51,501 nt of DNA from Microbacteriaceae bacterium 3FA27C10 (GTDB taxonomy: Bacteria > Actinomycetota > Actinomycetes > Actinomycetales > Microbacteriaceae). Location: positions 1 through 51,501 of the forward strand of contig SCNI01000028.1 in NCBI GenBank assembly GCA_005502775.1, read 5' to 3'. Of the stretch, positions 1 to 51,501 are shown piece by piece. The notes under the pieces were generated by a model, which did no database searches, was not told the origin of the DNA, and saw only the letters and a list, made by a program, of their open reading frames with translations. Within the stretch, counting starts at the first letter, position 1. Each line of letters begins with the position of its first letter. The position numbers and the translations under genes were made by a program.

Positions 1-2
1 CC

Positions 3-220
3 CCACCTCCACCCCCCACCTCGACGGAGCGCGCCGAGTACGAAGCCGAGAGCGCCGTGCTCGCCGGCACCGGCACGGCCACACCGCTGTCGCGGATCGG
101 TGGCGTCGACCGCTACGCGGCCTCGCGGGCCATCACGGCGCGCTCGGCGCCACGAAGGTCACCCTCCTGGGCGGCCCGAACACTCTGGCGGAGGGGACGG
201 AAGCCCTCGCCGCCTGCCGC
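3..220 (+). pseudogene. Decayed cell-wall-binding repeat 2 (CWB2) fragment
   Basis: Seen: one frame reads a Pro/Thr-rich stretch and then LSRIGGVDRYAASRAI, the typical start of a CWB2 repeat. A second frame, beginning near position 143, reads LGATKVTLLGGPNTLAEGTE, the typical end of the same repeat. The roughly 45 residues that normally lie between them (the FPDALS region) are absent, and the two halves are out of frame. Known: CWB2 repeats anchor secreted proteins to the wall by binding anionic polymers. Inference: this is the deleted and frameshifted 3' end of a surface-protein gene that starts outside the window. Intact CWB2 repeats occur at 40.9-41.8 kb in this window. A sequencing error could explain the frameshift but not the missing middle. 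Confidence 0.6.
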
Positions 221-279
221 TGGCCGCAGCGCGCGGCGTCCCGCGTCTCAGGACCGGTCGCGATGCGGCCCGGGTGGGC

Positions 280-291
280 TAGGCTGGGGGC
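280..291 (+). promoter_or_regulatory. -10 element for the leaderless cysteine leader ORF
   Basis: TAGGCT at 280-285 is followed by six bases and then the GTG at 292. TANNNT plus 6-7 bases plus ATG/GTG recurs in front of several genes in this window. It fits transcription starting at the first base of the start codon. No clear -35 is visible. Confidence 0.55.
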
Positions 292-321
292 GTGTTCGTG
301 AATCCCTGTTGTCGCCGCTAG
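292..321 (+). CDS. Putative cysteine-sensing leader peptide MFVNPCCRR
   Basis: A nine-codon ORF starts with GTG immediately after a -10-like TAGGCT and reads M-F-V-N-P-C-C-R-R-stop. It has no Shine-Dalgarno, which suits leaderless translation. Two adjacent Cys codons sit just before the stop. The stop lies 112 bases upstream of the cystathionine beta-synthase start. Known: in mycobacteria, leaderless upstream ORFs carrying consecutive Cys codons attenuate downstream cysteine genes according to cysteinyl-tRNA charging. Inference: the same logic here would raise cbs-metB expression when cysteine is short. The anti-Shine-Dalgarno structure that such control needs was not resolved by eye, so the mechanism is unproven. 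Confidence 0.6.
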   Translation: MFVNPCCRR

Positions 322-433
322 AGCGACCTTCTCCCTCACCAGTCGGATTCGCCACGCCCCAGCCGCCGCTCACGCAGCGCGCCGTGCGACACAGGCACGT
401 GATCGCTGCGGGCCCCAGTCAAGGACACAAGAC

Positions 434-1801
434 ATGAAGTACGCGAACAGCGTCATCGACCTCGTCGGCAACACCCCGCTCGTCAAGCTCAACAGCGTGA
501 CCGACGGCATCCAGGCCACGGTCCTCGCCAAGATCGAATACCTGAACCCCGGTGGCTCGTCGAAAGACCGCATCGCCACCAACATCATCGACGCGGCCGA
601 GCGCGAGGGCCTCTTGAAGCCCGGCGGCACGATCGTGGAGCCCACCTCGGGCAACACCGGCATCGGCCTCGCCCTCGTGGCGCAGCAGCGCGGCTACCGC
701 TGCATCTTCGTGCTGCCCGACAAGGTGGGCGAGGACAAGCGCAACGTTCTCACGGCCTACGGCGCCGAGATCGTCGTGACGCCCACCGCCGTGGCTCCCG
801 AAGACCCCGACTCCTACTACTCGGTCTCCGACCGGCTGGCGCGCGAGATCCCGGGCGCCTTCAAGCCGAACCAGTACTCCAACCCCAACGGCCCGCTCAG
901 CCACTACCAGACCACCGGCCCCGAGATCTGGCGTGACACCGAGGGCCTCATCACCCACTTCGTGGCGGGCGTCGGCACCGGCGGCACCATCAGCGGAACC
1001 GGCAAGTACCTCAAGGAGGTCTCCGACGGAGCCGTGCAGGTGATCGGCGCCGACCCCGAGGGCTCGGTCTACTCCGGCGGAACCGGCCGCCCCTACCTCG
1101 TGGAGGGCGTGGGCGAGGACTTCTGGCCCACCGCGTACGACCCCACCGTGGTCGACGAGATCATCGCCTCGACCGACGCCGAGTCGTTCGAGATGACCCG
1201 GCGGCTCGCCCGCGAAGAGGGCCTGCTGGTCGGCGGCTCGAGCGGCCTCGCCGTCTCCGTGGCCCTGAAGGCCGCCCGCGACCTCCCGGCCGACGCGGTG
1301 GTCGTGGTACTCCTCCCCGACGGCGGCCGCGGCTACCTCGGCAAGATCTTCAACGACAAATGGATGCGCTCCTACGGCTTCGCCTCCGAGAGCGAGGGGT
1401 CGACGGTGCGCGAGCTGCTCGGCGGCAAGAACGGCGGCCTTCCCGCCCTCGTGCACGTGCATCCGAGCGACACCGTTCACGACGCCATCGGCATCATGAC
1501 GGAGTACGGCGTCTCGCAGGTGCCCGTGCTCTCGGCCGAGCCGCCCGTGGTGATGGGCGAGGTGATCGGCTCGCTCGACGAGCAGACGCTGCTCGACCAG
1601 GTGTTCGGCGGCCGCGCCGCCATGACCGACAAGGTCGGCGACTTCGTCGCGCCCGCCCTGCCGCTGATCGGCATCAACGAGCCGGTGTCGGCGGCCCGCC
1701 AGGCCCTCACGACGGCGCCCGCGTTGCTCGTCTCCGACGACGGCAAGCCCGTCACCGTCATCACCCGTCAAGACCTCCTCACCTTCCTCAGCGAAGCGTG
1801 A
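434..1801 (+). CDS. cbs: Cystathionine beta-synthase
   Basis: A 455-residue PLP enzyme that joins serine (or O-acetylserine) and homocysteine into cystathionine in the cytoplasm. The N-terminal fold-type II domain shows the PLP lysine in GGSSKDR (K44) and the phosphate-gripping TSGNTG loop (71-76). Residues about 315-455 form two CBS domains, seen in VHPSDTVHDAIGIMTEYGVSQVPV and the terminal ITRQDLL region; these are usually regulatory. Length suits actinobacterial CBS rather than the shorter cysteine synthases. AAGGA eight bases before ATG supports the start. It lies behind the cysteine leader peptide and 26 bases ahead of metB, so the pair is probably an operon serving transsulfuration. Cysteine synthase activity cannot be excluded. 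Confidence 0.93.
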   Translation: MKYANSVIDLVGNTPLVKLNSVTDGIQATVLAKIEYLNPGGSSKDRIATNIIDAAEREGLLKPGGTIVEPTSGNTGIGLALVAQQRGYRCIFVLPDKVGEDKRNVLTAYGAEIVVTPTAVAPEDPDSYYSVSDRLAREIPGAFKPNQYSNPNGPLSHYQTTGPEIWRDTEGLITHFVAGVGTGGTISGTGKYLKEVSDGAVQVIGADPEGSVYSGGTGRPYLVEGVGEDFWPTAYDPTVVDEIIASTDAESFEMTRRLAREEGLLVGGSSGLAVSVALKAARDLPADAVVVVLLPDGGRGYLGKIFNDKWMRSYGFASESEGSTVRELLGGKNGGLPALVHVHPSDTVHDAIGIMTEYGVSQVPVLSAEPPVVMGEVIGSLDEQTLLDQVFGGRAAMTDKVGDFVAPALPLIGINEPVSAARQALTTAPALLVSDDGKPVTVITRQDLLTFLSEA

Positions 1802-1827
1802 CTCCCGACCTCACGAAAGACACGATC

Positions 1828-2988
1828 ATGGCTTCCAAGAAGAACGAGAGCTTCGAGACCCGCGCCATCCACGCCGGCCAGGAGTTCGACCCCACCACGG
1901 GCGCGATCATCCCGCCCGTCTACCTCACCAGCACCTTCGTGCAGGACGGCATCGGCGGCTTCCGCGGAGGCTACGAGTACGCGCGCGGCGGCAACCCGAC
2001 CCGCACCTCGCTCGAGACGCTGATCGCCTCGCTCGAGGGCGCCAAGCACGGCCTCTCCTTCGCCTCCGGCCTCGCGGCCGAGGATGCGCTGCTGCGGGCC
2101 GTGCTCGAACCGGGCGACCGCATCGTGCTCGGCAACGACGTCTACGGCGGAACCCATCGCCTGATCAATCGCATCCACGGCAAGTGGGGCGTCGAGAACG
2201 TCGTGGTCGAGATGGGCGACCTCTCCGCGGTGGCGAAGGCCGTCGCCGGCGGCAAGACCAAGCTGCTCTGGCTCGAGACCCCTTCGAACCCGCTGATGAA
2301 GATCAGCGACGTGGCCGAGCTGGCCGAGATCGGCCACGCGGCCGGCGCCCTCGTGGTGGTGGACAACACCTTCGCCTCGCCCTACCTGCAGCAGCCGCTC
2401 TCGCTGGGCGCCGATATCGTGGTGCACTCCACCACGAAGTACCTCGGCGGCCACTCCGATGTGCTCGGCGGCGCCGTGGTGCTGAACGACGACGCGCTCG
2501 AGGAGAAGGTGCGCTTTCTGCAGTTCGCCTCCGGCGGCGTCTCGGGGCCGATGGATGCGTGGCTCACCGTGCGCGGCATCAAGACCCTCGCCGTGCGCAT
2601 GGACCGGCACTCGAGCAACGCGCAGACGATCGCCGAGCACCTCGTGGGCCACCCGGCGCTCGACGCCGTCTACTACCCGGGCCTGCCCACGCATCCGGGC
2701 CACGAGCTCGCGAAGCGTCAGATGAAGTCGTTCGGCGGCATGATCTCGCTCGCTTTGAAGGGCGGACCGAAGGCGGCCCGCAAGTTCGCGGAGTCGACGC
2801 AGCTGTTCCAGCTCGCCGAGTCGCTCGGCGGGGTCGAGTCGCTCATCGGCTACCCCTCGGAGATGACCCACGCCTCCGTGAAGGGAACGCCGCTCGAGGT
2901 GCCGGAGAACGTCATCCGCCTCTCCGTGGGCATCGAAGCGGTCGACGACCTGCTCGCCGACCTCGAGCGAGCACTGCCGCGCAAGTAG
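1828..2988 (+). CDS. metB: Cystathionine gamma-synthase / gamma-lyase family PLP enzyme
   Basis: A 386-residue Cys/Met-metabolism PLP enzyme. The fold-type I signature is clear: YARGGNPTRTSLE near 51-64, the cofactor aspartate in VVVDNTFASPYLQQP (177-190), and the PLP lysine in HSTTKYLGGHSD (K204). Known: members make cystathionine from activated homoserine and cysteine, or cleave cystathionine to cysteine; sequence alone does not separate the two. Adjacency to cbs is also seen in mycobacteria, where this gene is called metB. The cysteine leader upstream would make most sense if the pair yields cysteine, so a gamma-lyase role should be kept open. The ATG at 1828 is chosen because the conserved family region starts about 10 residues later. 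Confidence 0.9.
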   Translation: MASKKNESFETRAIHAGQEFDPTTGAIIPPVYLTSTFVQDGIGGFRGGYEYARGGNPTRTSLETLIASLEGAKHGLSFASGLAAEDALLRAVLEPGDRIVLGNDVYGGTHRLINRIHGKWGVENVVVEMGDLSAVAKAVAGGKTKLLWLETPSNPLMKISDVAELAEIGHAAGALVVVDNTFASPYLQQPLSLGADIVVHSTTKYLGGHSDVLGGAVVLNDDALEEKVRFLQFASGGVSGPMDAWLTVRGIKTLAVRMDRHSSNAQTIAEHLVGHPALDAVYYPGLPTHPGHELAKRQMKSFGGMISLALKGGPKAARKFAESTQLFQLAESLGGVESLIGYPSEMTHASVKGTPLEVPENVIRLSVGIEAVDDLLADLERALPRK

Positions 2989-3117
2989 CGGAGCAGGCAT
3001 GACCACCCGCGCTCTCGGCCCTCGGGGTCTGGAGCCTGGCCGCGGGCCATCGTGCTGCTCGCCGAGGCGGTGCTCGCGCTCGCGGTGATCGGACTAGAGC
3101 TGCTCGCGCACGGCTGA
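2989..3117 (+). pseudogene. Possible remnant of a small membrane protein
   Basis: Between metB and the convergent MFS gene one frame reads WPRAIVLLAEAVLALAVIGL followed by ELLAHG and a stop at 3115-3117. This looks like a single hydrophobic helix. An ATG at 2999 opens a different frame. The arrangement would suit a frameshifted, truncated membrane-protein gene, but the stretch is short and overlaps the 3' end of the MFS gene on the other strand. Chance is a real alternative. Confidence 0.2.
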
Positions 3118-4371
3118 GTTCTGCTCGGGCGCCGGGGATTCGCCGTCCTCCGAGGGCAGCGGCTGCTGGATGCGCGCGGCGGCGATCGCCGCACGCCCCG
3201 ACGGCAATGCGATGGCGACCGTGATCACGAGCACGGTCGCGATGCCCGCGAGCACGAGCAGCAGCTGCACGCTCACGACGTCGGCCAGCGGCCCGAACAC
3301 GGTCATGCCGATGGGGGTCGCGAGCGCCATCACGATGCTCACGTAGCTGAACACGCGGCCGTGCATCTCGGGCTGCACGGTCTCCTGCACGAGCGTCATG
3401 AACGGCGTGGAGAACAGCGGAACCAGCAATCCGAACGCGAACATGAAGGCGTAGAACACCACGAGGTTCGGGCTCAGGCCGAGGCCCACGGTGAACACGG
3501 CGAAGCCGAAGGTGGACACCAGGATGAGACCGATGCGGCTGCTCTTGGCCAGCACGGTCGACACGAGCACCCCGCCGAGCAGCATGCCCGCGCTGAAGGC
3601 GAGTTCGAGAACGGTCACCATCCACACCTCGGGCCCGAAGGTGCGCGCCACCATGAGCGGGGTGATGAAGGAGGGCGCCACGGTGAGCAGGAACAGGATG
3701 GCGAAGACCACCAGCAGCCAGCGCACCACCCGATGGCCGCCGATGTAGCGCATCCCGGCGGCGAGGTCGGCGAAGTAGCCACTGGTCCTCTCCGAGACGG
3801 CGGCGAGCGTGGGCACGCGAACCACGAGCATCAGACCGATGCCGATGGCGGCCGTCACCACGTCGATGAAGAACACCGGCACGATGCCGAAGAGACCGAA
3901 CACGGCTCCGGCCGCCGCGGGGGCGAGCAGGGCCATCGCCGACTGCACCGTCTGGTACATGCCGTTCACCCGCATGAGCTGATCGGGCGGGGCGATCTGC
4001 GGGATCATCGCCTGCACCGCGGGGGACTGGAAGCCCGCACCCACCGAGCGTACGCCGACCGCGAGGAGGATGATCCAGAGCTCGGTCACCCCGCTCAGCA
4101 TCAGGAGTGCGAGAGCGAGCGTCACGATCGCGATCGTGCCGTCGGACACGATCACCAGCACCTTGCGGTTCATGCGGTCGGCGAGCGTGCCGCCGAAGAT
4201 CGACACGATGCCCTGCGGGGCGAAGGCGGCGAGGGCGTAGAGGGCCACGGCGAAGCCCGACTTGGTCTCGAAGGTCACCCACCACATCACGGCGTACTGC
4301 ACGACCATCGAGCCGAAGAGCGAGATGGTCTGGCCCGTCAGGAAGAGGCCCGCGTTGCGCTTCCAGTGCAC
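3094..4371 (-). CDS. MFS exporter (macrolide-efflux-like)
   Basis: A 425-residue membrane protein with about 12 hydrophobic segments. The N-terminal FLTGQTISLFGSMVVQYAVM and the loop GGTLADRMNRKVLV match the MFS subgroup that includes MefE-like exporters. Likely role: proton-driven export of a drug or metabolite across the cytoplasmic membrane; substrate unknown. The GTG at 4371 is preferred over an in-frame GTG at 4419 because AGAGG lies six bases before it. The longer version would also run through a palindromic operator at 4401-4423. Single gene, convergent with metB. The C-terminal tail is hydrophilic. Confidence 0.85.
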   Translation of the reverse strand: MHWKRNAGLFLTGQTISLFGSMVVQYAVMWWVTFETKSGFAVALYALAAFAPQGIVSIFGGTLADRMNRKVLVIVSDGTIAIVTLALALLMLSGVTELWIILLAVGVRSVGAGFQSPAVQAMIPQIAPPDQLMRVNGMYQTVQSAMALLAPAAAGAVFGLFGIVPVFFIDVVTAAIGIGLMLVVRVPTLAAVSERTSGYFADLAAGMRYIGGHRVVRWLLVVFAILFLLTVAPSFITPLMVARTFGPEVWMVTVLELAFSAGMLLGGVLVSTVLAKSSRIGLILVSTFGFAVFTVGLGLSPNLVVFYAFMFAFGLLVPLFSTPFMTLVQETVQPEMHGRVFSYVSIVMALATPIGMTVFGPLADVVSVQLLLVLAGIATVLVITVAIALPSGRAAIAAARIQQPLPSEDGESPAPEQNSAVREQL

Positions 4372-4400
4372 AGGAATCCTCTCTGGTGATCGCCGGGCGG

Positions 4401-4423
4401 GGATGTGAACAGCGTACACATCC
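4401..4423 (-). promoter_or_regulatory. Palindromic operator and -10 of the MFS exporter
   Basis: GGATGTG at 4401-4407 and CACATCC at 4417-4423 are perfect inverted arms nine bases apart, and near-symmetry continues inward. On the minus strand TACGCT (4416-4411) inside the palindrome looks like a -10. A repressor bound here would block the promoter. No regulator gene is adjacent. Confidence 0.5.
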
Positions 4424-4453
4424 TGGGAGGGGTGGTCGAGGTCGGGTCGTCGC

Positions 4454-4774
4454 TCAGTGGCCGGAGCCGAGCTCCACGAGGAGCACGCCCAGCATGATGA
4501 GGGCGATCCCGCCCGCCATCAGCCGGGTGAACGGCTCCGTGAAGAACACCCGGCTGAGCACGGCGGTGAGCGCCACCCCGACCGCGGCCCAGATGCCGTA
4601 GGCCACGCCGAGTGGGAGCCCGGCCCCGAGAGCGAGCGAGAGCAGGGCGAAGGCGGCGAGGTAGCCGGCCGCCACCGGAACATACCAGAGCTTCGAGCCG
4701 TGCACGGAGGCGCGAAGCGACAGGGTGGCCGTGACCTCGGTGAGGATGGCGCCGGCGAGCAGGAGCCAGGCCAT
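4454..4774 (-). CDS. Small multidrug resistance (SMR) protein, second of a pair
   Basis: A 106-residue, four-helix SMR transporter. The family hallmark glutamate in helix 1 is present in MAWLLLAGAILTEVTATLSL (E13), and GVAYGIWAAVGVALTAV matches the conserved GxAYxxWxG region of helix 3. Known: SMR proteins work as antiparallel dimers exchanging protons for cationic compounds, and some need two different subunits. Its ATG overlaps the stop of the upstream SMR gene by one base (TGATG), so translation is probably coupled and a heterodimer is likely. Cation specificity (biocide, guanidinium, polyamine) cannot be read from the sequence. Confidence 0.88.
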   Translation of the reverse strand: MAWLLLAGAILTEVTATLSLRASVHGSKLWYVPVAAGYLAAFALLSLALGAGLPLGVAYGIWAAVGVALTAVLSRVFFTEPFTRLMAGGIALIMLGVLLVELGSGH

Positions 4775-5169
4775 CAGAGGGCCCCGGTCTCGCTCGGAGG
4801 GGCTTCGGCCTCGGAAGCCGCCGTCTGCGCGGCGCGCCGCGCCGCGAGCGCGCGCTGCGAGCCGAGCTCGACGCACAGCACCCCGCCGATGATCACCAGG
4901 ATGCCGAGCATCATCAACGGAGTCAGCGGCTCGCCGAAGATCGCGGCGGCGAGCACCGCGGTCAGCGCCACGCCGAGCGCGCCCCAGATGCCGTAGGCGA
5001 CCCCGAGCGACATGCCCGCGCGCAGCACGAGTGACAGGAACAGGAAGGCGGCGAGGTAGCCCGCCACCACGAGCGCGTACCAGACGGGATGCTCGAGGGC
5101 CGCCTTGAGCGAGAGTGACGCGGTGACCTCGCTCGCGATGGCGCCGGCGAGCAGGAGCCAGGAAGTCAT
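4774..5169 (-). CDS. Small multidrug resistance (SMR) protein, first of a pair
   Basis: A 131-residue SMR transporter. It shares the helix-1 glutamate (WLLLAGAIASEVTASLSLKA, E14) and the GVAYGIWGALGVALTAVLAA helix with its neighbour, but carries an extra hydrophilic C-terminal tail of about 25 residues rich in Ala, Glu and Arg. It starts 9 bases after the EamA stop and overlaps the next SMR gene. Unequal partners with one tailed subunit recall paired SMR systems such as EbrAB and YkkCD. Probably transcribed from the EamA promoter under MarR control. Confidence 0.88.
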   Translation of the reverse strand: MTSWLLLAGAIASEVTASLSLKAALEHPVWYALVVAGYLAAFLFLSLVLRAGMSLGVAYGIWGALGVALTAVLAAAIFGEPLTPLMMLGILVIIGGVLCVELGSQRALAARRAAQTAASEAEAPPSETGAL

Positions 5170-5178
5170 GGCTCGAAT

Positions 5179-6108
5179 CTATCCTGCGGTGCGCACCGTC
5201 CTCTCCGCGCGCGGGCCGGCGCAGGCGCGGGTGCGAGCCCGGCCGAGCATCACGCCGCCGAGCACGAGCGCGGTGCCCAGGGCCTGCGCCGGGCCGAAGA
5301 CCTCGCCGGCCACGAGGGTGCCGAGCAGCACCCCGGTCACCGGGTTGAGCAGGCCGATCAGCCCGACCGTGGAGGCCGGCAGGTGGCGCAGGCCGGAGAA
5401 CCAGGCGACGAAGGCGAGCGCGGTCGCGACCACGGTGACGTAGGCGAAGCCGGCGACGGCGGGCGCATCCAGCGCAGGAGGAGCGCCCTCGACGAGGGCG
5501 GCGAACGGCAGCAGGAGCAGGCCGCCGGCCACGAGCTGCCACGAGGTGGTGGCGAGGGTGCTCTCACGGCCGGTGCTCCACTTCTTGGACAGCACGAAGC
5601 CCAGCGAGGAGAGCAGCATCGCCGCGAGGGAGGCGAGCACGCCGAGGGGCCGGATGCCGGCATCCGCGCCGGCGCTGCCGCCTCCGCCGAGCAGCATGAC
5701 GCACACCCCGCCGAAGCCGAGGGCAGCACCGGCGATCGCGAAGCCGCCGGGCCGCTCCGCCAGCAGCGGCCACGCGAGGAGCATCAGCGCGGCCGCCGAG
5801 CTCGCCATGATGGTCGAGGCCACGCTCGAGGGCAGAAGCTGTGAGGCCAGGTAGATCAGCACGAAGAACGCGCTCACGTTCAGTGCGCCGAGCACGAGCG
5901 ACTTCCACCACCACGCCCCGCGGGGCCGCGAGCGTGCCACGGCGACGAGCAGGATGCCCGCGGGCAGCGCCCGGAGGGCGGCGCCCCAGAGTGGATGGTC
6001 CAGTGGCAGGAACTGGCGGGTGACGAAGTAGTTCGAGCCCCAGGCGATCGGTGCGATCGCCGTGACCAGCAGCCAGGGCCAGGTGCGCCGGGCACGAATA
6101 GTTTCCAT
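5179..6108 (-). CDS. EamA/DMT-family transporter
   Basis: A 309-residue drug/metabolite transporter with ten predicted helices in two EamA repeats. The first begins WPWLLVTAIAPIAWGSNYFV and the second ends GVLLGTLVAGEVFGPAQALGTALVLGG, a typical EamA closing segment. Likely exports a metabolite or toxic compound; substrate unknown. The ATG at 6108 is chosen because a -10 (TATAGT) lies seven bases upstream, so an upstream in-frame start at 6279 cannot be used. This implies a leaderless mRNA. First gene of the eamA-smr-smr operon, divergent from the MarR gene 40 bases away and sharing its palindromic control region. Confidence 0.87.
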   Translation of the reverse strand: METIRARRTWPWLLVTAIAPIAWGSNYFVTRQFLPLDHPLWGAALRALPAGILLVAVARSRPRGAWWWKSLVLGALNVSAFFVLIYLASQLLPSSVASTIMASSAAALMLLAWPLLAERPGGFAIAGAALGFGGVCVMLLGGGGSAGADAGIRPLGVLASLAAMLLSSLGFVLSKKWSTGRESTLATTSWQLVAGGLLLLPFAALVEGAPPALDAPAVAGFAYVTVVATALAFVAWFSGLRHLPASTVGLIGLLNPVTGVLLGTLVAGEVFGPAQALGTALVLGGVMLGRARTRACAGPRAERTVRTAG

Positions 6109-6141
6109 GGAAGTTACTATAACTTCCGAGGAAGCTATAGT
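6098..6141. promoter_or_regulatory. Symmetrical divergent promoter/operator of eamA and marR
   Basis: Bases 6098-6138 form a near-perfect dyad centred on 6118. ATAG (6098-6101) mirrors CTAT (6135-6138), two TTCCNNGGAA boxes lie at 6103-6112 and 6124-6133, and AGTTA/TAACT flank the centre. TATAGT occurs on both strands (minus 6121-6116, plus 6136-6141), each exactly seven bases before the divergent ATG. A MarR dimer on either box would cover both promoters and the eamA start codon. Confidence 0.75.
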
Positions 6142-6148
6142 CGAGATC

Positions 6149-6643
6149 ATGGAGAACGCCGACCACGTCGCCCGCATCCAGGAGGAGTGGCGCCGCGAGC
6201 GCCCCGAGCTCGATGTGTCGCCGCAGGGCGTCATCGGCCGGCTGCACCGGCTGGCCGGGCACCTCACCGGTGAGCTCACCGCGGTCTACGCCCGGCACGG
6301 CCTCGGCGAGGGCGAGTTCGACGTGCTCGCCACGCTCCGGCGCTCCGGGCCGCCCTACGAGCGGGCGCCGGGCGAGCTCGCCGAACACACCATGGTCACC
6401 ACCGGGGCCGTCACCAAGCGCCTCGACCGGCTCGTGGATGCGGGGCTCGTGACCCGCAGACCGGCCGGTGGCGACGGCCGGCGCCGGGTCGTGGCCCTCA
6501 CGCCGAAGGGCGTGGAACTCATCGACGCGGCCTTCGCCGAGCACATGGCGAACGAGCGGCGGCTCGTGGACCAGCTGAGCGCAGCCGACCGGGCCGCCCT
6601 CGAACGCATCCTCACCGGCTGGCTCGCCGCGTTCGAGGGCTGA
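6149..6643 (+). CDS. MarR-family transcriptional repressor
   Basis: A 164-residue winged-helix regulator. The recognition region GELAEHTMVTTGAVTKRLDRLVDAGLVTRRP and the wing GDGRRRVVALTPKGVELID are standard MarR features in residues about 70-130. It probably represses the divergent eamA-smr-smr efflux operon and itself through the shared 41-base palindrome, releasing DNA when a ligand binds. The ATG at 6149 follows a TATAGT -10 by seven bases, consistent with a leaderless transcript; no Shine-Dalgarno is visible. Ligand unknown. Confidence 0.88.
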   Translation: MENADHVARIQEEWRRERPELDVSPQGVIGRLHRLAGHLTGELTAVYARHGLGEGEFDVLATLRRSGPPYERAPGELAEHTMVTTGAVTKRLDRLVDAGLVTRRPAGGDGRRRVVALTPKGVELIDAAFAEHMANERRLVDQLSAADRAALERILTGWLAAFEG

Positions 6644-6655
6644 CGGCCCGCCCGG

Positions 6656-7153
6656 TCACTCCTCGAGTTCGCGGAGGTGGCGATACTTGCCCTTGAAGTA
6701 GAGCAGCGGCTCCTCCTTGTGCCAGGAGGCGGGGCTCATCTCGTTGACCTGGCCGATGACGATGTAGTGGTCGCCCGCTTCGTACTCGGCCCAGATGTCG
6801 CAGTCGAGCCACATCAGGGTGCCGTCGATGACGGGGTTGCCGGCATCCGTCGGAGTCCAGTCGATTCCCGCCCACTTGTCGGTGCCCTTGCGGGCGAACT
6901 GGTTCGACACGGTGTGCTGGTCGTGGGCGAGCACGTTGACGGCGAACCTGCCGGTCTCGCGCACCCGCGGGTAGGTGGTGGAGTTCGTCATCACGCTGAA
7001 CGACACGAGCGGCGGCTCGGTGGAGACGGAGTAGAACGACTGGCAGGTGAAGCCGATTGGTCCGTCGTCGTCGACGCCGCTGATGATGGTGATGCCGGAG
7101 GCGTAGTGTCCCAGCGTGTCGCGGAAGACCCGCGGATCCAGCGCGATCGTCAC
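6656..7153 (-). CDS. Flavin reductase domain (FMN-binding split barrel) protein
   Basis: A 165-residue protein of the flavin-reductase-like family (HpaC/DIM6-NTAB type). FRDTLGHYASGITIISG, FTCQSFYSVSTEPPLVSFSV and RFAVNVLAHDQ are family blocks. Known: such enzymes use NAD(P)H to reduce FMN or FAD for a partner monooxygenase. Its start overlaps the end of the upstream FMN reductase gene by four bases, so the two are translationally coupled. No monooxygenase lies next to them, so the partner is unknown. Confidence 0.82.
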   Translation of the reverse strand: MTIALDPRVFRDTLGHYASGITIISGVDDDGPIGFTCQSFYSVSTEPPLVSFSVMTNSTTYPRVRETGRFAVNVLAHDQHTVSNQFARKGTDKWAGIDWTPTDAGNPVIDGTLMWLDCDIWAEYEAGDHYIVIGQVNEMSPASWHKEEPLLYFKGKYRHLRELEE

Positions 7154-7674
7154 GAGCGCACCGCCTCGGCCACGACGGCAAGCCGGCCGAGGTTGGCGGC
7201 GTACTCCGCGGCGGCCTGCTCGACGAGTTCGTCGAGGCGATCCATCTGGCCGGCCACGAAATAGAAGCCGCGGCCGGGCACGACCGCACCCAGCTCCACG
7301 AGCAGCGGTGCGAGGTTGACCGTCGGGCCCATGGCGTGGGTGAGGTCACCGCCCGTGTGCACCGGGATCGCCGTCACGCCGGAGAGGCCGTTCGCCGGAT
7401 ACCGGTCGAGGAAGGCCTTCAGAAGGCCCGTGTAGGTGGCCTTGTAGGTGGGTGAGGCGAACACCGCGAGGTCGCTCTCCGCGACCCGGGCGTTCAGTGC
7501 CGCCATCTCGTCCGAGGGCCACGCGAAGATCTCGGCCGTGTGGTCGGCCAGATCGATGATCTCGAGCTCGTAGCTGCCCGGGACGAGGAGCTTCTCGACC
7601 AGGGTCTCGGCGACCTTGAGGGTGCGCGACCTCGGCTTGGGATTGCCGACGACGATCGTTGCCTTCAGAACCAT
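7150..7674 (-). CDS. NADPH-dependent FMN reductase (flavodoxin-fold, SsuE-like)
   Basis: A 174-residue flavodoxin-like reductase. VVGNPKPRSRTLKVAETLVE near the N-terminus matches the FMN phosphate-binding loop (GxPxxxSxT), FASPTYKATYTGLLKAFLDR is the conserved YKATYTGLLK segment of SsuE/MsuE proteins, and HTGGDLTHAMG follows. Known relatives supply reduced flavin to sulfonate monooxygenases in sulfur scavenging. It forms a two-gene operon with the downstream flavin reductase. No sulfonate transport genes are nearby, so the sulfur link is only by family. Confidence 0.8.
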   Translation of the reverse strand: MVLKATIVVGNPKPRSRTLKVAETLVEKLLVPGSYELEIIDLADHTAEIFAWPSDEMAALNARVAESDLAVFASPTYKATYTGLLKAFLDRYPANGLSGVTAIPVHTGGDLTHAMGPTVNLAPLLVELGAVVPGRGFYFVAGQMDRLDELVEQAAAEYAANLGRLAVVAEAVRS

Positions 7675-7953
7675 TGCTTCTCACTTCATACCGATTGACA
7701 GGAAATGAGGATGCCGTGGTCACCACCCAGCACGACGAACGATCCGGAACCGCGAGCCGGGCATGGAGACACCGACATCTCTCACACACCACCGAGATTT
7801 TTTGGCCCGGTGGGCCCGCAACGGCTTACGTTGCCTTTCAATTATGCGCGTACCGCATTTCCCGCGTGTTACATGACGTTGCGTGACGGTATCTCGCGGC
7901 AAGCTGGCCGTTCTTCGCTTCACAGACCCCCGGGTGCGCGTCAGGCTGGGGGC
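7675..7953. promoter_or_regulatory. Divergent intergenic region between the FMN reductase and APC permease genes
   Basis: This 279-base gap contains an AT-richer block (about 7800-7870) with a T6 tract and, on the minus strand, a CATAAT -10-like hexamer near 7845. This suggests the FMN reductase operon is transcribed with a leader of roughly 160 bases. A 14-codon minus-strand ORF, MPGSRFRIVRRAGW, lies in that leader without an obvious ribosome site. On the plus strand CAGGCT sits six bases before the permease ATG. No recognised riboswitch was seen. Confidence 0.35.
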
Positions 7954-9222
7954 ATGTCCTCCGGCGGCTCGGTCGGGCTCGCCCAGGGGGCGGCCCTCTA
8001 CATCGCGGCCGTGCTCGGCACCGGCATCCTGGTGCTGCCGGCGCTGGCTGCCTCTGCGGCGGGGCCCGGCTCGATCATCGCCGTCCTGGCGCTCATCGTG
8101 CTCTCGGTGCCGCTCGCCGGCACCTTCGCCGCGCTCGCCGCCCGATACCCGGATGCCGGGGGCGTCGCGACCTTCGTGCGGCGAGCGCTCGGTCCGACGC
8201 CGGCTCGAATGGCCGGCTACTGGTTCTTCTTCGGCGTGAGCGTCGGCACGCCCGTGGTCGCGCTCCTCGGAGCGGAGTACATCGTGGCGGTGCTCGGCGT
8301 CGACCCCGGGCTCGCCTTCGTGATCGCGCCGGCGCTGCTGGTGCCGCCCTTCGTGCTCAACCTCGTCGGCCTGCGCTTCTCGGGCCGGGTGCAGCTCGTG
8401 CTCTCGGGACTGCTCGTGGCGATCGTGGTCGGCGTGGTCGTGGTGGCCGCCCCGGCGACGGATGCGCGGAACTTCGCTCCGCTGCTGCCGCACGGCTGGG
8501 CCGGCGTCGGCGTGGCCGTCAGCCTCTTCGTCTGGGCCTTCGCCGGCTGGGAGGCCGTCACCCACATCGCGGGCGAGTTCCGTCGGCCGCGCCGCACCAT
8601 CCCGCTCGCCACGGCCATCGCGATCGTCGTGGTGGGCGCCTGCTACCTCGGTCTCCAGCTCGTCACCGTGGGAGTGCTCGGCGATCGGTCGGGGTCCAGC
8701 GCCGTTCCCCTGCTCGACCTCGTGGCCGCCACCGCGCCCGCCTGGGGCCGGTGGGCCGTCGCCTCCGTCGCCGGAGTGGTCGCCCTCGGGGTGCTGAACG
8801 CCTACGTGGCCGCCTTCGCCAAGCTCGGCGCCTCGCTCGGGCGCGACGGCGACCTGCCCCGGATGCTCGGGGCCGGCGCCGAGAGCGGCGGAACGCCCCG
8901 CCGGGCGCTCGGCCTCGTGGCCGTGCTGGCGGCCGTCTACTACGCCGCCATGGTGATGACCGGGGGAGCGCTGACGCCGTTCATCCTCATCCACACCTCC
9001 GACATGGTGGCGGTCTACGCGCTCGGGGTGGTGGCGGCGTTGCGGCTGCTGCCGCGCTTCGGTGCGGGGTGGTGGCTCGCAGTGGTCTCGGTGGTGCTCG
9101 TCGCCGGGCTCGTGGCGCTCGCCGGGGTGACGCTCGTGGTGCCGGCGGTGCTCGCGGTCGCCGCGGTCGCGGTTGGGCTGGTGCGGCGCGCGCGCGGCGC
9201 GCGACACGCCCGGCGCGTCTGA
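7954..9222 (+). CDS. APC-superfamily amino acid permease
   Basis: A 422-residue integral membrane protein with about 12 helices. GAALYIAAVLGTGILVLPAL is the unwound helix-1 motif (GxGI) of APC transporters, followed by ARYPDAGGVATFVRRALG, typical of amino acid/polyamine permeases. FVWAFAGWEAVTHIAGEFR in the centre is also characteristic. Substrate not predictable. CAGGCT six bases before the ATG and no clear Shine-Dalgarno suggest a leaderless transcript. Followed by a hairpin terminator and the nrd control region. The C-terminus is Arg-rich and cytoplasmic. Confidence 0.85.
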   Translation: MSSGGSVGLAQGAALYIAAVLGTGILVLPALAASAAGPGSIIAVLALIVLSVPLAGTFAALAARYPDAGGVATFVRRALGPTPARMAGYWFFFGVSVGTPVVALLGAEYIVAVLGVDPGLAFVIAPALLVPPFVLNLVGLRFSGRVQLVLSGLLVAIVVGVVVVAAPATDARNFAPLLPHGWAGVGVAVSLFVWAFAGWEAVTHIAGEFRRPRRTIPLATAIAIVVVGACYLGLQLVTVGVLGDRSGSSAVPLLDLVAATAPAWGRWAVASVAGVVALGVLNAYVAAFAKLGASLGRDGDLPRMLGAGAESGGTPRRALGLVAVLAAVYYAAMVMTGGALTPFILIHTSDMVAVYALGVVAALRLLPRFGAGWWLAVVSVVLVAGLVALAGVTLVVPAVLAVAAVAVGLVRRARGARHARRV

Positions 9223-9282
9223 TGTCGGTGGGTGGATTTATCCTCAGGTGAATCGGCCTCCACTCTCCACAGGGTGCTCGGA

Positions 9283-9302
9283 AAGGGCGGATTTCCGCCC
9301 TT
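9283..9302 (+). terminator. Hairpin after the APC permease
   Basis: AAGGGCGGA at 9283-9291 and TCCGCCCTT at 9294-9302 are perfect inverted repeats with almost no loop (in practice an eight-pair stem and four-base loop). No strong T-run follows. It sits within the DnaA-box cluster. Confidence 0.45.
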
Positions 9303-9373
9303 CCGGCTGTGGATGGATTGGGGGCACGGCTGTGCAGAGTTGTGGATTACCTGTGGATAATTACACGCGTGTA

Positions 9374-9421
9374 ACACTTCATCTAGGGGTCCTCGATATC
9401 CCCGACAACTAGATGTAGTAT
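9374..9421 (+). promoter_or_regulatory. Tandem NrdR-type boxes and nrd promoter
   Basis: ACACTTCATCTAGGGG (9374-9389) and CAACTAGATGTAGTAT (9406-9421) each match the NrdR consensus ACACTATATATAGTGT at about 11 of 16 positions. Their starts are 32 bases apart, the three-helical-turn phasing known for NrdR pairs. TAGTAT (9416-9421) in the second box looks like the -10. Binding of NrdR with ATP/dATP would repress the operon. The nrdR gene itself is not in the window. Confidence 0.68.
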
Positions 9422-9483
9422 TGAACTCCCGGCGCTGAGAAGCCCCTGAAAGTCTTTATCCACACCAGAAAGGTGCATTCCTT

Positions 9484-9723
9484 ATGGCAATCACGGTCTA
9501 CACGAAGCCCTCCTGTGTCCAGTGCACTGCGACCTACCGCGCTCTCGAGAACAAGGGGCTGGAGTTCGAGATCTTCGACCTCTCGGTCGACGAGAAGGCG
9601 CTCGAGACGGTCAAGGAGCTGGGCTACCTGCAGGCCCCCGTCGTCATGACCTCCGAGGGCGACCACTGGTCGGGCTTCCGCCCCGACAAGATCGCCGAGC
9701 TGGCCGCGCGCGCCGCGAGCTAA
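9484..9723 (+). CDS. nrdH: NrdH glutaredoxin-like electron donor
   Basis: A 79-residue thioredoxin-fold protein with the redox motif C-V-Q-C (residues 11-14) in [16 protein letters not shown] and the NrdH-typical C-terminal SGFRPDKI. It reduces the class Ib ribonucleotide reductase NrdE with electrons from thioredoxin reductase. First gene of nrdHIEF. AGAAAGG ahead of ATG serves as ribosome site. The upstream region carries NrdR-type and DnaA-type sites. Confidence 0.95.
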
Positions 9724-9727
9724 GGCG

Positions 9728-10132
9728 ATGTCCGACGACCTCGTCTACTTCTCGAGCGTCTCCGGAAACACCCGCCGCTTCGTCGAGTCGCTCGGCCGAC
9801 CGGCGTCGCGCATCCCGATCTACTCCCGAGAAGATCGGCTCACGGCCACCAAGCCCTACGTTCTCGTCCTCCCCACCTACGGCGGGGGCGGGATGGGCGG
9901 GGCCGTTCCCAAGCAAGTGATCCAGTTCCTCAACGACGAGCGGAACCGATCGCTCATCCGAGGCGTCATCGCCGCGGGCAACACCAATTTCGGCGAGGCC
10001 TACTGCCTTGCGGGCGACATCGTCGCGCGCAAATGCACGGTCCCGTTGCTCTATCGATTCGAAGTATTCGGAACCCCGGATGACCGTGAGGCCGTCCAGA
10101 TTGGATTGGACACACTGTGGAAGCAACTCTGA
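9728..10132 (+). CDS. nrdI: NrdI flavodoxin-like activator of class Ib RNR
   Basis: A 134-residue flavodoxin-like protein. [18 protein letters not shown] holds the FMN phosphate loop and [21 protein letters not shown] the second flavin loop; [18 protein letters not shown] is diagnostic for NrdI. It supplies the oxidant that assembles the manganese-tyrosyl radical cofactor of NrdF. It starts 4 bases after nrdH and overlaps the start of nrdE by 16 bases. Confidence 0.95.
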
Positions 10133-12264
10133 TCGACGCGCCCACCGCCGCGCCGGCGCTCGACTACCACTCGCTCAACGCGATGCTGAACCTCTATGAC
10201 GAGAACGGACTGATCCAGTTCGACAAAGACAAAGAGGCCGCGAAGCAGTACTTCCTGCAGCACGTCAACCAGAACACCGTCTTCTTCCACAACCTGCGCG
10301 AGCGCCTCGACTACCTGGTCGAGAAGGAGTATTACGAGAAGGCCGTTCTCGACCAGTACTCGTTCGAGTTCATCCAGCAGCTCAACGACCTGGCCTACTC
10401 GAAAAAGTTCCGCTTCGACACCTTCCTCGGCGCCTTCAAGTACTACACGAGCTACACACTGAAGACCTTCGACGGCAAGCGCTACCTCGAGCGCTTCGAG
10501 GACCGCGTGGTCATGACGGCCCTCGGGCTCGCCCAGGGCGACGAGAAGCTCGCCACCAACCTCGTCGAGGAGATCATCGGCGGCCGCTTCCAGCCGGCCA
10601 CCCCCACCTTCCTCAACACGGGCAAGGCCCAGCGCGGCGAGCTCGTCTCCTGCTTCCTGCTGCGCATCGAAGACAACATGGAGTCGATCGCCCGTGGCAT
10701 CAACTCGGCGCTGCAGCTCTCCAAGCGCGGCGGCGGCGTGGCCCTGCTGCTGTCGAACATCCGTGAGGCCGGCGCCCCGATCAAGCAGATCGAGAACCAG
10801 TCCTCGGGCATCATCCCCGTGATGAAGCTCCTCGAAGACAGCTTCAGCTACGCCAACCAGCTCGGTGCGCGTCAGGGCGCGGGCGCGGTGTACCTCTCGG
10901 CGCACCACCCCGACATCATGAAGTTCCTCGACACCAAGCGCGAGAACGCGGATGAGAAGATCCGCATCAAGACGCTGTCGCTCGGCGTCGTGGTGCCCGA
11001 CATCACCTTCGAGCTCGCCAAGAACGACGAGGACATGTACCTCTTCTCGCCGTACGACGTCGAGAAGGTCTACGGCCTGCCCTTCGGCGACATCTCGGTG
11101 ACCGAGAAATACCGCGAGATGGTCGACGACCCGCGCATCCGCAAGACCAAGATCAAGGCGCGCGAGTTCTTCCAGACCCTCGCCGAGATCCAGTTCGAGT
11201 CGGGCTACCCGTACATCATGTACGAAGACACCGTCAACAAGGCGAACCCCATCAAGGGCCGCATCAACATGTCGAACCTGTGCTCGGAGATCCTGCAGGT
11301 CAACACGCCGACGACGTACAACGAAGACCTGTCGTACGACAACATCGGCAAGGACATCTCCTGCAACCTGGGTTCGCTGAACATCGCGCTCACCATGGAC
11401 TCTCCCGACTTCGGCCGCACCGTCGAGACCGCCATCCGCGGCCTCACCTCGGTGTCGAACCAGTCGCACATCACCTCGGTGCGCTCGATCGAGGACGGCA
11501 ACGACAAGTCGCACGCCATCGGCCTCGGCCAGATGAACCTGCACGGCTACCTCGCCCGTGAGCGCGTCTTCTACGGCTCGGAGGAGGGTGTCGACTTCAC
11601 GAACATCTACTTCTACACCGTGCTGTTCCACGCCCTGCGCGCCTCGAACGCGATCGCCATCGAGCGCAGCGAGAAGTTCGACGGCTTCGAGGACTCGACG
11701 TACGCCTCGGGCGAGTTCTTCGACAAGTACACGGATGCCGCGTGGGCGCCCGCCACGGCCCGCGTCGCCGAGCTGTTCGAGACCTCGAACATCCACATCC
11801 CGACGCAGGCCGACTGGCTCGAGCTCAAGGCCTCCATCCAGGCCCACGGCATCTACAACCAGAACCTGCAGGCCGTGCCGCCCACCGGCTCGATCTCGTA
11901 CATCAACAACTCCACCTCGTCGATCCACCCGGTGGCCTCGAAGATCGAGATCCGCAAAGAGGGCAAGATCGGCCGCGTCTACTACCCGGCGCCGTTCCTC
12001 ACGAACGACAACCTCGAGTACTACGACGACGCCTACGAGATCGGTGCCGAGAAGATCATCGACACCTACGCCGCGGCCACGCAGCACGTCGACCAGGGTC
12101 TCTCGCTGACGCTCTTCTTCAAGGACACCGCCACCACGCGCGACATCAACAAGGCCCAGATCTACGCCTGGCGCAAGGGCATCAAGACCATCTACTACAT
12201 CCGTCTCCGCCAGCTCGCCCTCGAGGGCACGGAGATCGATGGCTGCGTCAGCTGCATGCTGTAG
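10117..12264 (+). CDS. nrdE: Class Ib ribonucleotide reductase alpha subunit
   Basis: A 715-residue catalytic subunit reducing ribonucleoside diphosphates to deoxy forms. Active-site cysteines are visible in [12 protein letters not shown] (C179) and SNLCSEI (C389), the nucleotide-binding [16 protein letters not shown] block lies near 587-602, and the C-terminal redox pair is in GCVSCML. No N-terminal ATP-cone is present, as expected for class Ib. The GTG at 10117 lies inside the end of nrdI, so translation is coupled. An in-frame ATG further in would remove the conserved N-terminal [12 protein letters not shown] region. Confidence 0.96.
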
Positions 12265-12290
12265 CCGATCCCCGTTCATTAGCCTTCTGA

Positions 12291-13292
<1,002 letters not shown>

Positions 13293-13320
13293 GCGCTTCC
13301 ACCCCTCGTCCTTGCTCTTT

Positions 13321-13369
13321 CGGCGCCCTCCGCCGCCTGCCCGTCAGGCGTCGGAGGGCGCCGTCTATT
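13321..13369 (+). terminator. Terminator of nrdHIEF
   Basis: CGGCGCCCTCCG (13321-13332) pairs perfectly with CGGAGGGCGCCG (13352-13363). An inner CGCCTG/CAGGCG stem (13334-13339/13345-13350) extends the hairpin, and TCTATTT follows. Confidence 0.85.
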
Positions 13370-13422
13370 TGAGTATGAGTACTTCGGGATGAAAGACGTG
13401 ACCTCTGCTAGTTTCTGAGGTT

Positions 13423-15651
13423 ATGTCAACTATGAATCGAAGGCTCGCTGCGACCATCGCAGCGAGCGCTCTCCTCACCGGAATCGTCGTCCCGCTCGGC
13501 GGACAGAGCGCGCAGGCGCTGCCGCCGAAGTGCACTATCGAAGAGACCTGGCACGGCGGCACGTCCTATTACAACGAGGACGACAACACATACGTCGAGA
13601 CCGGCATCCATGCCACCAGGAACGTGGTCTGCGGTCCGACCACCGATTGGACTCCGGGCGGCGATCCGTCGACCGGCGGTGGCCCGACGGCGCCTCCGGG
13701 GGCGCCCCCGGCGCCTCCCGGGCCGACGCTCCCCAAGCCCCCGGACTCCGTTCCGCCGAGCGCGGCGCCGCCGTGCGTCGCCGGTGCGAACAATGCCACC
13801 TCTCCTGGCAAGGGTGGTGCCAACCAGACGGGAACCGGCAAGACGATCAAGGACCTGGTGACGGCGGCGCTCGCGACCGGAGATCTGACGATCGAATCGA
13901 CCACGCCGTCGCGGATCGTCTCGATGGACGTGAACATCGGCGAGTCGATGAGCGGCGACCGCGGCGTCAACCCGTTCGAGGGTGTCGACCCCGACGCCGT
14001 TCCCAACGCGATGTACTGGCCGAACGGCGTCGATCCGACTGTCACCGACGTGAGCTGGACACTCCAGTTCCTGAAGCGAACCGCGCAGCAGATGATCAGG
14101 GCGGTCACCCACGGCGACCTGGCGGCCAACAGCGCGTGGCGGGCGACGTGGGGCCGCCTCCCGCGAGACAAACGGCAGATCGTCATCGACATTCTGAAGG
14201 AGCGCATCATGACGACGCAGAGCGCGTGGAAGAACGACGTTCCCGAGCAGGTCAAATGGGTCATCGAAGGCATCTGGGAGATCATCGAGCTCGCAGCGGA
14301 GATCCCGTTCCCCGTCTCCGGCACCCCCGCCGTCGACGCCCCTCAGCTGTACATTGCGGCGTCCACGGCACCCCGGTTCTTCGGTGATGGCTCCAGCGAC
14401 AACGACGGTGCATGCGGTCAGGTCGCCAAGGCAACGGTGAGTGCTCCGACCTTGGCGGGACTGTCGCCGAGCGGCACCTGGGTGCATGTGTCTCTCGAAG
14501 GAACCGTGAACGGCACCCTGGTCGACAGTCTCAAGGCTCTCGCAGCCCCCGGCGTTCACTGCCCGCGTGTCGAGGTCGACGCGATCGCGAACCAGGAGAA
14601 CCTGCTCGGCGTCACGAGCGGATGTTCAGGCACCGTCACCGCGAGCCGCATTCTCACCCGCAACGAGATCGCTAAGCTCTCCAGCGCCGACAGGGCGATC
14701 CTGATGGCGGGCTCGGAAGACGACCCCATGGCGGGGTCCGTCTTCGTCTCCGATTCGGGGCGCTGGGACCATGTGCCCCCACGCCCCTGGGGCGAATCGA
14801 CCTCGGGCGCTGGAGTGGACACGATCAACTTCGTCGGCGACAGCAAGGACGGCACGATGTCATACACCTCGCTCAAGCCGTACCTGGCGCAGGACTACGT
14901 GGTGGTGGCGGCAAAGGACTCGGCCGGCGCCGAGCACCCGTTCCTGGTGAAGATCAACATCAAGACACCGCCGAACTGCTCCAAGGTCGACAAGGTGGTC
15001 GGTCCGGGCGCTGACGGCTTCCGGGCGGTGATCCTGGGCGGCTCGTTGCAGCTGGCGCGGAACGTGCCTTTCACCCTGGACCTCAACGAGTTCTGCAGCA
15101 CGGACTATCGCGACAGCTATCGAGTGATTCTGGAGAGGGCCGTTCCGGGCACCACGGGCACGGTCAACCCGGACGGGACGATCAGGTTCACCTGGACCGA
15201 CCCCGACGTCGTGATCGACGAGTCGCATCCCGAGGTTCTGACGGTGACACCCTGGGATGAGACCACCGGTGCCCCCGGTGAGCCATGGGAGGTCCCGGTG
15301 GTGGTGCGTGACGCGCCGGCGTCCTGCGACGATCTCGAGGTCGACTACGACATGAAGGCGCTGAAGGGTGCCCCACTGGTGATCCCGATGCAGTGCGGGA
15401 TGGAGGGGGGACTGAAGGTGCTCGCACCGCCGTTCCTCGCCTTCAACGTGCCCGGCCCCGACCTCTCGACCCAGGTGGTCGACGGAGGGACGTTCAAGAC
15501 CGACGGCACGACGCTCACGTTCACGCCGAGCGCGGCGGGGGCCGAAGTGTCCACGGCGCACGTCGTGCCGTGGACGGTCGATCCGGGTACCTACACGCCC
15601 TACAAGGTGCACGGCAAGGTGTTCGACATTGATGTGAGGATCTCGGACTGA
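13423..15651 (+). CDS. Unrecognised large secreted protein with three Cys-bearing Ig-like modules
   Basis: A 742-residue protein I do not recognise. A Sec signal peptide is clear: NRR, hydrophobic stretch LAATIAASALLTGIVVPL, likely cleavage after AQA at about residue 32. A Pro/Gly-rich linker spans about 82-122. Residues about 130-375 form a globular region. Three C-terminal modules start at about 380, 519 and 635, each with a Cys followed by another some 18-30 residues later, and the last two share the PxxC...VTPWD/VPWTVD pattern, suggesting Ig-like folds stabilised by a disulfide. No sortase motif, lipobox or C-terminal membrane helix is present, so it is probably released. TAGTTT eight bases before the ATG is a likely -10. 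Codon choice looks less extreme than its neighbours. Confidence 0.8.
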   Translation: MSTMNRRLAATIAASALLTGIVVPLGGQSAQALPPKCTIEETWHGGTSYYNEDDNTYVETGIHATRNVVCGPTTDWTPGGDPSTGGGPTAPPGAPPAPPGPTLPKPPDSVPPSAAPPCVAGANNATSPGKGGANQTGTGKTIKDLVTAALATGDLTIESTTPSRIVSMDVNIGESMSGDRGVNPFEGVDPDAVPNAMYWPNGVDPTVTDVSWTLQFLKRTAQQMIRAVTHGDLAANSAWRATWGRLPRDKRQIVIDILKERIMTTQSAWKNDVPEQVKWVIEGIWEIIELAAEIPFPVSGTPAVDAPQLYIAASTAPRFFGDGSSDNDGACGQVAKATVSAPTLAGLSPSGTWVHVSLEGTVNGTLVDSLKALAAPGVHCPRVEVDAIANQENLLGVTSGCSGTVTASRILTRNEIAKLSSADRAILMAGSEDDPMAGSVFVSDSGRWDHVPPRPWGESTSGAGVDTINFVGDSKDGTMSYTSLKPYLAQDYVVVAAKDSAGAEHPFLVKINIKTPPNCSKVDKVVGPGADGFRAVILGGSLQLARNVPFTLDLNEFCSTDYRDSYRVILERAVPGTTGTVNPDGTIRFTWTDPDVVIDESHPEVLTVTPWDETTGAPGEPWEVPVVVRDAPASCDDLEVDYDMKALKGAPLVIPMQCGMEGGLKVLAPPFLAFNVPGPDLSTQVVDGGTFKTDGTTLTFTPSAAGAEVSTAHVVPWTVDPGTYTPYKVHGKVFDIDVRISD

Positions 15652-15657
15652 GCGCTG

Positions 15658-15692
15658 CGGGTCCCGCTCGGCATCGTGCCGGGCGGGACCCG
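15658..15692 (+). terminator. Terminator of the secreted-protein gene
   Basis: CGGGTCCCGC (15658-15667) pairs with GCGGGACCCG (15683-15692). An inner CGGCA/TGCCG stem gives a long hairpin. A short TGCTCTTG tail follows. Confidence 0.75.
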
Positions 15693-15732
15693 TGCTCTTG
15701 ACAGGGGCGCCGTCGCGTGAGGGGATGGGCCC

Positions 15733-16854
15733 ATGAGCCGTCGTGTCGTGGTTGCGCCCGACTCGTTCAAGGGGAGCTCGAGCGCCGCGCAGGCGGCCGC
15801 CGCCATCGCCGCGGGGTGGCGGGAGGTGCATCCGCGCGACGAGGTGGTGTGCGTGCCGCTGGCCGACGGCGGCGAGGGGACCCTCGATGCGTTCGAAGCC
15901 GCGCACCCCGCGGCCGAACGGATGCCCGTGCTCGTCACCGGACCGGACGACCGGGTCGTCGAGGCGTGCTGGCTGCTGCTCCCTGAGCCGGCCGGAACCG
16001 GCGGCGGCGCGGAGCGCACCGCCGTCGTCGAGCTGGCGAACACGAGCGGCATCACCCTGCTGCATCCCTTGCGTCCGCTCGAGGCCCACACGCTCGGGTT
16101 CGGCCAGGCCGTGCGGGCGGCGCTCGACCACGGGGTCGGGCGGCTCGTGCTCGCCCTCGGCGGCAGCTCCTCGAGCGACGGCGGTGCGGGGCTGCTCACC
16201 GCGCTCGGGGCACGATTCGTCGACGCGAGCGGCGCATCCGTCTCCCCGGGCAACGGGGGGCTCGCGCACGTGGTCGCGGCTGACCTCAGTGGCCTCGTTC
16301 CGGCGCCTCCGGGAGGGGCGGTGGTGCTGAGCGACGTCACGAATCCCCTGCTCGGCCCTGACGGCGCCGTGGCGGTGTTCGGTGCGCAGAAGGGCGTCGA
16401 GCGCGCCCTCGCCCCGGTGGCCGAGGCGAACCTCGCCCGGTTCGCCCGGCTGGTGACGGAGGCGTTCGGCACCGACCCCGAGACGCCCGGCGCGGGCGCT
16501 GCCGGCGGCACCGGCTTCGCACTGCTGGCCTGGGGTGCCGAGCTCGTCGCGGGGAGCGCGGCGATCGGTGCCGAGCTCGGGCTGCCGCGCATCGTCGCCG
16601 GCGCCGACCTCGTGATCACGGGGGAGGGACGCTACGACGACCAGTCCGAAGACGGAAAGGTGCCGGGGTACGTCCGCGGGGTGGCCGAGGCCGCCGGTGC
16701 GAGCACCGCGCTCGTGGCCGGGGCGATCGCCCGCCCGCCCGTGCTGTTCGGCGCAGCCGTGTCGCTCACGGACCTCGCCGGCAGCAGCGAGTCGGCGCGC
16801 GGGGACGCGCCCCGCTGGCTCCGCGAGGCCGGCCGCCGGCTCGCGCGCGGCTGA
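15733..16854 (+). CDS. Glycerate kinase (GarK/GlxK family)
   Basis: A 373-residue kinase phosphorylating glycerate to 2- or 3-phosphoglycerate with ATP. VVVAPDSFKGSSSAAQAAAAI at the N-terminus, VPLADGGEGTLDAF (about 38-51), LALGGSSSSDGGAGLLTALG and DLVITGEGRYDDQSEDGKVP are all diagnostic of the bacterial glycerate kinase fold. GAGGGGATGGG before the ATG is the ribosome site. It stands alone after a terminator and converges on the cellulase-like gene. Its upstream source of glycerate is not in the window. Confidence 0.93.
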   Translation: MSRRVVVAPDSFKGSSSAAQAAAAIAAGWREVHPRDEVVCVPLADGGEGTLDAFEAAHPAAERMPVLVTGPDDRVVEACWLLLPEPAGTGGGAERTAVVELANTSGITLLHPLRPLEAHTLGFGQAVRAALDHGVGRLVLALGGSSSSDGGAGLLTALGARFVDASGASVSPGNGGLAHVVAADLSGLVPAPPGGAVVLSDVTNPLLGPDGAVAVFGAQKGVERALAPVAEANLARFARLVTEAFGTDPETPGAGAAGGTGFALLAWGAELVAGSAAIGAELGLPRIVAGADLVITGEGRYDDQSEDGKVPGYVRGVAEAAGASTALVAGAIARPPVLFGAAVSLTDLAGSSESARGDAPRWLREAGRRLARG

Positions 16855-16863
16855 TGCCGGCCG

Positions 16864-18228
16864 TCAGGGGTGCGCGAGGATCTCCGCGTTGAGCCGCCGC
16901 TGCCACGCCGCATCGGCCCACATCGGGTGGTGCGGCCCCGCGTTCGAGCACAGCACCATTCCCCACACCCCGTGCTCGAGCGCCGTGCGGATGCCGTGCT
17001 CGGCGAGAGCGAGACCCGCCGGCCCCTCCTCGAAGCCGCCGTGCAGGGGGGTGTAGCCGATCCAGCCCTCGCCGACGACCGCCGGGATGCCCTTCCAGCG
17101 TGCCCACTCCGCCACCGCGATCACGCGCGACTCGATCTCGCGCAGCATGACCTCGCGAAAGCGGTCGTAGTGGGCGTCGAGCCAGGCATCCCACGCGGAG
17201 GGGTCGAGCCAGTCGTAGCCGTAGATCATCTGATCGGTCACCACGGTGGCCTCGTACTTCCATGCCGCCGCCCGCCCGTACGCCGCGACCGTCGGCGCAT
17301 CCGGCCGCAGCAGGCTCCGCAGCATCGGGTTCGGGAAGTCGTCGCTGCCCTCCGAGCGGATGTCGATCAGCTTCTGCAGCGCATCCAGCACCCCGTAGCT
17401 GTAGATGTGGAACTGCGCGGCCCCGAAGCCCTCCGGCAGCTGATGCATGGCGAGGTGCGGCGGCTTGCCGTAGCTGGCCGTCATGAGCAGATCGGGATGC
17501 GCCTTCCGCAGCCGCGCGAGCACCGCCGAGCCGCTCGGCTCGCCGGCGGGTCCGGCTTCACCCAGAGCCGGGAGGATCGAGAAGTCGACCTCGTTGTGCA
17601 GCTCGACCAGGGCGATGCTCTCGCGGTGGCCGGCCTCGGTGAGGAAGTCGAGCATCCGGTTCCAGGATGCGCCGAGCACCGAGTAGCGCTCGGCCAGCGG
17701 CACCGCGTCGATCGCGTCGAACCAGTCGCGGGCGCGCGCGAAGGCGGGTGACTGCTGATACTCCCAGCTCGCGAGGATGACCACGAGCCCGTGCCGCTCG
17801 GCCGACTCGAAGAGCTCGAGCAGGCGATCGCGCAGATCGACGCGGTAGCCGCCCGGGGTGTCGTACCAGCGGGTGCGCTGACCGAAGTAGCCGCCGGCGG
17901 CCGACGCACCGAGGCCCTCGATCTCGAGCTCGGCGGCGAGCGAGCTCAGCGGGAAGCCCTGGTTGCTCAGGCCGCTGAACAGCAGGAGCGGAGCGGCACA
18001 GATGCGGATGGCGTTGTAGCCGAGCGCGGCGGTCTCCGCGCACGCGGCGTCGAGGTCGTCGTAGGGGCCGCCGGGTTCGGCGCGGGTGTACCAGGAGAAG
18101 TCCCAGAGGCTGATGGTGAGCCGGCGGGGGAGGTGCGGCGGGAGGGGGCCGGTGAGCGCGGTGAGGTCCGGCCCGGGGGCGGTGCCCGATCCGAGGTAGC
18201 GCCTGGTGGCGTCTTCGGGGTCGCTCAC
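16864..18228 (-). CDS. Cellulase-like (GH5-type TIM barrel) glycosidase
   Basis: A 454-residue cytoplasmic protein (no signal peptide) resembling the cellulase-like family of TIM-barrel glycosidases. ALVELHNEVDF places the acid/base pair Asn212-Glu213, as in clan GH-A, and PAVVGEGWIGY puts a candidate nucleophile at Glu387 near the end of the barrel. The conserved LTISLWDFSWYTRAEPGGPYDDLDAA start is a family block. Substrate unknown; the xylose-type transporter and xylulokinase upstream suggest an imported pentose-containing oligosaccharide. It overlaps the DUF5107 gene by four bases, so the two are translationally coupled and probably act on the same substrate. Confidence 0.72.
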   Translation of the reverse strand: MSDPEDATRRYLGSGTAPGPDLTALTGPLPPHLPRRLTISLWDFSWYTRAEPGGPYDDLDAACAETAALGYNAIRICAAPLLLFSGLSNQGFPLSSLAAELEIEGLGASAAGGYFGQRTRWYDTPGGYRVDLRDRLLELFESAERHGLVVILASWEYQQSPAFARARDWFDAIDAVPLAERYSVLGASWNRMLDFLTEAGHRESIALVELHNEVDFSILPALGEAGPAGEPSGSAVLARLRKAHPDLLMTASYGKPPHLAMHQLPEGFGAAQFHIYSYGVLDALQKLIDIRSEGSDDFPNPMLRSLLRPDAPTVAAYGRAAAWKYEATVVTDQMIYGYDWLDPSAWDAWLDAHYDRFREVMLREIESRVIAVAEWARWKGIPAVVGEGWIGYTPLHGGFEEGPAGLALAEHGIRTALEHGVWGMVLCSNAGPHHPMWADAAWQRRLNAEILAHP

Positions 18229-21200
18229 GCCGAACCCTCTCCGCTGGCGCCGTCGCCGGTATCGGTGGTGGCGGTGCTCCCGGTGACACTCGCCGTGGCG
18301 GAGATGCCGGAGCCGCCCTGGGTGCGGCCCTCGCGCGCCAGCGACCGCAGCTCGCTCGCCGCCGCCGTCCGCGCATCCGCGGTGTCGGTGTCGAAGAGCA
18401 GCAGCTCGGGCAGCGAGGTGGCGAAGTAGTCGACCACCGGCTTCTGCCGCTCGAGTTCGTCGGCGCGCTCGTCGAGGGCGGCCCAGACCGCCTCGGCTTC
18501 TGCCGGCTCGCCGAGGCGCAGATGGGCGATGCCGACCCAGTAGTCGGCGGCCGCGGCGGGGCGCAGGGCCACGGCGAGCGGCCCGGCGCCGTCGCGTGCG
18601 TGCTGCCAGGCCTCGAGGGCCGAGGCGTCACCGGCGCTGTCGAGCGCGTCGCCGAGCAGAACGTAGCGCTCGGCCAGGCTGTCGGCGGGATGCCGCCCCT
18701 CGCCGAGGGTCGCCGGCACCGCGATGCCGGAGCGGAGCAGCTCGGCGGCGGCGCGCGCATCCGTCTCGAGCAGCCGGCGCGCGACGGCGAGCGTGGCCCG
18801 GTCGTAGAGCGCGATCGCCTGCCCTTCGCCGCCTTCGAAGGGCTGGAAGCGCCGGGTGGAGAGCACCTCGAGCGCCTCGTCGACCCGGCCCGTGGTGAGC
18901 AGCAGGTCGAGGCGGTGCAGGGCGAGGTCGTCGCGCGCCCAGCCGGCGTCGCCGTGAGCCTCGATCGACGCCAGGCGCTCGGCGGCCGGGAGTCCGCGCA
19001 TCGCCGAGAGCACGTCGCGTTCGAACACCAGCCGCGGGTCGTGGGGGCTCAGCTCGAGGGCGCGCGCGAAGCATCCGTCGGCGCGCTCGGCGTCTCCGGT
19101 GGAGTTCATGATGGCGAGAGCGGCGTTGCGCCAGGCCACCGGATCGGCCGAGCCGAGCGCGAGCGCCGTCTCGAGGGACTGACGGGCGTCGCCCGGCCGG
19201 CCTGCGTCGAGCAGCCAGGCGCCGAGCAGCGCAGGGGCGGCCGCATCGGCGGGGTCGGCGGCGATCGCGGCGGTGAGGGCGTCGAACTCGTCGAGCCCGG
19301 CGGGGAAGGCGTGCCGGGCGTCGGCGGCACGGGCGGCGGCGCGCTCGGCTTCGGCCTTGACGGTCGTCCCCGCATTCGCGATGGCGTCGAACCAGGTCGC
19401 ACGGAGGTAGTGGCGCAGCGGATCGGGGTTGCCGAAGGTCGGAAGGCTGGTGCGGGGGGCGCCGGCCTGCGAGCGGGCGGCCTCGGCGTCGGTGAGGGCG
19501 ATCGCGGCGGCGAACTCACCGGCCCGGGCGAGCCAGCAGGCCACCACGAGCGGAGTCTTCGGGTCGGCGGTGTCGAGCCGCCCGGCAAGAGCGAGCGCGA
19601 TCGGGTCGAGCGGGTCGTGCCGGAGGGCGTCGTCGAGGGCGGAGGACGCCGCCGCCTCCAGGCCGTCGGCGGCGCGCCCCGCAGCCGCGAGGCGGCGCAG
19701 CGCCAGCACGCGGAGCGCGCGCGCCTCGGTGCTGGATGCATCCGTGCGCAACGCCGCCTCGGCGTGCTCCACCGCGGCACGCGCCTCCCCGGCGCGGAGA
19801 GCCAGTCGGGCGAGCGCGAGGGCGGCCGGATGCGCCCACGCGGCATCCCAGGCGGCCTTGGCGAAGCGCTCGCCCGCCTCGTCGAATCGTCCGAGCCGCT
19901 CCAGCACCAGCCCGAGACGGTAGCTCGCCTCGCCGCTCGCCGGGTTGAGGTTGCGCCGGGTCAGCCGTTCGAGGGCGGACTCGAACAGCATCCGTGCCTC
20001 CTCGTAGCGGCCGTGCCGGTAGCGCTCGGCGCCGAGGGCGACCGCCGCGCGCGAGTCGTGCGGATCGCGCCGCAGCACCTCCTCGAAGTACGGCGCGGCC
20101 GAACGGGTCGGATGCCGGTACTGCGCCAGATGGACCCCGGTGAGATAGAGCTCGTCGGCGCTCGGGATGGCCTCCGGCAGCGGCGGCTCGGTGGCGACCC
20201 ACGGCTCGGCGCCCGCATCCGGTCGCCGCGGCGTCCACGAGATCAGTTCACGGCCGTCCGCGACGACGCGCAGTGTGAACTCGTGCGCGCCGAGTCCAGG
20301 TTCGAAGGCGGCATCCCGCGGCGCAGCGACCCCGTCCGGGCCGGCCTCCTGGGCGACGTCGAGGCTCGCGACGAACGGATGCCCGGGCGCGAGCGCGACC
20401 TCCCATTCGGCCACGAGATGCTCGCCCCGCGACAGCGCGATGGTGGCCTGCTCGAAGACCGAGGCGCTGGCGACGCCCACGCGCACCGGGATCCCGGCGC
20501 GCACCGGGACCGCCCTGCGACCGGCCCCGGACTCGCCTGCCGCCCCGGCGCGCACCGGCTCGAGCGAGAGACTCACCGCCACCTCGGTCGTCGCCTGGTG
20601 GGCCGGCCCGATCTCGTGGATCGGGTACCAGTACTGGCTGAAGCGTCGCGTCTCCCCGGGCGCGAGGGAGCTGAAGTCGGGCTGGTTGTCGGTGAACACC
20701 CCGGCCATGAGCTCGATGTAGGGGCCGTCGCTGTCGGTGAGCTGCGCATCCCAGGCCTGACCGATGGGGCCGTCGCCCCAGGTCCACTGCTTCTTGCCCG
20801 GGGCGATGGTGTGCTCCGCCCAGTGCACGAAGCCGGCGCCGGCGCGATGGTCGTAGCCGCCGAAGAAGTCGTCGTGGGTGTCGGTGATCATGTAGGACGT
20901 CGGCACCGGGATGTTGCCGGCGAAGTCGAGCCGGTCGGCTCCGGGACGCGAGGCCGCCAGTGCCGGGTAGTCCACGCCGTAGTAAGGCCGGTCGGCCCGG
21001 GGAAAGGCCGTCACCGCCCGCCGCGCGTGGTCGGCCACGTGCGTGACGTCGGTGGGGAAGAACGACTGGTACTCGTCGTGCGACGCGGCGGCCACGTTCG
21101 CCCACCAGAGGAAGGTCTGCGGCTCGTCGGTGCGGTTGTGCAGCCGGGCGGTCACTTCGACGAGCGCGCTGTCGCCACGCATCCGGATGCCGTGGGTCCC

Positions 21201-21746
21201 GCGCATCCGCTGCAGCGGATCGAGGTCGCTGTGCCAGACGGTCACGTCGTCGTCAGCGGAGCGCGCGATCGCGGTCTCGACCGGCAGGAAGGTGGCCGGC
21301 CGGTGGTGCTGCGGCCAGTTGAACTCGACGCCGCCCGAGATCCACGGCCCGGCGAGCCCCACGAGCGCCGGCTTGATCACGTTGTTGCGGTAGAAGAAGT
21401 CGTAGCCGCGCACCTTGTCGTACCCGATGTGGATGCGCCCGCCGATCTCGGGCAGCAGCAGCAGCCGCACGAAGGCGTTCTCGAGATGGATCGCCTGCCA
21501 GAGCCGCGGCGTCTTCTCGGCGGCGATGCGGTCGGTGAAGGGGATGGGGTACACCTTGCCGCTCGATCCCTGGTAGACCCGGCGGTCCAGGAAGAGCGGA
21601 TAGCGGTCGGGCTCGGCGGGCTCGTAGGTGTCGATCGCCACCGGTTCGCTCCAGCAGGCGACCCCGCCGGCGTCGAGGATGCGCTGCTGTTCGGGGGGCG
21701 CGGGGGGCAGGTCGATGCGGCTCTGGGCGTCGGCGGCGGTGCTCAC
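18225..21746 (-). CDS. DUF5107 domain protein with long TPR region
   Basis: A 1173-residue cytoplasmic protein, no signal peptide. Residues about 40-350 match the DUF5107 block seen next to carbohydrate genes: PRLWQAIHLENAFVRLLLLP, EIGGRIHIGYDK, ISGGVEFNWPQHH and FFGGYDHRAGAGFVHWA. These recall mutarotase-like beta-sandwich folds. From about 540 to 1130 the protein is Ala/Leu-rich helical repeats of TPR type (AVALGAERYRHGRYEEARMLF and later units). Known: the family is uncharacterised but recurs in sugar loci. Inference: carbohydrate binding or cleavage with a TPR scaffold, working with the overlapping glycosidase. The GTG start follows TAGTCT by six bases, so the mRNA is probably leaderless. 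Confidence 0.75.
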   Translation of the reverse strand: MSTAADAQSRIDLPPAPPEQQRILDAGGVACWSEPVAIDTYEPAEPDRYPLFLDRRVYQGSSGKVYPIPFTDRIAAEKTPRLWQAIHLENAFVRLLLLPEIGGRIHIGYDKVRGYDFFYRNNVIKPALVGLAGPWISGGVEFNWPQHHRPATFLPVETAIARSADDDVTVWHSDLDPLQRMRGTHGIRMRGDSALVEVTARLHNRTDEPQTFLWWANVAAASHDEYQSFFPTDVTHVADHARRAVTAFPRADRPYYGVDYPALAASRPGADRLDFAGNIPVPTSYMITDTHDDFFGGYDHRAGAGFVHWAEHTIAPGKKQWTWGDGPIGQAWDAQLTDSDGPYIELMAGVFTDNQPDFSSLAPGETRRFSQYWYPIHEIGPAHQATTEVAVSLSLEPVRAGAAGESGAGRRAVPVRAGIPVRVGVASASVFEQATIALSRGEHLVAEWEVALAPGHPFVASLDVAQEAGPDGVAAPRDAAFEPGLGAHEFTLRVVADGRELISWTPRRPDAGAEPWVATEPPLPEAIPSADELYLTGVHLAQYRHPTRSAAPYFEEVLRRDPHDSRAAVALGAERYRHGRYEEARMLFESALERLTRRNLNPASGEASYRLGLVLERLGRFDEAGERFAKAAWDAAWAHPAALALARLALRAGEARAAVEHAEAALRTDASSTEARALRVLALRRLAAAGRAADGLEAAASSALDDALRHDPLDPIALALAGRLDTADPKTPLVVACWLARAGEFAAAIALTDAEAARSQAGAPRTSLPTFGNPDPLRHYLRATWFDAIANAGTTVKAEAERAAARAADARHAFPAGLDEFDALTAAIAADPADAAAPALLGAWLLDAGRPGDARQSLETALALGSADPVAWRNAALAIMNSTGDAERADGCFARALELSPHDPRLVFERDVLSAMRGLPAAERLASIEAHGDAGWARDDLALHRLDLLLTTGRVDEALEVLSTRRFQPFEGGEGQAIALYDRATLAVARRLLETDARAAAELLRSGIAVPATLGEGRHPADSLAERYVLLGDALDSAGDASALEAWQHARDGAGPLAVALRPAAAADYWVGIAHLRLGEPAEAEAVWAALDERADELERQKPVVDYFATSLPELLLFDTDTADARTAAASELRSLAREGRTQGGSGISATASVTGSTATTDTGDGASGEGSA

Positions 21747-21752
21747 GCATCG

Positions 21753-21799
21753 AGACTAGGCAGTACCGCGCGCCGGATCCATGCTCGTATCGCACGAGC
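21753..21799 (-). promoter_or_regulatory. Promoter and palindrome upstream of the DUF5107 gene
   Basis: On the minus strand TAGTCT (21758-21753) lies six bases before the GTG start. About 25 bases further upstream GCTCGT (21783-21788) and ACGAGC (21794-21799) form an inverted repeat with a five-base spacer, well placed for an operator near the -35. The rest of the 123-base gap up to xylB is GC-rich with small hairpins. Confidence 0.4.
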
Positions 21800-21869
21800 G
21801 ACCTGGACGATTCGCTGATCTATGGGCGCGGGCAGTGCGCCGGCCGGCGGGCGCGACGGCGTCCCGTGC

Positions 21870-23324
21870 TCAGACGAGTGCGGTCGCCAGCACCGCCTGT
21901 CGCGCCGCGTACTGCTGCCGGATGACGGCGCGGTGGTCGGGCGCCGGGCTCGCCGCGAGCGAGAGCGGCCAGGCCGGTCGCGAGCCGCTGAGTGCCCACC
22001 CCGCCTGCACGGCGGCGCCGTCGGCCACGTACTCGCCGGGCGTCGGGATGCTCACGGGCACATCGAACACCTGCGCCGCGATGGCCTGCACGGCCGGGTT
22101 CAGCGCCGCTCCGCCGATGAGCAGGATGCGCCGCGGCGTCACACCCACTCGGCGCACGGCGTCGAGGCCGTCGGCCAGCCCGCAGAGCAGCCCTTCGATT
22201 GCCGCCCGCGCGAGCCCCTCGCGCGTCGTCGAGGCGAGCGTCATGCCGAAGAGGGTGGCCGTGGCCTCCGGCAGGTTGGGGGTGCGCTCGCCTTCGAAGT
22301 ACGGCTGGAGCACGAGCCCGCCGGCTCCGGCCGGGGCCGCGAGCGCGAGGCGGCCGAGGCCGTCGTGGTCGACGCCGAGCAGCGCGGCGGTGGCATCGAG
22401 GATGCGGGCCGCATTCAGGGTGGCGACGAGCGGGAGGAACGCGCCCGAGGCATCCGCGAACCCGGCCACCGTGCCGCTCTCGTCGGCCGACGGCGCCCCG
22501 GTCACGGCGAACACGGTGCCGCTCGTGCCGATCGACACCACGACGTCGCCCTCTGCCGCTCCGAGACCCAGCGCGGCTCCCGCGTTGTCTCCCGCGCCGG
22601 CTGCGACGAGGATGCTCGCGGGCACGAGGACCGTGCCACTCGCGTCGCGCACCTCGGCCGTCTCGCCCGCCGTCTCGGCCGGGCCGAGCACGCGGGGGAG
22701 CACGGCGTCGTGGCCGAGCGCGGCCGCGAGCAGTTCGCGGTCGTAGTCGCCGGTGCCGGGGTTCCAGTAGGAGGTGCCGCTCGCATCCGAGCGGTCGGTG
22801 GCCAGCGCATCGAGCTCCGGTCCGAGCGGGCTGTCCTCGCCCGGCCCGAAACCGCGCAGCCGCCAGCTCAGCCAGTCGTGCGGCAGGGCGACCGCCGCGA
22901 CGCGCGCTGCGGCCTCGGGCTCGGTGTCCCGCAGCCAGCGCAGCTTGGTGGCGGTGAACGAGGCCACGGGCACCGAGCCGGTGCGTCGCGCGAGCGCGCC
23001 CGCACCGAACTCGGTGATGAGCTCGCGCGCGGCGGCAGCCGAACGGGTGTCGTTCCAGAGCAGGGCCGGCCGGATGACGCGACCCTGCGCATCCAGCACC
23101 ACCATGCCGTGCTGCTGGCCGGCCACCGAGATGGCGGCGACGCCGTCGAGTCCGCCGGCGTCGGCGACCGCGGCGAGCAGGGCGTCCCACCAGGCCGCGG
23201 GGTCGACCTCGGTGCCCACCGGATGCGAGGCGCGGCCCGAGCGCACGAGCGCGCCGGTCTCGAGCTCGCGCACGACGACCTTGCAGCTCTGGGTGGACGA
23301 ATCGATGCCGGCGACGAGCGTCAT
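21870..23324 (-). CDS. xylB: Xylulokinase
   Basis: A 484-residue FGGY-family sugar kinase phosphorylating D-xylulose to xylulose-5-phosphate. [15 protein letters not shown] (D8 in the phosphate loop), [13 protein letters not shown] and [11 protein letters not shown] match the xylulokinase signature, as do [12 protein letters not shown] and [17 protein letters not shown] before the ATG at 23324 is the ribosome site. TTGCCC and AGTATT with 17 bases between give it a possible own promoter behind the terminator of the transporter operon. No xylose isomerase gene is in the window. Confidence 0.93.
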
Positions 23325-23439
23325 TGGTGTCTCCCGAATACTGTGCGCAGCGGCACTGTGGGCAAAAGTTCTAGATCACAACATATTCGATGAGCGGCCG
23401 TCGGCCAAACGGCGGCGCCCGATTCCGCGCGCACGGGAA

Positions 23440-23483
23440 AGGCCCGGCCGGGACCGCTCCGAAGAGCGATCCCGGCCGGGCCT
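23440..23483 (-). terminator. Terminator after the xylose ABC permease
   Basis: Arms at 23440-23459 and 23464-23483 are complementary over 20 bases with one mismatch. They enclose a four-base CGAA loop closed by CTC/GAG. It ends the transporter operon before xylB. Confidence 0.8.
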
Positions 23484-23499
23484 GTCAGGGAGTGGCCGC

Positions 23500-24774
23500 C
23501 TACGCGCGTCCCGCCGCCCGCCGCGAGCGGCGCGAGAGCGAGTCGATGATCACGGCGAGCACGAGCACGATGCCCGTGATCATGTAGCGCACCGAGGAGT
23601 CGAGGTTGAGCAGGGTCAGCCCCGAGCTGATCGACTGGATCACGACGATACCGAGCAGGGCCGAGAAGGCCGAGCCGCGACCACCGAAGAGGCTGGTTCC
23701 ACCGATCACCGCGGCGGCGATGGCGTTCAGGTTGACGTCGCCGCCACCCGAGGACTGGTTCGCCGCCGCGAGCCGCGAGGCCGCCAGGATGCCGCCGATC
23801 ACCGCGAGGGTCGAGCAGAGCACGAACACCGAGATGAAGATGCGGTTCACCCGGATGCCCGAGCGCCGCGCCGCCTCGACGTTGCCACCCACCGCGAAGA
23901 CCGCACGGCCCCACTTCGTGCGGGTGAGCGCGTAGTTGATGATGAGCACGAGCGCGAGGAAGAACAGGAACATCGCGCCCACGCCGCGCGTGAGGTTGAG
24001 GTACCAGGTGACGACCCCGAGCACCACGAGCAAGGCGATGCTGCGCACGAGGATGGAGCCGGTCGTCATGGCGGAGAGGCCGGCCTTCGCGCGGCGGCGG
24101 GCCTGCGAGACGAGCTGCCAGGCGAACACCGCGACCACGAGTACGACGAGCGTGTAGGAGGCCCACTGCGGCAGGAACCACTGCTGTGCGAACTGCACCA
24201 GGAAGGAGTCGAACGGCAGGTTGATCGAGCCGCTCGGGCCGAGCACCCACAGCTGCAGACCCAGGAATCCGAGCAGACCCGCCAGCGTGATCACGAAGCT
24301 CGGCACGCCGAATCGCGTGTAGAGGAATCCGTAGACCAGGCCGATCGCGGCACCGACGGCGAGGGCGAGGACGATCGAGGCGATCGGGTTCCAGCCCAGG
24401 TTAACGAAGGTCACCGCGACGATGGCCGCGGCGAGACCGCTCACCGAACCCACCGACAGGTCGATCTCGCCGAGCAGCAGCACCAGCACGATGCCGATTG
24501 AGATCGTGCCCACTGCGGCGCACTGCATGGTGAGGTTGACGAGGTTCGTGGAGGAGAGGAAGTTCGGGTTGAGGATCTGGAACACCGCCCAGATCACGAT
24601 CAGCCCGATGACCACCGGCAGCGAACCGAGGTCGCCGCCGCGTACGCGGATGAAGAACGCGCGCACGGCTCCGCCGGCGCCGGAGTTCTGGATGAGCCGC
24701 TCGTCCTGCAGGTCGGTGGCGACGGTCGATGCCGTGGCGTCCTGAGTGGGCTCTGCTGATTTCGTGTCGCTCAT
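23500..24774 (-). CDS. xylH: Xylose-type ABC transporter permease
   Basis: A 424-residue permease of the ribose/xylose (CUT2) class with about 10-12 helices after a hydrophilic N-terminus of some 50 residues. GTISIGIVLVLLLGEIDLSVGSVSG is the CUT2 permease signature, and VFAVGGNVEAARRSGIRVNR is the cytoplasmic EAA-like loop contacting the ATPase. IAAAVIGGTSLFGGRGS near the C-terminus is also conserved. Its ATG overlaps the ATPase gene by four bases. Pairing with a XylF-like binding protein and XylB supports xylose as substrate; another pentose is possible. Confidence 0.9.
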   Translation of the reverse strand: MSDTKSAEPTQDATASTVATDLQDERLIQNSGAGGAVRAFFIRVRGGDLGSLPVVIGLIVIWAVFQILNPNFLSSTNLVNLTMQCAAVGTISIGIVLVLLLGEIDLSVGSVSGLAAAIVAVTFVNLGWNPIASIVLALAVGAAIGLVYGFLYTRFGVPSFVITLAGLLGFLGLQLWVLGPSGSINLPFDSFLVQFAQQWFLPQWASYTLVVLVVAVFAWQLVSQARRRAKAGLSAMTTGSILVRSIALLVVLGVVTWYLNLTRGVGAMFLFFLALVLIINYALTRTKWGRAVFAVGGNVEAARRSGIRVNRIFISVFVLCSTLAVIGGILAASRLAAANQSSGGGDVNLNAIAAAVIGGTSLFGGRGSAFSALLGIVVIQSISSGLTLLNLDSSVRYMITGIVLVLAVIIDSLSRRSRRAAGRA

Positions 24775-25604
24775 TCGGAGACCTCCGTCACCATGGATGT
24801 CGCTGCGGTCTTGGCTGCGCGCCGGGTGACCGCGTTGTCGGATGCGCCGGTGATGGCGGCGATGATGGTCTCGCTCGTGACGTCGGCGACGCGGAAGTCG
24901 CCGTTGTTGCGGCCGAGACGGAGCACCATCACGCGGTCGGCGACCGCTTGCACGTCGGCGATGTTGTGGCTGATCAGCACCACGCCGAGGCCGCGTTCGC
25001 GCAGGCGCTCGATGAGGTTCAGCACCTCGGCCGTCTGGGCCACGCCGAGGGCGGCCGTCGGCTCGTCGAGGATGACGATGCTGGGCTCGCCGATCAGCGA
25101 GCGGGCGATGGCGACGGTCTGCCGCTGACCACCCGAGAGCGAGGCGATGGGGGTGCGCACCGAGGGGATCTTGGCGCTGAGCTCGCGGAGCAGGGTCCAG
25201 GAGCGCTTCTCCATCTCGACCTCGTCGAGGGAGCCGCCGTGGGTGAGCTCGCGCCCCAGCCACAGGTTGGCGACCACGTCGAGGTTGTCGCAGAGCGCGA
25301 GGTCCTGGAACACCGTGGCGATGCCGAGCTCCTTGGAGTCGGCGGGGCTCACGATGTTCACCCGGTTGCCCTCGAACTCGATGGTGCCGCCGTCCGGCGG
25401 GTGCACGCCGGCGAGGATCTTCACGAGCGTCGACTTGCCGGCGCCGTTGTCGCCGACGATCGCGACGACTTCACCCGCGTACACATCCATGTCGATGTCG
25501 GTCAGGGCTTGGATGGCACCGAACTTCTTACCGACTCCGCGGAGCGACAGCACGTGTGCTCCGGGGCGGTTCCGTTCGGTAGTGGGCGGTGACGTCAGCG
25601 TCAT
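24771..25604 (-). CDS. xylG: Xylose-type ABC transporter ATP-binding protein
   Basis: A 277-residue ATPase with one nucleotide-binding domain: Walker A GDNGAGKST (about 52-60), signature LSGGQRQ, Walker B IVILDEPTAALG, and the switch histidine in LISHN. Many XylG/RbsA proteins carry two fused ATPase domains of about 500 residues. This one is the single-domain form that must dimerise, as in FrcA-type systems. It lies between the binding-protein gene (after a hairpin) and the permease gene (four-base overlap). Confidence 0.92.
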   Translation of the reverse strand: MTLTSPPTTERNRPGAHVLSLRGVGKKFGAIQALTDIDMDVYAGEVVAIVGDNGAGKSTLVKILAGVHPPDGGTIEFEGNRVNIVSPADSKELGIATVFQDLALCDNLDVVANLWLGRELTHGGSLDEVEMEKRSWTLLRELSAKIPSVRTPIASLSGGQRQTVAIARSLIGEPSIVILDEPTAALGVAQTAEVLNLIERLRERGLGVVLISHNIADVQAVADRVMVLRLGRNNGDFRVADVTSETIIAAITGASDNAVTRRAAKTAATSMVTEVSE

Positions 25605-25643
25605 GTTCGTTCCCTTGTCGTAGTGAGGACGGTAGCACGCACG

Positions 25644-25678
25644 GGTGCTGACCGGAACAGGAGGTTCCGGCCAGCACC
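25644..25678 (-). terminator. Intercistronic hairpin between binding-protein and ATPase genes
   Basis: Arms at 25644-25658 and 25664-25678 pair over 15 bases with one mismatch around an AGGAG loop. There is no T-run. Such hairpins after binding-protein genes often stabilise the upstream message or reduce readthrough, so that binding protein outnumbers the membrane parts. Confidence 0.6.
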
Positions 25679-25719
25679 ATGCGTTCTACGTGGTGTTCGT
25701 TTCGGTAGCGGTGCCGCTG

Positions 25720-26799
25720 CTACTTGATGTTGTGCGCCGTGCATGCAGCGGCGTACTGGGTGGTGCAGATGTCGGAGACCTTGTAGAAGCCGTCCTTCAC
25801 CACGGTGTCCATGATGTTGTCGACGGTCACGACGACCGGGGTGAGCAGGGTGGCCTGGGTTCCGCTGACGGTGGTGTCACCGGTCACGGTCTTGCCGCCG
25901 GCCAGGTCGACCGCGATCTCCGCGGCCTTCTCGGCCTCCTGCTTGATGGCCTTGTAGACGGTCATGTACTGGTCGCCCGCGACGATGCGCTGGATGCCCG
26001 CGAGCTCCGCGTCCTGACCGGTGATGATCGGCCACGGCGACACGTTGGCCGCCTTCAGCGCTGCCACGGCGCCACCGGCGGTGCCGTCGTTGGCGGCGTA
26101 GACGCCCGCGATCTGACCCGAGTACTGGGTGATCTGGCCGGCGACCCATTCCTGGGCCTTGTCGGGGCTCCAGTCGGGGGTGTCGAACTCGGCGAGCACC
26201 TTCACGCCCGAGGCGTCGATCTCCTTGTGGGCGCCTGACTTGAACAGGGCGGCGTTGCCGTCGGTAGGCGAGCCGTTGACCATCAGGATGCCGCCGCTCG
26301 CGCCGGTCTTCTTCAGCTCGTCGACGATCGCGGTGCCCTGGAGCTCCCCGACCTTCTCGTTGTCGAAGGAGATGTAGTAGGCGAGCTGCCCTCCGGCGAC
26401 CAGACGGTCGTAGGAGATGACGGGCACGTTCTGCGCGTTCGCCTCGGACACGATGCTCACGGCCGCCTTGGCGTCGACCGGGTCGAGCACGAGCACCTTG
26501 GCGCCCGCGGTCAGCGCCGATTCAGCCTGCTGCTGCTGCTTCGATGCGTCCTGGTCGGCGTTGGAGTAGAGCACCTGTCCGCCGCCGAGGTCCTTGACCT
26601 TGGCCTCGAACAGCGGGCGGTCGAACTGCTCGTACCGGGCCGTCTTCGACTCGGGGAGGAGCAGGGCGATGGTTCCTCCGCTCGAGGCGGAATCGGTGCT
26701 GCTTGACGTTCCTGAGGAACCGCTCGAACACGCGGTCAGGGCTCCTGCCGCGACGAGGAGTCCGGCTGCCAGGAATGTGAGTTTCTTGGTGGTCTTCAT
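25720..26799 (-). CDS. xylF: XylF-like sugar-binding lipoprotein of an ABC transporter
   Basis: A 359-residue lipoprotein: signal MKTTKKLTFLAAGLLVAAG, lipobox ALTAC (lipidated Cys about 24), Ser-rich linker, then a periplasmic-binding-protein type 1 fold. YYISFDNEKVGELQ, GQDAELAGIQRIVAGDQYMT and DTVVKDGFYKVSDI closely resemble E. coli XylF, supporting D-xylose as ligand. GAGAGG before the ATG at 26799 fixes the start. The promoter carries a perfect 16-base palindrome next to the -35 and the ROK repressor gene is immediately upstream. Anchored outside the membrane, it feeds the permease. Confidence 0.92.
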   Translation of the reverse strand: MKTTKKLTFLAAGLLVAAGALTACSSGSSGTSSSTDSASSGGTIALLLPESKTARYEQFDRPLFEAKVKDLGGGQVLYSNADQDASKQQQQAESALTAGAKVLVLDPVDAKAAVSIVSEANAQNVPVISYDRLVAGGQLAYYISFDNEKVGELQGTAIVDELKKTGASGGILMVNGSPTDGNAALFKSGAHKEIDASGVKVLAEFDTPDWSPDKAQEWVAGQITQYSGQIAGVYAANDGTAGGAVAALKAANVSPWPIITGQDAELAGIQRIVAGDQYMTVYKAIKQEAEKAAEIAVDLAGGKTVTGDTTVSGTQATLLTPVVVTVDNIMDTVVKDGFYKVSDICTTQYAAACTAHNIK

Positions 26800-26843
26800 T
26801 GATTTACCTCTCACTGGACCGCCCTCATTGGCGGTTTTGTCCG

Positions 26844-26888
26844 AGTGTGTCACTGGATTCGCTTGGCGTCAACTCTTGAACTCAAGAG
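26844..26888 (-). promoter_or_regulatory. xylF promoter with ROK-type operator
   Basis: CTCTTGAACTCAAGAG at 26873-26888 is a perfect palindrome. On the minus strand TTGACG (26872-26867), 17 bases and CACACT (26849-26844) follow as -35 and -10. A short ACCGCC/GGCGGT hairpin (26818-26823/26830-26835) lies in the leader. The upstream ROK gene is the obvious candidate repressor. Confidence 0.7.
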
Positions 26889-26937
26889 AGGGCATAAATG
26901 CAACCATGTCGTTACATCCCGAATTCAATGGGACGTT

Positions 26938-28146
26938 TTACTGAGCGGATTCGACAAGGCGGCCCTCGGCATCCAGGGCCACGTGGTCGATCGCGAGGGC
27001 GAGCGCGCCCATGAGCTCCGAGCGGTCGCCGAGGGTGGAGCGCATCACCTCGGGCGCCTCGGTGGTGCCGCCGAGGGCCGACCGTTCGAGGGCGTGGCGC
27101 AGCGGCGCGATGAGGATCTCGCCGCTCTGCGCGAGCTCGCCGCCGATGATGATGCGATCGGGATCGAGCAGGTTGCACAGGCTCGCGGCGGCGATGCCGA
27201 TGTGGCGGCCGGCGTCCGCGATGACCCGGCTCGAGCTCGGGTCGCCCTCCTCGGCGCGGATGATGAGGTCGCTCAGGCGCTGCACGCTCGGGTCGCTGCG
27301 GAACAGGTCGAGCAGCGCCCGTCCGCCCGCCAGGGTCTCGAGGCAGCCGCGGTTGCCGCAGCGGCAGATGGGGCCGTTCTCGTCGATCGTGATGTGGCCG
27401 ATCTGCCCGGCCTTGCCCGTGACGCCGCGGAACGGCACACCGTTCACCACGAGCCCCGCGCTGATCGTGTGGCCCACCCGGATGTAGGCGGCGACCCCCT
27501 CGATGCGCGAGAGGTCGCCTCGGGTCTCGGAGATGGCCCCGAGGTTGGCCTCACTGTCGACGAAGACGGCGGCGCCCGTGCGGCGGGAGAGGCTCTCGGC
27601 GATGTCGACGCCCTCCCAGCTGCGCAGGAGGCCGAGAGGGGCGACGGTGCTGCTGCGGGTGTCGACCGGGGCCGGGAGGCCGACGCCGATGGCCAGGAGG
27701 TCGGAGAGGCTGGCGCCGAGAGACTCCACCATGTCGGTGAGCAGCAGCGTGGCGCGATCGAGTTCGCTGTCGTGCCGGTGGTCGGCCGCGAGCGGCACGT
27801 GGGTCTCGGCCACGATCGTGCGGGCGGTGTCGGAGATCGCCACGCGCAGGTGCCGGCTCGAGAAGTGCAGCCCCGCCACGAGGCCGAGCTGGCGGGCGAG
27901 GGTGACCTGGATGGCGCGCCGCCCGCTGCGGGAGGTGGTGGAGGTGTGCAGCACCCCGGCCGTCGAGAGCTCCTTGACGATGTTCGACACCGTGGCGGGT
28001 GACAGACCGGTGGCCCCCGCGAGCTCGACCTGGGTGAGGCGGCCGTGAAACTTCAGGGCATCGACAATTCTTCCGCGATTGGCTTCGCGCAATGAACTCT
28101 GCGACCCCGGCGTCGGGTTGACGTACACCACAGGGTCACCATACAC
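26938..28146 (-). CDS. ROK-family repressor (XylR-like)
   Basis: A 402-residue regulator. The N-terminal winged helix (RGRIVDALKFHGRLTQVELAG and TGLSPATVSNIVKEL, residues about 24-62) is followed by a ROK sugar-kinase-like domain. The zinc/sugar motif GHITIDENGPICRCGNRGCLE and PAGQIG-like GKAGQIG block are visible. Known: XylR-type ROK proteins repress xylose genes until sugar binds. It lies directly upstream of xylF on the same strand and divergent from PadR. The GTG at 28146 is tentative; other in-frame GTG codons follow within seven residues. Confidence 0.87.
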   Translation of the reverse strand: MYGDPVVYVNPTPGSQSSLREANRGRIVDALKFHGRLTQVELAGATGLSPATVSNIVKELSTAGVLHTSTTSRSGRRAIQVTLARQLGLVAGLHFSSRHLRVAISDTARTIVAETHVPLAADHRHDSELDRATLLLTDMVESLGASLSDLLAIGVGLPAPVDTRSSTVAPLGLLRSWEGVDIAESLSRRTGAAVFVDSEANLGAISETRGDLSRIEGVAAYIRVGHTISAGLVVNGVPFRGVTGKAGQIGHITIDENGPICRCGNRGCLETLAGGRALLDLFRSDPSVQRLSDLIIRAEEGDPSSSRVIADAGRHIGIAAASLCNLLDPDRIIIGGELAQSGEILIAPLRHALERSALGGTTEAPEVMRSTLGDRSELMGALALAIDHVALDAEGRLVESAQ

Positions 28147-28202
28147 GCGTCACCGCTCGGTGCCCTCGCGAAAACCCGCTGTTCAACACTTGCATCACGC
28201 GA

Positions 28203-28222
28203 ACTACTCATGCGAGAGTAGT
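28203..28222 (+). promoter_or_regulatory. PadR-type operator
   Basis: ACTACTC (28203-28209) and GAGTAGT (28216-28222) are perfect arms six bases apart, ending three bases before the PadR start codon. The position suits autorepression. No confident -10 was identified. Confidence 0.55.
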
Positions 28223-28225
28223 CGC

Positions 28226-28798
28226 GTGTCATCCATCCGTCTGTTCATCCTCGACGCCCTCGACAAGCGCGGCGACATGCACGGCCACCAGTTGCGCCTG
28301 CTCGCCGAAGAGGAGCACGTGCAGTACTGGACCGACATCACCGTGGGCTCGCTCTACGGGGCCATCAAGCGCCTGGCCAACGAGGGGCTCATCGTCGAGG
28401 TGCGCACGGAGCGGGAGGGCGGGTACCCGGAGCGGCAGGTCTACGCCGTCTCCGCGAGCGGCCGCGCCGCGCTCGCGCTGCTCCGGGTGCAGGGCCTGGC
28501 CGCCATCTCCTTCCGCCCCGACCCCTTCGACCTCGCCATCACGCGTCTCGACCCCGAGCGGCTCGACGAGCTCGGCGCGGTCCTCGGCGAGCGGATCGAC
28601 GCCCTGAGAACACGGCTCGCCGAACAGCAGGAGCGCAACCGGCGCGCCGATCCCTACCTCACCCTCGCCGAGCGCTGGGCGCTCCAGCACCGCGAAGACC
28701 GGCTCACGGCCGAGATCCGCTCGCACGAACGACTCCTCGACTCCCTCCCCGACATCATCGCCGACGAACAGGCACGAAAGGTCAACGGTCATGACTGA
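28226..28798 (+). CDS. PadR-family transcriptional regulator
   Basis: A 190-residue PadR regulator: N-terminal winged helix with FILDALDKRGDMHGHQLRLL and the GSLYGAIKRLANEGLI recognition segment, wing GGYPERQVYAVSASGR, then a C-terminal helical domain (PYLTLAERWALQHREDRL) as in subfamily-2 PadR proteins. The GTG at 28226 is chosen because the family block begins at SSIRLFILDAL. The gene overlaps the EmrB-type exporter by eight bases, so it most likely represses its own operon in response to an exported compound. Ligand unknown. Confidence 0.88.
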   Translation: MSSIRLFILDALDKRGDMHGHQLRLLAEEEHVQYWTDITVGSLYGAIKRLANEGLIVEVRTEREGGYPERQVYAVSASGRAALALLRVQGLAAISFRPDPFDLAITRLDPERLDELGAVLGERIDALRTRLAEQQERNRRADPYLTLAERWALQHREDRLTAEIRSHERLLDSLPDIIADEQARKVNGHD

Positions 28799-30356
28799 CT
28801 CCCCGTCCCCCTCCTCCGGCGCGGCCACGGCCGGCGGGCCGCCCGCCGTCTCCCGCCGCGCCTGGCAGGCGCTCGTCGTGCTGCTCGCCGGCATGTTCAT
28901 CGCCCTGCTCGACACCACCATCGTGAACGTGGCGCTGCCGAGCATCCGCACCAGCATCGACGCCTCCGAGTCGACGCTGTCGTGGATCATCTCGGGCTAC
29001 GCGCTCGCCTTCGGCCTGGCGCTCATCCCGGCCGGCCGCATCGGCGATCGCATCGGCCACAAATGGGTGTTCTTCACCGGCGTCGCGCTCTTCACCCTGG
29101 CGAGCCTGGCCTGCGGCATCTCGCAGAACGACGTGCAGCTCGTCGTGGCGCGCATCGTGCAGGGCCTCGCGGGCGGCATGTTCGTGCCGGCCGTGACCGC
29201 GTTCATCCAGCTGCTGTTCCCGCCGATGTCGCGGGGCAAGGCCTTCGCCATCATGGGCGCGGTCATCGGGGTCTCCTCGGCGCTCGGCCCCATCGTGGGC
29301 GGGCTCATCATCCAGGCGTTCGGTTCCGAGAACGGCTGGCGCCTGGTGTTCGGGGTGAACCTGCCGATCGGTGTCGCCACGCTCATCGCCGCGGCCATCC
29401 TGCTCCCGCACCGCGCTGAGGCGGCTGCCGTCGCGGCGGCGGCATCCGGCCCGACGGCGGGTCGGGGCGGCCGCCCCGGTGGCGCCGCGGCGCCCGCGCC
29501 TGCGGCGAAGGCCGGCCTCGACTGGTTCGGCCTGGTGCTCATCACCGGAGCACTCGTCGCGCTGCTGGTGCCGCTCATCCAGGGGCAGGACGAGGGCTGG
29601 CCGCTCTGGACCTTCCTCTCTCTCGGCGGCGGAGTGCTCCTCCTCGTGGCCTTCGGTGCCTGGGAGGTGTCGTTCACCAAGCGGGGCCGCACGCCCCTCG
29701 TGCCGCCCCGGCTGTTCCGGCATCCGGCGTTCACGGGAGGCACCATCCTGGCGCTGGTGTACTTCGCAGCCTTCACGAGCATCTTCTTCACCATCTCGAT
29801 CCTCTGGCAGGCGGGCCTCGGCCACACGGCGCTCGAGTCGGGGGTGGTCTCGATCCCCTTCGCCATCGGCAGCATCGTCGGCTCCTCGCAGAGCAACCGT
29901 CTCGCGCAGCGGCTCGGCCGCACCGTGCTCGTCATCGGCACGGCCGCCGTCGCGGTGGGCCTCGCCTGGGTCTGGCTCGTGCTGCTGCTCACGAATCCCT
30001 CGGACCTCACCAACTGGGAACTGATCGCGCCCCTGCTCCTCGCCGGCCTCGGCAACGGGCTCTTCATCGCGCCCAACGCGCAGTTCATCCTGGCCACCGT
30101 CGACCGCAGCGAGGCAGGCGCGGCGAGCGGCGTGATCAGCGCCATGCAACGCGTGGGCAGCGCCATCGGCATCGCGGTGATCGGCAGCGTCTTCTTCGGC
30201 TCGCTCGTCGTCAGCGGGCCCACTCCGGATGCGCTCGCCAGGGGTTTCGTGACCAGCGCCTCCGCCGCGATGGGTGTCAGCGTGGCGTTCGCCGTGGTGG
30301 CGTTCCTGCTGGTGTTCGCGCTGCCCAGGCGCACGGGGGCGCCGGGCGGGCATTGA
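28791..30356 (+). CDS. EmrB/QacA-type MFS drug exporter (DHA2, 14 helices)
   Basis: A 521-residue drug:proton antiporter. FIALLDTTIVNVALPSI in helix 1 is motif D1 of the DHA2 family, GRIGDRIGHKWVF is the A motif, and GSALGPIVGG-like SSALGPIVGG is motif C of antiporters. An Ala/Gly/Pro-rich loop (about 205-240) separates the halves. Likely exports lipophilic or cationic toxins across the cytoplasmic membrane. Translationally linked with the PadR gene, which overlaps its start by eight bases. Confidence 0.92.
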   Translation: MTDSPSPSSGAATAGGPPAVSRRAWQALVVLLAGMFIALLDTTIVNVALPSIRTSIDASESTLSWIISGYALAFGLALIPAGRIGDRIGHKWVFFTGVALFTLASLACGISQNDVQLVVARIVQGLAGGMFVPAVTAFIQLLFPPMSRGKAFAIMGAVIGVSSALGPIVGGLIIQAFGSENGWRLVFGVNLPIGVATLIAAAILLPHRAEAAAVAAAASGPTAGRGGRPGGAAAPAPAAKAGLDWFGLVLITGALVALLVPLIQGQDEGWPLWTFLSLGGGVLLLVAFGAWEVSFTKRGRTPLVPPRLFRHPAFTGGTILALVYFAAFTSIFFTISILWQAGLGHTALESGVVSIPFAIGSIVGSSQSNRLAQRLGRTVLVIGTAAVAVGLAWVWLVLLLTNPSDLTNWELIAPLLLAGLGNGLFIAPNAQFILATVDRSEAGAASGVISAMQRVGSAIGIAVIGSVFFGSLVVSGPTPDALARGFVTSASAAMGVSVAFAVVAFLLVFALPRRTGAPGGH

Positions 30357-30389
30357 TCGCTGCGGGCTGGTCGCCTATCGCCGAACGTG

Positions 30390-30421
30390 GCGGATGCTTG
30401 CGCTCGCGCGCGGGCATCCGC
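30390..30421 (+). terminator. Hairpin after the EmrB-type exporter
   Basis: GCGGATGC (30390-30397) pairs with GCATCCGC (30414-30421) around a GC-rich loop. No T-run. TACTGT immediately after (30422-30427) may be the -10 for the short ORF downstream. Confidence 0.4.
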
Positions 30422-30474
30422 TACTGTCGGAAACCGCGACGCACGGTCGTGAGGAGAAAGGGGAGGTGAGTTCC

Positions 30475-30528
30475 ATGGTTCCGTTCATCGACATGGTGCT
30501 TCCCCCGGTCTCCCCCCTCGTCGCTTAG
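30475..30528 (+). CDS. Putative 17-residue leader peptide
   Basis: A short ORF, MVPFIDMVLPPVSPLVA, is preceded by an unusually strong purine-rich ribosome site (GAGGAGAAAGGGGAGGTGAG, 30450-30469) that dwarfs any other in the window. It ends 85 bases before the next gene. The following leader contains GGGGCCGACCCC and a CACCTCCACCCC stretch (30568-30579) that can pair with the ribosome site. That could switch translation or transcription of the next gene according to ribosome behaviour on the Pro-rich PPVSP segment. I do not recognise the peptide. It could also be a free small protein. Confidence 0.5.
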   Translation: MVPFIDMVLPPVSPLVA

Positions 30529-30613
30529 GCGTTCCGCCTGCCGCCGGGGCCGACCCCTGGGAAGCACCTCCACCCCGTTCGATCATCCGATCTTCGATGG
30601 AGAGAGTCTTCTC

Positions 30614-31213
30614 GTGTTCACCTCAGCTCTACGCGCCCACGACGGCGCGCTCATGCACTTCGTCAATCACGACCCGGTCTCCTGGGTCGATCCCGAGCAG
30701 TTCGGCCGCGGTGTCGCGGCCGGGACGCACCGCCGTGAGTGGGTCTGGCTGGCCTTCGCCGACGACGGCGCGAGCGAGCCTCTCGCCCGCGCCGTCTGGT
30801 GGGGGCCCGTCGGCTCCGTCCACCCCGTGGAGCTGCGATGTCTGCTCGTGCACCCCTCGGTGCCGCATCCGGAGGTGTGGGCGGCCGCGCTCATCCGCTC
30901 GGGGCACCGGGCGTTCGCAGAGGCCGGCGCCATCCTGGCTCCCGACCTGGTGGTGGAGGTCGCGGCTGCGCGCCGCGACACCCCCGCCGTGGAGCGCGCG
31001 CTCGCGTGGCGCCGGCTGGCCGCCGAGCAGGCCGGGCTGCCGGTCGCGACCGAGCGGATGCTGCCCGCCGGCGACGGGGCTGGTGCGGGCGGTGTGCTCG
31101 TGGCCGAGGGCGTCGAGCCGGGTGGCCCGGCGGACGAACTCCTGCGGGTCACCTTCTCGGCCCGCCCGCTCGGCGCACCGAGCCGCCCGGCGCTCGCCGG
31201 CGCGGGGCGGTGA
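30614..31213 (+). CDS. Protein of unknown function downstream of the leader ORF
   Basis: A 199-residue cytoplasmic protein starting at GTG after GGAGAGAG. I recognise no catalytic motif. The text MHFVNHDPVSWVDPEQFGRG and VELRCLLVHPSVPHPEVWAA, followed by Ala-rich helices, is loosely reminiscent of the N-terminal half of acetyltransferase-like proteins, but no acetyl-CoA loop (Q/RxxGxG/A) is visible, so it may be a truncated or divergent member. The C-terminus is low complexity (Gly, Ala, Pro). Its leader holds the 17-residue ORF and possible pairing elements, suggesting regulated expression. Confidence 0.6.
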   Translation: MFTSALRAHDGALMHFVNHDPVSWVDPEQFGRGVAAGTHRREWVWLAFADDGASEPLARAVWWGPVGSVHPVELRCLLVHPSVPHPEVWAAALIRSGHRAFAEAGAILAPDLVVEVAAARRDTPAVERALAWRRLAAEQAGLPVATERMLPAGDGAGAGGVLVAEGVEPGGPADELLRVTFSARPLGAPSRPALAGAGR

Positions 31214-31308
31214 CGCCTGCACCCGCCGGCCCGCGCAGCGCTCGTCCCGCCGGCGCACGCGGGCCGGCCGGCACGTTCGCGCGGGCCGGAGCGGGTAGCG
31301 TGTGAATC

Positions 31309-32151
31309 GTGACTGACGTGGCGGGCGAGGCTCCCGCGCCCCGCGCTGCGTTCCCCCGCTGGGGGCTCGTCGACGTGTTCGCCGGAGCGGTGGCCTTCCT
31401 GCTGCTCTCCTCAGCGGCGCAGCTCATCGCGCGGCTGCCGGCGGTGGCGGCGCAGCCGCAGCTGGCGTTCTGGATCAACCAGGTGCTCGGGGGCTGGATC
31501 CCGCTCATCGCGGTCGTGGTGGTCGCCTCGCGCTGGCGCGGCCGCGGGCGCCTGCGTGCCGATTTCGGGTTTCGCCTCGAGCCGCTCGACCTCGCCATCG
31601 GGCTGCTCGCGGGCATCCTGCTGCGTTTCGCCTCGGTGGGCATCGCCGAACTCGTGCGCCTCCTGGCCGGCGCCCCGGCCACCCCGTTCGCCGGCGGCGT
31701 GGGCAGCGACCCGGTGTGGTTCGTGCTCACCGCCGTGGTGGCCGCCTCGATCGTGACCCCGGCGGTGGAGGAGCTGTACTTCCGTGGGCTCGCCCTGCGC
31801 GCCATCCAGAACGCGGTGCTCGGCGGCATGGGCCGCACGCGCTCGCGCGACTACGACCCGGCTCTGGCGCCGGCCGTCAGTGCCGCACGTGCCACGGCGG
31901 CGGGAGTCGTGGCCGTGGCCGGATCGGCGCTGCTCTTCGTGGCCTTCCACCTCGACGGCGTGCCGGAGACCGCGGCGGCCGTCTCGCGCCTGATCAGCCT
32001 GCTGCTCGTCGGGCTCGTGCTCGGGATGCTCGCCCTGCTCACGAAGCGCCTCGGCCCGGCGATCGCGGCGCACGCCGTCTTCAACCTCTCGGTCGCGGTG
32101 CTCGATCTCGTGGCCGCCGCGTCCGCCCCCTCGGTCCCCACCCTCGGCTGA
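31309..32151 (+). CDS. CPBP-family intramembrane metalloprotease
   Basis: A 280-residue multi-pass membrane protein of the CPBP (Abi/CAAX protease) family. The diagnostic EExxxR glutamates are in TPAVEELYFRGLALRA, the FxxxH motif in LFVAFHLDG, and a third histidine in IAAHAVFN. Known: family members cleave within membranes and occur near bacteriocin-immunity or regulatory functions. TAGCGT seven bases before GTG indicates a leaderless mRNA. No bacteriocin gene is adjacent, so the role is open. Confidence 0.88.
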   Translation: MTDVAGEAPAPRAAFPRWGLVDVFAGAVAFLLLSSAAQLIARLPAVAAQPQLAFWINQVLGGWIPLIAVVVVASRWRGRGRLRADFGFRLEPLDLAIGLLAGILLRFASVGIAELVRLLAGAPATPFAGGVGSDPVWFVLTAVVAASIVTPAVEELYFRGLALRAIQNAVLGGMGRTRSRDYDPALAPAVSAARATAAGVVAVAGSALLFVAFHLDGVPETAAAVSRLISLLLVGLVLGMLALLTKRLGPAIAAHAVFNLSVAVLDLVAAASAPSVPTLG

Positions 32152-32166
32152 CCCGGCACGCCCCCG

Positions 32167-32221
32167 GCCTCGTCACTGTGGGCTGAAAAGCCGGGTGGTT
32201 TCGCGCCAGAAGTGACGAGGC
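32167..32221. repeat. Intergenic inverted-repeat element
   Basis: GCCTCGTCACT (32167-32177) and AGTGACGAGGC (32211-32221) form a perfect 11-base stem around a 33-base loop containing GGCTGAAAAGCC. It sits between the convergent CPBP and galK genes and could end transcription of both. Its build resembles the element at 51300-51373, so it may belong to a dispersed family. Confidence 0.55.
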
Positions 32222-32229
32222 TGCAGGGG

Positions 32230-33392
<1,163 letters not shown>

Positions 33393-33396
<4 letters not shown>

Positions 33397-34616
33397 CGTT
33401 CGCCTCCCGCGGCGGTCGTGGGGGTGGGGGCGGCGGCTTCTTCGGCGGCGGTGGCCAGATCGGCGCGCTCGAGCGCCTCGCGCAGCGCGGCGGCGCTCGT
33501 CTCGGGCGGCACGTCGCCGATGAAGGCACCCATCGCCGACTCCGAGCCGGCCAGGAACTTGAGCTTGTCGACGGCCCGGCGCGGCGAGGTGATCTGCAGC
33601 ATCAGGCGGATGTCGTCGCGGTGGGTGTGCACGGGCGCCTGGTGCCACGCCGAGATGTAGGGCGTGGGGGTGTCGTAGAGCGCATCGAGACCGCGCAGGA
33701 TGCGGCGGTACAGCACGGCGAGCTCGTCGCGCTCCTCGACGGTCGTCTCGGCGAAGTCGGGCACGTGCCGGTGCGGCAGCAGGTGGATCTCGATCGGCCA
33801 GCGCGCCGCGAACGGCACGAAGGCGGTGAAGTGCTCGCCGCGCAGGATGACGCGGTCGGACTCCTGCTCGAACGCCAGGATGTCGGCGAAGAGCGTGGGC
33901 CCGTAGTCGTCGATCGAGGCGATCAGCTTCTGGGTGCGCGGCGTGATGTAGGGGTAGGAGTAGATCTGTCCGTGCGGGTGGTGCAGCGTGACGCCGATGG
34001 CCTCGCCGCGGTTCTCGAACGGGAACACCTGCTGCACGCCGGGCAGCGCGGAGAGCGCGGCCGTGCGGTCGGCCCAGGCCTCCACCACGGTGCGGGCGCG
34101 CGACGCGGAGAGCGTGGCGAACGAGCCCTCGGTGGAGGGGCTGAAGCAGACGACCTCGCAGCGCCCCACCGAGGGGCGGGTGCGGCCGAGGCCGATGCGG
34201 GAGAGTTCGGCGAGGGTCTCGAGGTCGGCGGCGTCGGGGCCGACGGCTCCGGATGCCCCGGTCGCCTCGGCGAGGTCGGGCCCGAACGAGGGCGACTTGT
34301 TCTCGAACACCGCGACGTCGTAGTTGCTCGGCACCTCGGTGAGGTTCTCGGGGCTCGAGGGCGCGAGCGGGTCGAGGTGCTTGGGCGGCAGCATCACGCG
34401 GTTCTGGCGCGCGGCGGCGATCGAGACCCACTCGCCGGTCAGCGGGTCCTGCCGCATGGTGGCGACCGGCGGCCGCGGCACGGCGGGCCGGGAGTCAGGA
34501 GCCCGATCGGGGTCGAGGGTGGTGTCGGCGTCGTCGAAGTAGATGAGCTCGCGGCCGTCGGAGAGCCGGTGCGGGCGCTTCGCGATGCCGTGGGCGAGCA
34601 CGGAGAGCTGGTTCAC
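33393..34616 (-). CDS. galT: Galactose-1-phosphate uridylyltransferase
   Basis: A 407-residue HIT-superfamily enzyme exchanging UMP between UDP-glucose and galactose-1-phosphate. GVTLHHPHGQIYSYPY carries the HPHGQ motif with nucleophile His215. TGEWVSIAAARQNR near the N-terminus and PIEIHLLPHRHVPDF near the C-terminus are GalT blocks. GTG at 34616 is chosen over ATG at 34673 because a GGGGGT purine stretch precedes it, the conserved AKRPHRLSDGRELIYFDD follows closely, and the longer form would run through the promoter palindrome. Probably repressed by the divergent DeoR protein. Confidence 0.93.
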
Positions 34617-34631
34617 ACCCCCGAGTAAGCC

Positions 34632-34661
34632 ACTTTCGTTTGCACAAGTCAAGTCGAAAGT
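34632..34661. promoter_or_regulatory. galT-deoR operator/promoter region
   Basis: ACTTTCG (34632-34638) and CGAAAGT (34655-34661) are perfect inverted arms 16 bases apart. On the minus strand TTGACT lies between them, with CTTACT as a weak -10 17 bases downstream. DeoR-family repressors often bind such separated TTTCG-type arms. Placement between divergent galT and deoR genes fits control of both. Confidence 0.55.
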
Positions 34662-34697
34662 TGAGGGCATCACTTACGGATTGACAAGAAACGCGAA

Positions 34698-35510
34698 GTG
34701 AACGAAGCTCGTGAGGTGACCAGCGAATCCGAGCAGTTGCCGGCGGCGGTGCGGCGCGAGCGCATCCTCTCCCGGGTCTCCGAGAACGGCTTCGTGCGTG
34801 TGGCCGACCTCAGCCGGGAGTTCGGAGTGTCGGAGGTCACCGTGCGCTCCGACCTCGACGCGATCGAGCGCGAGAGCCCGATCGACCGGGTGCACGGCGG
34901 TGCCGTACTGCGCGGCTCGCCGAGTCGCCGCGAGGAGCCCTTCGAGTCGGCGCTCACCACGGCCGCGCTCGACAAGCGGCTCATCGGCACGGCCGCCGCG
35001 CGGCTCGTGCAGAGCGGCATGAGCGTGATCCTCGACGTGGGCACCACTCCGGCCTCGGTGGCCGCGGCCCTTCTGGCCCGCGACGACCTCGACGACCTCG
35101 TGGTGGTGACGAGCAGCCTCACCACTGCGCTCACGCTCGAGCCCGCCATCCCGCGCTTCACCGTGGTGGTGACCGGCGGCACCCTGCGGCCCCTGCAGCA
35201 CTCGCTCGTGGCCCCGTTCGCCACGAAGGTGCTCGACGAGCTGCGGGTCGACGTGGCGTTCATCGGCGGTACCGGCGTGCATCCGGATGGCGGGGTGACC
35301 AACGTCAACCTCGCCGAGACCGAGGTGAAGCGGGCGATGCTGCTCGCGGCCGACCGGGCCGTGGTGGTGGCGGATGCGTCGAAGCTCGGCCGCATCGACC
35401 TGGGCCGCATCGGGCGGCTCGACGAGTTCAGCACCCTCGTGACCGCGGGGGCCGACGCGGCCGCCCAGGAGAGTTTCGCCCGCGCGGGCGTCGAGGTGAT
35501 CTCGGTGTGA
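34698..35510 (+). CDS. DeoR/GlpR-family sugar-phosphate-responsive repressor
   Basis: A 270-residue regulator: the N-terminal DeoR helix-turn-helix (RERILSRVSENGFVRVADLSRE, VSEVTVRSDLDAIE, about 20-57; family text RVHGGAVL follows) and a C-terminal sensor domain with DVGTTPASVAAALL and ADRAVVVADASKLGR, which binds a sugar phosphate. Divergent from galT-galK with a shared inverted repeat, so a galactose-1-phosphate or similar inducer is likely. GTG start at 34698; later in-frame GTG codons are possible. Followed by a hairpin terminator. Confidence 0.88.
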   Translation: MNEAREVTSESEQLPAAVRRERILSRVSENGFVRVADLSREFGVSEVTVRSDLDAIERESPIDRVHGGAVLRGSPSRREEPFESALTTAALDKRLIGTAAARLVQSGMSVILDVGTTPASVAAALLARDDLDDLVVVTSSLTTALTLEPAIPRFTVVVTGGTLRPLQHSLVAPFATKVLDELRVDVAFIGGTGVHPDGGVTNVNLAETEVKRAMLLAADRAVVVADASKLGRIDLGRIGRLDEFSTLVTAGADAAAQESFARAGVEVISV

Positions 35511-35514
35511 ACCC

Positions 35515-35535
35515 GGCACCGTGAATCGCGGTGCC
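35515..35535 (+). terminator. Terminator after the DeoR gene
   Basis: GGCACCG (35515-35521) pairs with CGGTGCC (35529-35535) around a seven-base loop. A second small repeat AGCTGT/AGCTGT follows. TAACCT at 35554-35559 may be the -10 of the next gene. Confidence 0.55.
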
Positions 35536-35621
35536 TCAGCTGTGAAAAGCTGTTAACCTCCAACAACCACCGGCGCCGTCGCCGCACGTCAGCGGCAGCG
35601 CGCCCGCAGGAACAGCTCTTC

Positions 35622-36851
35622 GTGACCACAGTCCTCCACCCGGGCGATTCGCTCTCAGCCCGTCAGCGATTCGTCTACGTCATCATCCTCGGCGCCCTCA
35701 CGGCGCTCGGCCCGTTCACGATCGACCTGTACCTGCCGGCGTTCCCGGTGCTGGAGGCCGATTTCGACGTGCCGGCCGCCGTCATCCAGCTCACCTTGAG
35801 CGGCACGACGATCGGCTTCGCGCTCGGCCAGCTGATCGTGGGCCCCTGGAGCGACCGGGTGGGCCGCCGCCTTCCGCTGATCGTGGCGACGTCGGTGCAC
35901 ATCATCGCGTGCGTCGGAGCGGCCGTGGCGCCCGACATCTGGAGCCTCGGCGCCTTCCGCGTGCTCCAGGGCATGGGCGCGGCCGCGGGCGGCGTGGTGG
36001 CGATGGCGATGGTGCGCGACCTGTTCGGCGGTCGGCGGCTCGTGGTGATGCTCTCGCGGCTCGCCCTCGTCTCGGGTCTCGCGCCGATCATCGCGCCCGT
36101 GATCGGCTCGCAGCTGCTGCTGATCGTCGACTGGCGGGGCATCTTCTGGGTGCTCGCCTGCTACGGCGCCCTCGTGGTCGCCGTGGTGGCTCTCTGGATC
36201 CGCGAGACCCTGCCGGTGGAACGGCGGCACGACAGCGGCCACACGACGGCGAGGCAGCGGTACCGGGCGGTGCTCACCGACCCGGTGTTCGTGGGCGCGG
36301 CGATCATCGGCGGCATGACCTTCTCGGCGCTGTTCTGCTACCTCTCGGCGAGCTCCTTCCTGTTCCAGCAGGTCTACGGCTTCGACGCGCAGCAGTACGG
36401 GCTGCTGTTCGCCATCAACTCCCTCGCCGTGGTCGGCGGCTCGCAGGCGGCCGCGCGACTCACGAAGGTCATCGGGCCGCAGTGGATCCTCGCGGGCTCG
36501 ACCGCGGCCATCCTGATCTTCGCGGTGCTCATCATCGTGTTCGAGCGTCTCGGCTTCGGGCTCTGGGGCACGCTCATCCCGCTCTGGTTCTTCATCGCCG
36601 CGTGCGGCTTCACCTTCCCCTGCGTGCAGGTGCTCGCGCTGAACGGGCACGGCCACGAAGCCGGCACCGCGGCCTCGCTGCTGGGTGCGGCGAACTCCGG
36701 CTTCGCCGGGCTGATCTCGCCGCTCGTGGGCGTGTTCGGCATCGGTAGCGCCGTGCCGATGGCCTCGGTCATGTCGGGGGCGGCGGTGGTGGGCATCTTG
36801 TCGCTCTGGTTCGTGGTGCGACCGCGGCGGGTTCCGGCTCTCGCACGATAG
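35622..36851 (+). CDS. Bcr/CflA-type MFS drug exporter
   Basis: A 409-residue, 12-helix DHA1 transporter. LTALGPFTIDLYLPAFPVLE in helix 1 is characteristic of the Bcr/CflA (bicyclomycin/chloramphenicol) subfamily, and GQLIVGPWSDRVGRRLPL is the MFS A motif. Length and topology are normal. AGGAA upstream of the GTG is the ribosome site. Single gene with its own likely promoter (TAACCT, leader about 55 bases). Substrate not predictable. Confidence 0.9.
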   Translation: MTTVLHPGDSLSARQRFVYVIILGALTALGPFTIDLYLPAFPVLEADFDVPAAVIQLTLSGTTIGFALGQLIVGPWSDRVGRRLPLIVATSVHIIACVGAAVAPDIWSLGAFRVLQGMGAAAGGVVAMAMVRDLFGGRRLVVMLSRLALVSGLAPIIAPVIGSQLLLIVDWRGIFWVLACYGALVVAVVALWIRETLPVERRHDSGHTTARQRYRAVLTDPVFVGAAIIGGMTFSALFCYLSASSFLFQQVYGFDAQQYGLLFAINSLAVVGGSQAAARLTKVIGPQWILAGSTAAILIFAVLIIVFERLGFGLWGTLIPLWFFIAACGFTFPCVQVLALNGHGHEAGTAASLLGAANSGFAGLISPLVGVFGIGSAVPMASVMSGAAVVGILSLWFVVRPRRVPALAR

Positions 36852-36915
36852 CGCTGCCACGCGAGCTCGCGACGAGGGCTCTCACCCGGAGGCCCTCACC
36901 CGGTAACGTCGACTC

Positions 36916-38190
36916 ATGAGAATTCTCCTTGTGGGCGCCGGCGGAGTCGGCGACGCCATCGCGAAGATCGCAGCGCGGCGATCCTTCTTCGAACTGCTCG
37001 TCGTGACCGACTACGACCTCTCCCGGGCCGAGCGCACGGTCGCCTGGGTCGCCGCGAAGCACGGCCCGGACGTGGCCGCCCACTTCGCGACCGACCGCAT
37101 CGACGCCTCCGACCCCGACGACGTGGCCGCCGTCGCGAGACGGCACGGCGCCACCCATGTGATGAACGCGGTGGAGCCGAAGTTCGTGCCCACCATCTTC
37201 GCGGGAGCGCTCGCCGCGGGAGCCGACTATCTCGACATGGCGATGAGCCTCTCGGAACCGCACCCCACGCATCCGTACACCGAGACCGGCGTGAAGCTCG
37301 GCGACGACCAGTTCGCGCAGTCGGCCGACTGGGAGACCGCCGGCCGGCTCGCCCTCGTGGGCATGGGCGTCGAGCCGGGGCTGTCGGACGTCTTCGCCCG
37401 CTACGCCGCCGACCACCTGTTCAGCGAGATCGACGAGCTGGGCACCCGCGACGGCGCGAACCTCGTGGTGCGCGACTCCGACGGCAACGAGATCTTCGCG
37501 CCCTCGTTCAGCATCTGGACCACGATCGAGGAGTGCCTCAACCCGCCCGTGATCTGGGAGAAGGACACGGGCTGGTACACGACGCCGCCGTTCTCGGAGC
37601 CCGAGACCTTCCTCTTCCCGGAGGGCATCGGCGAGGTCGAGTGCGTCAACGTGGAGCACGAGGAGGTGCTGCTGATGCCTCGCTGGGTGGACGCGAAGCG
37701 CGTCACCTTCAAGTACGGGCTCGGCAACGAGTTCATCGGCATCCTGAAGACCCTGCACCAGCTCGGCCTCGACAAGACCACACCGCTTCGGGTGCGCTCG
37801 GCGAACGGCCCGGTCGAAGTCGCGCCGCGCGACGTGGTGGCGGCCGGTCTGCCCGACCCCGCCACGCTCGGCCCGTTCATGACCGGCAAGACCTGCGCAG
37901 GCCTCTGGGTCACGGGCACGGGCCCCGACGGCGAGCCGCGCGAGGTGTACCTCTACCACGTCAGCGACAACGAGTGGACGATGGCCGAGTACGAGGCCCA
38001 GTGCGTGGTGTGGCAGACGGCGCTCAACCCGGTCATCGCGCTCGAGCTGCTCGCCACCGGCGTCTGGTCGGGCATCGGAGTGCTCGGGCCGGAGGCGTTC
38101 GACGCGCAGGCCTTCCTCGACCTGATGGCCGCACCCGAGGCGGGCGGGGGCTACGGCCAGGCCTGGGGACTCGAAGACCGGCTGGCCTGA
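36916..38190 (+). CDS. Saccharopine-dehydrogenase-like oxidoreductase
   Basis: A 424-residue NAD(P)-dependent enzyme of the saccharopine/carboxynorspermidine dehydrogenase family. MRILLVGAGGVGDAIAKIAA is the Rossmann nucleotide loop, followed by THVMNAVEPKFVPTIFAGAL and ADYLDMAMSL, both family blocks. Known relatives reductively couple an amino donor to a keto acid or aldehyde, or reverse this. TAACGT six bases before ATG indicates a leaderless start. First gene of a three-gene unit with a racemase-like enolase-superfamily enzyme (3-base gap) and a GNAT, suggesting a joint role in modified amino acid metabolism; substrate unknown. Confidence 0.85.
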   Translation: MRILLVGAGGVGDAIAKIAARRSFFELLVVTDYDLSRAERTVAWVAAKHGPDVAAHFATDRIDASDPDDVAAVARRHGATHVMNAVEPKFVPTIFAGALAAGADYLDMAMSLSEPHPTHPYTETGVKLGDDQFAQSADWETAGRLALVGMGVEPGLSDVFARYAADHLFSEIDELGTRDGANLVVRDSDGNEIFAPSFSIWTTIEECLNPPVIWEKDTGWYTTPPFSEPETFLFPEGIGEVECVNVEHEEVLLMPRWVDAKRVTFKYGLGNEFIGILKTLHQLGLDKTTPLRVRSANGPVEVAPRDVVAAGLPDPATLGPFMTGKTCAGLWVTGTGPDGEPREVYLYHVSDNEWTMAEYEAQCVVWQTALNPVIALELLATGVWSGIGVLGPEAFDAQAFLDLMAAPEAGGGYGQAWGLEDRLA

Positions 38191-38193
38191 GCC

Positions 38194-39348
38194 ATGACCA
38201 CCACGGCGCCGATCCACACGAGCGGCTCCGCGCTGCCCGTGACCGTCGAAGCGGTCGAGCTGCACCGCATTGCCATGCCGCTCGTGCGGCCTTTCGAGAC
38301 GAGCTTCGGCCGGCAGACCGCCCGCGAGGTGCTGCTGGTGCGGGTGCTGACGGATGCGGGGGAGGGCTGGGGCGAGTGTGTCGCCATGAGCGAGCCCGTG
38401 TACTCGAGCGAGTACGTCGACGGGTGCGACGACGTCATCCGGCACTACCTGGCTCCGGCTCTGCTCGATGCCGCGACCGTCCGCGCGTCGGACGTCGCCG
38501 GGGTCTTCGGCTTCGTGGTGGGGCACCGGATGGCGAAGGCAGCCGTGGAGACCGCGGTTCTCGACGCGCAGCTGCGCGCCGCCGGGCAGAGCTTCGGCGA
38601 GTACTTCGGCGCCGTGCGGCCCGAGGTCGACTGCGGAGTCTCGGTGGGGATCTCGCCCGATCTCGACGCGCTGCTCGAGGAGGTCTCGGGCTATGTCGAG
38701 GCCGGCTACCGCCGGATCAAGCTCAAGATCAAGCCCGGCTGGGACCTCGAGCCGGTGGCCGCCGTGCGCGGCTTGATCGGGGATCTGCCGCTGCAGGTCG
38801 ACGCGAACACCGCCTACACGCTCGCCCACATCGACCACCTGCGCGAGCTCGACGAGTTCGGGCTGCTGCTGATCGAGCAGCCCTTCCCCGAGGACGACAT
38901 CGCCGCCCACGTGCGGCTCGCTCGCGCGATCGACACCCCGGTGTGCCTCGACGAGTCGATCACCGGCGTGGGCGTGGCGATCGACGCGATCGAGCGTGAT
39001 GCGACCTCGGTGGTGAACATCAAGGCGGGCCGGATGGGCGGCTACCTCGAGGCGGTGCGCGTGCACGACGCCTGCCGCGACCGCGACGTGCCGGTGTGGT
39101 GCGGCGGCATGCTCGAGACCGGCCTCGGCCGAGCGGCGAACGTGGCGCTCGCGGCGCTGCCGGGTTTCACACTGCCGGGCGACACCTCGGCGAGCGACCG
39201 CTACTTCGCCGAGGACCTCACGGAGTCGTTCGTGCTCGTCGACGGCCGCCTCGCGGTGCCGACCGGTCCGGGCTCGGGCGTGACCGTGCGCACCGAGCTC
39301 GTCGAGGCCTGGGCGGTGCGGCCGGGCGAGTTCATCACCCGTGCCTGA
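38194..39348 (+). CDS. N-acyl-amino-acid racemase / o-succinylbenzoate synthase family enzyme
   Basis: A 384-residue enolase-superfamily enzyme of the NSAR/OSBS subgroup. The catalytic KxK is in RRIKLKIKPG (K176, K178), metal ligands in QVDANTAY (D203), LLIEQPF (E228) and CLDES (D253), and the second base in NIKAGRMGG (K277). Known: close relatives make o-succinylbenzoate in menaquinone synthesis, racemise N-succinyl amino acids, or do both. No men genes are nearby and a GNAT gene overlaps its end by eight bases, which favours the N-acyl-amino-acid racemase role in D- to L-amino acid conversion. OSBS activity cannot be excluded. Confidence 0.85.
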   Translation: MTTTAPIHTSGSALPVTVEAVELHRIAMPLVRPFETSFGRQTAREVLLVRVLTDAGEGWGECVAMSEPVYSSEYVDGCDDVIRHYLAPALLDAATVRASDVAGVFGFVVGHRMAKAAVETAVLDAQLRAAGQSFGEYFGAVRPEVDCGVSVGISPDLDALLEEVSGYVEAGYRRIKLKIKPGWDLEPVAAVRGLIGDLPLQVDANTAYTLAHIDHLRELDEFGLLLIEQPFPEDDIAAHVRLARAIDTPVCLDESITGVGVAIDAIERDATSVVNIKAGRMGGYLEAVRVHDACRDRDVPVWCGGMLETGLGRAANVALAALPGFTLPGDTSASDRYFAEDLTESFVLVDGRLAVPTGPGSGVTVRTELVEAWAVRPGEFITRA

Positions 39349-39973
39349 GGGCCGCCGCGAGGCCGGGCTGCGTGTGCGGCCCTTCGATCCCGCCCGGGAG
39401 GCCGACCGCGCGGCGATCCTCGACATCTGCCTGCGCACGGGCGACGCCGGGGGCGACGCGAGCGCCCTCTACGCCGACCCGCGCGAGCTGACCGAGCTCT
39501 ACGCCACCCCCTATCTCGACCGGATGCCCGAGTGGTGCTTCGTGGCCGAGAGCGTAGGATCCGGTTCCGCGCCCGCGGCCGGCGACGGCTCAGGCCCCGT
39601 GGTGGGCTACATCCTCGGCGCCCCCGACACGGCCGCCTTCGCCGCGGCGACCGGTCTGCGGCTGCCCGAGTTCGCCGGCCACCCGGCGCACCTGCACGTT
39701 AACCTGCTGCCCGAGGCGCAGGGCCGGGGCGGCGGCCGGATGCTCGTGGAGGCCCTGCTGGCCCGCCTCACCGCCGCCGGCATCCCAGGCGTGCACCTCG
39801 TCGTCGACCCGCGCAACACCGGCGCCCTCGCCTTCTACCCGCGCCTCGGCTTCACCGAACTCGCCCGCACCCCCACCGGCGTCCCCTTCGCCCGCACTGT
39901 GCCGCAGCCCGAGCCTTCGAGCTGGTCGCCCCGCGAGTGCAGGCTGCAGGCCGCGCTCACCGACCCAGGGTGA
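39341..39973 (+). CDS. GNAT-family N-acetyltransferase
   Basis: A 210-residue GNAT. LHVNLLPEAQGRGGGRMLVEALL contains the acetyl-CoA loop (QGRGGG), and VHLVVDPRNTGALAFYPRLGF is the C-terminal motif B (NxxAxxFYxxxGF). RPFDPAREADRAAILDICLRTGDAGGD at the start suggests an acyl-acceptor pocket. GTG at 39341 overlaps the racemase gene by eight bases, so the two are translationally coupled. Inference: it acylates amino acids to make substrates for the racemase. The acyl donor could be acetyl- or succinyl-CoA. Confidence 0.85.
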   Translation: MPEGRREAGLRVRPFDPAREADRAAILDICLRTGDAGGDASALYADPRELTELYATPYLDRMPEWCFVAESVGSGSAPAAGDGSGPVVGYILGAPDTAAFAAATGLRLPEFAGHPAHLHVNLLPEAQGRGGGRMLVEALLARLTAAGIPGVHLVVDPRNTGALAFYPRLGFTELARTPTGVPFARTVPQPEPSSWSPRECRLQAALTDPG

Positions 39974-40063
39974 GCGCGCGGCCGCGAAGCGACCGCCCGC
40001 GAACATGTCGCGCGGCGCCGGGCAAGGACCGGCGCCGCCCGCGTAGGCCGCGCGTAGCACGGC

Positions 40064-40720
40064 CTACGCGGCAACCAGCACAGCCGGCGACATCAGCGCG
40101 ATCAGCGTGAGCGCCAGCAGCGAGATCGCGCCCGCCACGCACAAGCCCCCCACCCAGGGCCAGCGCTCGAACCAGTAGAGCAGCTCCGGAGACTCGGCGC
40201 GCAGTTGCGCCGCCGTGACGGGGTCGGGCAGGTGGCGGATCGGCACGTCGAACGCCGTCGCCACGCGCTCGAGGTCGGCGTCGGTCCAGAACTCGCCGCG
40301 CATGCGCAGCAGCAGCTCACCGGTCGAGTCGAGAAGAAACAGCTGCCGGTTGGTCTCGGTGGAGACACCCCGGTAGACATCGACCAGGTAGGCGGTGGCG
40401 ATGCGCTTGGCCGGGATGCGGTTGTCGTGGAAGAAGAAGCCGCGCTCGATCAGGCCGCCGCTCGTGAGGCGGATGCTCACGTGCCGCAGCAGGAAGGCCC
40501 CCGCCAGGTAGAGGGCCAGCACGAACAGGAACGCGATGATGACGCGTGGCCAGGTTCCCCGGGGCAGGGCGAACCACAGCATGGCCGCGAACACCGGAAG
40601 GATGAGGGCTCCGGCCACGATCCGGGTCTGCCCGAGAACCTGCGACCGCGGCCGCACGACCGACGGCTCGGGCTTCTGGGTGACGCGACCCATGGTGGCG
40701 GCACTGCTGCGGAGCGGCAT
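40064..40720 (-). CDS. Membrane protein with PH-like domain, function unknown
   Basis: A 218-residue protein with two N-terminal helices (about 33-85), a cytoplasmic domain and one C-terminal helix (about 192-215). The middle part, HVSIRLTSGGLIERGFFFHD followed by NRIPAKRIATAYLVDVYRG and an LFLLDSTGELLLRMRGEFWT strand pair, looks like a bacterial PH-type domain. No enzyme motif is present. GAGG five bases before the ATG at 40720 supports this start; an in-frame ATG at 40693 is possible. Single gene, convergent with the GNAT. Confidence 0.7.
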   Translation of the reverse strand: MPLRSSAATMGRVTQKPEPSVVRPRSQVLGQTRIVAGALILPVFAAMLWFALPRGTWPRVIIAFLFVLALYLAGAFLLRHVSIRLTSGGLIERGFFFHDNRIPAKRIATAYLVDVYRGVSTETNRQLFLLDSTGELLLRMRGEFWTDADLERVATAFDVPIRHLPDPVTAAQLRAESPELLYWFERWPWVGGLCVAGAISLLALTLIALMSPAVLVAA

Positions 40721-40808
40721 CTGGCCTCGAATCTGCCTCGGTGGTCGGTTCCCTGTGCTGATGCTAGGGCCGCGCGCGCCGCCCGGACAGCGGCCGTCCG
40801 GGGGACAA

Positions 40809-40850
40809 AACCGGCCCCGCTCCCAGGATTCTCCCAGAGCGGGGCCGGTT
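40809..40850 (-). terminator. Terminator of the polysaccharide deacetylase gene
   Basis: AACCGGCCCCGCTC (40809-40822) pairs perfectly with GAGCGGGGCCGGTT (40837-40850) around a 14-base loop. On the minus strand the stem runs into TTTTGTCC. Confidence 0.85.
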
Positions 40851-40896
40851 CGGTCGGGCCGCGCGGTGCGGACGCGGCCCGGTGCTGTGCTGTGCC

Positions 40897-43482
40897 TCAG
40901 CCGATGTAGCCCTGCAGGGTCGCGTAGAGCGCATCCGACACCGTGTTCGGCCCGCCGAGCACCACGATCTTCGCCGGGTTCAGCCGGTTCAGTTCGGCCG
41001 CGACGGCGGCCGGGATGCTGTCGGCCGTGACGAGCAGCACGGGGCCGCCCTTCACGATGGCGGCGGCCGATCCGGAGAGCGCGTCGGGGAAGACGGCTCC
41101 GGAGGCGATGTACACGTAGGGCACGCCCGGCGCGAAGGTGGCCGCCGAGACCGCGGCGGAGACCTCGTAGCGATCGGTGCCGGCGATCCGCGAGGTGGGG
41201 GCGATGCTCTGCAGCTGCGTCTTCACCGCATCCGACACCGTGGCCGTGCCGCCCAGCACCACGATCTTCGCGGGGTTCAGCCGGTGCAGCTCAGCGGCGA
41301 CCGTCGCCGGCACGCTGTCCTTCGAGACCAGCAGCACGGGCCCGCCGAGCTTGCCGGCGGCGGCCGACCCGGAGAGCGCGTCGGGGAAGACGGCTCCGGA
41401 GGCGACGTAAGCCACCGGCACGTTCGGCGAGAACGCGTCGGCCGAGACCGCCGCCGAGACCGCGAAGCGGTCGGCGCCGCCGATCCTCGTGGTGGGCGCG
41501 GTGGCCTGCAGTGCGGTCACCACCGCATCCGACACCGTGTTCGTTCCGCCGAGCACCACGATCTTGTGGGGCATCAGGCGGGCGAGCTCGGTGGCGATGA
41601 CCGAGGGGATGCTGTCTTTCGAGACCAGCAGCACCGGTCCGCCGAGCTTGCCGGCGGCCGCCGATCCGGAGAGGGCGTCGGGGAAGACGGCTCCGGAGGC
41701 GACGTAGGCCACGGCGACGCCGGGCGAGAAGGTGCTCGCCGAGACCGCGGCCGAGACGGCGTAGCGGTCGGCCCCGCCGAAGCGGAAGACGGTCGCATCC
41801 GGGGCGATCACCGCCGCCGTGGGCGCGGAGGTCGCCGAGAGCGGATCGTAGCCCGTCTTGGTGCCCGAGGCCGTGAAGGTGATGGTCTTGCCGACGTCGG
41901 CGGCGACCGGGGTGTAGGTGAGACCGGTCGCTCCGGCGATCGCCGTTCCTCCGGCGGACCACTGGTAGGTGAGCGTCACCGGCGCCGGGGCCCAGGGCGC
42001 CACGGTCGCGGTGAGCAGCTGGCCCACCTGGGCCGTGCCCGCCACCGTCGGAGCCACGGGGCTGAGGGCGAGCAGCGGTGCGCCGTTGCTGTCGTACATC
42101 GCGTAGTCGTCGGTGGTCAGCTCCCCGTTGGCGGTGATGTTGAGGCCGAAGCTGATGCCCGTGATGTCGACCGGGATGGCGGGGGTGGTGAAGTCCGCCT
42201 GCGTGTAGATGCTCGCGGGCGGGAACAGCGGGCTCGAGGTCCAGTAGCTCCACACACCCACGGTGTTGCGGGTGTAGATGGCGAACTGAGTGTTCGCCGT
42301 CGACATGTAGAACGCTCGCAAGGAATAGGTGGCGCCGGGTGTGACGCTCGGCGAGCATCCGGATTCATCGAACAGGGCGAGCAGCTTCGCATCGCCGCTC
42401 ACGTAGTTCGTCATGGTGACCTTCGACGCCGTCGCTCCCGTGTGCCCCGGTGTGACCGTGGTGAACGTCGGGGTGTTCGTGCCGAAGCTCGATCCCCACC
42501 AGCACTGCGGGATGTTCGTGACGGTTCCGGGGGTCTCCAGGCTCGGGTTCTGCACGCCGTTCACGCCCGGGCCCGGAGGCGGGGTGAGGGGCGGGCCCTG
42601 CACGAGGGGCTTCACGGCTCCGCCGACGACCTGGTTCACGGTCTGCACGGTGCCGTTGCCGGCGGTCTGCCAGTCGGCGAGCCAGGTGGTGAACTGGTCG
42701 AACAGGGCGGCGTCGATGGTGGCGTTCGCCGGACTCGTGTCGCACGTGGTGGCGCAGATGTGGTGGAAGGTGAACTGCACCCAGCCGTGGTCGACCGCGG
42801 CGGCCTGCGTCACGCGCGACTGCAGGGCGGCGAGGTCCCAGGTGCTGTCCACCTGGTCGGCGGCGACCGTCATGAACGGGTCGGCCGGCGGGATGGTCTC
42901 GGCGACGCCGCAGTCCGGGCACCCGGAGCCGGGCGGGGTCTTCAGGTCACCGAGCGAGCGGGCGCTGTTGTAGCCGCAATCCGCGACGGCCTGCTCGACG
43001 GCGGCGTTGGAGGAGGCGAAGGGATACGCGAAATCGGTGACGGGGTAGCCCCAGTTGGTGAGGTTCACCCGGTCGTTGCAGATCTCGCGCTTCACATCGT
43101 CGGCGCTGAGCGTTGTGAGGTCTTGATGGTGAACGGTGTGGCCGGCGATCTCGTTGCCGGAGGCGTAGAGCGTGGCGAGGTTGGCTTGGGTCATGTAGTC
43201 GGGCGCTCCGACGTAGCCGGAGATGATGAAGAAGGTGCCTTTGAGGCCCTTCGCGTTGAGCGTCGACGCGGCCGCCATCTGGTCGGCGTTGCCGTCGTCG
43301 AAGGTGAGCGAGACCACGGTGTTGCCGGCCGCGTGCGCGGGCTCCGCGGCGGCGAGCACGGCGACGGCGCCGAACGAGGCCACGAGGGCGGCCACGGTGG
43401 CCACGGCGAGCCGCCGGAGGCGGGAGGGGTGTGGTGAGGGCCCGGTGCGGGCTCGGGTCGTGGCAACGGCGCTCTCGTACAT
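40897..43482 (-). CDS. Secreted polysaccharide deacetylase with three CWB2 wall-binding repeats
   Basis: An 861-residue modular surface enzyme. Signal peptide (hydrophobic 27-46, cleavage near AHA at 51). A NodB domain (about 54-190) has the catalytic TFDD (60-63) and metal histidines in HTVHH (H115, H119). Next are a linker, a carbohydrate-binding-like beta-sandwich (about 308-465, starting NPSLETPGTV), an Ig-like repeat (about 475-560), and three CWB2 repeats (about 566-861), each with the (I/F)xGxDRY start and SGAVFPDALSGSAAA core. Likely trims acetyl groups from a wall or extracellular glycan while bound to the cell wall. GGGGGT before the ATG supports the start. The CWB2 DNA repeats have a period near 300 bases. 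Confidence 0.9.
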   Translation of the reverse strand: MYESAVATTRARTGPSPHPSRLRRLAVATVAALVASFGAVAVLAAAEPAHAAGNTVVSLTFDDGNADQMAAASTLNAKGLKGTFFIISGYVGAPDYMTQANLATLYASGNEIAGHTVHHQDLTTLSADDVKREICNDRVNLTNWGYPVTDFAYPFASSNAAVEQAVADCGYNSARSLGDLKTPPGSGCPDCGVAETIPPADPFMTVAADQVDSTWDLAALQSRVTQAAAVDHGWVQFTFHHICATTCDTSPANATIDAALFDQFTTWLADWQTAGNGTVQTVNQVVGGAVKPLVQGPPLTPPPGPGVNGVQNPSLETPGTVTNIPQCWWGSSFGTNTPTFTTVTPGHTGATASKVTMTNYVSGDAKLLALFDESGCSPSVTPGATYSLRAFYMSTANTQFAIYTRNTVGVWSYWTSSPLFPPASIYTQADFTTPAIPVDITGISFGLNITANGELTTDDYAMYDSNGAPLLALSPVAPTVAGTAQVGQLLTATVAPWAPAPVTLTYQWSAGGTAIAGATGLTYTPVAADVGKTITFTASGTKTGYDPLSATSAPTAAVIAPDATVFRFGGADRYAVSAAVSASTFSPGVAVAYVASGAVFPDALSGSAAAGKLGGPVLLVSKDSIPSVIATELARLMPHKIVVLGGTNTVSDAVVTALQATAPTTRIGGADRFAVSAAVSADAFSPNVPVAYVASGAVFPDALSGSAAAGKLGGPVLLVSKDSVPATVAAELHRLNPAKIVVLGGTATVSDAVKTQLQSIAPTSRIAGTDRYEVSAAVSAATFAPGVPYVYIASGAVFPDALSGSAAAIVKGGPVLLVTADSIPAAVAAELNRLNPAKIVVLGGPNTVSDALYATLQGYIG

Positions 43483-43804
43483 CAGGTACCCCCTACAGTC
43501 GGTTCGCCGGGCGCGATCGAGCGATCCGCCTGGCCGGGTCTGGGAAGTCGAGTCACTTCCTGGGGGGAAGTTAGCAGCGGCCCGGATGCTGGGCCCAGGA
43601 CGTTTCCCGCACGATTTCCTTGCGGGCAACCGCGCGGTTTTCCGCACCGCGGCGCGGTTCGGGCGGACATAGGGTGTCGGGGTGGGCAGACCGTCCCGCC
43701 CGCCATCGGGACGGCATCGGCGCCATCGGGACTTCACCGGATGGACTCCCGGCGCGGGCCCTTGGACCCTAGGCGCACGCCGACCGCCTACCTAGGCTGA
43801 GCCC
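43483..43804. promoter_or_regulatory. Divergent region between deacetylase and phosphoketolase genes
   Basis: On the deacetylase side the minus strand has TAACTT as a possible -10, followed by a GGAAGT/ACTTCC hairpin (43543-43548/43555-43560) in its leader. On the phosphoketolase side TAGGCT (43793-43798) is six bases before the ATG. CCTAGG occurs twice, at 43767-43772 and 43791-43796, and GCCATCGGGAC is repeated near 43710-43735. No gene or known riboswitch was recognised. Confidence 0.45.
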
Positions 43805-46240
43805 ATGACGACCACATCGGGTTCGGTTCCACTCGCCGCCGTCGACGCCTGGTGGCGTGCGGCCAACTACCTCTCCGTGGGGCAGATCTACCTGCAGGGC
43901 GACGCGCTGCTGCAGCATCCGCTCACCGTCGACGACGTGAAGCCGCGCCTGCTCGGGCACTGGGGCACCACCCCGGCCCTCAACCTGGTGTGGGCGCACC
44001 TCAACAAGCTCATCGTCGAGCGCTCCACCAACGTGGTCTACATCGCCGGCCCCGGCCACGGCGGCCCCGGCGTGGTGGCCAACGCCTGGCTCGACGGCAC
44101 CTACTCGGAGCTGTTCCACAACATCCCGCTCGACGGCACCGGCATGCAGCGGCTGTTCCGCCAGTTCTCGTTCCCGGGCGGCATCCCCTCGCACGCGGCG
44201 CCCGAGACGCCCGGCTCCATCAACGAGGGCGGCGAGCTCGGCTACTCGCTCGTGCACGCCTTCGGGGCCGTGCTCGACACCCCCTCCCTCGTCACGGCCT
44301 GCGTGGTGGGCGACGGCGAGGCCGAGACCGCCACACTCGCTTCGAGCTGGCACCTGAACAAGTTCCTCAACCCGGCCACGGACGGCGCGGTGCTGCCGAT
44401 CCTCAATCTCAACGGCTACAAGATCGCGAACCCCACGCTGCTCGCGCGCATCCCGGAGCGCGAGCTGCTCGCCCTCTTCACCGGCTACGGCTACTCGCCG
44501 CGCATCGTCTCGGGCGGCTTCGACGGGGAAGAGCCGATGCTGGTGCACGAGCGTTTCGCCGCCGCGCTCGCCGAGGCCCTCGACGACATCGAGGCGATCC
44601 AGGATGCGGCGCGCCGCGCCGAGCATCCCGTCACCGAGCGCCCGGCCTGGCCGATGATCGTGCTGAAGACCCCCAAGGGCTGGACGGGCCCGAAGGTGGT
44701 CGACGGCCTGCCGGTGGAGAACACCTGGCGGGCGCACCAGGTGCCCCTCTCGGGCGTGCGCGAGAACCCCGCGCACCTGGCGCAGCTCGAGGAGTGGATG
44801 CGGAGCTACCGGCCCGAGGAGCTGTTCGACGCCTCAGGCCGGCCCGTCCCGTGGCTCGACGCCAACCGTCCTGACGGAGAGCTGCGGATGAGCGCCAACC
44901 CGCACGCCAACGGCGGGCTGCTGCTGCGTTCGCTCTCGCTCCCGCCACTCGAACCGCACGCGGTCGACGTCTCGGCGGAGCGGGGCGCCGTGGCCGAACC
45001 CACCCGGATGCTCGGCCGCTGGCTTCGCGACCTCATCGCCCTGAACCCCGACAACTTCCGCATCTTCGGGCCCGACGAAGTGGCGTCGAACCGCCTCGAC
45101 GACGTCTACGAGGTCACGGCGAAGGCCTGGCAGGGCGAGGTGCTCGCCACCGACGAGCACCTCGCGCACGAGGGCCGGGTGATCGAGGTGCTCAACGAGA
45201 ATCTCGCGCAGGGGCTGCTGGAGGGCTACCTGCTCACCGGGCGGCACGGCCTGTTCACCTCCTACGAGGCCTTCATCCACATCGTCGACTCGATGTTCAA
45301 CCAGTACGCGAAGTGGCTCGAGTCCAGCGCCCACGTGGAGTGGCGGCGGCCGGTGGCCTCGTTCACCTATCTGCTCTCCTCCCATGTCTGGCGGCAGGAC
45401 CACAACGGCTTCTCGCACCAGGATCCGGGCTTCCTCGACCACGTGGTGAACAAGAAGGCGAGCGTCGTGCGGGTGTACCTGCCGCCGGACGCGAACACCC
45501 TGCTGGTGACCGCCGAGCACTGCTTCGGCACGCGCGACTACGTGAACGTGATCGTGGCCGGAAAGCAGCCGACCGCCACCCTGCTCTCGCTCGACGAGGC
45601 GCGGGCGCACGGCGCGCGCGGACTCAGCGTCTGGGAGTGGGCCGGCACCGAGCGGGAGGGGTCGGAGCCGGACGTGGTGGTGGCGTGCGCGGGCGACATC
45701 CCGACGGTCGAGGCGATGGCGGCGGTGCAGATCCTCGCGCGCGAGATCCCGTCGCTCGCGGTGCGCTTCGTCAACGTGGTCGACCTGATGCGCCTGCAGG
45801 ACAGCGCGGAGCATCCGCACGGCCTCGATTCCGACGACTTCGATGCGGTGTTCACCCGCGACAAGCCGGTGATCTTCGCGTTCCATGGCTACCCGTCGCT
45901 GATCCACCGGCTCACCTACCGGCGCACGAACCACGCGAACATCCACGTGCGCGGCTTCAAGGAGATGGGCACCACGACCACGCCGTTCGACATGCTGATG
46001 CTCAACGACCTGGACCGCTTCCGGCTCGTGATGGACGTCGTCAACCGGGTGCCGGCGCTGCGCGTGGCCTACGCCGGGCTCTCGCAGCGGATGGACGACG
46101 AGCGCGTCGCGCACCGGGCATACACCCGTGCCCACGGCGAGGACATGCCCGACGTCGTGGGCAGCGCCGGCCTCCCCTTCGCCCCGGGGGGAACGGATGC
46201 GGCTGCCACGGCCGACACGGGCGACGACAACGCCCGCTAG
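43805..46240 (+). CDS. xfp: Xylulose-5-phosphate/fructose-6-phosphate phosphoketolase
   Basis: An 811-residue thiamine-diphosphate enzyme cleaving xylulose-5-phosphate (and often fructose-6-phosphate) with phosphate to acetyl-phosphate plus glyceraldehyde-3-phosphate (or erythrose-4-phosphate). [19 protein letters not shown] (50-68), [11 protein letters not shown] (79-89), [23 protein letters not shown] and the ThDP-binding GDGEAET are phosphoketolase signatures. Length is standard. TAGGCT six bases before the ATG suggests a leaderless mRNA. It shares a CTAG with the convergent SIP gene, where both stop codons overlap. It could consume xylulose-5-phosphate from the xylB product. Confidence 0.95.
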
Positions 46241-47094
46241 ACCGGCTCGATCCTCCCGATCGGCTCGCGCTTCTCCGCCTGGAAGCGGTCCTCGGTGCGC
46301 CCGAGGGCCCAGTAGCCCGAGAGGGAGAGCTGGTCGCGAGTGATGCCGCGGGCGGAGAAGAGGGCGCGCAGGGCCTTCATCGACTCGCGCTCGCCGTGGG
46401 CGAAGATCTGGGGCCGGCCCACGGGCCAGGGCTCCGCGGCCAGGGCGCGGGCGAGGTCTCCCGTGGGGTCGGGATCTTCGGCGGCATCCGCCGCGTCGCG
46501 GACGAGCCAGTTCACGGTGACGCCTTCGGGGGCGTCGAGCGCGAGGACGTCGTGGTCGTTCTCGACGGTGACGAACGCGAGGCCGGTCGCGTGAGCGGGC
46601 AGGGCCTCGAGGGCGGAGGCGATGGCCGGGAGGGCGGAGAGGTCGCCGGCGAACAGGTGCCAGTCGGCATCCGTGTCGGGGGCGTAGGCGCCGCCCGGGC
46701 CGCGGAAGGTGATGCGATCGCCGGGCTCGGCGGAGCGCGCCCAGGGAGCCGCGAGCCCCTCGTCGCCGTGCACCACGAAGTCGAGCGAGATGGTGCGGGC
46801 TGCCGTGTCGACCGAGCGCACGGTGTAGGTGCGCGTCACCGGGAGGTCGGCCGGGTCGAGGGTCTCTCGGAGCGCCTCCAGGTCATAGGGCGGCTCGAGC
46901 CCGAGCTCGGGCTTGGCGAAGAAGAGCTTCACGTACCTGTCGGTGAAGGGGCTGCCGGCCACGGCGTCGAAGGCGGGGCCCTCGAAGTCGCCGCCGCCCA
47001 GCACGAGCCGCACGAGATGCGGACTGAGGGTCTGCCGTTCGATCACCTGCACGGTGGTCTGCGGCCGGGTGGGGCGGGTGAGGTTCGTCGTCAT
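46237..47094 (-). CDS. Siderophore-interacting protein (FAD-dependent ferric reductase)
   Basis: A 285-residue SIP-family flavoprotein. [13 protein letters not shown] holds the RxYT FAD-binding motif in the N-terminal beta-barrel. [21 protein letters not shown] and [15 protein letters not shown] are the conserved NAD(P)H-domain blocks. It reduces ferric siderophores in the cytoplasm to release iron. A DtxR/IdeR-like box overlaps its -10, so iron repression is likely. TAGGCT lies nine bases before the ATG. Tail-to-tail with phosphoketolase, sharing the CTAG stop. Confidence 0.9.
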
Positions 47095-47096
47095 GG

Positions 47097-47115
47097 TGAG
47101 GGCAGCCTAACCCAC
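47097..47115 (-). promoter_or_regulatory. DtxR/IdeR-like iron box at the SIP promoter
   Basis: On the minus strand GTGGGTTAGGCTGCCCTCA matches the DtxR consensus (TTAGGTTAGSCTAACCTAA) at 14 of 19 positions, including the central GTTAGGCT. It contains the -10 hexamer TAGGCT (47109-47104). Iron-loaded DtxR/IdeR would block transcription. Confidence 0.6.
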
Positions 47116-47171
47116 GGGTCGCCGCGTTGCCTGGGGTGGGGTGCGGCGCCGGGTGGCCGTACGATCGGAGC

Positions 47172-47609
47172 ATGAGCAGCACGAATCTCCTCGGACTCCC
47201 GGAAACCCTTCTGCCCGACGAGCCGGAGGTGAAGGAGGCTCTCTCCCGCGCCGTCGGCTTCGACGTCGACGAGGTGCTCGAGGCCACGGTGAAGGACTTC
47301 CCCACCTCCTCGCTCGCCTGGGCCACTCTGGCCGACCGTGCCTGGTACCGCGGCGAGATCGTCGCGTCCTACGCCTACGCGCGTGTGGGGTACCACCGCG
47401 GCCTCGACGCCCTTCGCAAGGCGGGCTGGCGCGGCCAGGGCCCGGTGCCGTGGTCGCACGAAGGCAACCACGGCGTGCTTCTGGCGCTCTACATGCTGCG
47501 CCGGGCCGCCGAGGGCATCGGCGAGAGCGCCGAGGTGGTGCGCCTCACCGAGTTCCTCGAGGGCGCCGACACCGCCGCCATCCCCGCCATCGAGGCGGGC
47601 GGCCGCTAG
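47172..47609 (+). CDS. DUF3151 family protein
   Basis: A 145-residue cytoplasmic protein that matches the actinobacterial DUF3151 family: NLLGLPETLLPDEPEV at the start, LAWATLADRAW, SYAYARVGYHRGLDALR and GQGPVPWSHEGNHGVLLALY. Function unknown; it is helical and lacks catalytic motifs. TACGAT six bases before the ATG indicates a leaderless transcript. Divergent from the SIP gene, 77 bases apart. Confidence 0.85.
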   Translation: MSSTNLLGLPETLLPDEPEVKEALSRAVGFDVDEVLEATVKDFPTSSLAWATLADRAWYRGEIVASYAYARVGYHRGLDALRKAGWRGQGPVPWSHEGNHGVLLALYMLRRAAEGIGESAEVVRLTEFLEGADTAAIPAIEAGGR

Positions 47610-47635
47610 CGCTCCCCGAGCGCCCGCCGAACGCC

Positions 47636-47675
47636 GAAGGCCCGGCCAGGGGCGTGGTGCCCCGGCCGGGCCTTC
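47636..47675. terminator. Bidirectional terminator between DUF3151 and DUF3494 genes
   Basis: GAAGGCCCGGCC (47636-47647) pairs perfectly with GGCCGGGCCTTC (47664-47675). Inner GGGGC/GCCCC extends the stem. It serves both convergent genes. Confidence 0.8.
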
Positions 47676-47685
47676 AGAGGGTGCT

Positions 47686-48762
47686 CTAGTGCGGGCGGGA
47701 GGCCGTGCGGCGTCGCCGGACGGCGAGAAGCAGGGCCGAGCCGAGCAGCAGGGTCGCGGCGGTCGCGGCGAGCGGCAGGCGCGCATCCGGAGCCCCGGTC
47801 GCGGCGAGAGTGCCTGTTCGGCCGTTGCCGTTGCCGCTGCCCGTCGAGGAGCCGGTGAGGCCGGTGGCCGTCGTATCCGGAGGCGTCACACCCGTGCCGC
47901 CGCCGGATCCAGTGTCACCGGAGCCACCGGTTCCGCCGCCACCCGATCCGCCGCCGCCGGGGCCTGTGGTGGGCGGTGTCGTCGGCGTCGTGGTGGACGG
48001 CGGGCTGGTCGGCGGCGTGGTGGCGCAGTCGCTGCCGGTGAACACGTTGTTCTGCAGCGTCACCGCCCCGTTCCGCGCGAGTGCGCGGCCGTCGACTGTG
48101 GCGCCGGAGTCGAGCGTGATCGAGGTGAGCGCCATGATGGTGCCCACGAACGAGGTGCTCGTCCCCAGCGAGGCCGAGCTGCCGACTTGCCAGAACACGT
48201 TGCAGCTGCGGGCGCCGTTGACGGGCACGACGCTCGACGAGGTGGCCGTGGTGAGGGCCGAGCCGATCTGGAAGACGAACACCGCGTCCGGGTCGCCCTG
48301 CGCATCCAGGGTCAGGGGGCCGGTGAGGCCGATCGAGCTCGCTGCGGTATAGACACCCGGCGTCAGCACGAGGCCGCCGAGGTCGCCGGTGACGGTGGCG
48401 TCGCTCGCCTGCCCTGCGGCCGCGTCGTACGCCGTTGTGAGGTCGCTCTGCGCCTGCAGGGAGGCTGCGTCGGCGGAGTGGCTCGCGCCGAGCACGATGC
48501 CGGGCGGGAAGCCGCTGATGGCGGATCCCGGGCTCACGCCGATTCCGCGCGAGAGCACGCTCGGGCCCGTATTGGTGACGGCCTGGCCGCCGAGCACCGA
48601 GTAGCTCGCGGCGGTGCCGAGACCCACGGTGGTGCCGATGGCTCCGGCCGGTGGCGCCGCCAGCGCCGCGATGGCGAACGCGGCGAGACCGGTCACGGTT
48701 CCGGCACCCAGCCGGACAGTGAGGGATCGTCGATGGTTCTGGTGATTGTTGTGGCTTTGCAT
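47686..48762 (-). CDS. DUF3494 (ice-binding-like) surface protein with sortase-type anchor
   Basis: A 358-residue exported protein. Signal peptide with hydrophobic core GLAAFAIAALAAPPAGA. Residues about 42-245 form a DUF3494 domain (GTAASYSVLGGQAVTNTGPS, DLGGLVLTPGVYTAASSIGL, DAVFVFQIGSALTT, FVGTIMALTSITLDSGATVDGRALARNGAVTLQNN), the beta-helix fold of many ice-binding proteins, also used as adhesins. A Thr/Pro/Gly linker (about 250-315) leads to LAATG (about 319-323), a membrane helix and RRRR, a class-E-like sortase anchor. AGGGGGG before the ATG supports the start. Ice binding is family-level inference; adhesion is equally possible. Confidence 0.85.
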   Translation of the reverse strand: MQSHNNHQNHRRSLTVRLGAGTVTGLAAFAIAALAAPPAGAIGTTVGLGTAASYSVLGGQAVTNTGPSVLSRGIGVSPGSAISGFPPGIVLGASHSADAASLQAQSDLTTAYDAAAGQASDATVTGDLGGLVLTPGVYTAASSIGLTGPLTLDAQGDPDAVFVFQIGSALTTATSSSVVPVNGARSCNVFWQVGSSASLGTSTSFVGTIMALTSITLDSGATVDGRALARNGAVTLQNNVFTGSDCATTPPTSPPSTTTPTTPPTTGPGGGGSGGGGTGGSGDTGSGGGTGVTPPDTTATGLTGSSTGSGNGNGRTGTLAATGAPDARLPLAATAATLLLGSALLLAVRRRRTASRPH

Positions 48763-48950
48763 GGAAAGCCCCCCTGAATCTCCGTAGCACGGAGCCGCTC
48801 TCACAAGGTGCGAGTCTGTGCAACCGTACGCGCAGGCGCGCGCGTTGCCTATCCGTACCGGCACATTGGCAGGCTCGGGTGTTAGCCTGCACTCCACGTG
48901 GACCGGCTCCCAGACGACGAGTCAGCCTGAACAGGCACGTGGAGGTTCGG

Positions 48951-49172
48951 ATGCACGAAGGGGAATTGTCGAGGCTCGCGCTCTCGGCCGGCCACGAGGA
49001 TCTCGGCCTGCCGGAGCTCAGCGCGGCCGACCTCGAGAGCCTGTCGGTGCGGGTCTCGGCGCTGGTGACCGACCCGGCCATGGCGCCCGACGGCGCGCTC
49101 GCCCTGCGCTTCGAGTGGCTGCAGCCGATGATCGACGCCGAGCTGCGCACCCGCGACGCCGCGGCCGGCTGA
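48951..49172 (+). CDS. Small acidic protein of unknown function
   Basis: A 73-residue soluble protein. GTGGAGG six bases before the ATG gives a good ribosome site. Amphipathic text such as LSAADLESLSVRVSALVTDP and FEWLQPMIDAELRTRDA suggests two or three helices. TAGCCT (48883-48888) may be its -10. No family recognised. It is divergent from the DUF3494 gene and convergent with catalase. Confidence 0.65.
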   Translation: MHEGELSRLALSAGHEDLGLPELSAADLESLSVRVSALVTDPAMAPDGALALRFEWLQPMIDAELRTRDAAAG

Positions 49173-49179
49173 CGGCGAA

Positions 49180-49209
49180 CCGGGCCGCCCTCCGAGGAGG
49201 ACGACCCGG
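49180..49209. terminator. Hairpin between the small protein and catalase genes
   Basis: CCGGG (49180-49184) and CCCGG (49205-49209) enclose an inner CCTCC/GGAGG stem. It is an imperfect hairpin shared by two convergent genes. Confidence 0.5.
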
Positions 49210-49232
49210 CACCGGTGTTGCCGGACGAAGGC

Positions 49233-50762
49233 TCAGACGGTGAGCTTCACGTCCGCTTCGCCTTCGCGGTTCAGGCCCGCGGCGTTCGGCGGGGCCGCCG
49301 CCGCGTCGATCCCGCCGTCCGAGACGATGGCCTCCACGCGCTCGCCGAGGGTCTGGTCGACGTTCTTCCAATACTGGATGGCGCGCGCCTTGATCTCGGG
49401 CACCGTCACCTGCCCGACGTGCCCTGCGATGTTGTTCACCAGACGCTCCCGCGCGGCGTCGTCGAGGACCTCGCGCACGAGCGTGCCGGCCTGGCCGAAG
49501 TCGTCGTCCTCGGCGTGCAGGGTGGCGGCGGTGCGCTGCAGCTCGCCGTCGTTCTGCCAGCCGGGGGTGTCGCCCGCGGCCTCGGCGGACGCGGCGGGGC
49601 CGCCCACCGAGTTCGGGGCGTACACCGGCGTCGACGGCGGGTTGAAGGCGTAGCGGGAGGCGCCGTCCTTCGAGTAGCTGTGCACCTCGGCCGCGTGCGG
49701 CGCGTTCACCGGCAGCTGCGCGTGGTTCGTGCCCACGCGGTAGCGGTGCGCATCCGCGTAGCTGAAGATGCGGGCGAGCAGCATCTTGTCGGGCGACGCC
49801 GCGATGCCGGGAACGAAGTTCGACGGCGCGAAGGTGGCCTGCTCGATCTCGGCGAAGTAGTTCTGGGGGTTGCGGTTGAGGGTGAGGGTGCCGACGCGGT
49901 GCAGCGGGTAGTCGCCGTGCGGCCACACCTTCGTGAGGTCGAAGGGGTTGAAGCGGTAGCTCTTTGCGTCCTCGTAGGGCATGATCTGTACCGACAGGGT
50001 CCAGCTCGGGAAGTCGCCGCGGTCGATGGCCTCGCCGAGGTCGCGGATGTGGAAGTCGGCGTCCTCTCCGGCGATCTGGTTGGCCTGCTCCTGGCTGAGG
50101 ATCTCGATACCCTGGTTGGTCTTGAAGTGGTACTTCACCCAGAAGCGCTCGCCTGCGAGGTTGGTCCACTGGTAGGTGTGCGAGCCGAAGCCGTCCATGT
50201 GGCGCCAGGATGCCGGCAGGCCGCGGTCGCCCATCAGCCACGTCACCTGGTGGGCGCTCTCGGGGCTGAGCGACCAGAAGTCCCACTGCATGTCGTTGTT
50301 GCGCAGGTGCGAACCCGGCAGGCGCTTCTGCGAGTGGATGAAGTCGGGGAACTTGATGCCGTCGCGGATGAAGAACACCGGCGTGTTGTTCCCGACCAGG
50401 TCGTAGTTGCCCTCGGTGGTGTAGAACTTCAGCGCGAAGCCGCGGGGGTCGCGCCAGGTGTCGGGCGAGCCCTGCTCGCCGGCGACGGTGGAGAAGCGGG
50501 CGAGCGCCTCGGTGGTCACGCCGGGCTGGAAGAGCGCCGCGCGGGTGTAGGCCGACACGTCGTCGGTGATCTCGAGGGTGCCGAACGCGCCGCCGCCCTT
50601 CGCGTGCACGATGCGCTCCGGCACCTTCTCGCGGTTGAACTGGGCGAGCTTCTCGACCAGGTAGTGGTCGTGCAGGGGGATGACGCCGTCGGCGCCGACG
50701 CTCTGCGAGTGGTCGTCGCTCGCGACGGGGGCGCCGGAGTTCGTGGTGGTGTAGTCCGTCAT
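49233..50762 (-). CDS. katA: Monofunctional haem catalase
   Basis: A 509-residue clade-type small-subunit catalase decomposing hydrogen peroxide. The active-site His is in [15 protein letters not shown] (H53), the Asn in [12 protein letters not shown] (about 125-126), and the haem-ligand Tyr in [12 protein letters not shown] (Y335). The usual KGAG is KGGG here, a mild change. GAGGAG precedes the ATG. The Fur-family gene lies 51 bases upstream on the same strand, so the two are probably co-transcribed and peroxide-inducible. Confidence 0.95.
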
Positions 50763-50813
50763 GCTCGTGTGTGTCTCCTCGGTTTCGTGTGCGTGATTCT
50801 GGTCAGGTGTGTC

Positions 50814-51230
50814 TCAGGCGTTCTGGCAGGCCGGGCAGAGCCCCCAGAAGGTGACCTCGGCGGTCTGGACGGCGAAGCCGGCCGCGTCGGAGGGGTGCAG
50901 GCACGGGGCATGCCCGACCACGCAGTCGACGTCCTGCACGGCGCCGCAGCGCGAGCAGATGGCGTGGTGGTGGTTGTCGCCGATGCGGCGCTCGTAGAGT
51001 GCGGGCGAGCCGGCCGGCTCGATGCGGCGGATGAGGCCCGCCTCGGTGAGTGCGCCGAGCACCACGTACACCGACTGCAGCGTGATGCCGGGCAGCGTGC
51101 GGCGAACGGCCCGATGCAGCGCCTCGGTGTCGGCGTGCGGCATCCCGTCGAGGGCCCCGAGCACTGCGAGCCGCTGCGCGGTCACCCGGAGGCCCGCGGT
51201 TCGGATGCTCTCGGCGGGCTCGGAGGTCAT
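50814..51230 (-). CDS. Fur-family regulator (FurA/CatR/PerR-like)
   Basis: A 138-residue metalloregulator. N-terminal winged helix (GLRVTAQRLAVLGALDGMPHADTE, TLQSVYVVLGALTEAGLI), then the regulatory metal site HHHAICSRCG and structural zinc cysteines (CSRC and CPAC). Pairing with catalase indicates a peroxide sensor of the FurA/CatR/PerR type rather than an iron regulator. TAGCGT six bases before the ATG means a leaderless mRNA, and an AT-rich palindrome overlaps the promoter, consistent with autoregulation of a fur-katA operon. Confidence 0.9.
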   Translation of the reverse strand: MTSEPAESIRTAGLRVTAQRLAVLGALDGMPHADTEALHRAVRRTLPGITLQSVYVVLGALTEAGLIRRIEPAGSPALYERRIGDNHHHAICSRCGAVQDVDCVVGHAPCLHPSDAAGFAVQTAEVTFWGLCPACQNA

Positions 51231-51236
51231 GCTCCG

Positions 51237-51269
51237 ACGCTAGCCGTTATTACGAATAATTCACAATAA
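51237..51269 (-). promoter_or_regulatory. Promoter and Fur/PerR-type box of fur-katA
   Basis: TTATT (51247-51251) and AATAA (51265-51269) bound an AT-rich near-palindrome, strikingly AT-rich for this genome. The minus-strand -10 TAGCGT (51242-51237) lies just downstream. This is the expected layout for a FurA/CatR/PerR autoregulatory box. Confidence 0.68.
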
Positions 51270-51299
51270 GCCCGGTCACTCGGGCGATTCGCGCTCCGG

Positions 51300-51373
51300 A
51301 ACGACGGAGTCTGCGCGCGCCGCGCCGGTGCAATCTCCGTCGCCTGCGCGTTTCGCCCGGAACCTCCGTCGTT
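51300..51373. repeat. Intergenic inverted-repeat element with three CTCCGTCG copies
   Basis: AACGACGGAG (51300-51309) and CTCCGTCGTT (51364-51373) form a perfect ten-base stem. A third copy, CTCCGTCG, lies at 51335-51342. The arrangement resembles the element at 32167-32221. It may double as terminator of the LuxR gene, which ends at 51390 on the minus strand. Confidence 0.5.
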
Positions 51374-51389
51374 TTGGGGGCGGGCCGGG

Positions 51390-51501
51390 TCAGAGCCAGC
51401 CGTTCTCCTCCGCGATGCGGGCGGCGTCGGCCCGGTTGCGGCCCGCGGTCTTGCCGATCGCGCTCGAGAGGTGGTTGCGCACCGTTCCCTCCGAGAGGTG
51501 C
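51390..51501 (-). CDS. LuxR/NarL-type response regulator, C-terminal end (partial)
   Basis: Only the last 36 codons are in the window. HLSEGTVRNHLSSAIGKTAG is the recognition helix of a LuxR-type helix-turn-helix, followed by RNRADAARIAEENGWL and stop. This ending is typical of NarL/DesR-like two-component response regulators in actinobacteria. The receiver domain and any partner kinase lie beyond the window. Confidence 0.85.
   Translation of the reverse strand, partial: HLSEGTVRNHLSSAIGKTAGRNRADAARIAEENGWL

Follow-up and report, generated by a model that had tools for sequence, protein, structure and literature searches.

What does a nine-codon open reading frame (ORF) with two adjacent cysteine codons beside its stop do directly ahead of a cystathionine beta-synthase gene, and does it bear on whether this gene and its partner make cysteine or consume it? 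The question is raised by a 51,501-nucleotide stretch of DNA from Microbacteriaceae bacterium 3FA27C10 (GCA_005502775.1, contig SCNI01000028.1), to which we refer in its full length as the window. All parts of the element lie on its + strand. A -10-like box, TAGGCT (280–285), is followed by the six-base spacer GGGGGC (286–291) and by the ORF itself (292–321), whose codons, read directly, are GTG TTC GTG AAT CCC TGT TGT CGC CGC TAG, encoding MFVNPCCRR. The tandem Cys codons TGT TGT (307–312), the proposed sensor, are placed two codons ahead of the leader stop. A first-pass annotation had pointed out this box, its six-base gap to a GTG, and the short ORF ahead of cbs, and its coordinates proved to be exact. 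Judged from the spacing of the box, the transcript most likely starts at G292 and thus with the GTG at 292–294, so that the ORF is predicted to be leaderless. The Shine-Dalgarno sequence of cbs, AAGGACAC, occupies positions 421–428, and the gene starts with the ATG at 434.

The DNA ahead of this promoter (window 1–250) contains a gene tail resembling a motif that we take to be cell-wall-binding repeat 2. It changes frame near base 140, with RIGGVDRYAASRAITAR in frame 3 and LGATKVTLLGGPNTLAEG in frame 2, which could reflect either a frameshift or an assembly error. At locus L013, a similar gene tail seems, by eye, to lie just upstream of the leader promoter.

The genes downstream of the leader are those of the annotated cbs–metB pair. 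The first (434–1801, + strand) matches the cystathionine beta-synthase model TIGR01137 with 618.9 bits (cut-off 510.25) and has Rv1077 as its best solved relative; the second (1828–2988, + strand) is of the cystathionine gamma-synthase/gamma-lyase type and matches NF005871 with 646.6 bits (cut-off 513). Their adjacency suggests co-transcription. The best solved relative of the ‘metB’ gene, 8sf4, bears both gamma-lyase and gamma-synthase names, and sequence alone therefore does not fix the direction in which this enzyme works. Nor is the direction decided by the MetX model, since its match in the genome stays below the cut-off and the same cut-off is reached by none of the 14 control genomes either. 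The sulfate pathway is more informative. A cell without sulfate reduction must take its cysteine from reduced sulfur, and a cbs and gamma-lyase pair can supply it by the established path from homocysteine through cystathionine to cysteine. In the assembly of this genome (99.88% complete, 115 contigs), we found no match to PAPS reductase (PF01507), for which 14/14 controls were positive, and none to the sulfite-reductase family NIR_SIR (PF01077), with 11/14 positive controls; hence, the cbs–metB pair probably makes cysteine rather than consuming it. On the choice raised by the first-pass annotation, the absence of both families favors production. Likewise, a sensor that induces the pair at cysteine shortage fits cysteine production.

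To which lineage the leader belongs follows from its neighbor: the cbs genes of Herbiconiux solani and Herbiconiux moechotypicola are 90–91% identical to that of the window, which we consequently take to be from Herbiconiux (Microbacteriaceae). The ORF lists of these two loci match those of the genus loci L010 and L007. Our sample of the genus comprises 16 genomes, 15 of which have a full cbs match, while the sixteenth (G009, 88% complete) has a weak match only. A leader ending in CCRR or CCCR, with a TANNNT box exactly six bases before its GTG, is present in all of these 15. It has nine codons in the window and ten at the other genus loci; the frame, the Cys codons and the stop are retained, and the residues between the start and the cysteines vary (NP, NLL, NLP, IPS, IPT, NPT, NLF). 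Throughout the genus, the Cys codons sit one or two codons ahead of the stop. The first-pass annotation had staked its reading on the conservation of these codons among relatives, and both the tandem Cys and the promoter spacing are kept in 15/15 genomes. At the loci L004 and L005, translation of cbs probably begins 15 nt before the ATG assigned by homology and soon after AAGGACAC, which would give the protein a short N-terminal extension. A search of the own genome with the CCRR-type leader pattern TGTTGTCGTCGCTGA yielded no exact matches, two with one mismatch and 57 in total with up to two mismatches (reversed control: 20); as the site in the window differs from TGTTGTCGTCGCTGA at three positions, this blunt search could not find even that site.

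To gauge chance, we took the 250 nt ahead of cbs homologues, 210 distinct stretches in all, and searched them for ORFs with CC within the last nine residues and TANNNT 5–8 nt before the start. Fifty of the real stretches contain such an ORF; ten rounds of dinucleotide shuffling of all 210 gave none each time, and neither did the reverse strand give any. The residues found doubled in such ORFs are C (50), R (32), L (13) and S (9), with all others at zero. The distance from the box to the start of the CC ORFs peaks at 6 (33) and 7 nt (16), and a second peak at 12 (16) and 13 nt (3) is produced, in the genus, by a further GTG that lies in frame within the ORF, two codons after the first. Conservation far exceeds the chance level for the leader, its Cys codons, the spacing of the box and the link with cbs. 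Furthermore, the codons themselves are biased. TGT accounts for 91/106 Cys codons in 40 distinct leaders (TGC for 15/106) and for all 31 in the genus leaders (TGC 0), as opposed to 6/82 in 29 long high-GC3 ORFs of the window (TGC 76/82). As these control ORFs were chosen by rule, were not checked as genes and stem from one genome, the clean comparison is the one of 31:0 with 6:76. TGT may be favored for slower decoding, or for the base pairing of UGUUGU.

Outside the genus, we counted ORFs with at least two Cys among their last ten residues as leaders; since this was the search criterion, finding cysteines in them carries no independent weight, unlike the chance controls. For this survey, 249 family genomes were searched for cbs. 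Of about 150 places with the best, full-length cbs among the matches listed, 130 (30 + 100) were taken and about 20 left out, a choice made before looking. Together with ten more genus genomes, they form a set of 140 Microbacteriaceae genomes from 50 genera, restricted to high-scoring, full-length cbs and with one row per genome. A leader precedes cbs in 46 of them; 63 have a box directly before cbs, and 31 have neither, a count that includes one locus (L122, G036) with a mis-set upstream stretch. No genome shows both states (0/140), which are mutually exclusive in this sample. At the level of genera, leaders occur in 14/50 and leaderless cbs in 25/50, and one genus has both, in different species. 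A broader set of 220 loci, with some duplicates between collections, gives 58 leaders, 88 boxes (TANNNT) directly before cbs and again no locus with both. In the 63 genomes, TANNNT is found 5–9 nt ahead of the cbs start, with alternative in-frame starts up to 30 nt away counted, and the cbs mRNA is therefore probably leaderless there. In the larger set, 22 starts have the box at a distance of nine, possibly a sign that the 5' UTR there is very short.

The 53 leaders collected across the set encode peptides of 8–14 residues, with 49–160 nt (median 98) between the leader stop and cbs. Beyond the family, yet within the same order, a leader is present at 2/39 loci (both of family f14) and a leaderless cbs at 5/39 (all of family f6); Promicromonospora, with a leader, is among the named loci outside the family. 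By contrast, 26 loci counted as Nocardia, Rhodococcus, Gordonia and close kin have neither leader nor leaderless cbs. Cys leaders were also sought at other cysteine genes, and were found before cysK at 0/14 genus loci and, with a box spacing of 6–7 nt, in 0/16 cysH neighborhoods of 10–11 kb on both strands; thus, no wider cysteine regulon was seen. PF01507 is matched in only 49 of the 249 sampled Microbacteriaceae genomes, so that most of them appear to lack sulfate assimilation by the PAPS route. The leader does not track the loss of PAPS reductase: PF01507 is present in 12/36 tested leader genomes as against 10/63 leaderless-cbs genomes, and in 2/31 genomes with neither state.

Given this pattern, the ORF at 292–321 is probably a leaderless attenuator that senses Cys-tRNA and controls cbs together with the gene next to it. 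Comparative genomics, both within the genus (15/15) and across the family (46/140), supports the interpretation as a cysteine-responsive leaderless leader peptide. Transcription would start at the leader GTG, and the ribosome would initiate on the bare 5' end. As long as Cys-tRNA is sufficient, it would pass the two Cys codons, terminate and leave, and cbs expression would be low. When Cys-tRNA is short, it would stall on the tandem UGU codons beside the stop, which would lead to the expression of cbs–metB and to the conversion of homocysteine, derived from methionine, into cysteine. The transcript start, the stalling, the cysteine response and the direction of flux are inferred. Two familiar types of regulator were considered and rejected. 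A known riboswitch is not supported by the Rfam models, which have no matches at E ≤ 1 in window 1–1500. A classical attenuator with an intrinsic terminator is not supported either, as a GC-rich hairpin with a U run was not found between leader and gene; the + strand of window 1–4000 lacks intrinsic terminators, and its three terminator-like sites, at 3448–3890, are all on the - strand.

How, then, would a stalled ribosome be felt by cbs? We give about an even chance to a release of the Shine-Dalgarno sequence, which would otherwise be paired with the 5' end of the leader or with its Cys codons. In an RNAalifold consensus of 14 aligned genus leaders, GUGUUC and two more bases are paired with the Shine-Dalgarno region of cbs, and a hairpin forms at the leader stop. 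In the window, the predicted helix would connect GUGUUC (292–297) as its 5' arm with GGACAC (423–428) as its 3' arm, at a level not above shuffles, and the stop hairpin would join 311–315 with 323–327; the latter is weaker than in genus relatives with an 8-bp form. This 8-bp form is present at 9/15 genus loci and at L111, and in L009 its letters are changed on both sides; outside the genus, L111 apart, the stop hairpin is not a shared form. Of the covarying hairpins that the first-pass annotation had proposed to look for, the consensus structure was found, but the covariation is weak (covariation term 0.01; 1/31 pairs changed on both sides). At one genus locus (L009, G010), the leader region is only 82 nt long and is devoid of the middle hairpin domain, with the Cys leader, the stop hairpin and the Shine-Dalgarno sequence retained, which suggests that the middle domain is dispensable.

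Individual loci offer suggestive exchanges between the 5' end and the Shine-Dalgarno region: AUGUUC is matched by GGACAU in L111 and GUGAUC by GAUCAU in L057. In L009, GUGGG could pair with CCCAC just downstream of the Shine-Dalgarno sequence of that locus, and the Cys codons of L072, L080 and L150, which belong to other genera, are themselves predicted partners of the Shine-Dalgarno sequence. The statistics are mixed. Whole genus leaders are more stable than their dinucleotide shuffles (mean z -2.15, n = 15); in other genera (n = 38), the mean z is -1.05 for the whole leader and -0.20, no better than shuffles, for the leader plus 40 nt. Binding of a leader to its own Shine-Dalgarno region exceeds that in swapped pairs (permutation p 0.0074, 33 representatives), with a mean z of -0.5 against shuffled Shine-Dalgarno regions and -0.3 against shuffled leaders, and values below -1 in 9/33. 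For the 15 genus leaders, the pairing is not above that of shuffled spacers (p 0.81) or shuffled leaders (p 0.76), and for 29 other leaders it is marginal in both comparisons (p 0.07 and 0.07). Masking the footprint of a stalled ribosome releases the Shine-Dalgarno sequence better than in shuffled spacers outside the genus only (p 0.046); compared with shuffled leaders, there is no gain in the genus or outside it (p 0.66 and 0.09). A complement of at least 5 bp to the 5' end exists in 26/53 leaders, 15 of them from the genus, and in 35% of non-cognate pairs. As a family-wide statistic, Shine-Dalgarno sequestration is weak: the RNAalifold consensus and the swapped pairs speak for it, shuffles and covariation do not. 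As a lock in which the 5' end sequesters the cbs Shine-Dalgarno sequence, it is plausible.

The foremost rival keeps the same Cys sensor and changes its output to Rho-dependent termination, in the manner of tnaC. Here, the release of the ribosome would expose a C-rich rut site after the leader stop, whereas a stalled ribosome would hide the start of this site or keep RNA polymerase coupled. The window has such a rut-like stretch, C-rich and G-poor, directly after the leader stop (322–371; 50% C, 20% G), and 52/53 leaders have more C than G in the 50 nt that follow the stop (mean 46% C, 26% G). For comparison, the 60 nt upstream of the promoters have 36% C and 34% G; C-rich, G-poor 20-mers are found in 36/53 leaders versus 9/53 stretches upstream of promoters, and 30 leader-free stretches upstream of cbs genes with neither state are nearer to balance (36% C, 31% G; C above G in 21/30). 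The position of the genus Cys codons so close to the stop and the lack of intrinsic terminators on the + strand of 1–4000 also speak for Rho. It has been proposed for such leaders before, in a paper that in the relevant part terms the evidence weak (Seliverstov et al., 2005; PMC1262725), and an Mbox of Mycobacterium tuberculosis is described as joining translational control and Rho (PMC12810186). On the other hand, the C-richness may reflect only the avoidance of structure, and the genus leaders are highly structured, which is unfavorable to Rho loading. We assign a modest likelihood, below that of Shine-Dalgarno release, to this output, in which the stalled ribosome would prevent Rho-dependent termination at the C-rich stretch; both outputs may act together. 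The chance that the output is something else again is smaller still.

An effect through general coupling or reinitiation only, in which the translated ORF would sense cysteine and lower the number of ribosomes that reach cbs with neither structure nor Rho involved, is improbable. The leader would indeed be translated in cis ahead of cbs, but the distance from its stop to cbs is long for reinitiation, cbs has its own Shine-Dalgarno sequence, and tandem rare Cys codons would be needless. Even less credible is an active nine-residue peptide that binds a metal or thiol and is no attenuator: although the CC motif is kept across the genus, the other residues and the length vary, the TGT bias acts at the level of the codon and not of the residue, and the search placed the ORF in cis ahead of cbs, with none at the cysK or cysH loci. 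An ORF that arose between promoter and cbs by chance, for which only its length of nine codons speaks, can be dismissed almost with certainty in light of its absence from shuffled sets, the reverse strand and all 16 cysH neighborhoods, its conservation in the genus and its presence in 14/50 genera.

The preferred reading, a cysteine-sensing leaderless attenuator, raises the issue of how the leader relates to the leaderless cbs genes of the same family. In a quick search, we built a tree from 84 cbs proteins, namely those of the family loci with full coding sequence and of L080; the 100 fetched family loci, most named loci from other families, the duplicates L031 and L032, and L122 are not part of it. 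On this tree, the leader label changes at least six times, with four of the changes forced by starred branches. With Promicromonospora as the root, the leader-bearing Agromyces, Leifsonia flava, three Cryobacterium and Humibacter branch early, and the leader-bearing Herbiconiux and G040 adjoin Subtercola and Agreia with their leaderless cbs. Tentatively, we envisage for Microbacteriaceae one leaderless promoter with two interchangeable designs: it could either lead straight into cbs, with no attenuation, or into a cysteine sensor of 8–14 codons about 100 nt before a cbs led by a Shine-Dalgarno sequence. Given at least four label changes on starred branches, the cysteine control of reverse transsulfuration may be lost or regained through a short deletion or insertion, and in Herbiconiux, GUGUUC, with which both the message and the leader would begin, may be the lock on the Shine-Dalgarno sequence. 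If so, the occupancy of the 5' end by a ribosome would itself be the switch there.

A gene of only nine codons would thereby probably govern how cysteine is formed from methionine, in a family with few matches to PAPS reductase. With one promoter, two Cys codons and one reporter, it offers a conserved and simple system for the study of the way in which a stall on a leaderless ORF is passed on, and genera that have the sensor can be compared with close kin that lack it.

Among known systems, tnaC of Escherichia coli stalls on its nascent peptide with free tryptophan, not on hungry codons. The likeness to our leader is that a stall beside the stop could keep Rho from loading onto C-rich RNA, and the C-rich, G-poor, rut-like RNA of a tnaC-like Rho attenuator is indeed present after the stop, as the 36/53 leaders and the window illustrate; the difference lies in the trigger, which in our proposal is hungry Cys codons. 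The tna operon is also named in the work that comes closest to ours in its target gene (PMC1262725). There, a Cys-codon leader was predicted before the cbs of Bifidobacterium longum (Seliverstov et al., 2005), with a short ORF and Cys codons near its stop directly upstream of cbs. The Microbacteriaceae leader consequently joins a known kind of element, and the expectation that its use for transsulfuration would be new was only partly right. The B. longum candidate is, however, from another family and, as far as that description goes, a prediction from one genome, with no mention of a leaderless promoter, of conservation across the family or of a tie to leaderless cbs genes (PMC1262725). The main text of a 2024 paper on sulfur metabolism in B. 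longum contains neither ‘leader peptide’ nor ‘cbs’ (PMC11540073).

Polycysteine-encoding leaderless short ORFs of mycobacteria were reportedly tested by Canestrari et al. in 2020. Our leader resembles them in the contiguous Cys codons near the stop, present in the window and at 15/15 genus loci, and in being the predicted first ORF of a cysteine-metabolism unit, with cbs and the gamma-synthase/lyase gene next. A start codon at the 5' end is predicted for it from the box, which lies six bases before the start at 15/15 genus loci and 6–7 nt before it at most others. As far as they are described (PMC9094748, PMC9031893, PMC13236596), the mycobacterial ORFs are likewise leaderless, stand at the head of a cysteine-metabolism unit and are proposed to act by pausing on their Cys codons; ours is distinguished by its place before cbs–metB, its length of 8–14 residues and its occurrence in Microbacteriaceae, and a structure that masks the Shine-Dalgarno sequence is only putative here. 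Cys-rich leaderless ORFs have also been reported upstream of cysA2, Rv0485 and nirA in mycobacteria (Shell et al., 2015; PMC4633059); these are similar in being leaderless, Cys-enriched and placed before sulfur or other genes, but have other targets, and the words cbs and metB are absent from the main text of that report. Streptomyces lividans, also an actinobacterium, has leaderless attenuators for Leu, Trp, Ile, Thr, Ala and Met, and the table of eight given for them has none before cbs (PMC8079986). Among the matches listed in open-licence PMC full text, we recognized no description of a Microbacteriaceae cbs leader, which is not proof of its absence in print. Compared with these systems, the novelty is a well-supported and well-conserved case in Microbacteriaceae, in which the relation between the leader and leaderless cbs and the putative output step are of most interest.
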